A DNA stretch of 64,000 nucleotides. Origin: Apostichopus japonicus. Taxonomy: Eukaryota; Echinodermata; Holothuroidea; Aspidochirotida; Stichopodidae. Of the stretch, positions 1 through 64,000 are shown one piece after another. Location of the stretch: assembly GCF_037975245.1 (NCBI RefSeq), contig NC_092561.1, positions 8,858,501 through 8,922,500 of the forward strand. The letters are read 5' to 3'. A model generated the notes under the pieces. It made no database searches. It was not told the origin of the DNA and saw nothing but the letters and a program-made list of their open reading frames with translations. The first letter of the stretch is position 1. Each line of letters starts with the position of its first letter. The position numbers were made by a program, and so were the translations under genes.

Positions 1-290
1 ATCACCTCTGAAGCCCCTACATAAAAATTCCTGAGGTTTTAGGAAATTTATTTAAAGGTGAATAATAATATCTTGAAAAACGTCAATATTACTTGTCCAT
101 TATAACTCAAGATATGGTTGACTCAATGGAAGCTGGTCTAGCAAATACCTGATTCTTCTTTGCAGTGGATCACATTTACTGTAGGTAGTCTATGGTGTTA
201 TAATGACAAATGATCTTCCAAAATGCTTCATTTATTTTAATCAAAACCAAATTAAACTGCTTATCCACTAGAGAGCCTGTGTAAGAGAAT

Positions 291-769
291 GTGTAAAAAG
301 TAAGATGGCCTGACGTTTTGATCCTAGCAGGATCTTCTTCAGAGTCTAATTTTTTTTTTTCTAAATTTAAGAGAAAAAAACGCCTCTGAAGAAATGTAAA
401 TGTAAATAAAATCTTATATCTAAGCGCACTACGCGCGATGCATCTGTGCACTTTACAAACAATCTAGAATATACAATGACATAAAGCAGTAAATACATAA
501 AACAGTAAATACGTATACCATATACAGATATATACAGGAATATGAGATCGAAAAACGATTAAAAGCAATGGTGAAGAGTAAAGCGATAAAACAGATTGAC
601 TACAAGATCTACAATTTGAATGCAAAAAAAGTGAAAACTCCCATTGAAGCTAGAACCTATAAACCAACACGTCAGAACAACATAAAATCTAAAAAATCCT
701 AGAAACCATCATTATAGAAGATCCTGCTAGGATTGATACGTCAGGCCAACTTACTTTTACACATTTATT
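291..769. repeat. Inverted-repeat element (about 50-bp arms)
   Basis: The segment near 291-341 reappears in reverse complement at about 717-769. Both arms carry the blocks GTAAAA, GGCCTGACG and ATCCTAGCAGGATC with few mismatches. About 375 bp lies between them, including a short T-run and A-rich sequence. This is a seen inverted repeat consistent with a non-autonomous element or a retroelement remnant. No transposase is present, and no clear target duplication was found, so the family is unassigned. Confidence 0.6.
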
Positions 770-2207
770 ATAATCCTCATGTTGATTTATCCTTCGATCA
801 CATTTAGACTGTTTGCATACAGTAGCTGGCACGGTTTCCTCTATTAAAGAATTTCATCAAAATTCACCTTCCTTTTTCAGAAATAATTATTTGCCTCTCT
901 GAATATGCGACTCAGATGTTATAATTTAAAAAATAGGAAAAGAAAGATTTTTAGCCAAATTGCCATGATGACATCATTCAGTCACTCTGCTAAATTGCCA
1001 GATGCATGAATTCACGAAATACAGTACAACCAAATATGAAAAATTTAAATCTACATCATACAGAATGGTTTTGACTACGTACAGAACACAGACAATTTCC
1101 AGCATTCTTGTATCAAGCACGACTTCACATACTGTAAGTACTCTGGAATGTCCCTTTAAAACACAAACTTACAAAGTTCAAATCCACCACCACAATCATC
1201 ATTAAGGTTTGTCCTCAAATCAACAAAAACTGCACTTGTAAACACAGATACATAGATTTAATGTTTAATAGCAAATAATATTATTTCAAGTCTGAACAAA
1301 GAATAAATGCCAATCTCAGATTAAAAATATCTTAATGTACTCACCTGCCCTATAGATCACTTCATGAAATCTGTGCTCAAGTCTAGCTCGAAACCTAAAA
1401 TGTATGCAAGCTCTGTACGCCTTTCAAGCTCTATCTGCATTGCTTTACAGAAGAGGAGTAAACAACAACGATTTCCCAAGATAAATAAATTTAGAAACTG
1501 TTCACTTGTTGATAACTTACTTCGAATGGCAGAGGAATAATCAGATCACATTTCAAATGAGTATTGTATACCAGTTAATAAACTGACAGTACACAAACTA
1601 GAGTGGCAAGCTGTTACTGTCAACTACTGCGCTTATGAATATTTATATCTAGTAGAGCCAATCACAAACAGAGATGAGGCTGTATGTGAGCAACTGGGTA
1701 AAACTGTGGAAATTTTCAAAAACATTTTTGAAAAACAAAAAAATGTGTCACAGACTGTAAATATCATAAGATTAATAAAGTAAAATATAAAAAAATAAAT
1801 AAACATTTGTGCTTTATGAATATATAATTCTTTGTTATTTCACATATATTTATGAACAAACAATCGACTGACGTTTTAATTTATGCTTTGAATATTACCG
1901 ACATGCTGTGCAATGGAATCGACGCAGAAATCAGAGGGTTTCACTATGCAGTGTTAAAAGGACATGTTGCAGTTGTACAGTTGTAATCTGATATACTTTT
2001 ATGAGTAAATGAGACAATATCTGGGAGTTGGCTCTGTGCTTCAGGTTATACATGTACATACTAACCAAGACATACTTTATTATTTTGTGACTGTTTAAAC
2101 TGAGTTAATGGCATTTATTAGTGATATTCTGGTGGAAGGCAAAGTACTTAAACTATATTGCAGAGCAAAACAATACGTGTTTGACAATCTTGTCCCGATT
2201 AAGATAC
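770..2207. other. AT-rich stretch, nothing recognised
   Basis: I see no supportable gene or RNA here. The longest open frame (1002-1205, 67 codons) has biased composition and no family resemblance. Confidence 0.5.
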
Positions 2208-2209
2208 AT

Positions 2210-2212
<3 letters not shown>

Positions 2213-2293
<81 letters not shown>

Positions 2294-2302
2294 ATATATA
2301 TA
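2213..2302. repeat. (TA)n microsatellite
   Basis: An almost pure TA dinucleotide run with two small interruptions near 2269 and 2293. An open frame through it encodes only alternating Ile-Tyr and is not a gene. Confidence 0.95.
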
Positions 2303-4410
2303 CTTACTGTACCTACAGTAGGGTACGTATTGTAATCTTCATACTGTTTTATTCTTGAAACCTGATGTTTGATCTAAGTCTGTCAACCTCTTTTGTATTT
2401 AGAATTTCTGGTACCACCAAACCTTTCAAATGTTTGAGGGGGCATAAACATACAGTATTTTGACATACAGCCATTACAGTGTACTAAAGAGACAACCTGT
2501 TAACAAGTTAACAACCTGTTAACATACTGTACTTTACACGTACCGGTACCGTGTTAATACCGTGAAACTGATAACAACGTCCACGTTAATGCATGGTTTT
2601 AATATCCACCCACGTCATACTGCAAAATGCATATTAAATTTTAATGAGAGTACTTTATTCCTCCAGGCCTTTTTCTTGGCATTCCACCGAACAATTTACA
2701 AGGTCTTACAAATGATTAAATGGAAAACCTTTTAATGGTGTTACACAGAGCAACACTCTGAAACTACACAAAAAGTTATTTTTCCAGATGAATTCTTTCA
2801 AGTTTGTCACATACTGTAATTATTAAAGTTAATGAGGGGCATGCTCAGCACTTGTCATGGACGGACGAGAAAATGAACTTTTGGATCCCTCTTAATAGTC
2901 GGGCAATGTACTGGAGTCAAATTAGTGGGGACAAGAATAAATAGGTTAATTACATATATGCTGAAAGAGTCAAGGTTCTAGTTCCAGATTAATCATGCAA
3001 ATTATGGACTTAATATTAATATTCAAATGTCCTGTCCATGACACTTTGGACCAATTTGTTTTTATAAAGACTTTTTCAAAGTACACTATTAATCTGCTGA
3101 TTTTTAATAAGGAATCTCTGATACTGTACGTACCTGATTGCCATAGAAAGGCAAAAACGAGAATTTGAAAAATCTGTACTTAATCATCCATGTAATTAGC
3201 TAATTAAAATGTGTTACGGAACGGGACATTCTCACATTGTTAACCTCCTCTGTATCAACAAAAGTCTACATTACCTAGACAACCAATTACAGAGTGACTG
3301 GTAATTTAACAGTTTCCAGCATTAACGAGACCATTTCGACCCAGCACTACAATTATAAAGCAGCAAGCACATCCTTATAATCAAGGAACAGTATGTAATA
3401 AAAAATAAAAAAAATTTTTAAATTTTTTATTATCATTCCAACAAGAGTCCAAACAATGTACAATTCATAATAACATATATACTTTATGACCAATAGTCAA
3501 TATTAATGACAGCAACAAATAAATCATTAAACTTCAAATAAAGATTTCCACTTATGCCATCTGATATCAAAAGCATTTTGCTTACAACTAGTTTGATACA
3601 AAAACTTTTCCTTTAAAGTATGTAATAAATTGGTGTGAAACAAAAGTTGTATACATGGCCAGTTTTTCAGAAACAATTTTCTGTGGCCAGATTGCACTAC
3701 AAAGGTACAAATGCTACGGAGCCTTCTGTATGATATATACACTGTATTTCTATTCTAGATAATCCCTATATTTGGAATGCAAATGGAAAACATCCTACAT
3801 AGAAAAACAACAAATTGAATTTATCGATGAAAAGTAGAAATTTAATCACTGTTGGACAAATTACTATATAGACATTGGTTCTGATCTTAGACAGCTCTAC
3901 AAGATTCAACACTTAACTAAGTACTTCTACTTTGTCCAAAATAATTGAAGAAAATTCATGGACTTACTTTATCATTAGCCTAAGTACTATTTAAACAGTG
4001 AGGAACTTTGAGAGGCAGAGGGACTTGCCAACTTCATGTCGACCTATTTTCTATCACTGTACAGTATTTGGCACCATCTTCTGCCATCTAGACAATAATT
4101 ATTAAACTGTGACTGTACCTACCATATAGGCTGTAACCCTACAGACTGTATTACAGTGTACACTGTACAGTAAGTGTCTGTATTCTGTCTGAAGTCTGTT
4201 TCTTGTCTCACGTGTGCAGGCCTAAAGTATGTTCCCCACTTTGAGTAGAATAGACCCCAGAGGTCTACTGTATAGACTGCAAGATCATAGGGTTAGGGGT
4301 TAAGGGATCTATAAGCTGAGCCAAAAGTTGAAACCAGTCTATGAGCTGAAGCTAAATTTAGCATCTTGTGTTTTTCCCTACATCCTCTGAACTCAAAATC
4401 AACACACAAG
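2303..4410. other. No recognised feature
   Basis: AT-rich unique-looking DNA. I found no open frame with family resemblance, no RNA gene and no clear repeat, other than scattered short TACAGTA-like words. Confidence 0.4.
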
Positions 4411-4752
4411 TGGAGACTATTGTGTTATTAGAATGACATGAAAAATGGTTTGAAAACAAACATATTTATTGGGAAAAAAACAGTTTTTTTTTTTTTTTTC
4501 ATGGGCCAAGACTACTGTACATTTTTTAAGCCTCAAATATATCTTATACAGTAGGATATGTTGCCATTGGATCTATGCCTGGAGACTATTGTGCTATTAG
4601 AAATGACACAAAAAATGGTTTGAAAACAAAAATATTTATTGGGAAACAACAGTTTTCTTTTTCTCTTTTTCTTCACGTCCAAAGACTAATGTACGTACCT
4701 TGTTTAAGCCTCAAATATGCAGTATGAAATGTTTCCATTGGATCTATGCCTG
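4411..4752. repeat. Tandem duplication of an about 170-bp unit
   Basis: Two adjacent copies, about 4411-4579 and 4580-4752. Each begins GGAGACTATTGTG, passes through AATGGTTTGAAAACAAA, TTTATTGGGAAA and a T-rich tract, and ends in CATTGGATCTATGCCTG. Differences are small indels around the poly-T tract, so the duplication is fairly recent. No coding potential is seen. Confidence 0.9.
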
Positions 4753-5052
4753 CCCATTACAGTAGCAACTAAATTGTACCTTAATGAAACCTTTAATTCT
4801 CCTTCAGCTCATAGAATATGAATTATCAGTGGGCTAGGCCTAAGACACTAACTACAGTAGCAAGCATATCATTTGGCTATGACTGTAGGCAAATGTATTT
4901 TTTACTTGTGTTACTCCTTTCATAAGCTAAAGCATTTAGGTCATAAACATTGCCTCTAAAATATCCTAGAATGTCAAATAGCTTTCCTTGCCTTTTTCTT
5001 GTGGAAACAAATGTTCAAAAAAAAATTCAACGATTTGTGTTTTTGTCCACCG

Positions 5053-6298
5053 TAGGGTGGGTGCATCGATATAAGCAAAAACAGATACTGGTATACCCAC
5101 TGACAAATACCTGGTTTTACCAGGTATACCGGAAATTTTCGCAAAACCACTACTTCCAGCGTTAACTGTACTACATCAAACACTGGCATGAATTGTATGG
5201 ACACTAGTCTAGCCTACAAATGTACGTGCAGCTTTATGACGACAACTTTCCCATGTATGTATTTTCATTTACAGCAACTTATTTACAGATTTGATTAAAA
5301 TGAAAATAAAGTACGCAAAGTCGGTGCTTTTTACGTGTCTTTCATTACAAAGCGAATGTACAGTTCCGTACACTCAATATAAACGGGGCCCGGTCCAACC
5401 ACAAAAAGTACAGCGGCATATAATCAGTATGGGAATTACCAGGTAAGTATTTGGATACTAATGCGTAGAATCGGTATAAGAACAGGTACAGTATGAATAT
5501 ACATAATGCACAGAATCGATTTACAGTAAGAACAACACACCAGGTTAAGTTAAAATGTTCCATGAGGGTTGAAGTGCAGAATCGATATTCATATTGCAGA
5601 AGGCAGAGTTACTAAGTACTAACAAAAACAATTTATATGAATATATGTATTGAGCAGAATCCATTTCTTCCCAAAATAACTTGAGCATTTGACAAACTAC
5701 GTGCAGAACCAATTTCCAGAAACTGTACTTGCAAGTACAGTAGAACTATGATGAAGTTTTAAAGCAATTAGCCCAGTTAGCAAAGTGTGGGTTTTATTAT
5801 ACAACGTGACTGGGGAATGACTTTAATTTGTCACGTAGCGGTCTGTTAATTTAAAGAACTTTGGGGGATTCCTTTCTTTGAAATGGTATTCTCAAATGTT
5901 AAGAGAGTGACATCTTAGAACCGCAAAAGCTCTGTGGCAATGTGGAGTAGTGAGATAGAGACCAGATTATCCCATCAATTAGTTTAGTATGGATTGTTTT
6001 AAAACTTAGATGAAACTTTGCTGATCTCTCTGACAGTAGGTACAGAAAGCTGGACATTCAAAACTCTACTCACTTGTCTTAGACCTACCTCAAGCACATC
6101 TTACCAGCCTTGGTCTCTCTTAGTTTATGGCTAAAAGAAACTGCAGATTCCTCGCTAGACAAAAATGCTTGTTTCGGATATATATACCTGGTATTTGTGG
6201 TATATTTTTTTATGACAAATTTTGATACCGTCAGTATGGGTATGAATGAAATACCAGGTGTACCTGGTATATCGATATACTGTACCAACGCACCCCTA
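5053..6298. mobile_element. Possible hAT-like non-autonomous element
   Basis: The left end reads TAGGGTGGGTGCATCGATAT. The right end, in reverse complement, reads TAGGGGTGCGTTGG and then ATCGATATACCAGG a little further in. Both ends then carry ACCAGGTA and CCTGGT words. The 8 bp outside the ends are similar but not identical (GTCCACCG and GTTCACAG), which fits an aged 8-bp target duplication. There is no transposase frame inside. The TIRs are imperfect, so this is a tentative reading. Confidence 0.4.
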
Positions 6299-6594
6299 GT
6301 TCACAGGCATCAAAAGTATGTTACATTGAATCTTTATACTTGTACCTTTCCCTTGATGTACAGTATGGCACATTTGTGTTATTTTCTTATGGGACTCGGT
6401 AAAACTTGATAAAGCCTAGCACTTTTGGACAAAGAATTTTCTCTTTTCGCAAAAATTCCTAAGCGTTCAAGTGACTACAGGTCACCCTGTGACATCATTG
6501 TGCGGAGTTGGTTGAGGAAAACTTTTGATCAATCTATTCACTTCAGCACTAACATGATGCCGATACGACACTGTCATATACTGTTAATATTAAA

Positions 6595-6741
6595 ATGCCA
6601 ACGAATTGTGTAGTAGGAGGTTGCAAAAACACTTTTTCTTTCAAACCGACGAAAAACATCGCAGGCTTTGGATTGATAATATTGCATCCACTGACTGGAA
6701 ACTAACTGCAACACGATTAATTGCAACAACAAATGAATAAA
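6595..6741 (+). pseudogene. Decayed THAP-domain fragment
   Basis: From an ATG at 6595 the frame reads MPTNCVVGGCKNTFSF and then FKPTKN. This is the C-x4-C start of a THAP zinc-binding module, whose family typically begins with Met-Pro and a C2CH core. After about residue 21 the match moves to the next frame at about 6659 (RRLWIDNIASTDWKLTATR). That segment has the Trp and the DNI...DW spacing expected of the middle of a THAP domain. The later Cys-x2-His and the AVPTIF-like end are not visible, and a stop follows at about 6739. It is therefore a frameshifted, truncated relic. THAP domains occur in P-element- and Kolobok-type transposases and in host factors, and the repeat-rich setting favours a transposon origin. 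It is also possible that an intron, not a frameshift, separates the two halves. Confidence 0.5.
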
Positions 6742-7929
6742 TACCCGAGATGTTGCCATATTTCACAAGGAAGGCATTTCAATTGCAGTAAGACCTTGAT
6801 ATCGTAAGGCACAGTTTGTATTGTGGCCTATTAATTAGCAACGAATCTGATGAAATATATGATGTTGAGGCAGTTTTTTTTTACCATAACTTCCTTTAAT
6901 TGACGAATTGCTACCCAAAATGGGTTTATCAATGTGTGATCAATTCTAACAACTATTTCTTTTTCTTGTCACTGCATGTTTATCGGAAAATTGATTTTAA
7001 TAAACTTTTCACCTTCTTACTAGATGTATATGGAAAGTCCATTGTTATTGTTTTGCATTCGCGGTACACTTAACGCATCATGTTTCTGGTCAGTGAGAAT
7101 CTGCTAACATTGACATCAAATATCTTTAAATTACTGATTCTTTCGACGTAAAAAGAACCACAGTTTTGTTTGTGAACTCAATACCTTGAGTATGAAAAAG
7201 AAAAAGGATTTTTTTCTGCTGCCAACAGTGGATTTTAAAGTTAGAGGGCAACACACTTAAAGCCTTTGTTATTGACAACCTCCAAACGTATCCCTGCTGG
7301 GTTTGAGACATTTAATTTGATTGTGTACCAATCACCATTTGTGAGGCCTATGTTTGCCTAACTTTGATAGCCACTTGGTCTAACTGCTACTGTCCGTGTT
7401 ATGCCTACTGAACTGCCTAGCATATCACTAGGCCTAGCCTACTGTAACTTGTTAGCCAGTCGGAGTCCGGACTACTGACACTGTACACACTTGTGGATCA
7501 AACATATAATCACATAGGTTACTGACATTAGTTTACAAACTTACTGTATTGGTGATTGTCTCCAATCGCACATAGTTTCAATCACTTGCAGTTGATGATT
7601 ATTCTACTCAACATTATTTCGTTGGGTCTCGTAAGAGCAAAACCTTTGAAGTTAGGGAAATGTACAATCCAGGGCTACCATAGGACTGGTATTACTGTAA
7701 TAAACACAGATGATTACCTTTCAATTCAGTACGTTCGGTGTATAGTTCTTACGGGAAAACCTTCTGTTTATAGCTCCATGTACAAAGCAAATCTTGTCGC
7801 TTGTTATGTAACGTCCTGTCCACAAGTGACGTCACGACATGCTCATTGCGCAATCACATGAATCAAACAGAATGGTCCACATACGGAAAAGCCGTATGTA
7901 CTGCATGCTCTGGTCACACACAGAGCACC
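6742..7929. other. No supported gene
   Basis: One 101-codon frame (7556-7861, plus) starts with a hydrophobic stretch resembling a signal peptide. It matches no family I know, has no partner exon that I could find and overlaps other frames. I do not call it a gene. Confidence 0.4.
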
Positions 7930-7940
7930 TATGGCGGGCC

Positions 7941-8946
7941 GCGAATATTTTTTTCCCAAACTGAACTGACACTGAAATTATTTCCTCGATTCTGATTGGT
8001 TATCAGCGAGCACGTGATATACTTTAGTTTTCAACATGGATCCTCCATAATCTGTCGATATCAGTATGATCAACACAATCAAATTCAAGATATTAACATT
8101 AGCAACTTTCCAGAACTTTTAGTAGGTATATTTGAACGAAAGTATAGAGTGAAGCAACTATTCCCAACTACTGCGCCCATTATAGGCAGTCCTCGTTCGT
8201 TTGTTTACTCGCTTGACTCCGCTCTACGCAACACATACATGTAATGTAGCCTATTGTACTGTGTATAGTATACAACACAATAACACACAGTGCATTTGTA
8301 ATTGTATACATGTAGCCGATGTACATATGTACCGTGGTGTTTGGTTGCGATACTTTTAGTTTTATAATCATAAATTCAAAATGTATTCAGTCAATGAATC
8401 ATGATAGGCCTATTCGAATATGTAGTGGCCATGAAGACGCGCGAGCGAGTGTGTGTCAGCCAGTGAGTGTACACAAACATGGCATTTGACGATATGTCTG
8501 TGTCTTTTGACTTGTTAACTAGTTGTATATAGCATTATAACCTATACGTACGTAACCACATATGTTTACCTGCACAATTAGAAGTTCTTATACATGGTGA
8601 CATAGTAGGCCTGCATTAACCGTATATACGTATTCGTACTAGTTCGTACGAGATCTCAAATTCACTAATATAGGCCCTACCGCCCTTGCAGTAGCTCTTG
8701 ATAACTGGAAGCCTCACATTGTATCTACATGTAGGCACACTTAGGCCTACATACTTTAACTTAGCCTGTATATGGCGTACACACGTATTTTTGACATGAT
8801 GCGGCCCATGAGGATTGGTATGATCAACACTAACAGTGTCACATACATTCATTCATAAACGCCGACTACCATTCCGGTTTTGATCAGCCAATCAGAATCG
8901 AGGAAATAATTTCAGTGTCAGTTCAGTTTGGGAAAAAAATATTCGC
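7941..8946. mobile_element. Element 1: long-TIR non-autonomous transposon, 1006 bp
   Basis: The termini are perfect inverted repeats of about 59 bp (7941-7999 and 8888-8946). They start GCGAATATTTTTTTCCC and run through CTGAACTGACACTG to CTCGATTCTGATTGG. Both sides carry the 9-bp direct repeat TGGCGGGCC. Long TIRs with a 9-bp duplication fit Mutator-like (MULE) non-autonomous elements. That family assignment is an inference from structure only. The interior has no recognised frame. Confidence 0.75.
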
Positions 8947-8955
8947 TGGCGGGCC

Positions 8956-9990
8956 GCGAATTTCTTTTTCCTGAACCTTTCGGGCAGTGTACGTGGAGTT
9001 TAGCCAATCAGAGCGAGGCTGTGTTGATGACGTACTACAGTAAAGATAGCGGCGTGCTTACCAAATGTTGAAGTGCATGGGGAAATCACATTCGATAAGT
9101 CAACATAATTGTTGTACTACAGCAGAAAGTATTGAGTTATATAGGTCTTGCACTAATAACATTATACTGAATCATTGTGCACAACTTACGTGACGTTTGC
9201 ATCGGTTTTTGTTGAAAAACGGCGATGTATGATCGCTGTCTGATGTACAAATTTACAATGTCTTCAGATTGACATGACACTGTACTCAGTACTGTAGTAC
9301 TGGTACAGTAGTATGTTACGTACTTACAGTTTACACACATCTACACAGCAATATTTGTACACAGGGGTACAGTCCTATAGCACCTCCTTGTGAGAGACGA
9401 GGTCCAGTAATTAACGGTTTATTGTGGAAACTGCCAAATGTTTGTTGTAAACTGATGAGCGAATTAGGTAAATAAGAGTGCAAGTACTGCCCTTGTTTTA
9501 TTATGCAATAAATCCTCTCTCTTTAATTGTTCCAGAATGAATATCTGTTTCCCTTGTCTTTTATTCTAGCAAGTCATCTGCCTTTAAATTAAGATAAACT
9601 TTCCTAAAACGGATGTACCACATTTTGGGGCTGAGACCGATTTCCCTCTAATAAGATCTAGAAGGAATATAAACAAAAGAAACTATATATATTTTCGCCA
9701 CACTATCTACGGAGATGACCATGCACTAAAACCATGACATAACTTATAATATCGATTTTCAATTCATGATATAATACTTGGACATAACTACTTGAACATG
9801 AGAAAAAGTGGGGGGAAAATCCACACCGGGGCTCGAACTCGCGCTCTTTCGTTTTCCACCTTATGTTATTGAGGGGACGCATTTACCCGACTGACCATCT
9901 TTACTGAGTAGTACGTCATCAACACAGCCTCGCTCTGATTGGCTAAACTCCACGTACACTGCCCGAAAGGTTCAGGAAAAAGAAATTCGC
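8956..9990. mobile_element. Element 2: long-TIR non-autonomous transposon, 1035 bp
   Basis: Perfect inverted repeats of 83 bp (8956-9038 and 9908-9990) start GCGAATTTCTTTTTCC and include GCCAATCAGAGCGAGG and GTTGATGACGTACTAC. It is flanked on both sides by TGGCGGGCC. It shares the terminal GCGAAT and an adjacent T-rich tract with element 1, so both may use the same kind of transposase. A tRNA-like sequence lies just inside the right arm. The near-identity of the arms argues for a recent insertion. Confidence 0.8.
9815..9905 (-). repeat. tRNA-like segment inside element 2
   Basis: On the minus strand an A-box-like TGGTCAGTCGGG is followed about 50 bases later by a B-box-like GAGTTCGAGCCCCGG. 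These are the two internal RNA polymerase III promoter blocks of tRNA genes. The acceptor ends do not pair convincingly, so I read it as a SINE head or captured tRNA-derived sequence, not a working tRNA gene. Confidence 0.5.
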
Positions 9991-10370
9991 TGGCGGGCCA
10001 TCAGTCTCAAATCATGGGAGATCGACTTATACCGATTTAAATCGACATATACCAGTTTCCTTCGACATATACCAGTTTCCCTCGACTTATACCAGTTTCA
10101 TTCTACATATCATCGATTTATTTTACTTATCATCGATTTAAATCGATGATAAGTAAAATAAATCGATGATATGTCGAAGTAAACTGGTATATGTCGATTT
10201 AAATCGATGATATGTAGAATGAAACTGGTATATGTCGATTTAAATCGATGATATGTAGAATGAAACTGGTATAAGTCGAAGGAAACTGGTATATGTCGAA
10301 GGAAACTGGTATATGTCGATTTAAATCGGTATAAGTCGATCTCCCATGATTTGAGACTGATGGCCCGCCA
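9991..10370. mobile_element. Element 3: palindromic (foldback) MITE with TA flanks
   Basis: The sequence is an almost perfect hairpin centred at 10140/10141, in ATCGATTTAAATCGAT. Both arms end in TGGCGGGCCATCAGTCTCAA (reverse complemented on the right). The right arm is about 80 bp longer because modules such as ACTGGTATATGTCGATTTAA are repeated. It has no coding capacity. As single-stranded RNA or DNA it would form a very long stem, so it is a plausible small-RNA source. Confidence 0.85.
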
Positions 10371-10396
10371 TAAGCACCAACATTATCATCAGTTTT

Positions 10397-10609
10397 GTAC
10401 GGCGGTCATAAGGTGACATGCGAGATATTGAATTTTTATCGAGACACCGAGTTACGCTAATTTGACGTCTCGGTAAAATTTGTGAAAACGTCGAGTTGCT
10501 ATGTTACACATGACTCGGCATCTCGACAAAAATCAACATTTTGTCGAGATGACGTGTTATTCTAACAAGGTAACTCTACATCTCGTATGTCACCTAATGA
10601 CCGCCGTAC
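10397..10609. mobile_element. Short MITE with about 30-bp TIRs
   Basis: The left end GTACGGCGGTCATAAGGTGA matches the reverse complement of the right end, GTACGGCGGTCATTAGGTGA, and the match runs on through CATGCGAGAT / CATACGAGAT. The interior has further inverted words (GTCGAGAT, ATCTCGAC). It lies 26 bp beyond the nested array. No clear target duplication was seen. Confidence 0.75.
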
Positions 10610-11901
10610 TTTTGGCCTGAAATTTTAAAATGCTTACAAATATTGCTGAAAGGTTTCAAAAGTGCACTGCTGGTAGTTTTGTATCTCCTAGTTACGTCCA
10701 GATATGTAATATTACACAATGAAATGTTTCAGTGAAGAAAAATACCGTGCGTCACGTGGCGGTGAAAGGCTTGTTGAAGTTGGAACATCAGTGACCAATA
10801 TTATTATACTTTGCAGCCAGCGTAACAGTAAGCGTAACCAGACTTATGCATATAGTAAGCACTTGGAAACTGTACGATATTGTGGACTTCAGAGATTTCA
10901 GAGCTTTCAAAATTTATCCAAATCGGCCGAAAATTCCGCCATATGTAAAAAATTATATAAAAATGTTCAAAATTCTGCATATTATTAGCCTTATATTGAT
11001 TCGTTGGGTAGAAATTAGTCAAGTAGGTAATAACTCACTCAAAGTAGAAGCTAATTCTAGGGTGGCCGCCTATATAGCTAGTCAAATTCATGGTACCGAA
11101 TGGCAGTAGCCAGTAATACAAACAAACGTAGCCTACTACAATTTGGTAGTTTACATTCTTGTTCGATATTGTGGCTCTATGCAGGATGTCGGCGAAGAAA
11201 GCTTTTCAATAGTAGGGGGGGGGGGGGTTAGGCGTAAATATATATATTTACCGCTATGCCTATGAAATTTAGTTTAGTCCTAACTGGGAATGAGATATTC
11301 CAATTTCTACACTTCTGAAAGTTTGTGTGAGATCCATTTCCGTTGTTCTCCAAATTCTCCCCTCTCATGCCCCCCCCCCCTTTCACTGCCTCTCTTACCT
11401 CTCTTACCTCTCTCTTTTTCTTCTCTCTATATTTTAAGGATCGAGGGGCGGTGACCGCCAACCCCCCTCCCTCCCCTGGCTAAGCGCTTTGTCAGTAATA
11501 TTAACCCCTCTGGGCTCTGTTATGTACTGTTTACAGTATATAAATGTATCGTTCAAACTTTTTGTTCAAACGCCTATATGTATTTCTTTATAATTATAGT
11601 TGATTCAGTTTTTTCAGTAAAATTTGTTATTTGTAGAAACAAATTTAGAAATTGGATAAACTTAGAAAATCATAAATGGTATAGCGATGGAATTTTGACA
11701 ATTGCGTTCAATGTTTCGTCCTTTCAATTGTTTTGTCGGAAGTTTTCAGTTTGGTCTGGACTATTCTTTCAAGAGTACAGTTAAGTTATCCCATTGTCTA
11801 TGATTTACTATAATTATGAATTAAATAAATTTGTATATGAAGCTCAGTTTCATCAACTAAGGCTTTATTGACTCAGCCACTACAAAACTTTTCATAGTCC
11901 G
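10610..11901. other. No gene; poly-G and CT-rich tracts
   Basis: This stretch holds a G-run at about 11214-11227, C-rich and CT-rich sequence at 11360-11480, and otherwise unrecognised AT-rich DNA. Confidence 0.4.
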
Positions 11902-11909
11902 CCGGTTTT

Positions 11910-12204
11910 CAGGCGCGTAGCCAAGGGGAGGGGGCGAAGGGGGGGAAGCCCCCCCCTTGAGCATATTTTTTATTTTTATTTTTTGGAAGGTTTTTGTGAT
12001 ATCGCTAGTATTTTCCAGAGAGAAAATGCTAAGATGCAACTTTCAAGGCCTGGGAAATGCCATTTCCAGCAATCTGGGAGGCATTTTCAGCCGATTTTTT
12101 TTTGTACGCTTCGCGCCAATCATGGTGGCGCTACGCTTAGGTAGTTTGCGATGCCGAATCTACAGTTTCACCCATCCCTTGACAAATTCCTGGCTACGCG
12201 CCTG
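11910..12204. mobile_element. hAT-type MITE with 8-bp target duplication
   Basis: The element starts CAGGCGCGTAGCCA and ends TGGCTACGCGCCTG, perfect inverted termini of 14 bp. The flanks are CCGGTTTT (11902-11909) and CCGGTTTC (12205-12212), a 7-of-8 match fitting an 8-bp hAT-style duplication. It is only 295 bp long, with no coding frame. Confidence 0.8.
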
Positions 12205-12212
12205 CCGGTTTC

Positions 12213-13455
12213 ATAACATTAATCGGCTTAAATCTGTATAGTCGTTGGAAACAATAGGCCTGTTTCGGTTAGGCCTATTCTAACGACTGATCAGTCGGTG
12301 TGAATTCACAAGAGTGATGTTGAAGAAAATAAACATAGTAATATATCATGCTGCAGCTTCCAAGAAACAATATCGGTGTAACTTCGGACGCGCGATTTCA
12401 GGATGCATATAGTTATAAATATACACATGCTATAACAAGCATGGTATACAACAGTTCATCTCGTTGGGTAGCGTGTGTGGCGAAGGGAGGGGTATGGGGG
12501 TGGGGTGGGGTGGATGGTCCACGGAGCGATGACTGAAAGCAAAATGATAGGATAATATTTAAATTGAGAAAAAAATTGGCTGGTATTAATTTGATAATTC
12601 CAGTCAATTATACGGACTGACGTCAACCGCGAACTGGATTAACTTAGCCATTAAATGAATTTTGTAATTTTCGTCCAATATATTTTTTGCCCACCGATGT
12701 CATTTGAGGGGAAACTTGGTTGGGGGGTAAGACGTTTGGCCGGGGAAAGCTGCCCCCACCTCCCTTCCCGCTGGTTACCCACCTGTTTGTAGCATTTAAA
12801 AAAATTAGACCTCAAATCGTACATGCTGTGGCATATTTATACTATATAATAAGCTCTAAACGCCAAGTTGTGCAAATAAATACTCTTTATTTTTGTGTGA
12901 GGTTGAAAGCAGTGGAGGGGTGTATACCGCAACTCTAGCAGGCACGGATCCATACATATCTTCCAGGCTGAATGTGAGAGAGACCTCCACGACTGAACCA
13001 TTCCCATTCGACTGACGATGGAAGGTTGGTCCCCTCCCCCTCCCTACCCTAACCCCCCACTCTGTCTTTGCTCATGCAACTGATAATCAGCCGTCTCGCC
13101 ATGAATTATATTGTTGTCGTATACAGCGGAGAAGACCCACCACAAGGGTGAATGTCTAAGAGGCAGACACGAGGAAGTTCATCTTCTTCCGATGCACTCG
13201 CAAGGTGACGAGGATGGATCAATACCCAAAAAAATGCCTATTGCAATCGACAAGTGAGGGAAGGAGAAATAGCAATGAGATAGGTACCACCTTATTCCTT
13301 TGTATATTAAAGTATTAATACTCAATTGGGTGAGGGGTGGAGGAGGGGTCAAGACCATCGAGGAAGGATACAAGGGCTGCTAGCCCATTATCGCCGCGGT
13401 CAGTATTAAAAGAGTGACTTGAACTAACTTTAAACAAAAGCAAAAAGTATTGTAA
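12213..13455. other. No gene recognised
   Basis: Low-complexity C-rich and G-rich patches (12490-12520, 12720-12770, 13028-13058) in otherwise unrecognised sequence. Confidence 0.4.
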
Positions 13456-13463
13456 CGGACTTA

Positions 13464-13848
13464 CAAGGGCGTAGGAACCGGGGGGCTGGGGGCGCCAGCC
13501 CCCCAGTGAAAAGTGTGGAGGGGCGGAAGTATCATTCCGCCCCCCCCCCCCGCTCCGCAAGTCAGAAAACCCCTTTTTCATTTCCAAATGAGAAAAAAAT
13601 CTCATTTGGAGCACCAAATTGCATCTAAGGCCAGGTGAAAATACAAAATTAAGTTTACAAAATGGAGTGGGTGTTGAAGTGTGCTATATTGCACCAAATT
13701 GCATCTGAGGCCACCTGGAAATGCAAAAAATTCCAAAGGGGAGGGGGTGTCCCCCTCCCCTTTGGAATTTTTTTTTTAGACCCCTCCCCCAGGCCGGCCA
13801 TCAGTCTTCAGCCCCCCCCCCACTCAAAAGTACCTTCCTACGCCACTG
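13464..13848 (-). mobile_element. hAT-type MITE, copy A of a two-copy family
   Basis: The ends are CAAGGGCGTAGG and CCTACGCCACTG. Identical 8-bp flanks CGGACTTA (13456-13463 and 13849-13856) mark the insertion, a clean hAT-type duplication. A second copy lies in the opposite orientation at 34729-35090. Both share GCACCAAATTGCATCT, GGGGTGTCCCCCTCCCC and a C-run near GCGGAA. 385 bp, non-coding. Confidence 0.88.
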
Positions 13849-13856
13849 CGGACTTA

Positions 13857-15822
13857 CATGACATTACCTATACATGGCGCAAAACTATATACTTGAAAAT
13901 CCTGTATACTTTCTATCAGATTCACTAAGTATAATAACGTCAATTATTGATTAAGGATTTCACATATAGTGCTATTTAAATCTATAAACATATGGAGAGA
14001 TTCCAGCTAATCTTTTCCTGCGAGGGTTCAAATTACTATAGCGGATCGTTCACGTTCACGTTTACCTTAATTAATTATTAATGGTTATGCATATTAAAAT
14101 AACTTATTGTTGACACAGGAGACGGTGCTGACGTATTAATATACCAGAAAGCCTGGATTACTTGATGGGTTACAGACGGCTTTAACAAGGCTGGTGAAAA
14201 CTGTAAATTCTTTTCAAGTTCTATGTAGGACTAACTGAGCGTACGATAATAGCGGGATTTGGCTGTAAATCTTCGGAATCGGATTTAAAAGGGGAAAAAA
14301 TACTAAGAGTAATCGCTAACCAACAAAAGAGAGAAAGAAATAACAATAAAAAATAAATTAATCATTAAACGAAACAAAGCAAAACAAAAACATCGACGGT
14401 AGAGAAAAAAAACAACAAATAAATGATAAACAGCAAAAACCGACTATTATTAGTTACAATGTTGAGATCAACAGCAAAATAACAAAACGAGAGCATGAAG
14501 AGAGTCGATTAGTTTAATGAACACATTGCTTAATAATTACAATTTTTACTCTGGCAACATCTCTGTAATGTCCCATAAGTAAACATCAAAATAACAAATG
14601 CATTTGTAATGAGGTCCAATGTCAGAACAACGAGAAAGGCATATGATTATGTGCAAACGTTTATAAATTTGTTCGTTTAGTCTATGTGTAGTGTATTTTC
14701 CACCAAGACGGAGCAAAAAAACAAAACAGTTTGCTGTAGGCCTATTTTGCGTATTCTATATCTCATTGAAAGTGTTCTGATATATCCACTGATAGCTGTA
14801 TCGACAGTACAGTCCGTAGAGAAGTTAGGCTTGTGTACAATATATAGTACATAAGAATGATCTTCTCCTGGTACATGAATCATCCTACCACTATAAATCG
14901 TAGGATAGGCCAGTATACTTAATGCACGAATAAATCTCAGAGCTTGGAAAGTTGGGTTACCAACTGAGGTAAGAATATTTCTACGATTGAAAAAATAATA
15001 TATATGTCATACTTATGCAAAAAAAAAAGGTATCGACAGTTAAATCAGGGTAATCCCAAATTTGAATTATCATCTAGCATACGTTAATTTTTGACAGAAT
15101 TTGCCGTGCATGCGCATATAACAGAATGATGTATGATAACTTTGGAACGCCAAATAAGTCAAAATTGTATGGATTATCAAATTAGAAAACTGCACATGTT
15201 TAATTTAATGTATTTTATGAGGGTCACGAAGACCTACTTAACGAATGATATAAAATACATGAAAACTGCTCATGTTAGCAGTTAGCAGCATGACCATAAT
15301 TTCCACTTCAGAGATTTCTAAAAAAACAACCATCTTTTGCCTTTCCTTGACAAGAGTTTTTAAACATAGCCAGTGGCATAGTTGAAAGAACTACTGCTTA
15401 ATATTTCTGGATCATCACTGGATTCGGGTTTCCAAGGATTTGGAAAGTTGCTTTTGATATCGCACGACTACCACGGGTGAAATGTCAGCATTTTGCAACG
15501 TCCAAAGAACAGCAAAAGAAAAGTAACTTCCAAAGGACAAGATCCCGATGTTCTACTGGTTGCACAGGTCAAGACGGTTTGGAGCTCTCAGGTGACAGCC
15601 ATTTTGTAGACAGTCTAATGTTACTCAGGTAAGGGTTTTTTTTTTTCAACGGTGGAGATCTGTGGCGCACGCCGACCCGTACAGCTCGTCTGTGAATTTT
15701 GCGTTTGACACAACAGCCTAATTTGTATATGTATATATATATTTTTTGTAATAGTTTGAGTTAATTCCGGAGACGTTTGATATCTTTAAAATTTGGTTCT
15801 TTGCAAGTTTTCTTTTTAACAA
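13857..15822. other. No gene recognised
   Basis: AT-rich sequence. I see no conserved frame, no RNA gene and no clear repeat. It lies downstream of the first lectin gene and may include its 3' untranslated region. Confidence 0.4.
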
Positions 15823-16356
15823 TCAGTGACTGTGCTGAAAATACCGGGCGGAGTAAACACCTGGTTGGGCTGTCTGTGGTGGTGCTTCACGTCTCATTTT
15901 ACAGATATATGGTAACGGTTCACCACATGGTAGCATCACCCAGGTAGATGTTGGGAACTCACCAGGCATTGCGCCACAATCGGCAGGTCCGGGTTGGCCT
16001 GTGGCCCAGCTTCGGAAAGGGCTAACGCTATTATCGGTCCACACGTATTCACCCTCAACCGCGATATCGTTCAAACCGATCCATGCGGCTTCTGGTGGTA
16101 ACTCTGCGCTAAGACTCTCGATGTAGCGGTAGAGGAAATCGTTTTCTTTTTCGGTTTCACTGGACGCCAGATGAGCTAAATCTCCCGAACAGCTTGAGAA
16201 TTGGTTGCAAAAATATTCTGCTACGACGTACCTCCTAGGAAAGCCGAAATAACGGTAACAGTGATCCCCGTGCACAGTCCAGTATGGCGGACAGCACGTA
16301 GCGACCCCGCCGGCTATACATAAAGCAACACACAGTAGAAAAATATAGACCTTCAT
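15823..16356 (-). CDS. Secreted C-type lectin-like protein, single exon (lectin 1)
   Basis: A 177-residue protein. I chose the ATG at 16356 because it begins a typical signal peptide (MKVYIFLLCVALCIAGGVA); the frame is open 33 codons upstream but that part is not signal-like. One C-type lectin domain follows: CPPYW (22-26), Cys33, Cys50, Cys56, the WIGLND core (92-97), Cys127, Cys144 and YIC (150-152). The calcium site is degenerate. The EPN/QPD position is QPG (121-123), the usual Glu before the third-last Cys is replaced (ADC, 125-127), and WND is WVM (139-141). Calcium-dependent sugar binding is therefore unlikely, and it may bind another ligand. A short tail rich in Pro, Gln and Ser follows. 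Unlike its two neighbours it has no intron in the domain. Function is inferred: an extracellular recognition protein, perhaps of coelomic fluid. Confidence 0.9.
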   Translation of the reverse strand: MKVYIFLLCVALCIAGGVATCCPPYWTVHGDHCYRYFGFPRRYVVAEYFCNQFSSCSGDLAHLASSETEKENDFLYRYIESLSAELPPEAAWIGLNDIAVEGEYVWTDNSVSPFRSWATGQPGPADCGAMPGEFPTSTWVMLPCGEPLPYICKMRREAPPQTAQPGVYSARYFQHSH

Positions 16357-17699
16357 CTTAGTAAGGGTTTTTGATTTCACTAAATTATTTTTTTGGCGAT
16401 GGTTTCGACAGTAAAGCCACAATGTGAATGCTTCGAATTTTGATGGAAATCGCAACCTCGCTATCTACCAAGATGGTTTCCTTATAATTCAACGTCCTGT
16501 CGAGTACAAAGTTAATAAGGGAGGAGCCAGCTAGTTCATCATAATATAATTTAAATATGGAGCATCTCTATGGAACGCCCTTCTGTGAGCAAGTTTAACT
16601 ACCTGTCGATAAAAGGCTAGTCTATCCGGTGATAATTAATGGAAGTTAAGACCTGGGGATTTATTTTCGTAGCGAGAAAAAATAAAAATCCAAACTGAAA
16701 ACTAGAAACCGAACTTGAGGGCTTCAAAGGAGTCGTAATTAACAGGGAAGGCAAAAATTATAGAAGTGATGATAAAGTTGATTAACAGACGGTACAATGA
16801 CAATTAAATTTTCTTTTAAACGTCTCTCTAACTGTTTTAAGACACAGAATTTAATTATCATTTAGTCTTTCCTCGGTTTGAGGCTGGACTACAGAGATAG
16901 TATAAACAACTTTGTTTTAATTTGATCATCACAAGTTATATAAAAGCAAAATATGATTGGAAAAAAATTTAACAAGGGAAGAAATTGCATTACCAACTTA
17001 ATAATACTTAAAACCATAAAAAATTAGTATGCCTCAAAACAGGATATAACTTTTAATGCTGACCTTCTGGATACTTGGAGGGGTCAGGGGTACCTGGATG
17101 GAAAGAGAGAGAGGAGCGCGAAAACAGAAATAATATATTACGTATAGTTTACTCAAAACATGTACTAACCGATTCTGGGTGTGCACAATTTTAATGGGGG
17201 CAGGGGTTGGTATATAGCTGGATGAACAAAATAGTTCATTAGGGAGACGTTTACAATTAATATATTCCAGGGTATCTTAAAGCTAACACAAGTTCAAGGT
17301 AATCAGTACTTCCGCCCCGACCCCCCCCCACACACACACCCTCCCACTTCCCCACCCTCCGAGTAGTAGTTTACGAACTACTGCTCCAACTATCCTGGGG
17401 ATCCTTATATCCTCCAATTTATTTCTACATAGTGTAATTGGTGAATTTTAGACAACTTAATGTCTCAGTAAAGAGAACATGTTCTGACGGGTTTCAATCA
17501 AGTGGTAACATATAAGGGGGTAATTCTTTTTTACGTATCTGACCCTTTGTCGGGTCTGTATATAATATTTGGAGGTAATACAGAAGATCTGTGACAGGGA
17601 CAAGGAATTTCTATTTTTTTTGGGGGGGGGGGGATTTTTCAGCTTAAAGGATGACCATGGCCTGAGTAACTAACACGTACGTGCTACAATTTACATTTA
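16357..17699. other. Upstream of lectin 1; no gene seen
   Basis: AT-rich sequence that should hold the minus-strand promoter and 5' untranslated region of lectin 1. An AT-rich TATTTAAATTATA-like word lies near 16545-16558 on the minus strand, but I would not call a promoter on it. C-runs and CA-runs occur at 17320-17345. Confidence 0.35.
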
Positions 17700-18080
17700 G
17701 GAAGCTTACTTGGTGGGGCATGGGTGGGGTGGGGTTGGGGGTTGGCTGTAGGTACACGGATGAAGAAAACAACAGGGCTGCAAATAAGAGGATGTTCTTA
17801 TAACGACCTCACGCTATGCTGAACCTCTGCAATGGGTACGAGAGGGGGTGGAGTGGAGTGGAGTTGGGGGTTCATGGAAGAACAAAAACATAGTTGCAAA
17901 TACAAGAATGACGTAACGACCTCACACTACCTAATATACCTGTACAAAGGCTACGGGAGAAGATGGATGGGGGTGTGGGGGGGGGGGGGGGGGTTCATGG
18001 TGCATGGGTGAACAAAACAAAGCACAAACGTGAACTAAATATGTGTTAACCAACTCACGTTAAACTGTACCTATATAAAA
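17700..18080. repeat. Diverged tandem repeat, unit about 120-125 bp
   Basis: Three degenerate units share a G-rich block (GGTGGGG to GTTGGGGGTT), then TGGATGAA or CATGGAAGAA with ACAAAA, GCAAATA, and AACGACCTCAC or AACTCACG, then CTGTAC or CTGAACC. A fourth, weaker unit may lie at 17085-17240. The G-blocks have expanded to different lengths. Confidence 0.55.
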
Positions 18081-20070
18081 AGGTCAAAGTAACTTTGCAA
18101 TATTTTATAGTCCGAGAAAAAGAGGGAGGGCTCTATCCCGAATACATTATCTCTTACTTCCTTTCGTTCACATTCCTAAACAACTTCCCCGTTTACTCCA
18201 CCCCCCCCCCGTCACCCTGCACCCACAGACCTACCCATCTCCCATCCTCCACCGTGTTTACTACATTTAACGTCTTATTGGTGAAATTTGGGTTGAAAAT
18301 TTATATTACCTTTATTGATTTGAATTTACCTAAATCTTTCGTAGTTGTGAAAATCCGACTTAAGCTATCGTTACATTTAAAAAAAAAAATACAATACAGC
18401 TGCTTAAAGTACGGAAGGAGCTATTTAAAACGACTTGTGGTTTTGGTCAGTGTGAACTTCCTCGGGTTAATCTCCTGTTAATTAGATTAACTAAATTTCC
18501 CAAGTTTTGGTTTATTTATGGACCCAACCTTTTTTTACCATATCGATGACTGAATGAAGGAAGGTGTGGTGAAGGAAACCTTTGAAAGGACCAATGACGT
18601 AGATGTGACGTCAACGCGATGACACAGTTAATCACGAGTTAAAGAGGAAGCACACTACATCCTTAACCCCTCGTCACCATTGTATTGCGGTTTTGATATG
18701 GTCACATTTTTAGGATTTCCAGAGGGAACAGATCCCTGGGTTTGAAAAGTAAAGACCTGGATACAGGAAGTGGGGGTTCTATATGCATGAAGATGATATG
18801 GTTTAATAGAATATCACCTGTCCATAACTTCGATTGTTATTCAAGAAAGGACTTGGGATAAGTCGATTTTCTTCGACCAATGAAGAATGTTGTTATACAT
18901 ATTTATGAACATTCTCGTGGAACTGTGGATTTAAACCACGAGTAACAGCGCTATATACATGATCACATGTAATAATGTTAAAGGCTGATCTGAAATTCGT
19001 TCTAGTTTTATTTAGCATATTTAGATATGATTTAGTGGAAATGTGTTCTGGATAAGAAAACAGCTTACCAATGATGTCTTTAAATATGCTAGAAAATCCA
19101 AGTAATGGTCACACAGAATCGCCAGATTAAAACTGTAACACAAAATTTTACTACCAATCTCAAAGCATTGCGTCCTTATGTAAGACGTGTAAGTTATAAA
19201 GAAAAACAGGTCTCCGAGGCAGCGGTGAAACTTTGCACCCAATATACTCTTCAGGATGGGCCGCCACCCCCCCAACTCCTCCCCCGCCCCCGTGACAGAA
19301 ATCACCACATGATCATTATCTGGGGAAATACTAAAACAAAATTCAACATATTGTCAATCTGTTATCGTACTTTGAAATATCCTATCGCAAGTATAGAAGA
19401 TATATGCAAATTCAAATCATATCTTTCTGGATTTTCCTTCTAATAGACTAACATTTCCTGGCCCGTGTTATAGTATAGCTTTAAAAGCCTTCTCTAATAT
19501 GAGCTGTTGGAAATTTGTTCAGACGGACCGCTTTGGGCCCACCTGTGGTCCAAACAGTATACTTTTCAAAGTCTGAATATAATGGATAAGACCACCCATG
19601 AAAATACTTTTCAAATGTTTTGGTAAAGTTGGCGTGATAAGCATTAATCATAGTGACTGGACTACGTAGTTTAATAAAGAAATACTTTTCAAATGTTTTG
19701 GTAACGCTGGCGTGATACACAATAAGGGCAATATTGATAACCTTACTCAAAGTGACTGGACTACGCAGTCTAATAACGAACTATGATTAGGTCAGTTCCT
19801 TAGAAGCAACCAGTGCCGTAGCCAATAAATAAATTAAAAACTTCAGATTTTTGAACAAAGATATGAGTGGTCGCTGGTTACTTAAGAAATATTTAAAAAA
19901 TATATATATTTAATGAATTGGAATGGTTATCGGCTTCATAGAAAATACCTTAAAATCTTCGTAGACAAAATAATGTGTGATATTAAACAATAACGCAATC
20001 TGCCAATGACGTAATCAAACAATTGTGACGATCCATGAGGCATTGACTTACTGTTGTCACATGACTAGAT
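18081..20070. other. Intergenic; short tandem duplications near 19.5-19.8 kb
   Basis: No gene recognised. Around 19590-19790 the words AATACTTTTCAAATGTTTTGG and AGTGACTGGACTACG each occur twice about 80-100 bp apart, the trace of a local duplication. Confidence 0.45.
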
Positions 20071-20075
20071 GAAAG

Positions 20076-20091
20076 TATAAATATGACGTCA
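20076..20091 (+). promoter_or_regulatory. TATA-like word abutting a perfect CRE
   Basis: TATAAATA is followed directly by TGACGTCA, the palindromic cAMP-response/ATF element. It points toward lectin 2, but its ATG is about 960 bp away, so use would need a long leader or a spliced 5' exon. Seen motif, inferred function. Confidence 0.25.
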
Positions 20092-21049
20092 TCACGCCCG
20101 TAGTAAGATTAGTAAAGTTTTCAACGTACGTTTGATCGGATTGAAATTATGATATATCAGTGCGTTTAATAAGAATAAAAGTACACTTTTTGACAACAAA
20201 ATTCCGGTAATATTAGAAACTATACGTGTTCAATACATCATGATAATCCCTAGCATTTTCTTTTCGATAATCTAGTCAAAATGATTATGTCTGCAATATG
20301 CAAATCCGCCTTGACGTCACAAGGCACAACTCAGCCGACCTCAAACAATTTGTTTCCACTCACACACGCACACGCACACGCACACTTTAACCCCCCCCCC
20401 CCCCTCCCTGCCTCATCCCCGCCATTCTAATACCTCCTCTTACCTTACTCTGTTTGCCCGTGAGGTAAAACGGAGAAGGGAGATCCATGTATGAGCTGTA
20501 ACAGTTAAGAAAATACATTCCATAATGAAGGTATGATTCCTATTTACATTTTTATACAGCCTAGGGACCACCCCCCTCCCCAAGTTACCCTCTCACCCTC
20601 AACTCAAAATTCTTCGTCCCTCCTATGCCGCTGAATGTAGCATCGAGGAAAATAACATATAAAGCCTATATAACATTGTAAGGCGCTATCGAAGAAAAAA
20701 TATTGTTGACGGAAAGATTAGTTAGTCTGATCATGTGATAATTATCAATTATACCACAATGTTGCTAATTATGATTCACTAATCAGCTCATTTCCCGTCG
20801 CTTCCCCCTCTTACCATTTTACTCTATGAATATTAAGTCCCTCCTCTTAACTTCCTGATGAATAGCCCTCTCAAAAAAAATAGACGAAGAATTTGACCCT
20901 TTTAGCAGTGGCGAATTCGTGCAAGGAAAAAAGTTCATAGCCACTCTGTAACAGAGACCCATTCGGTGAACTTCATATTATTTAAAGACTATACAGCATA
21001 GTAGTTCCGTGTGACAACAAATAGACCAACCCAAAACCTGAAATTCAAA

Positions 21050-22883
21050 ATGGTCCCATCGTGTATCAAAGTAGCCATGTTGGCCGCCGTAGTGGCCCTC
21101 GCTTCGGCAGATTGTCCTCCGTACTGGACTGCCTACATGGACAAGTGTCTTCAGATTTTTAATAAACCAATGACTTGGGATGAAGCCGAAGACTTTTGTA
21201 TGGGATACTCAACATGCGAAGGCAACCAAGTAGGACATTTAGCCAGCATCACCGACGCTGGTGTTAATAAATTCATAGTCCGTTACAAGAAAATGATCGA
21301 GGTGGCAGGAGAGCCAGCGGCAAAGTAAGAAAAAATCTCCTTTTTTTTTAATTAAAGAGCATCAGTATTCCCACCAACAAATATGCTTCTATATGCAAGC
21401 AATGGTCATTCATGCATGTTCCTCATGAGGGGAAGGGGAGGGAAAATCTTAAAAAACATTTTTCGACAAAATGGATCTTCTGTGCATTTGGTATATACCA
21501 CATATTTCAGTATTTGAACTAAAGAGCACTTTAAATAAAAAAAAAATAAAAAATTATTATTTAGAAATTACTTTGTATTGAAATATAAGGGTCACTTCGT
21601 ATTTATAAAAAGGGACACTTTCTTTGGTTTTCAGAAAACTAGGGCCGCGAGTCCCCCCCCCTTCCCCTCTGTGGACCCCCACCCCGGCTCCCCCGCCCCT
21701 TTTTTTAACAAACATTGTATGGTTATTCACAAATAACTTTTCTCACTAATACAATTGAATCGTTTAGTTCAAACACCGGTAAATGTCTGCAATGCAAAAT
21801 TCGAAGAGTCAAGGAAAGGTTATTTGAGCGCATCTTCTTAAAGTGACAAAGCTTTAACATGCTTGAATTTGGTGCCATACTGATAAAGTTATTTTTTAAA
21901 CTCTAACCTGGTCCCTATCTTCAATTTCCAAAGTCGAAACTGAAGTTCTGACGTAAACTGAATAATTATCTAGTTAAAAAAGTGTTGTATGTAAAACGTA
22001 TGTAGATTTATAAAGATATATTTTATTATTTGCATTTTAAATAATTCATAGAAAAGAAGAAGTAAAACTCAATGCAATAATTTCTATTTGTCTTCTTCTT
22101 TTGTAAGTATAAACGTCAAGTTGGTCACAAAATGACGTCATCAGATGTCTCACTGACGCAAACGGATCTCATGTGGGTTAAACATATGCAGTTATATCTC
22201 TTGCAATTATCAAGTCATTCTTGTATTGTAACATAGGCTGTAAGGTTATCGATACGTTTATTTGAGGGGAGGGGAGTGGGAGACAGTTGAAAGGGAAGGG
22301 GATAAGGGAGGGGGTAAGGGGGAAAGATAGGGGAAGTGAGGGCTTTGCAAAGATACGCTAAAGAAAGAACCATTCATTGTGAAGATACAGATAAAAAGCT
22401 TGCATTTTCATATCGTAAGATGTATTATATTTAAAACGGGGTATAATTCCAACGCCTGCGCAGAAAGTGCTTCACACTTTTGGTACGTAGTCAGCCATTT
22501 TCCTGAGTTAGTTTATTTATTTTACATTAATTCATCTATTATTTATCATTTTATCGTTAAGGAATATATGTTCACACTTTTCGTATTAAATATCAATGTG
22601 TTTTCTTTTCTCATTGTTCTTCATTTACAGAATTTGGATTGGGTTAAACGATTTAACAATGGAGGGTCTCTTCGAGTGGACAAGTGGCGTTAACGTGACG
22701 TATACCAACTGGGAAATGGGTCAACCCAACAACGGCCAAGGTCAAGAGAACTGCGTCGCCCTCCCAGGACTCAATACTATAGACCAATGGGATGATACTA
22801 ACTGTGTACAGGCCCTTCCTTTTGTTTGCGAATTACCCGGTGTTGACCCAAATGCCCAACAGATGGTCTGCCCTATCTTCTAA
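21050..22883 (+). CDS. Secreted C-type lectin, two exons (lectin 2)
   Basis: Coding exons are 21050-21324 and 22631-22883, joined in phase 2 through a GTAAGA donor and a TTTACAG acceptor, giving 175 residues. The start at 21050 heads a signal peptide (MVPSCIKVAMLAAVVALASA); an in-frame ATG 39 nt upstream would spoil it. The domain contains CPPYW (22-26), Cys33, Cys50, Cys56, WIGLND (94-99), QPN (123-125), ENC (131-133), WDD (145-147), Cys150 and Cys158. Most calcium-site-2 ligands are kept: Gln/Asn of QPN, Glu131 and the acidic pair of WDD. QPN is intermediate between mannose-type EPN and galactose-type QPD, so I do not predict a sugar. An N-glycosylation sequon lies at Asn113. It is probably a soluble extracellular lectin. 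The 1306-bp intron contains a G-rich block. Confidence 0.92.
22262..22345 (+). repeat. G-rich block in the lectin 2 intron
   Basis: Repeated runs of three to five G separated by A or short spacers on the sense strand. It could form G-quadruplexes in DNA or pre-mRNA. It is seen as composition only. Confidence 0.5.
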
Positions 22884-25800
22884 ACTCTGAACATTCAACA
22901 TAGACTACAAAACAGCCGTTTCCTATAACCAAGATATATCTTTGCTTCCAGTGGACACTCTTATGCACAGGAATAAGCTTCAATAAGATAGTTCGGAGAT
23001 AGAATGATGGGCACGATTTCACACGAACTCTCTTACAAAACGCGAAAAAAAAAATCGATAGTAATTTATGCATTTTCGTTTACTCTTCTCTTTCCTCTTA
23101 TTTCAATTACAGCCTTTAAATCTCCCCATGAGGATTGGGGGAGGTGGGGGGGGGGGGGTACAACAGGAAACATCTTGATCATTTCACGTAATGTAGCTTG
23201 TTTCTTAACTGGCATATTCGAACCGTCGATGTATGGTCACATTGTTCAGTCACAGAGAATCATTAAAAAACCTTTTACTTCTATTCTTGTGAAAGTCTAA
23301 AACATTGGGAGACCAAACCGATGGAGGCATGAACACTAGTAGGCCTATCGCTAATTATATACCATACTTGATTTGATAGAAAAATTAACTAACATTGTCT
23401 TATGTTTTGCCTAAGTCCGAAGTATTGCTGTAAACTTTAAATGTTTGAGCTTGTGCGTGTGTGGCTTTGATGTGTATGTGTAAGTACAAGAAAATAGTGT
23501 AAGTTGAATTACGCCATTGCATATACTCGCGTCGTAAACACTTCCTACCAATCATTGCGTGATATACGGTGAGCGTGCGTACTCATGACTTTGAAGACGC
23601 ACCGATTGCTGCTAATAATGGTGGGCAGAAATTTGGTTACAAAATCCATGAAGCTACTTTGGCGTATTATCAAGTTATAATTTTCCAGAATACAGAAATC
23701 GAAGGTTGTACTTGCCACTGAGACAGAAGCTGAAACTATATGTTAGCATTAATATAAAAGACGCTGATGTAATTGTATGTACATGCAAGTACACTAATTT
23801 TATTTTGTCAAACTACCGGTATGAATGTAAAATAAATTTATGAAAATAAAAAAACCCCACCAAACTGGAAATTTGAGTATGATTTCTATAGCTTTGATCA
23901 GCAGTTCTTTGGAAAAGGTTTCTGCATGAAAAACGCTTCTTTTTAAAAGGATCGCCAGGCGGGAGTGAAAGAAACTATAATAGGCAATTCCAAGATGCTG
24001 ATTCAAAAGTTTTTTTTATTATTTATAGCCCCGCCGGAAGTATATAGTGTTTAGAATAAGGGTGGCACGGATTTGATACCAAACTCATCTAAGCTGTGTG
24101 GTAATAATCAGGTGGCACGGAATTGATACAACTCATCTAGGCTGTTGCTTTCTAAGGTTACTTTTTATGTGTTTGGGTATACTGATGGTCTGAAAATCTG
24201 GGGTATTGAAGGTGATTTAATGTATTTTAGAAAATCCTGGGTGAAACCAAGAAAATTCCCAGCGAGTGCTGACAGATGGGTTGGGGGGGGGGGGGAGGCA
24301 CTTTGTTAACCTTTGAACCCTTCTAGCTCAAAATCAAAACGGTCATTGGTGGCAAAAGTAGGATTTGCTGTGATAGCCCAAGCCATCAGATATCAATATT
24401 GCGGGTAGAGGCATGTCTCTTGAAAACTGCTACGAATATATGCTCTAGCGGCCTTGGAAAGTGACCAATTAAGTGTGTAAGCGGGAGCAACTAACTGTGG
24501 TACGACAACTTTTATTTCTAGCCCGTGGGGGTGGAGGTGGGGGAGGGTGAGGGGTGACAATTCAGATTCTAAAGCGCATTGCCTTGGTTTGATCCATTTT
24601 AATGTTACCTTAATATTTCGTACGTTTTCATAAACTTGAGGAAGATCAAACCCTTTAAAGGATCTTCAAACCATACTCCTGTACAAAACATATTCTTTCT
24701 TTGTCGTATTAGCAGGTCAGTGATTCCTAAACCAGTCGCTAAATACCCCCACCCCCACCGCCCACCCCACCCGCTTGTTATATGAACCGACTGGAGGGGC
24801 GCGTAATGACACTGCTGCTTACAAAACAAAACAAATGTGATGAAAACAGAATGTATCGATTCATTGGTTCATAACTGCTTGTATTTATTGTGTAAATAAT
24901 AGGTCATCAGTATCCCCCCCCCCCCCCCAAGCGCCCCTCCTCGATATGCTAGAAAGTCAGATAGTGGTCACCTGTTCCAAAATGCCAACAAGAAGTTTAC
25001 TGCCACTTTCAAAAGTAGTTATCCACACTGAGGTATTGAACTGTTTCAAACCTCCTATATAAAAAAGGCTATAATATAATTTGAACGATCCAGAGAGCCT
25101 CTATAGGAAAGTACTATTGAAAACTTCGAACAGCTTTTTGGTGTGTTAAATTTGTGGGGCAAATACTGACGAATTATGAATCGAAACTGCAATTGGATGG
25201 TTCTAATTAAGGACGTTCATATGATTAATTTTAATTAGTTGCTTCTACGCTATACCAAAAGATGGCCATAAAATTACCTTTTTTGCCCCAAAGTTTTTTG
25301 AATAACGGGTTTTACATAGATATGAGAATCGAGGGAGGTGGGGGGGGGGGGGGATTAAATGAACCAGCGTTCATGTACCGGGTCCAAAAATCTTATGAAC
25401 CACTACGCGGTTTAGCGAGTTCATAGCTGCTTGTGTACATTATCGGGATTACTTCAGTTTGCATAATTCGACGAAAAAAAAGTACATTTGGTATTCAAAT
25501 AACACAAAGAAGCGTCACGGAATTGTATTTCATCCAACCCTCCTCCGGCCACTACAACCCTTTACTTCAATCCACCTACGAATTTTAAACTTTTCAATGA
25601 TAAACACATCATAGACAGATAAAGCAAACAAAGCCGCTTTATCAGTTTTCCTTCTTTGGTTTCCGGTTAATTGTCCCTTTTCGTTTTTGGTAAAGTAGCA
25701 GAAAAAAACTGTCGTACAATTTAACTGACTTGATGCTTTGCGACATCTAGCTAGCGGCGAGTTATGATTTCTTACGGATGGAGACTGAAACCGGAAGGGA

Positions 25801-27271
25801 CGGGTTGGACCCAATAGAAAGGTCACGCATGAACATCAACCTTTATTTGACAGCGAAGAATGAAAAAGCGAATCTTTACCCTATTAACTCTCTGCTAGAA
25901 ATTGTCTTGGTCCAACTTGGTCAACTTTTTGCTGGATTTGGAACTGTTTTCTTGATGCTTCAATGTAACGAGAGCCTGTGTTGGATCTTTTAAAGACTGT
26001 AATCTGTAGCCATTTTGTTTACAAGAACATTTGGAGGCTAATGTAGAATCTTTTAAATCAGTTAGAAGTATGGGGTGGGGGGGTGGGGTGTGTGTGATAA
26101 AGCTAAAATAGAAGTAGGGGTTTGGTCATGGTTTTCAGGGTCGCAAACACATATACGCCCCAAATAAAATCAAGGATATCAGTGGCTGCACCGTCCGCCC
26201 CCCCCCCCATGACCACCGGTGGACAGAATATTACAAAAGCACCTTTCCCTCACCCCTCAACCAACTCCACTCTGTTCTCCCCCATCTACCCTATCCTATC
26301 TTGAATCTTCCACTTGCTTCCCTTCTTCCACGTCCTTCTCCTCCCCCCCCCCTTGAATATCCGCCCCCTCCCAGACCACTCGCTCCTCTCCTCCCCGTCC
26401 CAACCTCCTGCATAAAATCCAGAAACGTTTTATATTTACTGCTGTCATTTCACTATATAGTAGTATACTGATTTTTTACCGCAGTTCGACAAGAGTCAAA
26501 CAAGGAGACCAACTGCTTGCTAAACGCCCTTACATTACAATGTGCATGGAAACTTCCTCTATTGAACCGTATTATTGCCAGACGGGGTCACCCCTGCTTA
26601 TAACGACTTAACTTTTAATATAAACCGCTCAGACTATTTGTGGGGGTGGCAGGGGGCTGGCACGGGGTTGGCAGGGGGTTGGCATGGGTTTGGTAGGGGC
26701 AGACGGTATCAAAACGAAGAAAGAGAAGAATGATTTGATACAAGGAGACTTAAACATATTCACATCTTGTTCCTTTCAAGAAAACCAACAAAAAATAAAT
26801 ATTTGTCCACACCATTGAGTTTCAACTTTATACGTTTGAGTTTTATTTCTTGCAACTAAGAAAACAAAAAAATTCAAAAAAATTCAAAAAAAACCCCCAA
26901 GATTAACACATCAATCAAAGCACATATATGATAACAAAAAAAATCAATAAACTGAACCTGCGAAATGAAAGAAATGTGTAAATATAACACTTTTAAGTGT
27001 TTTATTAGAAAATGATGATATGCAAATTAAAAAAAAAAAAGTAAACAGATTATTTTTCATATAGTGATCTTCGAATCACATGTTGGTAGTGGTGTTGAGG
27101 TCAACAGAGGACAAAGGAAAGATTGAGGCGAGGAGGGGTCAACTTCTTTTCTCAACCTCACCCACCCCCCTCCCCACCCCCTTTCAATGTACCCCTGATG
27201 TCCTCATGGTCACCAGATACCAGTCTACATGAAGATGCCCATCACATTATTTTATATGATTATTCCGTAAT
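22884..27271. other. Between lectin 2 and lectin 3; no gene seen
   Basis: The stretch holds several homopolymer G or C tracts (23137-23157, 24283-24297, 24915-24928, 25339-25353, 26200-26210), an about 57-bp local duplication (24061-24150) and a G-rich minisatellite (26640-26700). I looked for further lectin exons (WIGLND-like words on both strands) and found none. Confidence 0.45.
26638..26702 (+). repeat. G-rich minisatellite
   Basis: Irregular 12-16-bp units of the type GGCAGGGGGTTGGCA, with GGGG in each. It is a candidate quadruplex-forming repeat. Confidence 0.6.
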
Positions 27272-27277
27272 TTTATT
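27272..27277 (-). terminator. Candidate poly(A) signal of lectin 3
   Basis: TTTATT on the plus strand, hence AATAAA on the minus strand, lies 187 nt beyond the lectin 3 stop codon. Position and sequence fit a cleavage signal. Confidence 0.5.
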
Positions 27278-27463
27278 TTGAGTGGTAGTGTTCGCACTGC
27301 TTGTTCAGTGTACTAGTCAATTCGGTGACGAAGGAATCGTAAGTATTAGAGTTTTTAACATCACGCCTCCTGTATGCGCTTGTGTGACGTCACCAGTTGT
27401 TGCGCCTCATCTGTTATAATATTTTCTTCTTTTGGTTAGCTGCAGCTGAGCTCTGCATTGTTT

Positions 27464-30300
27464 TTAGACGAAATTTGGGTTCCTTCCTCCAGGGCCTCCT
27501 GGCCCTGTGGGTGGCATCTGGGGTGCAGTTTGTGGTGTCTCGTATGGCATCATACAGAAGAAAGGGAGGGTCAGTTGGCATTGGACATCGTCCCACCCAT
27601 TCAGAGCCGGAGAATACATGACGCAATTCTGGGATTGTACCCCGGATGCTTGACCATTGTCAGGCTGTCCGACAGCGAAGTTTTTGTAAACTAAGGGATC
27701 ACCGTTGGACCAAGTAAACATACCTTCTTGTCTGCAAACGTTAAAGAGAGTAAGAGAGGGTTAAATAAAACAAACCATCAAAGAGAAGAACTGTTAACGT
27801 ATGCAAATGAGGTCAGCTATGTTCACAACTTAAAGGTCATCATAATCCCCACCACACCCCCTCCCCCCAAAAAATATAAATTTTAATAATTGTCACCCAT
27901 ATTTAAATTTATAAGGCATCTCATTGCCAGGCTCAAAACATAATGTTGTCTCTCTTAGATATTTAATTGTCATTTTTTATATATTTTTTTATCATTTAAC
28001 TTGAACACTCCACAATACCTGTGTACTATGAGGAGGAGTCCAAATCTACACTACATTAACAGCGATCACCTGATCGTCACGTGATCACGTTCACAAGAGT
28101 GTAGTCGTTTCATCAACATATAATATTTTCATATGACTGTAAGTAATGTAGAAGACATCCCTTACATTCTACCATTTATTATTATATTGTTAACTTTATT
28201 AGTTGTACATAACTTGGTAATTTTAAAGTTTAAAACGCATTTTGTGTTGACTAGGCCTATATATTTCTAGCCTCAATAATCCTCGAATCTTTCTTTAATA
28301 CTTTGTGAATGCATTTCCAGTACTAATGCAATGGTACATGAAATTATTCTCATTGAGTTCGTGAAGAGTTATTTCTTCTCCTGTAGTTATATGAAGAAAA
28401 AAAAAAGATAAAATGATAACGAAAAAGAAAACGTGTTGTGATTTAATAAGTAACATTATGACAAAATATATCCACAATTGTATGTTCTCGATGTGAACGC
28501 CCTCTCTTTCACTGAAATATTCATGCGCATAGCATTAACCCTTACGTCATCTAACTCAACAGGTCCAAAATGATGATGCCATCTAGAAACACATTCGCTT
28601 ATGCAAATTTCGAAATCAAAAACAAACGGTCATTTCTATTTTAATATTAAATCATACTTTTACAACTTCAAAATCATATTTTAAGTAATATGTTATTTCC
28701 TGGCTGGGTGGCGGGGTGGTGGTAGCGATTTGGAGGGTTTAACGCACTTAAGAGAGGAAAATACATTATACGAGAGGAAGTAAAGTATATCTACATTTTG
28801 AATTATTACTCCGCTTGAATCGATTAGAGTAGCTGTCATACGTAGAGCAGTATAATTATAAAACGGTATAACTTAGTACGCTGTGGCGAGGTGGGGGGGG
28901 GGGGGGGTTGAGGGGGTGGGGGGTTGGAGGTTCGAATTACGATGGGTTTAGAGGTGTAGCAATAGGCGGCTCATTGAACCAGGGCCCACGTTCCGATAAT
29001 AAAGGATCACAGTTACCTTGCAAGTATAAGGTAGCCAAAAAAACAAACATTTTCTTTTTATACAGTTATGGCTCTGTGTCGAGTGCAATTTGGATGTCAA
29101 GTAAGTGAATTCTCGCTGTTTGAATTCAGAGTGCAGTTTGAAATACTCAAGATCTAACTACAAATCTTTCACAGGGTGTGTACAAGCATGTGACCGGTAT
29201 TCTATACCCTATATGATACATCAAAATCGGCGGTGAATTTGAGCACCCAATTATCAACATCCGAGTCCCCGTTAGGAAGCGTTCTTTTCTTTTTGGTGGA
29301 GAATATATGCGAAGGACTTCCATTCGTGTGTTTATAGAAATGCACATTCAGTCTGATATATTCTTGCTATTCAGCTAAACTGTGACAATATGGTGATTTA
29401 AAGGCATTGAAGAATCGCGCACAAAGAAACGTATGATGCCGGTAATCTGACCTAGTTTCGAATGAGGTGTAACAGATGTGTTAGACACCACCATCGATCC
29501 CAGAAAATACACACACAGCTTGCTACCGTCGGTAATTAGACACTAGGGTACAGTCAATACATACAGCTACGGTCAATACCCACAACAGAGTGTACATAGC
29601 AGCAATGGACATCTCAGGTCTAGATGAAAGATACCAAGGTATCACGTTTCATTACTGTCTGCATTTTGTAGCGACAAGAAAGAAAAAACTTCACGTGCAA
29701 GCTACGGAAAGTTAACTTTTTCAGAGGGCGGCACGCGGTTTGGGGCGAGTCTTCAATGCCTTTAAGCTATATGTGAATCTGAATACTCAATTATTGGAAT
29801 GGATTCCAAACTCCATATAACGTTCGCACTATAGAACGCCAAATTATTTAAATATATCGACTGAAAATGCAAAACCAAATTTAGGCTTTTTAAAGTGGAC
29901 GATGGCAATTGCACGGTTGGATTGCTGTATTGATGAATGTACAATCAGGCGGCTTAAAAGAGACTAACGTAAATGATGTATATATATATACTTACGTGAT
30001 ATCATTCAATCCAATCCAGACATCTTGCGCAGGTGGTTGAGCCACGAGATTGCCTAAAACTGTCTTGATGAAACTCTCCGCGGTCCTGTCGGCGACAATA
30101 GATAGACTACCGATCTCAACGCCGTTACAGGGAGCAAACTGGGCACATGTAGCCTCGGCATCGGCGTATGAAAGAGGATCTGGGAAATATCTCCAGCAAA
30201 ACTTGCCGATACCTGTCCAAAAGGGTGGACATGATGGTCTCTCTGGACCATGGCCATATACAACTAACGGTAGTAAGGCAATAGCGATTAAAAACTTCAT
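27464..30300 (-). CDS. Secreted C-type lectin, two exons (lectin 3)
   Basis: Coding exons on the minus strand are 30300-29996 and 27731-27464, joined in phase 2 (GTAAGT donor, GTTTGCAG acceptor), giving 190 residues. A short signal peptide (MKFLIAIALLPLVVYG) is followed by CPPFW (24-28), Cys35, Cys52, Cys58, WIGLND (95-100), QPD (124-126), QNC (136-138), WDD (148-150), Cys153 and Cys161. QPD is the galactose-type signature of the family. However, the usual Glu before Cys138 is Gln, so calcium affinity may be reduced. The C-terminal tail (about 165-190) is Pro/Gly-rich and longer than in lectin 2. The intron splits a Thr codon just after WIGLNDI, 27 nt further along the domain than the intron of lectin 2. 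The 2264-bp intron carries a TTAA-flanked MITE. Probably an extracellular immune or recognition lectin. Confidence 0.93.
28860..28930 (+). repeat. Poly-G tract in the lectin 3 intron
   Basis: A G-run interrupted by few T residues around 28890-28922. One of many homopolymer G/C tracts in this window. Confidence 0.6.
29402..29761 (-). mobile_element. TTAA-flanked MITE, copy A (in lectin 3 intron)
   Basis: The termini are AGGCATTGAAGA and TCTTCAATGCCT, a perfect 12-bp inverted repeat, flanked by TTAA at 29398-29401 and 29762-29765. TTAA duplications are made by piggyBac and Kolobok transposases. A second copy in opposite orientation lies at 32146-32446, sharing CCAGAAAATACACACAC / GTGTGTGTATTTTCTGG and the AAAGTTAACTTT region. 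360 bp, no coding frame. Confidence 0.85.
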
Positions 30301-30448
30301 TTTTAATTGTGTCTATATCTATGTTTATTTTTTAAGTTTCTCTCGGATCTGTTCCGTATGATACCGAATCAAGAATGAATGGGAAAACTTTATCTGTGAC
30401 TTTTTTTCATTTTTCATCAATCTAAGTCCATCCCCCATGTTACTCACA

Positions 30449-30470
30449 TGCAAATGAAGGTATAAAAAGG
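30449..30470 (+). promoter_or_regulatory. Octamer plus TATA-like motif upstream of lectin 3
   Basis: ATGCAAAT, the POU-factor octamer, is followed 4 bp later by TATAAAAAGG. It lies about 150-170 bp 5' of the lectin 3 start codon. The TATA motif points away from lectin 3, and no gene is visible downstream on the plus strand. The octamer works in either orientation and could still serve lectin 3. Confidence 0.3.
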
Positions 30471-31505
30471 GGCAGTGCTCATTTACATATTAATTTTAAG
30501 GCGGAGTCATTTTTAACACCGTTGAAAGTGGTTTCCTCTCTCGTGGTTCTCGACGAAGAGCTGCAGGAACTTTTAATTTTCAAAATTGTTAATTATATAT
30601 TTCCCTAGAGGTCTGGACCAGACCTCATACAAAATTGTTTGTTAAATCCTTTAGAGGAAAATTAGTTGAAGGGCATGTGTGATAATTGAAAACGGGGTTA
30701 CAGCCGCCGAGAGAAAATTTATTTTTAGGGGAAGAGTTCGTCACAAACAAGACCAGGATGGATCAAGTTAGAACCAAAGCACGACCCTGGATGGTTCGAT
30801 AGGTCAGTTAAGGTGATAACCAACATTTAACGCTCGAGACTAAGGGAAATCAGCCATGGTTGGTTTCTATAACAAGGATGGAAGGAGCTAGGAATCGTAA
30901 TGATAGGGAAGGGGGCGGGAGGGTGGGGTGGCGGTGGGGGGGGGTAGAGACGAGACACGGCAGGATTCGCAAGAAATGAATAGACAAGACATTATTGGAT
31001 CTGTTATACGTCACTGGTTTCGAACCTCAGTAGAGATTACATCAGTGTCCATAACCTAGTCTGAACAAGGCGATGGCATGTAGAGCAGCAAACCTGGCGG
31101 TCCCTTGTTGATACATAACCGCTTTTGTCTTACAAAAACACCCGTGGAGGATTATTAATGTAAGCGCCAATAACAAGAAACAAAAACGTACAAAAGGAAA
31201 TGTGAAAGAGATATTTGTTTTTCAGTAGATCAAGTTTCCTTAAGCCTTTGCATTTTCTCATCAGACCAAAAAACAAATCCTGCTCGTTAAAAATTCAGTA
31301 GCCGATGCTTCTGACTGCGGATTGGCTTATTCCTGGTTTGACTTTCTGATTACGATCGGCTTTGAATCTAAGAAGATTAAATTTGAGAGACTTCTCCCGT
31401 TTTTTTATCTTCCAGATTAATTTCAACCTTTTAAAGGGTAACAGTGTATCACAATATTATCACTGAATAAGTTTAAATTTGTGCATTTGGGTACCAATGT
31501 ACGTC
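30471..31505. other. No gene recognised
   Basis: Unrecognised AT-rich DNA with a G-rich patch at 30908-30950. Confidence 0.4.
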
Positions 31506-31506
31506 T

Positions 31507-31650
<144 letters not shown>

Positions 31651-32145
31651 AATTTATTAGCATGCTTTGCATTATTAGCATTTCAAAACTAGGTAAAATA
31701 GGATGCATTGAAAATAGGAATTCTGATATTGAAGAAATTTGCGTTCAGTAAATACAGTAGTTTCGAATAATTTAAGATAATCGGGGTTTTTTTCATCCGC
31801 GTCGTGCTATTTTAATCCGATTCCGTTGTACCTATATATTTATATATACGTACCCAGTGCTGGGTAAAATATTTTGTCCAACTTTTTTGTTAAGAGTCTT
31901 TGTCTGTTGTGACAAGCAATCTTTGTGTTACGCTTTCCGAAAAACGGGGATCATCCTTGCAGCCCCTTGGTCCCCTCCCAGTGTTCCACAGTACACAAAT
32001 GGCAAAGATGGTTATATTTGAGGGAGAAAAGAGTATGTTTCATTAAGTGTAAATTGAACTAGAGCAGCAATGCTGTAGAATCTCACTACTATTTAGTTGT
32101 GAGCTTGTACTTAAATGCGCATGGTCAGATGCTTATCAGATTTAA

Positions 32146-32446
32146 AGGCATTGAAGACTCGCCCCAAACCGCGTGCCTCCCTCTGAAAAAGTTAACTTTC
32201 CGTTGCTTGCAAAGTGAAGTTTTTTTCTTGTCGCTACAAAATGCAGACAGTATGCACACTGTGTTGTGGGTATTGACCGTAGCTCATGTATTGACTGTAC
32301 ACTAGTGTCTAATTACCGCCGGTAGCAATCTGTGTGTGTATTTTCTGGGATCGATGGTGGTGTCTAATTCTTCTGTTACACCTAATTCGAAACTAGGTCA
32401 GATTACCGGCATCAGACGTTTATTTGTGCGCGAGTCTTCACTCCCT
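32146..32446 (+). mobile_element. TTAA-flanked MITE, copy B
   Basis: It begins AGGCATTGAAGACTCGCCCC after TTAA (32142-32145) and ends GCGAGTCTTCACTCCCT before TTAA (32447-32450). It is a diverged, shorter, inverted relative of the copy at 29402-29761. No coding frame. Confidence 0.82.
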
Positions 32447-32635
32447 TTAAGACAGGTACGGTACCGAGAGATATTGTAGGTGGAAGTTTTGTTCACGGAC
32501 AATTTCATGCACAAAGAGTTACAAAAAAGTTACAAAAGAGATTAAAAATTACTACAAAACTCATCAGGATAAATTGGCAATTAAAGCTCTGCTTAAATGG
32601 CTCCAATTATACCACGCTATATCTAGGAAATTTTT

Positions 32636-32880
32636 GTAATTACGCAATCGACCTGCCACGGTCGTAAATCCACCTCTGGCTCTAAGATTAGCCTGCAGAG
32701 CTTCTTAACACTATTAGGGTCTTTGTGTAAACACTGTGTGGAAATATGTTCATGCCTACAGTTAAGTTAATCAAACAGCGTTCACACAAAGACCGTCATA
32801 CAGGAAAAATATGCGGCAGACTAATCATTGGTAAAAAGAGGTAATTTTACGACAAAGGCAGGTCGATTACGTAATCTCAA
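32636..32880. mobile_element. Foldback MITE, about 245 bp
   Basis: The left arm contains ATTACGCAATCGACCTGCC. The right arm, reverse complemented, contains ATTACGTAATCGACCTGCC. Further matching pairs inward (GTCGTAAA, AGATTAGCCTGC / TGATTAGTCTGC, GGTCTTTGTGT) make most of the element an imperfect hairpin. No target duplication was identified. Confidence 0.7.
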
Positions 32881-33913
32881 GAAACCTTTCCATGATAGCG
32901 TGCTATAGTTGGGGTATATACAGCAGACCTTTGAGCAATGAAGATAAAGCCTTATTAAAGTCAATCTTATTAAAGTTATTAATCTGTTAAAGTCAATCCC
33001 AAAAAGCAGAACTCCCCCCCCCCTTTTTTCTTACAGACTACGGCCCATTGGCCGGACAACGTTAAAACTTCCTATGATTTTCACAGTTGAATTATATATT
33101 TCACTTTCAAGTTAAAAGTTTCTTTTCAAGAGTGGAATCCAAGATGCCTATAGACTGTCGTATTTCCATTTGTCGAATCAATGGCTTTTACTGCCAGGTA
33201 TGGAATCTGTCAATCACTTGGCAGTCGATAGTGATATCGCTATCACATAGCGTTGTAGCCTGTTACATAATTTGTTACATAAAGTGTGGTAGTATACTAG
33301 CTCTGTAAGCTTAATTAATGCACATCATCCTTTTCTTTATCTCCCTCACTAGCTATGCTTGAAAGGTCTGGAACCATGTTAAGGTGGTACCGCGAGGATT
33401 GTGATAGACATATAACCTTAGATATAACCTTAGACAGGGGGGTAGAAAGCTTCCAAGAAGTGGGGGAGGGGGGGGGCACAACATCAGAGGGCCGCAATTA
33501 CTCATTCCACAACCACCACTCGTTATGCTATAAACCGATACTCATCGGCCATATCACTTAAATATATATGATGTGTTAGTATGCTATCAATACTATTATG
33601 GTGCACGTGAATAATTAAAATAACATATTAAAATTAACAAAGGCTTAAGATATCCAAAAGACGTTTCTTCATCAAAGGGGCACATTTTATTTGCCAGTAG
33701 GGCACATTTGCTATTTTGGAAAAATAGTGGGGGGGGGGGCACGTGCCCTCACGCCCCCCGGCTCCTACCCCCTGACCTATCACCATGACCCTCACGCCCC
33801 CCGGCTCCTACCCCTGACTCTATCTATATGCATGTCAGTCTACGTAAAAGATTTTATCAGACAATATATTTTAGCAGCCATTTTGAAAGCAACTCTTTTC
33901 ACTCGCAAAGTTT

Positions 33914-34380
33914 AATATCGACATCTTCATCATTATTTTCATCATCACAGATCCTGTGAAGTGCGATTAAGTTTGACATTCCTCTTTCCTCTATTTTCTT
34001 CTAGTGCTGTTGAACTTGTTGTCTTTATACCGTTCATGTTTTTTATTGCAACCAGAATGCAAAATGCATTGAGGTTTCGATGACTTCAATGCAGTAGACT
34101 TCTGCTTGTTAGTAAAACCAGAACTAGATGTTACAATACCACTATGGCATGATAAACACAAGTAACTTTACTGTACGTGGCTATAAATACCTCCACCAAA
34201 AACAATAGGGGTATTGTAGTCAATGTTAAGAATCCAAAGTTTAATATCGACATTTTCATCATTATTTTCATCATCACCGATCCTGTGAAGTGCGAGTAAG
34301 TTTGACATTGCTCTTTCCCCTCTTTCATTGTAGTGCGGTTGAACTTGTTGCCTTCATACCGTTCGTGCTTTTTATTGCAA
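33914..34380. repeat. Duplicated about 138-bp segment, 328 bp apart
   Basis: The blocks starting at about 33914 and 34242 both read AATATCGACAT, TTCATCATTATTTTCATCATC, GATCCTGTGAAGTGCGA, GTTGAACTTGTTG, ATACCGTTC and TTTTTATTGCAA, with a few substitutions. Confidence 0.8.
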
Positions 34381-34728
34381 AAATAAAAATTAATACGCAG
34401 GTCGTGGCGCTCTTCTGTTTCTGTTGAGTTCGAGTTACAAACGCAAGGTAAGATAGATGGCTGGCATGACTCTTTTTGTTACTCTCATTTCTTTAATGTT
34501 GCCCTACCCCCCCCCCCCCCCTACGCAGAACGTTTTCACTGTATTATTAGCAACTCAACGAAATATAGCGTCTCCGCCTACCTAAAAAGAGACGTATTTG
34601 TATATTTGGGGTCAACAGAGGTTAAAGTCTGAAGACTTTGTGAACACGATAACTCGAAAAAGTACATCTTTGTTGAACTTCCAGAACCCTATCGAAATTG
34701 ATGGAGGTCAAAGGACATCAGCAGTTAA

Positions 34729-35090
34729 CAGTGGCGTAGGAAGGTACTTTTGAGTGGGGGGCTGAAGACTGATGGCCGGCCTGGGGGAGGGGTCTAAGGG
34801 GAGGGGTGTCCCCCTCCCCTTCGGATTTTTTTTTCATTTCCAGGGGGCCTCAGATGCAATTTGGTGCAATATAGCACACTTCAACCCACCCACTCCATTT
34901 TGTATATAATTTTGCATTTTCACCTGGCCTTAGATGCAATTTGGTGCTCCAAATGAGATTTTTTTCTCATTTGGAAATGAAAAAGGGGTTTTCTGACTTG
35001 CGAAGCGGGGGGGGCGGAATGATACTTCCGCCCCTCCACATTTTTCACTGGGGGCTGGCGCCCCCCAGCCCCCCGGTTCCTACGCCCTTG
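34729..35090 (+). mobile_element. hAT-type MITE, copy B
   Basis: It starts CAGTGGCGTAGGAAGG and ends CCGGTTCCTACGCCCTTG. It is the inverted relative of 13464-13848 and shares its interior words. The 8-bp flanks (GCAGTTAA and GGTGGAGC) do not match, so this copy is either old or has lost its duplication by rearrangement. Confidence 0.82.
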
Positions 35091-35230
35091 GGTGGAGCAA
35101 CAACCCACCCATGCCCACTCCAAACACCCCTCTATAAAGTACACACACACACACACAAAAAGAGTTACAATAGAAAGAATGCATGTATTTATTTTCAATT
35201 TTCCAGAAGCCTACAGGGACAAAAGGTTTG

Positions 35231-36160
35231 ACCACATAATGACGAGATGATGATTAAAAGTAAAAAATTTTAAACCCTCGATCCCAACATCCCCCTACCA
35301 CGCATCCACTTGACTCCCCCTCCCCATACCCACTGCCATCTCTTGCTTCTCCTTCTCTTGCACAACTATCTACATAAACTTTGAAAGGTCACACAAAGAT
35401 GATTCACTAGTTACGACATTTTCTTTGAAAGGTTAGTTCAGAGGAAAATTTTATTTAAAAGAAATGACATATTCTAAGCATCCCGGTGGGAATTTGCAAG
35501 CAATTCCTACAAAAAGTCAAATTAAAGCAAATATATACTAGCGTAACGTCATAGTCGCATGCTGGCAGCAAAATGTTTCGTTTTTGTTTTGCTTTTAGTT
35601 TTCACGTTATTCTTCTGTCTGTGGATTGGATAGGGTTCCAACTTTGCCTATCATAAAAGAGATGCGATAGTTATACTTCAGTGTGGTCATATCGAGATGT
35701 ATCCAAAACTTGAAGTAGGAATTTGAACGTAATTTCAAAGTACAATATAAGAGCAATTTTCAATGTGCTGTGCTTCTGTGACATGTCACCTGTTTGCTTC
35801 AAGTTCACTTTGGGTACAAAATGTTTCAACTTGAAAAATGACCGGCATCACCGTTATCTCTGAACATAGGAATTGGATGCAAATTACATCCGGATGCTTA
35901 GAGTGTGTTCCTCTTTCAACAGCCAAAAATAAATTGCCTTATGCACTAACCTTATAAAAACTTGTAACAAAAATATTACGTAAAGGTGGCTTATGCAAAC
36001 TTTTCCCTTCAGGAAATTTGTTTCAATAATATCACTGAAAAGAGTTCATAAACAATTTTGGTTGGTACCATGAATACAAGCAAGTCGCTTCATTTAAGTT
36101 TATTGCTGAATTTCAAGTTAAATAGACAAAAGATATAACAGGTCTTACAAGTCACACACT
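35231..36160. other. No gene recognised
   Basis: AT-rich sequence between a MITE and a tandem array. Nothing recognised. Confidence 0.4.
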
Positions 36161-36164
36161 CTAT

Positions 36165-36860
36165 ATCAAGTCAAAGTGCTATATAGCCAATATAATAAGT
36201 TGTACAGTGCCACATTAGATATTACAAGTCTCTGAGTCACTTTCAGTGTATCAAGTCAGAGTACTATATATCCAAATTACTTACTCGATTAGTGGCTGAC
36301 TTGATTTCAGTCACAAGTGACGCGTTAGATATTACAAGTCTCTATGAGTCACAATCAGTGTATCAAGTCAAAGTACTATATATAGCAAAGTTATTCACTC
36401 AGATAGTTGCTGACTTGATTTCAACCAAATTGTACAACCAAATTGTATCAAGTCAAAGTACTATATATAGCCAAATTACTCACTCGAATAGATGCTGACT
36501 TGATTCCAACCAAATTGTTCAACCAAATTGTATCAAGTCAAAAAACTATATATAACCAAATTACTCACTCGAATAGTTGCTGACTTGATTCCAACCAAAT
36601 TGTACAACCAAATTGTACCAAGTCAAAAAACTATATATAACCAAATTACTCACTCGAATAGTGGCTGACTTGATTTCAACCAAATTGTACAACCAAATTG
36701 TATCAATTCAAAGTACTATATATAACCAAATTACTCACTCGAATAGTTGCCTACTTAATTTCAACCAAATTGTACAACCAAATTGTATCAAGTCAAATTA
36801 CTATATATAGCCAAATTACTAACTCGAATAGTTGCCGACTTGATTTCAACCAAATTTCAA
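36165..36860. repeat. 85-bp tandem array
   Basis: The word ACTATATATA recurs at about 36373, 36458, 36543, 36628, 36713 and 36798, exactly 85 bp apart, within units containing AACCAAATTGTACAACCAAA and TTACTCACTCGAATAGTTGC. Units to the left (36165-36370) are longer (about 85-115 bp) and more diverged, carrying ATTACAAGTCTCT. Short frames through it are repeat artefacts. Confidence 0.93.
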
Positions 36861-37605
36861 AATCTCTCTTTTTGTCATTCTTCACTACTTTGCAAGAGTC
36901 ACATGTCACCAAAGAACATATTTTCCTCTTGTTTTAGCAAATGCTTTGTCTCACTGTAGCCATGCTTCCTCTTGTAATTTGCTAGTAAGACCCACAATTT
37001 TGTTGTATTATCATTGGTGAAACGATAAAACAAGGGGTTAAAAAAAAAATTAGTTTTGCCACATTTTTACTACTAATTTTCAAAAGAGACCTTAACATGC
37101 AAAATTTCAGACTACACAGGTCTAGTAACAGGTCCTTAGCCAGGAATTCTAAAATGGAGAGGCATTAACAATTTAAGAAGGTCTCCCACCTCTGCCCCCT
37201 CTGCCCCCACCCCCATTCCCTGACTTGGCTACGGTTCTTCATAATAATATGAATACATGTAAACATTTCCAAAGGGATTTTTCCTCTGAATTTTTGTTAC
37301 ATTTCAAATCTTCCATGATTTCTTATAATTCCTGCAGAAATTAAAGATGCATTTCCTTTTTTTTCCAAATTTTTATCTTATTTCATTTGCAAGAACTCTA
37401 GAAACACATTTCTTTAAACTGTGCAAAATTTAACAAAAAGGCTAAATCCATATACCAAAAAAGCAAAAAACAATGTTACAACTCTTTGAATCAGCTTCTT
37501 GATGCTAGGCTGAATCACCATCTCGACATTTACGTACGGGTACGGCGAATTATTCCGATTTAGTCAATTCTCCGATTCTGGTATGAGTAAGGCAGACCTC
37601 TATAT

Positions 37606-38049
37606 TTAGTCTAACGGGGTCATAGGGTGCGCCTCTATGGCAACGGCGTTTGCCTGGTAGGGGCGGAAGAAAAGACTTGATCCCCTCTTCAAGAGACCCT
37701 GTAAAATAAAGACACGAGAACAGAATTGTTCGAAAGTATGACAGAGTTTTTGTTCCCTTTTTTTTCTGGTTTTATCACCGTTAGTAGTCAGTACTTTTAA
37801 GAAATCAAACAAAGACTTCTACCAGTCCAAGATCATCGAAGACCTGTCCCGTAAGCTTGGTTCTATTGGAATTTCTTGGAGGAGCCATTTCTAGAACACT
37901 TGCGAATAAAGCCCAATGTGAATTGTTTTTACATTTGGTACGTTTGCTTAGCTGGACGAGGTTCTCTGTATCAAGAATTTCATCAAAAATGCAACTTTTT
38001 TTTTACTAGAAATATCATTTTCCCTCTGTGAATAGGTGAGTTAAATATT

Positions 38050-38114
<65 letters not shown>

Positions 38115-41100
38115 TATAAAAAATATTCAGCTGAATTGCAGTGATGACATTATTCATTCAGCTTGTTGCCAGATGCATTCACAAAAATACCACCAAATTT
38201 GAAAAAATTCATATCTTTCCATTTACAAAATTTTACTACGGGGATGTGTGGTCTTCACCCTAACGAAGCAGAGAGATTTCCAGCGAGTTTGCTTCAGCCA
38301 CAGAACATCCCTTTAAGCAGGCTCGAGAAGCCTCCGATCGCCAAATGCTACGTTCAGGAATTAAACTTTATGTATTTTAGATCCTCCTACAAGCAGGAAC
38401 TCGCGAAGAAGCCTCATTGGCTTATCAAAGACGCAAGCTGACTGAAGTCAGTCTCTTACATTCATATTTAACGTCCATGATTATGAATTGTCAACAACTC
38501 TGTAACTGGACGACAAACATTAATCTTGGAGTGACTCGAACCAGGACCTTATGATTGGAAGGCACCGGCATAAATGACCTTTGAATGACCTTAAAATGAC
38601 TTTTTTATAAAAATGACCTTTGACCTTACTTCATTATAAATGGCCCTACGCAAGTTGTAAAAAACAGAATTGTTTAAATTTTGCTCTGAATACTAATATT
38701 TGTAAAAAAAAGAACCAAAAAAATGAAGAAAATGTTACCCTCTCGCTGAGATCACTCCAGCAGTCTCTCCAGGTCGGATATACAGGTGTAAAAGGGGGGC
38801 TACCAGCTGCCAATCTGAGAACAGAGAATTTGAATACTCTCCAATGCAATGATACAAAGTTGTATTTAAACCTCAAGATACATCGTTTCTTTAGGAAACT
38901 GTTGTGGTATTACACTCGGGGTCCCGGAAAGTGGTTGATTCAAACCCCCCCCCCTCCACTTGGGTCAAAATGACATTCTAGTGGATCAATAAACATCAGG
39001 GGGGTGGGGGGGTACATGGGGGTGGCAAATTACACTTCTGGGTTAAAACTTGACGATCATAGAAAATATATTTATGCAACTTTTGTGACTTAAAGTTTGG
39101 TGTCAAAAGCTGACAATTATCAAAGAAAAATAGAGATGTCTGGGGTGGCTCTATCTTTCATCTGGGAGTGTTCGTGTCCGGTGAGTTAAATCTTTCTTTC
39201 ACATCTTGTCGGAAAATGTCACTTTGAGGTTTTAATATCGTCAAATAAAGGGTAAAAAAAAGGAGGGTTTGGGGGTAAACGAAGGATCAAAGACTCCCAC
39301 AAAGGGGGAGACATTCAACAAATGTTTTTGAGATCTCTGTTTTAGATGAACACATTCCGTTCTTGCAAACATTACTGTCAATTCTTTCGTTTTTTTGACC
39401 TGCTTTTAATACAGAGGCAGAAATATATCATGTACCAATGGAACTCACAAATGAGTGTAAAATAAGGGGCACAAAGCGATATATTTTGTAAGATCTCTTT
39501 GCTTGGATATATACGATGGAAAGACGTCTTGAAAATACATTTCAGAAATAAACAATGGCATCCCTATTAAAATCCTTACTTCTACAAACAAAGATTTTGT
39601 CGTTAGGCTGAAGTGGTCAATATGAATTAACGAGAGAGAAACAAATAACATCCAGATGTACGTTCTTCTTTTGTTCTCAAAAGTTTTTAAGACTTTTTGC
39701 GTTGTCGACTTACCCCGATTCGTTGACGGTCATTAAAGTGCTGACCAATCCGAGTGGGTAGGTCATCATTCCAGCTACAAACTACGCACGGCAAAAATAA
39801 GAGATTAAATCATCAAAAATGCAAAAAGACAGGGAATGAAAGAAAATAATTTGATGTAATAACGAAATAAAACACTTGATACTGTTGTAGTAATTATCAA
39901 AATAATAATAATATTAATCATATTCATATTGAGGATTATTACAGCACAGACATATCCACCAATAACGGTGCTCTAGGCGCATAGCAATATTACCCAGGTC
40001 AACGATAACCTGTCAAACTCAACATGGTAGCTGGACCCCATTTATTCACCTGGGTGAAGAGAGGCAATGGAAATAAAGTGCCTCGCCCAAGGACACAACG
40101 CAACGATCTGATCAGGACTCGAACTTGTAATCCTTAGATCACAAGTCCACTGCCTTAACTACTTGACTATAACACTCTCATCAAATAAGCACAGGGACTA
40201 ACAAGAGAGAAATTAAAAACTTAATATTAATCATACAATAAGGCTGTTTTTTTTTCCCTTTCTTTTTCATCAGAAGGTAAATATAACCCATGTTTGGTGA
40301 TATCCAGAACTAAATAGAGCAAACACTTTTGGTGCAGTTGTGGACATATCGTTTCAATACTGTTCATGGATTTCTTTCCAACTAACAAAGCCCTGTTTTT
40401 TTTTTTGATATATATATACTTACCCCAGTTATTGCATGCATGTAACTTCTAACTTCCTTGGCGTTCGACATCTGTCGGTAGAAGAGAAATCTTTCCTGTC
40501 ATAAATCAGTTTTGTTTATCATTCATTACATGAAATGCTTCCAAATACTCTGAATGCCTTCTTTACACAAAACTCAAACATCCACACTCACAATACTAGG
40601 CAGGCTGATTACCTGCACCCAAGGCAATGTCACAACAATTTCTCTAAAAATAGCTTACATCAACGGGCCATCACACTTTGGAATCCCCTACCATTCACTT
40701 TAAAGGCGATGCCTTCTTTAGTTGCTTTAAGAAAAAGCTTACAAAAGCACTTCATCAACATGTACTAGAACTGTGAATTGTTTTGTCTACTACTCAATTA
40801 TTGCTTGCACTTATTATAACTGGGGAGGGAGGGGGGCGGGGTAGGTGAGAGGAAGGGGTGATTCTCTTTGTTTTTGGTTCTCTTTTCTAATTGTAAAGTT
40901 CTGTATTTTCTCAGGGAGTGTCACTACCCGACAAGCCCTATAGGTTTTTTTAGTAAAACTTCCTTCTATGTTGTATGTCATATTTATGTTGTAATAAGAC
41001 AAAAATAAATGAAATGAAAATAAAAGTAATGAAATAACTGACACAAAGGCGACGGCCAGAATTTACGATGGTATGAATCTTAAAACATCACAGAGGTTCA

Positions 41101-44100
41101 TCTTTAAAATTTGTATTGGTGAGATGAGAAAGTTTCTCTGAGGTACAAGTGATAAATACCACTTGAAGTGGAGGAGGAGGGGTGGGGGTGGGGAGGGTGG
41201 GGGAGAAGGGAGGGGGACAAGACATTTTGAGAGTCAATGGTCTATAATGAAACACCACATATTACATACATATTTCTTATATTTTATGTATTTATATATA
41301 TATCTTAGGTGTAATTGGATTGTCTAACAGTGTTCTCCACTCTACCAACGTACAGTAGGTTGATGATATTTTTAGCTGACTTTGAACACACTACACAAAC
41401 GATTGAACATAATGTTTACATAACATTACTCTAAATTCTTTACTTCAACGTATTTGTCGAGGGTCACAAGCAACATCCAGCCATTCCCATATTAAACGTC
41501 ATCTAACCTGTTGCACATGGTATGAAAGTTGGCTTTACTCTGGGATGAGGGTCATTTTGCTGTCAAACGTCACTCATTGACTTAAAGCTACAATAGTACA
41601 TACTATTATACTCATGTACAAACTGATGCCAATCATGTACAAACCGATGCCAAGCATGTACAAACTGATGCCAAGCATGTACAAACCGATGCCAAGCATG
41701 TACAAACCGATGCCAAGCATGTACAAACCGAAACCAATCATTACAAACCGGTGCCAATCATGTGCAAACCAATGCCAATCATGTGCAAGCTGATGCCAAT
41801 CATGTACAAATCGATGCCAATCATGTACAAACTGATGCCAATCATGTACAAACCGATGCCAATCATGTGCAAACCGACGCCAATTACGCATGAACCGACG
41901 CCAATCACGCATGAACCAATGTCAATCATGTACAAACTGATGCCAATCATGTACAAACCGATGCGAATCATGGTGGCCTGGATGATCTGTTCCTGTTGTG
42001 ACAGGTTTCCATGATTAAATCACGTTCATTATGATGAAGTATTTCGTTTGCATAAGAGTTTACAGCTCTTTTTGATCAAATTTATTTTAGTCTGGTTTGC
42101 CAACAAGTCCGCACAGACACATGCTAGTCAGTGTACACCAGGACTGGTCTGTCAGAAGTTGAAAGTACAGCTCGAAAGACACTTGCTAGTATACATGCAA
42201 CCTTCGTGATATTTATGATTGTATCCGTTTCTGCCTGTTTCTTTATGGAATGCCGGACGTGGCCAAAAATATTACCCGACACAATGGGTTTCCAGTTTCA
42301 TAGATAAGGTCTAAATTGCAAATGTCAAGAAAAAAAACTAAAAAAAAAAACATTACTGATTTACAACAATTTTGAATACCGATATTAAAGAAAGATCAAT
42401 ATTACTTACATTGTCATCTAATATGTAGTTATTGAATATATGAAACATGGTACGAGCCAGCCACAAAGTGAGGACATCCATCAACACTCTTGGTACAAGT
42501 CCTCTGAGAGAAAACAAAAACAAGATTGTACTATCATGGAAACGTTTGCTGAAAGATGTGTGCTCGACCAGACAGAAATGATGTCCACACACACTACATA
42601 CACAGGGTCAATATATATATATAATATTAGCAACTTTGTAGCAAACTTTGGAGAATTGATAATATGAAAGAGGGAAGATTACAAGCAATTAAACAAGCAA
42701 GTATGCATGGTAAAAAGATATATTTCAAAAATCCTCTTTTTGCAAGAAATCAATAAATTTAGCAAAAGAGAGAGTGTTTGATTATGGTAGGGAGTTTAAA
42801 TGGGTTGGGTGGGGGGTGGGGGAGGGGTGGGGATACAATTTTTGACAATTTTCATCACAAATCATATATTAAAGAAAGACACAGGGAATACACCATACTT
42901 TCCATTTTTAATAAGACAGTATTATTCAAAGACTGGAATGATCAAACTCATATTTATATATCAAATACTCACATCAAATAATACATTCACTACATATCTC
43001 CACTCACCCCCTCCCCCCAGGTCTTTTTCTCAATTGTCAAAGCAAGAAACGAGCAAAACACAATTTAGGATTCGGCATAGGCCTACACATAGCAACAACA
43101 CATAAATCTGTATGCCCACTGTAACAATGTAACAATGTATGTGTACAAGCTGTTGTCATGTATTTATCAGCAGTCCCAGCATTTCACACTTTTCTGCCAC
43201 TGCTTAAAAATATCATGGTTTAAATACTCTGCTGGCTAAAATCAAGTTATCACTGGCACTTTCCTGAATTAGAACACACACATCAGTATTTACTGTACAT
43301 GCTATTGAGAGCAGCTTAATAATAATTAATCATCATAAGCAATAACACAGGGCGTCTGTCAGGTACATAAATCATGCCGATTCTTTGACAGACCATAGTT
43401 CACTGGATTTAATAATTTATTAATATACTTAATTTTTTTCTGTCTACTGGCAGAAAATTGCACTTTTTCTGCTGGCAAACGGCAAAATCCGCTGGCTTTT
43501 AGCCATTAAAATAGCCTTAATTTCGAGGCCTGTATCTACTTTTAGAAAGGACAGGCTCTTACTAAAGGTGTCTATTGAGATTTTCAAAATATGCCGATAA
43601 ACTTGAGCAAAGGTTATGTTTCCTTCTTCCCTACGACTAACATTTACAACAAGTCAGTGCTCAGGAGAAACGTGAAGGACTGGACCGGCTTGGACATGCC
43701 AGACCTGCTCGCCACTGCTGCTAACAGATCTGAATGGAGGACGATGTCAGCTTCAACCGCCATGTCTCCCTGTTGACTTCACAGTCATGGGACTGAGTGA
43801 GTGAGTGAGTGAGTGCTCAGTGCTCGTACTCAAGCAAGGCCTGCACTTGTATTGGATTTGCAGTGGATTTGAAATCTCACTTGGAAAAAGCTATTCGAGA
43901 TCTAGCCAACATCAACGCACTCACACGAGTCATGCTGACGGCCCGGTACTCCTATCCATTCTTCTACCGAGGGGACTTGGAATTTGGGACTAGTGCTCGT
44001 GCGGTTGTACGCAACAAATCTGTCTGCTTCCAAATGAAATAATGTTTCCCTTTCAATCATTTAAAACCAAGCAATATCTATTAAATATAATAAGAAATTT

Positions 44101-47100
44101 CAATGAAAATATACATTCATTTCCACCTATTACAAGAAATTTTGAAAGTTAAAATAGATAATAAAGATTTACTTACGCAAAGAATCCCATGATACCATTC
44201 TCATTGTATACTTCTCTGAAGGGAGCAATAAAACCGCTGAAAAATAAAGAAGGAAAACAAAAAAAATGTCAAAAAGTGAAGTGAGGCCCCAACCCCCCCC
44301 CCCCCCCTGCCTTGGTGTATACATAACAAAGGGATTTGAGGGAGCCTTTAGAGAAATTAACATTCTTTAATTTTGCAAAAAGGTTACCCTGGGGAAGGGG
44401 CACATAAATGTAAGGGGGTAATAGGGTGCAGATTGCAGGGATCATCTAAACACTGGAAAATGATATTTCCACAATTTATGACTGGATACGAAAACATTTC
44501 CAACGGGACGCGAAAACTGAGATACAAAAGGGAAATGATTTTTATGCTGCGATAGGAAATATGCATTATTATGGATATGGTGTACATTTTCACACAGCAG
44601 ATTTTTGAGTGTTTGAGAACGTTGTTTTCAACACATAATTGTGAAAGTACAGAGAAGATTCGTGTACAAAAACTTGTACAGATAATTGTATTTGTGTGCT
44701 TTGGGTTCTTAATTAATTATTCCCTGCCAACTTGCATGATTGTACGTGGTAAGAAGAACTAATTCTCCACGAACTGCATGTCATTCAAATTTTTTTTTTT
44801 TAGTACCAATCGTCTTTCAAAATACTTATAATTTGATCATTTCACTCAAATTCTCAGAAATTTGCACTGGTTGCCAGTTTGTGAATACACACATACTGTA
44901 TCTTTTAATATTATTTCTTTAATATTATTTTTATAATATTATTAATTTGGAAGAGCAATCAATGATATGACAGGGAATAAATTAAGTGTTCAAGTTTTGT
45001 GTAGAAGTTTCAAAGGGTCTGAAGTTTTGTGTCTAATAAAAACACTACATGTTTCTGTGTACAAATACTGCTATACAGCTTTGCGCTTGAGTAGCAGTCC
45101 GACAGTTTTGCAAAGCATTTTTGCTGTGCAATACGGGATCAAATATTCCCGGTATGACAACAGACTACACAAGACCTGATACATCTGTATACTCCAAGTC
45201 ATCGATTAAACTGAAGTTAGTTGTTCCTAGATTATCCCTTTTCATAATTGTATTGTATTTTTAGATCCTCACTGCAAACAGGAACTTGCGAAGAAGCCTC
45301 ATTGGCTTATCAAAGCCGCAAGCTGACCAAAGTCAGTCTCTTAGATTTATATTTAACGTCCATGATTATGAATTGTCAAAAACTCTGTAACTGGACGACA
45401 TACATTAATCTTGTAGTGATTCGAACTCGGGACCTTATGATTGAAAGGCACCGGAGTTAACCACTGAGCTAACGCTCCCAAATTGTCCCTTTTACGAAAT
45501 CTTTTTGCATACTGTACGTGTTTCTCTGGTGATTTTGTTTGAGGTTCTTCTCAAGTTGCATCTGTATCATGTTGCTTTCAATCCAGTTCTTTGAATTTCT
45601 TTGTATCCTGCTAACAGAATCAAACTTTCTGTAGATACAGATTGAGCAACGCTCATGGTAGGTTGGTAGGGTGCACAAGCCTAATGCTTTTCAGTATTAC
45701 TATGTATCCAATTTGGGCATGATATCGGGCCGATTCTATTCGTGGGCTGGATTAAAATCTTCTGTCCGCAAAATCATACCCCGAGGGTTGCTTATGGAAG
45801 AACACCTATTAAAGGTTTACACCGATGCATACCTTCACGTTAAAGCAAGCCTACATGTAGTATGCAGTGTCATAATAACCAGCGCCCCACCCCCCACCGC
45901 CTGCACACTGGTGGTACCTGCTCTGTCAGACGATGCAACTCACTTGTACTTTATTTCTCTGCCGATGAATTGTACCATCGACCGAACGGCTATCACTTGG
46001 AAAGGATGGGACACTACGGCCGCACAGCAATGAGAGACTGTCAATTTAGCACTCTGGAGAAGGAACGGGGGATAAAGGAAAGGAAACAAGATTATCCTGA
46101 AATTGTGATCGATGGGCAATAATTTAGCTGTCTATAACAAACTAAACTAAAGGGGGGTCATCTGTAACAAATGCATTTCTGTTTGCCAAATCAGCAATTG
46201 GGGGTTGTACGGTAGATGCTTAGTTGTTCACATGAAATTCAGATTACATTGTAAGCCAATACCTCCCAAATGGGTTAAATGATCAATTGGTATCGCCCGC
46301 CCCCCCCCCCCAAAATGAAAAAAATGTGAGTGCCCTATTCACGGAAACCTACAATTCTCTCTTAAACAGTACTTATTGTTTCTGTCATTAATAAAGATTA
46401 TTATGTTTACCTTCATGGATAAATTATTCACAAAGAAAGAAAAAAGAAAAATGAAAAAAAGAAAAAAAAAGTAATTTTCGACAAGATTACAATGATGTCA
46501 CCCTAGATGCTGACTATTGCCAGATACATTTCATCAAAATTCTCAAAGTTTTCAAAGATTCTTCATGAATGAAACACACCATCATTATGTGGTTTACACC
46601 AGCTACTCCAGGCAAAGAAAATGGCAGAACTGGTCAGTTTTGACCCCCAAAAGAAAATAATCCTAAACACAACACAGGTTTCTCCAACCTACTCCCTTTT
46701 AAATTTGAACTACTGCCCTCACAATTGCTTTATCGATTAACCACCAAATTTAGGTTGGTTGTAATTGAAAGTGGTGAGTGAGTGAGATGCAAATGTGTGC
46801 AAATAGGATGATGGGTGAGGGGGTAGGGGTGTGTAGAAGGGGTGTGGGGTGTGTAGAGGGGGCAGAAAGATTGCTGGAGGAATTTCCTTCAAAAAGCCAT
46901 CAAAACTTAAACATACATGGTATTTCACGTTTCTTTGGCATTTCATATTCTCATGTGGGAGCCATCAACCTACCTGGTGTGTATCTACATCATAATTTTT
47001 TTTTTTTTTAAATAGACCTATTCAGTAACTTCCAAATTATGCAAGATTTTATCCCCCAAACAGTATCAACTGTGTTTATACCCACTAGTGATATCATTTT

Positions 47101-50100
47101 CACAATTTCATTTCACCATAGCTGGCTTGAAGAGATGATGAGTGGGGGAGTGGGTGGGGGTGGGGGGAGGGTGCCTTCACCTCCCCCAGTATTTTGATAA
47201 AGTGGTCCGATGGTGAGGTACGCACTCGTGACTTAAACCTTGGGAAATACTGAGCTCGACTTGCAAATAGTCAAAAAGTAAAACTCGATAAACCTAGACC
47301 TAACAACATTTGGTGACCTCCAAGGGGGGTACCATCAGGGTCGGACACCTAATGCATGATTTATTTCTTCATTCTTGACAACAATAACAAATTACCTCCG
47401 TCAAAAACTCGTTTGTTGTCAGTTTGGCTCCCTTCTTTGATTCTGTGTTCTCACTTTCTTGGCTGGGAAAATGCTCTTCTAGTTTCTGTGAAAAAAACAA
47501 AAGATGGGTTTATTTAAGAGATTATTGCAGATATTAAAAAGATGTTACAAAACTTAACAATGTAATAAATTCTAAATTTACCAGGCCTGCAAAGGGTAAA
47601 TATTCTAGTATGATCCCCACCCCCCACTGACACATTTCCGGGTCATTCCCCCCCCCCCACAAAATGTCCTCTTCCTAAGTTCCTTCTACATCTACTATGC
47701 CAGTGTAAAACACCAGCAGGATTTCAGCAGATGAAAAAATCACAAAAGAGGAAGAGACCGATGTTAGTAAAACTGTTAGTTGCAAAAAAGACATTCACCA
47801 ATTACCAGTAAGTCATTAAGGTGGTCTTTGTCTTAAAGCATGAATACTGTACATTATCTTTTTTACTCTACCCCACCCCACCCTCCCTCTCCCCTCTCTC
47901 CATCTCTGTCCTCCCTGAATATTCTCCAAATCAGAAAGTCCCAGAAAACGAACACAGGGACGACGATTATCGATGTCTTAATATCAAAACATGAACTGGA
48001 TATCTTGTGGCTGGCAAGGGCTGCTGAAAATTGCATGAATGGAAGAAACTTTGGTTCATAGAACATTTGGTGAAATTGGTGAACTTTTTTGGATGTCTGT
48101 CACTTGACCTTTGTATTATTTTAAAGGAAAGAGTGATAAATGTTAGCAATCAATGAGTTTGTTAGCAATCAATGAGTGTTTACTCTTCTAGCTAACATAT
48201 ATTATACACATAGACATTGTACATAAAAAAAAATAAAAAATAAAAAAATAATTTAAAACTAAATTTAAAATAATAATTTATATAATTTAAAAATAATTTA
48301 AAAAAAATTAATTAATTAAAAAATGAATGGTTCCATGAGTGGCCTTGTGTAATAATAATGATGATGATATCGCGGTCAAGACGGGCTTAAAGCGACCTGC
48401 TCCTCATCCAGGAATAACATGTTTTCGCCTCTCATTATCTTACCTGGCTGGTTATTCGTGCCACGAGGTTTCCGGAAACCGACGCGAAGATTCTTGCGCC
48501 TACTCCTCTGTAGAGACCAAAGAATCCGTCCACTTTCCGGATATGCCCGACTGTTTGAAAGGAATTATTTCAAGAAAAGAAGAACACATTAAGTATGGAC
48601 CATTCCAAACAATCCCCATATATGGAAAGACTCCCAATTCCATTCACATAACACCAGATTTACAGCTTTTTTTTTTTACAACTTTTTTCGGTAAATAGTG
48701 GGAGCCTTACAGTAAACATTGTACCTTGTTGTACGGGTTTCAAAATAAGGGCTTGTCATATATGTTAGGTTAACAGTCTTGTTCAGGGCCAAGGCCCTCT
48801 CACACCACTTCACAGGGGACTTCCCATAGGGTGCAGCCACAAACCGGCGCATGCAACTACATTTACAAGTCACCTCGCAAGTCACCATTTATACACCTGG
48901 GTGAGGCAATGGAGATAAAGTGCCTTGCCCAAGGACACAGCGCAATGATCTGGCCAGGGCTCGAACCTGTAATCCTTAGATCACAAGTCCACTGCCTTAA
49001 CCACTTGACCACAACGCCCTCTCTGGTTAAATGACAGTATATCTTGGTGTTTGCCAGTAGAGAATGAAAACGCACTGGTAATTTCCTGCCGGTAGATATT
49101 AAGAACTTTAACACATGGTGAGTCGGACAACAATTGTCAGTCAAAAGAACTGGCGTGATTTCCATATCCTTACATATTAGCCACATATTACTGCTAAAAT
49201 TATCAGCAAGTATTATTGGTTGCTCTCAGAAGCCTGCACAGTGTACAGTAACCAATGTGTGTTGTAAATTCAGGGATCGACTTGAACCTTAACCCTGAGA
49301 ACAGACTTTAGCAAGTATCTAATTTAATCACTGGCATTTTTTTTCTTTGAGCAAATTACTGAAGTTGTGAAATTTTAAGTCTGAAATTCTAAATCAGGTA
49401 AAAAGACTACAACTTTTCATTGAAATTATACAGAATTTTGTTTTTTCTCCATTTTTAGTACTGTTATTGGTAAAGGAACCTGTCGGTAAATACCTTAGTA
49501 CTGTTAACTGTATGCAACTACAAAAGTGTTTACCTTTGCAGTTTTAGACTTTGTGGTTCACTTTTACACCTGGTTAACAAACAAAGTTTGAAATCGGACA
49601 CCACTGATTTCCCAGAACAAAAATTATTATGACTGAGAATAACAACACCAGCAAACGTTGAGTGGTTCTGATGCCCAAACATATATTCATAGCATGGTAA
49701 GCCATAATTTTATGTGAATATACATGCACTTTTGCACACCAATGAGGGACTATCTAACAACTAATACAGCAACATGTAAAGGAAGGCACCAGGAATTGGT
49801 GATCAACTTGATGCATTAATATCGATTGTGGTCAAATTTCTCATAAGCATGTACTGTATAGATCTACATAAACATTAAATATTATCATAGTTCATATGTA
49901 TAAAGCTTGTGGTTGTTGAGATACAGTATTATGTTTAACATTCTGTTTTTGATGATTTCCCATTGAGCCGCACCCGCTCATGAATATTAATGAAGTAAAA
50001 ATTGTTGCAAAGAACATGTAGTTACTATGTACTGTAGTTACATCACCATACCAAGTATGAACTAAATCTGACATACCGTTGAAGAGATATTGACATTTTA

Positions 50101-53100
50101 ACATTTTATGTTAAGCCCCGTCCACTCATTAATATGCATGACAGTCCCACCAAAAACAATAGGGATCATCTACTGACCCTGACCAACATATACCAAGTAC
50201 GACATCAATCACATATGTCCTTCTTGAGATACCTTGTTTTACAAGCTAGGGTATCACACACACACACACACACACCCAAACTTGACTGCATAGATTCCGA
50301 TGGAAGCAGGCATAAGAACCAAAATTTTACCACAGGAAGAACAATAAAGTTCAAGGACAATGAATATTAAAACCAGACAGGCTACCTATACTGTATATTG
50401 GCAGGATAGAACCGTATTTATTAATAACTTACCTACTGTACCTGGGAATGCAATCACAAAATTCCCAATTTTTTAACCCACAGCAGTGTGCTACCAAACA
50501 AACGCTAATTTGATACAACTGCTGACCACAGTTGAGAAGTTTGTGTACAAAATTCATCTGCATTTAAGATGTAGTTCTAACTTTGCACTTCTACAGTATA
50601 AATAGTGATTAACATACATGTACTTAGTCACACAATCTCACAGCTTGCTTGACAAACTATCATTTTCAACAAAAATATATCTCCGGAGACTGTTCACGAA
50701 TGCTAACAGCTATTTGTCTTGAAGATAACTGAAAGTTTTCTACTGCTCAGATAACAGAACACACAATATCCAAGGACATAGCAATGATTTCTGGAATACC
50801 ACCATCTCCGGCAACAGCTTTCAAGGTAAGTATTTACTTCATATTATGAGACATTTTATACTTTGCACTGCAAGAAAATAGAGACTGCACAAAAAATTAT
50901 GACACTTTAAACCAGCTGGGCATGGAGGCTGGGGATGGAGGCCTGGGATTGAGACTGGGAATGGGGCTGGGGATAGAGGTGGGGGATGGAAGCTGGGGGT
51001 GGGGAGAGTATACATACAGGTATACAATGCTAGAATATACGAATATGAGTACACAATCACTACTAGTCTGCTGGTGCCACACACACACACACAAATTCAA
51101 ACTGACTGCATTGTGCTTGCATACGTGACATACTGTACAGGTCTTACTTTCATATACATAACCGTATGCCTACATTGGACCTCCTCGGGCTTCACTAATT
51201 ACTAACCATCCTGTGAGAATGATTCTTCGCAATGAGGCTGATATAAAGAGGACGTGTGGCAATGACAGAAGTGTTTTACTTTCTCTCTAGTTTCATTACT
51301 CATCGATGTAAAAGGGGAAGTTCTGACAGTCCTGTGATTAAAATTTGATACCTTAAAGAGGGTGAGCTTTGTATTATAAACAACACTTAGGTTAAAAAAC
51401 CTTCAAATGCAGATCAGTTCACTTCTGTAAATTTATAATTCTTCAGAAATGAATCAGACCTTTTAAAGAGGATGGGGGATGGAGGGGTGGGGGGGTTGGG
51501 GCTTGCAAAGCTTTTGTGATACTGTATGTAGTACAGTCTTCCAAGCCTCCATTAAATATGACCTCCAGGGACTCCAAGCAATTTAGTAATGTTGGATAAA
51601 AGCATTTAAAATGACTATTATTATATTATGCATAAATGATGAAGCTATTATTAAGAAAAAAAAGGAAATGATGAAAGGTTGATGCTTTGTGTATATTTCT
51701 TTACCCTGCTCTTCATACAGTGCTTTTCAGGAAAGAGAATTTTGTTTAACATGCAAATCTCTTGCATTCTAGCCTTGTCAAATAGAAGATTTTCTACTTT
51801 CTGACTGTAATCAACTTTTAGACGACCACATCAACTGTCCAAAAAAAAGGTCAATCTAGCTGTTTAATTAAAGGTTTTCTTTAATTACAGCTTCCCAGCA
51901 ATTATATAAACATTTACCGATTGGATTTTTTTTTTTTTGGACAAAGCACTACCCCTTTAAGGCTAACCGTTAGGATCCTGCTAATGGGAGTGATTTAAAC
52001 AACCTAGGATGACATCTTTAACAATATTACATTATTCTCGGTGAGCTTCACTACTAAACTTCTATATCGTTTCACGCTTAACCTGGAATTAACCATTGAA
52101 TGGATGACTCTGTATTTTAACAAGGAAGCAAATAGCACAGGTAAGAACAGCTGAGGGACAGCGTTATGTACATTTAAATATGTAATGGAAGCTTAAAGTG
52201 GGTTAACTTAAAATGGAGGGGGCTATTCCAAACAAGGGTTTGCCACCGGAAGCTGTTACAGCACACTGGCTTGTGACTATCCTTCAGTAAGTTCTAAAAC
52301 TTACTGGTTGTAGGCATGTATACTAAATATGAAGGTCTGTACAAGTACTTATCCAAATATGTATCAAATCTAATATCGACAACATTGCTAATATTTGCAC
52401 TGATACCATGGCTCAGAATTTTAGATCTAATTGACTGTGAATTTCACAAGTTTGCAAGTAACAAAAAAAGAAAAGGCACTTGCAATTTCTGGCAGTAGAC
52501 ATTAAAGGGGACACAAGCCAAACCATCATCTTTGACTTACATGTGGACCCTGTAATACACACTGTAACAGCAATGCCACTGTTAACACCTTGGATTCACA
52601 CTAGGCCTCGAGGACACTGTAATACACACTGTTACAGTAATGCCACTGTTAACACCTGGGATTCAAGCTAGGCCTTGGGGACCCTGTAATACACACTGCA
52701 ACAGTAATGCCAGTGCTGTTAACACCTGGGATTCAAACTAGGCCTCCCGGACCCTGTAATACACACTGCAACAGTAATGCCACTGTTAACACCTTGGATT
52801 CACACTAGGCCTCGCAGACACTGTTATACGCAATGTAACAGTAATGCCACTGTTAACACACTTTTCTCAGGCACACCACCAGTGTCGAAACCTGAGAAAT
52901 TGTGTTGGATGATACATTGCTATGTTATTGACTATTTGATTTAGCTTCTATGAACTCAGCCTATACAAAATTATGTCGACAAGTGGCGGATTACAATCTA
53001 GTATCACACAGTGTATGTACAGAGATACAGTTGCTATCGTTTTCTGTGCTTTTAATATTATCGTGTTCTCGACAGAAAGTGATCAGCATATTCATGAAAT

Positions 53101-55215
53101 TGATAGTTGTATATGAAGTCAAACTTGACTTAACTTCTAAACCATTCCAATCAGTTTTATAACCTATGGTTAGTTTTATAATGAATTCCATGACTTAGGA
53201 AGCTTCACTGTATGCTCATTTGCAACACTAACTGATGATTGCGGTTGATTGGCTCATCTTTCCAATGAATATTCAGAGATACATTGTAACAGATAAGATG
53301 TGTGATCTAATCTTTTTCATCCAAATTTGCATCCGCCTCTGAACGTCCTTACCTGACAGACAAGTGTGTAACCGCAAGCATATCATCCACTTCTTTTTTT
53401 CCCCCTTTGTTTTCTTTTTCTCAGTATTCAAACTAGCAACCGGTAGTATTTTTTTCAGTCCTCCAATCATAACTTCCAGGAAACCCATAACTTAGCATCA
53501 GAGGACTTCACTTTAATACATGTGATTACAAGGAATGGGAATGGATGCTTTACGTGGTAGTATTTACTCCTGCCTCTCACCTCTTCAAAAGAGAAGACAA
53601 TGGCCCAAAAAGGCAACTACGTTCAGAAAAAGATGTCAGTCAACCCCAAATTTTCATGGTGAGTAAAAATTTTTGTTTTGCACTATATAACACAATATCC
53701 TTGGGCTGAAGCAGAGTCATGTCCAAACACAACACCATATGTTACTGATATCCTTTGTTTTAGATATTTCAATTTAATAGAACATGGTTACCTTAAATCC
53801 TGTATACCTTTAGCCCTTTAACTGTTGCTATCTCCTCCTCTTAGGCATAAACAAACCGCGATGAAACTTCAGGAAATTGAAAGGGAAACTTGCAAGAAAC
53901 AGAGCATGCAAAATTTACATTACAGGATAAACCAGGATGAACCATAAACTATGAATATTTCATTTATTTTCCAATCTATGTTTGTTCCTTTCTCTCTCTC
54001 TCTCTGTCAACATCAAGGCAATACTGTTGAATTTTAATTTTTGGTTCAGGGAAAACTATGTGCTGATTGGGATGACCTATACAATATTTAATATACATTT
54101 ACTGTGCCTGCAAGAAAAACCCCCAAAACAACCTCATATTAAATACAGCACAAACTCAAACACCCAGCAATGTATTCAATGCTTTATCTGCACTCACCGT
54201 ATTGAAAGAACCCAGGAAGAAGCAGAGTTTTACGGAAAAATAAATTTTTCCCAATCTTCGGTGGAATAGGCTCAAAACCGACCTGTGAAATATAAAAGAA
54301 TAGATAGATTAGAAGTGAACTGAACTGAAATTAGGAAAAAAATTGGCCATATGGTAAAACAACGTGTTATCATAACTAAGTTAATAGCCGTTTTGATCAA
54401 AATCTGGGATGAGTATAAAAAGCCAAACGGCACAAAACCTGCAGAATAAGGAGGAAAAACACTTGTGACAGAAAATTTCTTTGTTAAACTTCTGACTTTT
54501 AAGTTTCTTTCTTGGTCATTAAATTTAATGATTTAATTAGTCAATGAGGGTTTAGGCTAAGCCTAGGCCCCAACGATGTCGAAAACAAATGATACAACTT
54601 CTGGCACAGGTTTTGCTTATACTGAATCTTGCTTGAAAATTCTATATTTTAAGTCATCCAGTATGATGACATGTCATTCACTTAAGATCCAAATATTCCA
54701 AACAGTTCATAAAGAAAATATTTAACTATCCCTGTGTTATGCTGTGATGAAATAACATTACACAAATATGTTACTTGTTAATGTTACTGTCACTTAGGCC
54801 TTGCCTAGGGTAGCTTAGACCTAGCCTTGATCCCTAGTACTCGGATATGAAGTTTTGAGATATGGTAGTAACATTCGTATAGTTAGAACTAAGACTTAAT
54901 ATCCTTGCTAAATGACTAGGTTTTACATTGCTTATCGTGCTAGACAAATTCGCCTTCACTGTTTCAGCAGTCAAAATAACACTAGGTCTTACTTAGGCAA
55001 CATACAGTACAATGTAACGTTTCGGTATCCTAACATACGATTATAAGATAGGGTACAGCCGTAAGCCTATCTCATGGTATCGGCCTAGCCTATCACTGCG
55101 ATGATACTACGAAGCTCACCTGGATTAACGTTTTAACGTATCCCATAGGATGTGTAAATGTGGTGATAGCTACATTTACAGCCAGCTGCGTCCATGGATC
55201 TGGTGAAGTCGACAT
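37606..55215 (-). CDS. MTCH2: Mitochondrial carrier homolog 2-like (MTCH2), 11 coding exons
   Basis: A full gene assembled from the minus strand. Exons: 55215-55120, 54282-54198, 48550-48444, 47485-47396, 46053-45944, 44236-44177, 42503-42410, 40471-40424, 39781-39714, 38814-38739 and 37698-37606 (stop). All junctions are GT-AG, phases are consistent, and the total is 927 nt or 308 residues, close to the roughly 300 of animal MTCH2. Recognisable segments are THPMGYVKTLIQ, VGFEPIPPKIGKNLFFRKT, VSHPFQVIAVRSMVQFIGRE, YNENGIMGFFAGLVPRVLMD, MTYPLGLVSTLMTVNESG and GSPPFTPVYPTWRDCW, matching the vertebrate protein throughout. The family is a divergent SLC25 carrier fold in the outer mitochondrial membrane. 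Known MTCH2 inserts tail-anchored proteins and binds tBID. The Asp in RVLMDVLTLW aligns with the intramembrane acidic residue of the insertase groove. Odd points are a charged linker of about 20 residues (exon 4) and a short C-terminus after LFFRPY. MTCH1 is the alternative paralogue name. Confidence 0.95.
38059..38108. repeat. (TA)n in MTCH2 intron 10
   Basis: A CACACA run passing into about 48 bp of TA. Confidence 0.95.
38380..38573 (-). repeat. tRNA-derived SINE, family 1, copy A
   Basis: About 85% similar by eye to 45264-45479. Shared words include GAAGAAGCCTCATTGGCTTA, AACGTCCATGATTATGAATT and CTCTGTAACTGGACGACA. The minus strand contains a B-box-like GGTTCGAGTCACTCC. The tRNA-like head is cut short at the right end compared with the other copy. 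It lies in MTCH2 intron 10. Confidence 0.78.
40039..40179 (-). repeat. tRNA-derived SINE, family 2, copy A
   Basis: The minus strand reads an A-box-like TAGTCAAGTAGTTAAGGCAG, then CTTGTGATCTAAGGATTACA, then a B-box AGTTCGAGTCCTG, followed by the body word GTCCTTGGGCGAGGCACTTT. A second copy is at 48885-49024. It lies in MTCH2 intron 8. Confidence 0.82.
40505..41035 (+). mobile_element. 3' end of a CR1/L2-like LINE
   Basis: An open frame (40505-40768) ends a reverse-transcriptase protein. It shows NTRQADYLHPR, NNFSKNSLHQRAITLWNPLP and a SLVALRKSLQKHFI tail, matching the general R-x-F/L, WN-x-LP and F-K-x-x-L-K pattern at the C-terminus of CR1/Jockey-group ORF2. A 3' untranslated part follows, with GACAAGCCCTATAGG and a tail of AATAAATGAAATGAAAATAA type. 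The element is truncated at its 5' end within MTCH2 intron 7, on the opposite strand to the gene. Confidence 0.75.
41610..41975. repeat. 21-bp minisatellite in MTCH2 intron 7
   Basis: About 17 copies of a unit like ATGTACAAACCGATGCCAATC, with alternation of CCAAGC/CCAATC and GTAC/GTGC. The unit is a multiple of three without stop codons in several frames, so long open frames on both strands (repeats like MIGIGLY) arise without being genes. Confidence 0.95.
43585..43800 (+). mobile_element. LINE ORF2 C-terminal remnant
   Basis: The 61-codon frame contains VLRRNVKDWTGLDMPDLLAT and NRSEWRTM. A (K/E)WTG-x-(D/S)-x-x-x-LL-x-x-A-x-x-R-x-x-W motif is common just before the end of non-LTR reverse transcriptases. 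A GTGA run follows (43796-43815). It is in MTCH2 intron 6. What lies after it (to about 44040) is unassigned. Confidence 0.6.
44282..44310. repeat. Poly-C tract
   Basis: A run of about 15 C in MTCH2 intron 5, next to exon 6. Confidence 0.8.
45264..45479 (-). repeat. tRNA-derived SINE, family 1, copy B
   Basis: The minus strand begins with a tRNA-like head: GGGAGCGTTAGCTCAGTGGT carries an A-box, and 40 bases later GAGTTCGAATC is a B-box. The acceptor stem does not close, so it is a SINE and not a tRNA gene. It lies in MTCH2 intron 5. Its partner is at 38380-38573. Confidence 0.85.
48200..48325. repeat. A/T-only low-complexity tract
   Basis: Repeated AAATAAAA and AATTTAAAATAAT words in MTCH2 intron 3, about 120 bp upstream of the exon 3 donor on the plus-strand map. 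Confidence 0.7.
48885..49024 (-). repeat. tRNA-derived SINE, family 2, copy B
   Basis: The minus strand has GTTGTGGTCAAGTGGTTAAG (A-box), CTTGTGATCTAAGGATTACA, GGTTCGAGCCCTGG (B-box), then GTCCTTGGGCAAGGCAC. It is better preserved than copy A. It lies in MTCH2 intron 2. Confidence 0.88.
50920..51012 (+). repeat. G-rich minisatellite in MTCH2 intron 2
   Basis: Irregular units of GGGGATGGAGGCTGG / GGGAATGGGGCTGG type. Possible quadruplex former. Confidence 0.65.
52546..52860. repeat. Tandem repeat, unit about 67 bp, five copies
   Basis: The word CTGTAATACACACTG (or a variant) recurs at about 52550, 52617, 52684, 52755 and 52822. Each unit also contains AACAGTAATGCCACTGTTAA, CACCTGGGATTC and CTAGGCCTC. 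It lies in MTCH2 intron 2. Confidence 0.9.
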
Positions 55216-57500
55216 GATGTCTTTGAAATGATGGAATTTCTCCTACGAAATTGTAACGCAACTCCGTTCTTGTACTCTTGTATGCATGTGGAAATGAAGG
55301 ACACACTATATGTGTGCAAATCGAAAGTTCATTGCTGCAGACAATCTGTGACGTAGGGGAAATCCCCACATATTGTGCGCGGCTACACATTAGTTCATGT
55401 TTGGATAGTTTTTGTGGTTTTGTGGTTTTCACAACGAAATACCCGAAATATCGATACAAATTTAAGAGATCAGTGCATTAATAAAATAATAACAATATTT
55501 CGAATCGACGTCAAATGGAGCATATTTGGGTTTGTAGACACCCAGTACACATACAAAGAACCAAGTTGCTGTTGATTGAGGGGCGGGTGAGTGGGGTTTA
55601 AGATGACAAATTTTTGAAGGAAAATACACAAAACCCTCTAAAATCTATCGCCTGCATAACCAGCAAGTCACTGGCGAAAAACGTTGAATGCATGGTCGGT
55701 AGCTTGTGGAAGAAATCGACGAACTCAGTGGCACTTCTGCTATGGGTAAGGGCAGGGGAGGGGAGGGGTGAGAATGAATTTTGTGAGACACTCGAATGGA
55801 GGGTGTTGATTATGGAGAATTCGCCATTCTCAAGTCGTGGTTATTCCACGGGGACAATTTATTTCTTAATTCAATTTTCTCTATGTGTGAGAATGATAAT
55901 TCAGAGAAAATAAATTCGCAAGGAGAATATTTTTGAAACGTTTTAGCTACAAGGAAACCCAGATTTGGTCACAATATACTTTTGACCTTTTAGAGAATCA
56001 CTGTGAGGGAGAACGGTGGCTAGAATTGGTATTTTTGAGGATCAAATATTATATTCTACGCGAGTATGCAAAATACTGCTCGAAAATACTTTGTAGGAAA
56101 ATGACATTTTCCAAACATATTTAAGGTGGGGGAAGGTGGGGGTAAAATATATAGGATTAACCCACCCATCTCACCCCCCCCCCCCACTTTCCATGAATAC
56201 CTCACTGCTTGGAATCAGAATTTGATCAAACTGAAAGTATCGATGTTGAACCAAAGTTAGTACCAAACAATTAAAAAACATTGTTTTCACGGTCAGCTTA
56301 TATGTCTAAATCTACAGTGCCTTACCACTGTTCTTCAATTTACAGTATTTGCCAGAAAATGTGATATGTTATCAGCAAAGAAATTATCGCTCTCTCACGA
56401 GATAGTACATAGTGTGGAAAAGTAAACGAGAACAAGACGTTACGGTGTCCGCGAGTCACCGTGCTGAAAATTTCGCTCATATTTATAGCGGTATACCGCC
56501 ACCATTGTACTGTTCACTAACCGTGAATTCGGCCTCCGAAAAATCACTCTTTTTTTTGAGAATTATTAGAATGTAGCATTGTACATTTGGTAACGCCATG
56601 AATTTGGTGGGACAATAAAATGATAAAGGAAGATTACAATTTGACGAAAACTTACACAATTTGTGCTCGACTTACCTCTCACAATTTTAAGGGTGAGAGT
56701 TCCGCCCATGAGCATATATATTAATATTTATCCTCGTTAAGTTAAGGTCAAGGGTCATCTGTAGGACATGCATCCTACATCACCTTGCGAGATTATACTA
56801 CGTAGAACAATGCGATATCATGATGTAGGCCTACCCTACATATTCGAGCGAATAAATACAAAAAGCGAATACATTTGGTAGTGGGAACTTTCTCAATAAA
56901 TGTAAATACTTAAATCAAAATAATTTAGAATAGGCTATTGATGTAATGTCTCAACTGGTTTTCTTGTTAAGGAATTTATTATATCCCCCTCTTCAACCCC
57001 TCCCTTCCCTCTCCTCCCCCTAGAGTCACTGACAATATGATAACTCTGTAAAATCTGTACTGGTATAATACGGCTTAAAACCATAACAATTTTTCTCCAT
57101 TTGTAGAATATATGCCTTGGATCGCTTCATTAAAGTGGAAACAATGTAAGGAGGAAAGGGGGAGGAGGAGGAAGGGAGCCCGGGGTTGGGGCGGTGTGGG
57201 GTGCATGAGAGGAAGGGAGGGGGCAGGTGGTGTAAGGGAACCTTTATACTTTCTACTGGCATCTACGTCAAAGTTTCAATTAAACTAGTGCGAGGATTTA
57301 CGCGTTCAATTACGTCCGGGCATGCGCAAACCCTTATTATGTTGATTACCGGTAACTCTGCACATCAGTGGCTTTTGAATAAACACATTAGAATTACGAT
57401 ATGTCACACAGTGTATCGGTACACTCGAAATTTTCAGTTTGTTGATTTTTATTGGGGCCGTAATTTTGTTGTTGTCCCCAGGCTTATTTCTTCTTTTATA
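55216..57500. other. Upstream of MTCH2; no other gene seen
   Basis: This should hold the MTCH2 promoter and 5' untranslated region. I recognise no TATA box. Low-complexity patches occur at 56173-56187 (C-run), 56990-57025 and 57150-57230. Overlapping short frames near 55133-55575 are antisense or shadow frames of MTCH2 exon 1 and its leader. Confidence 0.4.
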
Positions 57501-57507
57501 GTTTCTA

Positions 57508-57668
57508 CGCCAAGCACTTTATACACTTCACTATAGTTTGTTGTACAGCGTACTCCTATAGTCATGAAACTAAAATGAAATTAGAGCGCCAAACACTTTA
57601 TACATCTAACTAGTTGTCGTACAACTTACTTCCCAGTAGTGATGAAAACGAAAATGAAATTAGAGCAC
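57508..57668. repeat. Tandem duplication, unit about 80 bp
   Basis: Two units share GCCAA-CACTTTATACA, TTGT-GTACA-C-TACT and ATGAAATTAGAGC, with several substitutions. Confidence 0.7.
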
Positions 57669-58880
57669 CTTTTTAATTCAATAATGCTCGTTTGGTCGTG
57701 CTATCGTGTGATTCTATATGTTCATCAGTTGCAGCGGAAATATTTGTGTTGGTAATTTTATGTCATGCCTTGTGATTATGACTTGAAATGGAGTGCACTT
57801 AGGTTTAACAAAGTACAATGACTATATGACATACATGGGAGCAAAGATTGTTTTCTACAAACGAACAAAAATCCTCAACCAGGCAAATCCGTGTTTGATA
57901 ACTTACACACGCGTACGAGCTTATAATGATAATGGAAGTACTGTGGCTTTATCCGTGTTCGAACCACGGCGTGTTTATACATCAACTCGTTATTTATTTA
58001 GGTGCTTGTGTACCGCGCGGGATGAGCTAAATTTGCTTACTTATGTTTTAATCCTTGTACAAAGGACATGTGGATAGGGACTCTTGACAAACATTTGTAG
58101 CAGCCTTCGTTTGGAACTGTTTTAGCTTCTTCGTATGGGACGCGGTTTTGTTCAACTGTATATAATGCTTTATAATATTCGATTGTAGTGCGGAAACATT
58201 TCTCTGTACCAGATCCACGGAGGGGACAGCGGTTATTGTAAATGTGTGAATACCTCCATCGGTGGAACAGAGCGTTCGAAAGTTTACTCGGAGAAGATCG
58301 CTAAATTATCGAGTTGTCTATACACACAATCTCTGGAATTAAGTCGTTTCTGCTGTAACTGTTGAGAATGTTCAGTGCCATGTGTGGGTTAACTTGATGG
58401 TAATAATATGAGTTCGCGATTCACACTGTTAACTTATTCGGAGTATCTATAACGACAATCGTTTGGTAAGTTGTGATTTGATGTTTTATTTTTACATAAA
58501 TTGATATGTTTTCTTTTCTGGTTTATTCAAATCTGGGTCATTTAGCGAGGTTATTAACTATGGAGTAAAATTAAGATTGCTTCTTGAATAAAGGCTCAAT
58601 GTTTCTATATGTTTAGTTTCATCCTACTACCGTTGTACAAGGAGAGGGGAATGGAGGGGGGGGGGAGCTTGTATGTATTATATATTTTGGAAATAACAGC
58701 TTTATACATTTCAATACAGAAATGATATTTGTAAGAGTGATATGGACAAGTCGATAATGTTATAGATTGTTAATTCCGAGTCTTTACCAGCATTTAGACT
58801 CGATTGTGTCATGTACAGACTTGTATATATAGTGTGCATGGGTACAATGCATAACATACAAGTATAGGTCTACAATGCCC
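57669..58880. other. No gene recognised
   Basis: A 94-codon frame at 57793-58077 (plus) has no recognisable domain. A GTAAGT-like word at 58465 after a relatively GC-balanced stretch could be a donor of an untranslated exon of a gene beyond the window, but nothing else supports this. Confidence 0.3.
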
Positions 58881-58884
58881 GCCG

Positions 58885-59110
58885 AGTACCAGTAAAAATC
58901 CCCAGGTACGAGTACATGAGACTTGCTATTTCCGAGTACAAGTTCAAAAGATAAAATCCCGACGATACCATTGCGAGTACGCTTGTACGGGAAAACGTAC
59001 CTGAGTACCGAGTTTTGCGAGTATACAGAAAAATATACTCGAGTACCGAGTTTAGCGAGTACAGATAAATGTACTCGAGTATGAGTACGATTACGAGTAC
59101 TCTAGTACTA
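58885..59110. repeat. Cluster of GAGTAC/GTACTC words
   Basis: About 225 bp contain many copies of GAGTAC, CGAGT and their complement, including ACTCGAGTACCGAGTTTAGC and ACTCGAGTATGAGTACGA. The pattern is quasi-palindromic and may be the end of a decayed hAT-like element. No second end was located. Confidence 0.5.
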
Positions 59111-61170
59111 CAAATCTGCTAACGTCATCAGTGATGACGTCATCCAGCATGTGCCTATACATGTGCTCAATAGATCAATGAGAATGAACAAATAAAACAC
59201 AATAAATTAAAATAAAAAATAAAGATATTAATTTATGTAAAACAAACAATGCATGTAAAGTATTATGAAATGTTTCTGACCCATTTTTGAATCGTGGGTA
59301 AGAACACGTAGGGTTTCATTAGGGCTCAAATCACATGTTTCGGGGGTGTTGGGTTGTTTTCACACACCCACAAAAAACATTGCCCCCATAGAATTAGCAC
59401 AAGTACTCGGTGCTTTTTGTCGGCTGGACTCAGGAAGATTGTTGATAATGGCTCGACTCGAGCTTAACATGAAAATCTCTTGATACCAGTCTGCTTCTGC
59501 TGCCCCTTTTCCATTACCCTACCCTAACCCTCCTATTACACCCCTCCCCCACCCTAGGATGCTGACTCAGCTGTTATCAATTGGTCACTGCTTTTTAACC
59601 AATACCAGTATAGTCACAACCAAGATTTTTCTTAACTATTCATTGGCCTTCATTAGTGTGACAGTGTGTAACTTACACACACACATTAACTAGTACGCGT
59701 CCCTCCGTGATCAGATTAAACAGTGTGTGTATTGCAGTATAATGAAATCATACAGTATGTTTCCTTGTCTTTACTCCGGTATAGAGAGATAACTGACTAA
59801 CGGAAACAGTAAATCATGTAAAACAAACAACTGAGAACCCTTATTAAATTTTATATCACATAAAAGTAAAGTGAGTCCAAGGAAATATTAAAGGGACATA
59901 TCCTATATCCACATCAGCAAATGTAAACTGCACGTATCATACAATGTTTGATATAGATATCATAATTTAATGTATACATATATATATATATATGTATACA
60001 TACATACAAGAAATATGGTCACACCGTCTTTTGCGCCCAGGTGTCCGACGATCGTCACACAGGCATGAAACTCGAGGAACAACATGCTGTAAGTTACCAT
60101 ATACGTATACTATATTATGTACTCTACTATGTATTGAGCGCTTTGCACCAGGAAGTGAACGACTGAATCTTTGCATGTATATATATATATATATATATAT
60201 AAACTCATAGTGAAGTGCGTTAACTTGAATGCAACGTAACCATGGTAATAAAATGACCGACTACGAAGTATAACAAAACTGAAACAGAATGTAGAAATTG
60301 TATCCCCCTCCCCCCCCCCCCCCTCGATTGTAAAGATGCCTTTACCATCAAGTGAATTTTCACAGCCAAGGAAAACAGAAGAATACCGCTGTTGATTCAG
60401 TTTCATGTATCACGTTCAAGTGTGGTATAGGAGGTATCAAAAATACATATATTCTGTATTCTGAGGACAAAACTTGTGCATATATACTTCAAAATCGAAG
60501 AAAGCATACTCCAAAATTAAAATCAAATTGTTTATTTGTTCACGCACTAAAAATTCAAAGATTGAATTTACTCCTCATTTTTTGTTTTTAACTCCTAAAA
60601 GAGATTTGCTATTATATATAATGCTGATAAATTATACCGTGTTATTGAAAGTTAGCAATTCAATTAAACGAAACCTTACCGTATATAAACTACCGATTTT
60701 TGTCCCTTTTTGCCCTTTGTTTGAAGTTTAAAGATGTTATTCATATTATTAACAACTAATGCATTTGTTTATGCAATTGCTGTTTTAAAACAAAGTTTCT
60801 CTTTTAAAATGATATATAACTATACGGTACCCCTTTAATGAACAGATCTGAAAGTGATACCTTACTCGTGATAAAAAAAAAACATGTTTTTTCCTTGTTC
60901 GATAAAGTGATTGTTTCATTTGTAAACTCTATCGGGTAACAAAAGCCTTTGATTAATTATGAAGCGCATCTGTTCTCTTGAAACAACTAAGAGTTAACGA
61001 ATTAAAAATGTTACAACAACAACAAAGCAACAGAAAAAATAGGATAATACACAAGAATATTTTTTTTACAGTCAAACTGATTTTCTGATAATTTTGGAGG
61101 GAGTCTGTTTTACGGTGATACTTTATCCATGCACATATGATAATGGATTACATAGAGAGGGTTTGTCTAT
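59111..61170. other. No gene recognised; small TA tracts
   Basis: TA runs at 59976-59992 and 60177-60201 and a C-run at 60303-60324. The rest is unrecognised AT-rich sequence. Confidence 0.4.
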
Positions 61171-61178
61171 AGGCCTAG

Positions 61179-61257
<79 letters not shown>
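61179..61257. repeat. (TA)n microsatellite
   Basis: About 79 bp of TA with one AATTA interruption near 61222. Confidence 0.95.
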
Positions 61258-61260
<3 letters not shown>

Positions 61261-62340
61261 AATGTGTAGTGAGTCGTACGGTGTAACCATGGAAACCAAA
61301 ATGGCGGACTTGGCGTAATTAAACGACCTGGAGGATGTAAACAAAGTGCAATTGAGTGTATATGAAAGCACTTTGATAAGATGATTAATCACCCGTTGCT
61401 AATATTACCAATGTATTATCTTCTTATAGAACAAAAATAACTTGATGTTTCAACGGGCTCGGGAAGAGATACATGGATGGGGGAGGGGGATTCTGTATCA
61501 AAGCCCCATCTGACAAACAAATTATTGTCTCATTGTACTTTATGTATTTTGCCATAAATGTAGGTTTCCACGTTCAAATGACCTTTCACATATATAACAT
61601 ATTTTATATGTATTCACTATTAACCGTCACAGTGATTGCACAATTTACTCTAACAGGATCATCAAAAGATTCGTGAAAGTGCATCAACTAACATCTTGTC
61701 TAATTTCTAACGTTTTTATTACAATCCATCAAGCCTGGAGGCTAAAATAGCGAAGTTGAAAAGAAAAGAAGGCTATTAATGCTTTTCATTTCAGAACGGA
61801 CCATTAATTGTCTATTCGATAGAAATCACTTCACTTAGTCCCATCAGTCTAAATTCTCTAATGCTTTAAGTGTGTCTCCCACTTAATGCAATCGCAGCTT
61901 TCTTTACTAATGTATGCACTGCAACACTGATTGTTGCGTACGTTATATAACGCTTCTGTTTTTTTGTTTTTTGTTTCTTTTTTTGTGGGAGGGGGGGGGG
62001 GGTTGACTCTCTCAAATGTTAATTATTTACAAGGGGAAAAGGGAATGAAAGGAAGCTTTCCCTGTGGAACTTATACTTGTTTCTTTTTTTAAACTATGTT
62101 ATTTAATGAGGATATCTGTAATGTATATGATAACACAATTTGAACCGTGCAACAACAAACGCGTGTAGATATCTGCCTACGATATGCATTTGATATATCA
62201 ATTAAAAAAAGGAGGAAATTTGAAATGTAAGGAAGAAAGTGATTAAATTGTATTGTTTGCAACACAAAAAAAAAATGAATTTGATAAGTCAAAGGTTCGA
62301 AACCCATGAATCTACTCAATAATTATTTTCTCTTGTTCCT
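61258..62340. other. No gene recognised
   Basis: AT-rich sequence with a G-run at 61988-62002. No supported frame. Confidence 0.4.
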
Positions 62341-62410
62341 CCCATAACATTACTGGTATCTCTCCCTCTCCCCATCCGGCGATTCCATTTCCCACTTGTC
62401 TATTTCCCCC

Positions 62411-63020
62411 TTGTCTCTCTCCTCGTGTCCCTTCTCCCCTCTTATCCCTTACTCCCGTCTCCTCCCCGGCCTCTTTCCCGGCCACCTCCCCTTCCCTCTC
62501 TCCCTCTCCTCCTCTCTCCCCCTTTCCTCTTTAATTCCCGTCCCCTCCTTTTCAAAGTTCCCCTCTCCGCGGCCTTATAAATTTCCCCTCTCCATCCTGT
62601 AAAGCCCCCCTATTGCCCGAAGCCGGTCACATCATCACGATTATACTAAAGAAGTTTGAAACAGGGTAAGTCCAACTTACGGTGCCATATTGAACTAAAT
62701 TGTTTTGTATTTCCATATACCTTGTCCCTCTCCTCGTGTCCCTTCCCCCATATTGTCCCCTTCCTCGTCTCCCCCTCGGCCACCTCCCCTTCCCTCTCTC
62801 CCTCTCTCCCCCTTTCCTCTTTAATTCCCTTCCCCTCCTCTTCAAAGTTCACCTCTCCGCGTGGCCTTATAAATTTCCCCTCTCCACCCTGTAAAGTCCC
62901 CCTATTGCCCGAAGCCGGTCACATCATCACGATTATATACTAAAGAAGTTTGAAACAGGGTAAGTCCAACTGACGATGCCATATTGAACTAAACTGTTTT
63001 GTATTTCCATATATAGACAT
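62411..63020. repeat. Tandem duplication of an about 311-bp CT-rich unit
   Basis: Copies start at about 62411 and 62722 (TTGTCTCTCTCCTCGTGTCC and TTGTCCCTCTCCTCGTGTCC). Both continue through polypyrimidine sequence to TTCAAAGTTC, GGCCTTATAAATTTCCCC, GCCCGAAGCCGGTCACATCA, GAAGTTTGAAACAGGG and GTATTTCCATATA. Open frames through the CT-rich part are compositional. Confidence 0.92.
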
Positions 63021-63664
63021 ACCCAATTCCCTATCTAGGTTAGGGCACTTCTAAACAAACCTTCCCGTTTGGCCCCTCATGTTAACTTACTCTCTCTTTT
63101 TTCTCGGTTATTCTTTATCTTCCCGCTCTGACAAGACAAGTGTAATCTAACCATGTATGCCTTTTAAATAAAGTATTATCCAGTCGTGCCGCCGATAACG
63201 TTTTTTTTTCTTAGGGATCTATCTTTGTTATCTTTTGCTTATTTGAAGACGTACATATGTGAGATAAAAGTATGGGGCCTTGAGATTATGTTATTTTGAA
63301 AGATTAGGTACGAGTTCACTTGATACTGATATGCTGATTATAGGCCTGTACATATGAGATGTTATATATCATCCGTACATTTTTAATCAAAGCCTCCTGA
63401 AGTCTCGAGTTTCATTTTCCTCCCCCTTTTTCAGGTACTGCTTTTAGTTTTTTAGTTTTTTTTCTTTGCCTTTTCATTTCTTTTCTGATTAACCTTAAGC
63501 AGCAGATAAGGTGATACGTCGTTATGCATATAACTTCCAAACCTTGTGCAAGTCATAGTGACGTAACCGAAGGAATTTCAGGCTTTCATTGTAACAAAAG
63601 TAGGGGTTTCTTCCCCCCATGTTTCGTATATGGCAAGCCATGTGGGACAAACACTGCATAACAT

Positions 63665-63984
63665 ATCCGCGTATTAATTCGAATATATACGCGTATTAAT
63701 TCGAATATATACGCGTATTAATTCGAATATACATGTGTTGTAGCCTACATGTGTAAAGTTTCGCTTTTTGAAGCGATCTCGCGAGCCCGCCAAAACATTT
63801 ATCGTTGGTATATGTACACAGCAAGAGCGGAAATGTTTTTTCGTGTATATTCTAATTAATCCGTGCATATATTGGATTTAATCCCCATATGTATTTTATT
63901 TAATACGAGTATCTATTCGAATTAATACGTGTATATATTCGAATTAATACGTGTATATATTCGAATTAATACGCGGATATATTT
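63665..63984. mobile_element. Foldback element with 22-bp subrepeats in its arms
   Basis: The left arm (63665-63731) is three copies of a 22-bp unit, TATTAATTCGAATATATACG with variants, after ATATCCGCG. The right arm (about 63897-63984) carries the same units in reverse complement, ending CGCGGATATAT. The spacer is about 165 bp. It is a compact inverted-repeat element with internally repeated arms. Confidence 0.82.
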
Positions 63985-64000
63985 AAGCCATATGATTGGC

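Follow-up and report, generated by a model that had tools for sequence, protein, structure and literature searches.

A three-transposon nest at a re-used palindromic 9-bp target in the sea cucumber Apostichopus japonicus

Results

The window analysed here is a stretch of 64,000 nucleotides of the Apostichopus japonicus genome (C1:8858501-8922500; C, contig). It contains a nest of three transposons, E1, E2 and E3, laid out as follows.

7924..7929, + strand: left target duplication of E3, AGCACC, 6 bp
7930..7940, + strand: left tip of E3, TATGGCGGGCC, separated from the remaining E3 by both insertions
7932..7940, + strand: target copy 1, TGGCGGGCC
7941..8946, + strand: E1, non-autonomous terminal inverted repeat (TIR) element, 1006 bp, 59-bp perfect inverted ends
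8947..8955, + strand: target copy 2 (TGGCGGGCC), common to E1 and E2
8956..9990, + strand: E2, non-autonomous TIR element, 1035 bp, 83-bp perfect inverted ends
9991..9999, + strand: target copy 3 (TGGCGGGCC), running on into the remaining E3
10000..10372, + strand: remaining E3, palindromic, units of about 20 bp; 384 bp in total including 7930-7940
10362..10370, - strand: TGGCGGGCC again, at the right tip of E3, which no insertion interrupts
10373..10378, + strand: right target duplication of E3, AGCACC, 6 bp

The first-pass annotation had reported three direct copies of TGGCGGGCC and one in reverse complement, bracketing two different elements with long TIRs that both begin GCGAAT. All four positions are confirmed, and the inverted arms match at 59/59 bases in E1 and 83/83 in E2. 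The 9-mer has four matches in the window, whereas 100 shuffles gave 0.06 on average and never more than 1. E3, 384 bp from TATGGCGGGCC to GGCCCGCCATA, is split by E1 and E2 11 bp from its left end; between 9991 and 10370 its arms are 130 bp long and 99% complementary. The TA said to flank the nest is present, but it belongs to E3 itself: the palindrome continues across it, with AGCACC immediately beyond each end. Adjoining the nest, at 10397-10609, is a further inverted-repeat element with 38-bp arms, 87% complementary, that starts GTACGGCGGTCAT, and a 2.47-kb inverted-repeat pair with ends TTTCAGAGGGCGGCA occupies 29719-32188. The window also holds a C-type lectin frame (15823-16464, - strand), whose solved-structure matches include the sea cucumber lectins CEL-I and CEL-IV.

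The first-pass annotation had read E3 as a TA-type MITE, which the rest of the family contradicts. A query of the genome with E3 gave 608 first-look candidates. All ten other copies with both ends read have a perfect 6-bp duplication outside their TA..TA ends, although two of the ten (C4, C19) share flanks and represent one duplicated locus; a C13 pair was excluded from this score, its right end lying outside the piece fetched. In addition to these ten, CGCGAG borders a 3-kb E3-ended copy on either side, and the longest frame of this copy resembles, by eye, a reverse-transcriptase fragment. One copy on C20 has GCTACG after its right end; its left-hand GCTACG is separated from the tip by seven additional bases, TATGGCG. 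Judged by its ends and duplications, E3 is best classed not as a TA-duplicating MITE but as an IS3EU/GingerRoot-like palindromic non-autonomous element, which moves it to another group than the by-eye reading gave. E3-like copies also occur every ~170-570 kb near contig ends (C19:31.4-32.4 Mb, C20:0.26-1.23 Mb). These are likely large duplicated blocks; the C19 and C4 copies share flanks.

Uninterrupted E3 tips, which had been proposed as the empty sites to look for, are abundant. The exact tip TATGGCGGGCCATCAGTCT occurs 419 times in the genome (reversed control, 0) and 438 times when the TA is left off. In 5 of the 19 tips that lack TA, the tip is preceded by ATTCGC, an E1/E2-type end.

We then considered E1 and E2 across the 671.6-Mb assembly of 35 contigs. 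The query with the whole unit gave at least 126 matches and 880 first-look candidates, of which 40 were scored, so that the counts are lower bounds. Apart from the window, the long matches listed lie at 40 places, where E1 and E2 each occur without the other; the whole 2.44-kb unit is in none of the 40. We fetched 39 of these (C21:17086320 was excluded) and, before counting target site duplications (TSDs), removed three copies (L045, L046, L047) that were truncated or had damaged ends. Elsewhere in the genome there are 36 full-length E1 or E2 copies, 35 of which have their own perfect 9-bp duplication. With the window's two, a perfect 9-bp TSD is found in 37 of 38 copies, the remaining one (L028) being one base off. 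One E1 copy (L070, C3:8844680-8854500) holds what by eye is a Gypsy-type LTR retrotransposon, with LTRs identical over the 568 bp visible.

These data bear on the alternative, raised at the outset, that E1, E2 and E3 form a single composite element moving as a unit. There are no extra bases where the parts abut, as a composite would have it. Two places on C7 (L073, L074) have a common E1+E4 stretch (E4 is a third family, described below), 98.8% alike over 1552 bp, and C15 and C19 have a common stretch across a junction, 89% alike; pairs may thus sometimes be copied together, via transposition or segmental duplication. However, the window unit occurs once among the matches listed, against 40 other places with E1 or E2 alone, and nearly every full-length copy elsewhere carries its own duplication. 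A second E1-E2 pair, at C17:8.41 Mb, differs in target 9-mer and relative orientation, and its flanks are not an E3 tip. The single listed occurrence contradicts the composite reading for the window unit, and we regard that reading as very improbable.

Tabulating the 9 bp at each insertion revealed a strong target choice. The consensus of the 37 duplications, symmetrised over both strands, is RGCCSGGCY, with a mean GC content of 86%; position 4 is C and position 6 is G in 97%. A few TSDs do not conform to the palindrome (for example GGGGGGGGG and CTCCCTACA), and beyond the 9 bp there is just a mild rise in GC, 2-3 bp away. On the TSD matrix, which contains the window's own two sites, 10 of the 63,992 9-mers in the window score at least as high as TGGCGGGCC, and four of the ten are the copies in the nest. 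Re-use of single sites extends to old repeats, where one site in different copies was struck by E1 and also by E2. In one such repeat, with three copies 84-86% alike, E1 sits at one site in each as the result of independent hits; these E1 copies are each at most 0.4% from the E1 consensus, and one is oppositely oriented.

The E3 tip is itself re-used. The exact sequence TGGCGGGCCGCGAAT has seven matches in the genome, all of which were followed and which represent six loci with the exact 9-mer. Six of the matches are at E3 tips: those of E1 and E2 in the window, and one each on C3, C7, C10 and C20. The insert is a 4938-bp E1-family element on C3, a 9896-bp stretch made up of E1 and two nested inserts on C7, a 686-bp variant of E2 on C10, and E2 on C20. 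The converse pattern, ATTCGC before an E3 tip with at most one mismatch, recovered the same five loci. Thus E1- or E2-family elements lie at the same 9 bp of E3 at five loci in the genome, two deep in the window. E2 on C20 has the opposite orientation relative to E3 from that in the window and is therefore an independent insertion. The sixth locus, on C12, is not an E3 tip; here an E2-family element lies in a tandem repeat with the 9-mer in its units. Tandem repeats with TGGCGGGCC in each unit are found on C12 (L051 3700-5240) and at C1:1350581-1354479, spaced mostly 142 or 158 bp apart. One further candidate E3-tip insertion, L037, was rejected: its flank GGCCATCAGTCTTCAG is part of another repeat, with uninterrupted copies in L009 and L019.

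Stacking on one target also occurs elsewhere in this genome. Neighbouring elements with one target copy between them were sought with the pattern ATTCGCN{7,12}GCGAATWTYTTTTTCC, which has 15 matches at ten distinct places (reversed-pattern control, 0). Eight places were fetched besides the window and C4, and six of the ten were read through, C11, C15 and C19 not being among them. The C17:8.41 Mb pair reads GCCCGGGCC-E1-GCCCGGGCC-E2-GCCCGGGCC. At C7:7.66 Mb, CACCCGGCC occurs three times with E1 and E4, and C7:3.76 Mb is probably a duplicate of this place. The targets are offset by 1 bp at C20:24.67 Mb (E1 and E4) and on C4, where two E1 elements lie on one site in opposite orientations. The place at C17:6.97 Mb (L075 450-2570) is irregular. 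Between its two E1-type elements the target copy is reverse-complemented relative to the outer ones, which suggests that the middle was inverted through recombination between the outer ends, but four extra Cs separate the right-hand target copy from its element. At C2:31387301-31387345 two GCGAAT ends face outward over a 13-bp gap, beyond the range of the pattern, possibly an eleventh tandem.

To compare this re-use with expectation, we used a position-weight model from the 37 TSDs with the 64-kb window as background, which together with an uncertain number of insertions makes the figures rough. Exact GCGAAT-type ends number 388 (reversed control, 1), or ~194 elements, elements with changed ends lying outside this N. 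Exact tandem pairs are expected 0.2-0.35 times (N 194-250) or 0.83 times (N 388), and three were observed, or four with C17:6.97 Mb; the excess is borderline with three observed and the largest N (P 0.05). For insertions in 424 E3 tips, 0.34-0.67 are expected and five were observed (P 3e-5 to 6e-4). E3 tips account for 5 of the 6 exact-9-mer insertion loci, compared with 419 of the 2833 such 9-mers (14.8%) that are exact E3 tips (P 4e-4; P 0.005 for a true share of 25%). Re-use is ~4-20 times above the rough 9-bp-preference model, an excess suggesting that something besides preference for the 9 bp may contribute.

That excess, at the five E3-tip loci, at the three or four tandem junctions and in the share of exact-TGGCGGGCC loci, is what would be seen if E3 tips and occupied sites draw elements beyond their 9-bp preference, for instance through an end-bound transposase, the E3 hairpin or open chromatin. 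We treat this as a possibility of modest weight, because the 64-kb background, the 37 TSDs and the uncertain N all enter the estimate, the tandem excess is borderline at the largest N, and the same excess would come from neutral survival of insertions inside transposons. The stronger claim, that GCGAAT-ended transposons actively home to the tips of E3, a transposon of another superfamily, and to sites occupied by their own kind, guided by protein contact or DNA structure and not just by the 9 bp, we consider quite improbable.

Placement of E1 and E2 in the Mutator superfamily, also proposed by the first-pass annotation, is plausible but unproven. Mutator-like (MULE) elements have TSDs of 8-11 bp. 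The 9-bp TSDs (37/38) and long perfect TIRs (59 and 83 bp) fit, but we linked no transposase to the GCGAAT ends. The MULE domain PF10551 has 38 matches in the genome, and no GCGAAT end pair encloses the MULE gene in the 2 of the 38 neighbourhoods read (5-6 kb each). On C11 an E1 with its own TSD lies ~2 kb from a MULE gene and shows no link to it. TSD length speaks against the P superfamily, for which 7-8 bp are expected compared with 9 bp here, and against Dada, whose 6-7 bp TSDs, lack of TIRs and small RNA gene targets disagree with the 9-bp TSDs and long TIRs of E1 and E2.

Candidate autonomous partners fared no better. For the 4.9-kb E1-family element on C3, scanning 10 of its 23 frames (at least 55 aa) yielded no above-cut-off match to Pfam, and scanning two frames of the 9.9-kb stretch on C7 yielded none either. 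Three stretches are unsupported as partners: the 10.3-kb E1-ended stretch on C3, which contains an LTR retrotransposon; that on C7, with its nested inserts; and a 5.5-kb E1-ended stretch on C2, whose frames are all short (at most 101 aa). Among the frames and neighbourhoods read, no transposase was found for the E1/E2 group or for the E3 group.

Discussion

The boundaries of the elements, their duplications, the target preference and its independent re-use elsewhere are direct observations. Taken together, they make it very probable that the locus is a three-transposon nest that arose via cut-and-paste insertion with a strong palindromic target choice, in which duplication regenerates the target. 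The original proposal of two serial insertions at one terminal site with 9-bp duplications is thus supported. E3 would have inserted first, making its 6-bp duplication. Its tip, TGGCGGGCC, fits RGCCSGGCY, the target of what appears to be one group of GCGAAT-ended, 9-bp-duplicating TIR elements (E1, E2 and E4). E2 was probably the first of the two at this tip, and because its insertion would have duplicated the 9-mer, a usable target would be left on either side. E1 would have come next, into the outer target copy, giving T-E1-T-E2-T (T, target copy). Transposase supplied in trans would mobilise the elements.

The order E3, then E2, then E1 is likely, although it rests on few substitutions. E1 in the window has no substitutions relative to four other copies in the genome, although two of those four are missing 3 bp; E2 diverges from its consensus by 0.58%; and the nearest E3 copies are 91% alike over their full length. 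Entry of E1 before E2 would yield an identical structure. However, the unsubstituted E1 points to a recent burst and E2 bears substitutions of its own, making E1 first the unlikely order.

Nested plant MITEs that reveal an insertion preference were reportedly described by Jiang and Wessler in 2001; those elements are said to be Tourist-type, with 3-bp targets. Shared-target tandem insertion is already known from Dada: Dada-U1A and Dada-U1B of zebrafish are two families in tandem at one target with one target copy between them (PMC3706591), as E1 and E2 are. Dada has 6-7 bp TSDs, no TIRs and small RNA genes as targets, whereas in E1 and E2 the TSDs are 9 bp, the TIRs are long and the target is a general GC-rich palindrome. 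Maize Mu, a MULE, shares 9-bp TSDs and long TIRs with E1 and E2, but its consensus, SW::SWNNNNNWS::WS, is weak (PMC2774946) and RGCCSGGCY is strong. The P element likewise has a GC-rich palindromic target motif, GTCCGGAC, with TSDs of 8 bp, and 7 bp in 1360 (PMC3276498), compared with 9 bp here. Pineapple Ac-mMITEs, likely Mutator-derived, are described as piling up side by side through independent insertions at a preferred target (PMC8449440). However, they target a (TA)n microsatellite and form clusters described as non-nested, while E1 and E2 share one GC-rich 9-bp site. A survey gives IS256/MuDR target duplications as 4-10 bp, and IS3EU/GingerRoot elements as having TA..TA termini and TSDs usually of 6 bp (PMC10045372). 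E3 has such ends (TATGGCGGGCC..GGCCCGCCATA) and such a TSD but, unlike that group, is non-autonomous, with repeat units of ~20 bp and no transposase seen. A partial search of the literature found no description of these families, their target, or repeated insertion at the E3 tip.

The nest is a clean natural record of how palindromic target preference and target duplication lead to stacked transposons. The genome supplies its own controls in hundreds of unoccupied target copies, and the system lets target re-use be counted and not guessed. If homing were true, transposon tips would be self-renewing landing pads that spare the remaining genome.
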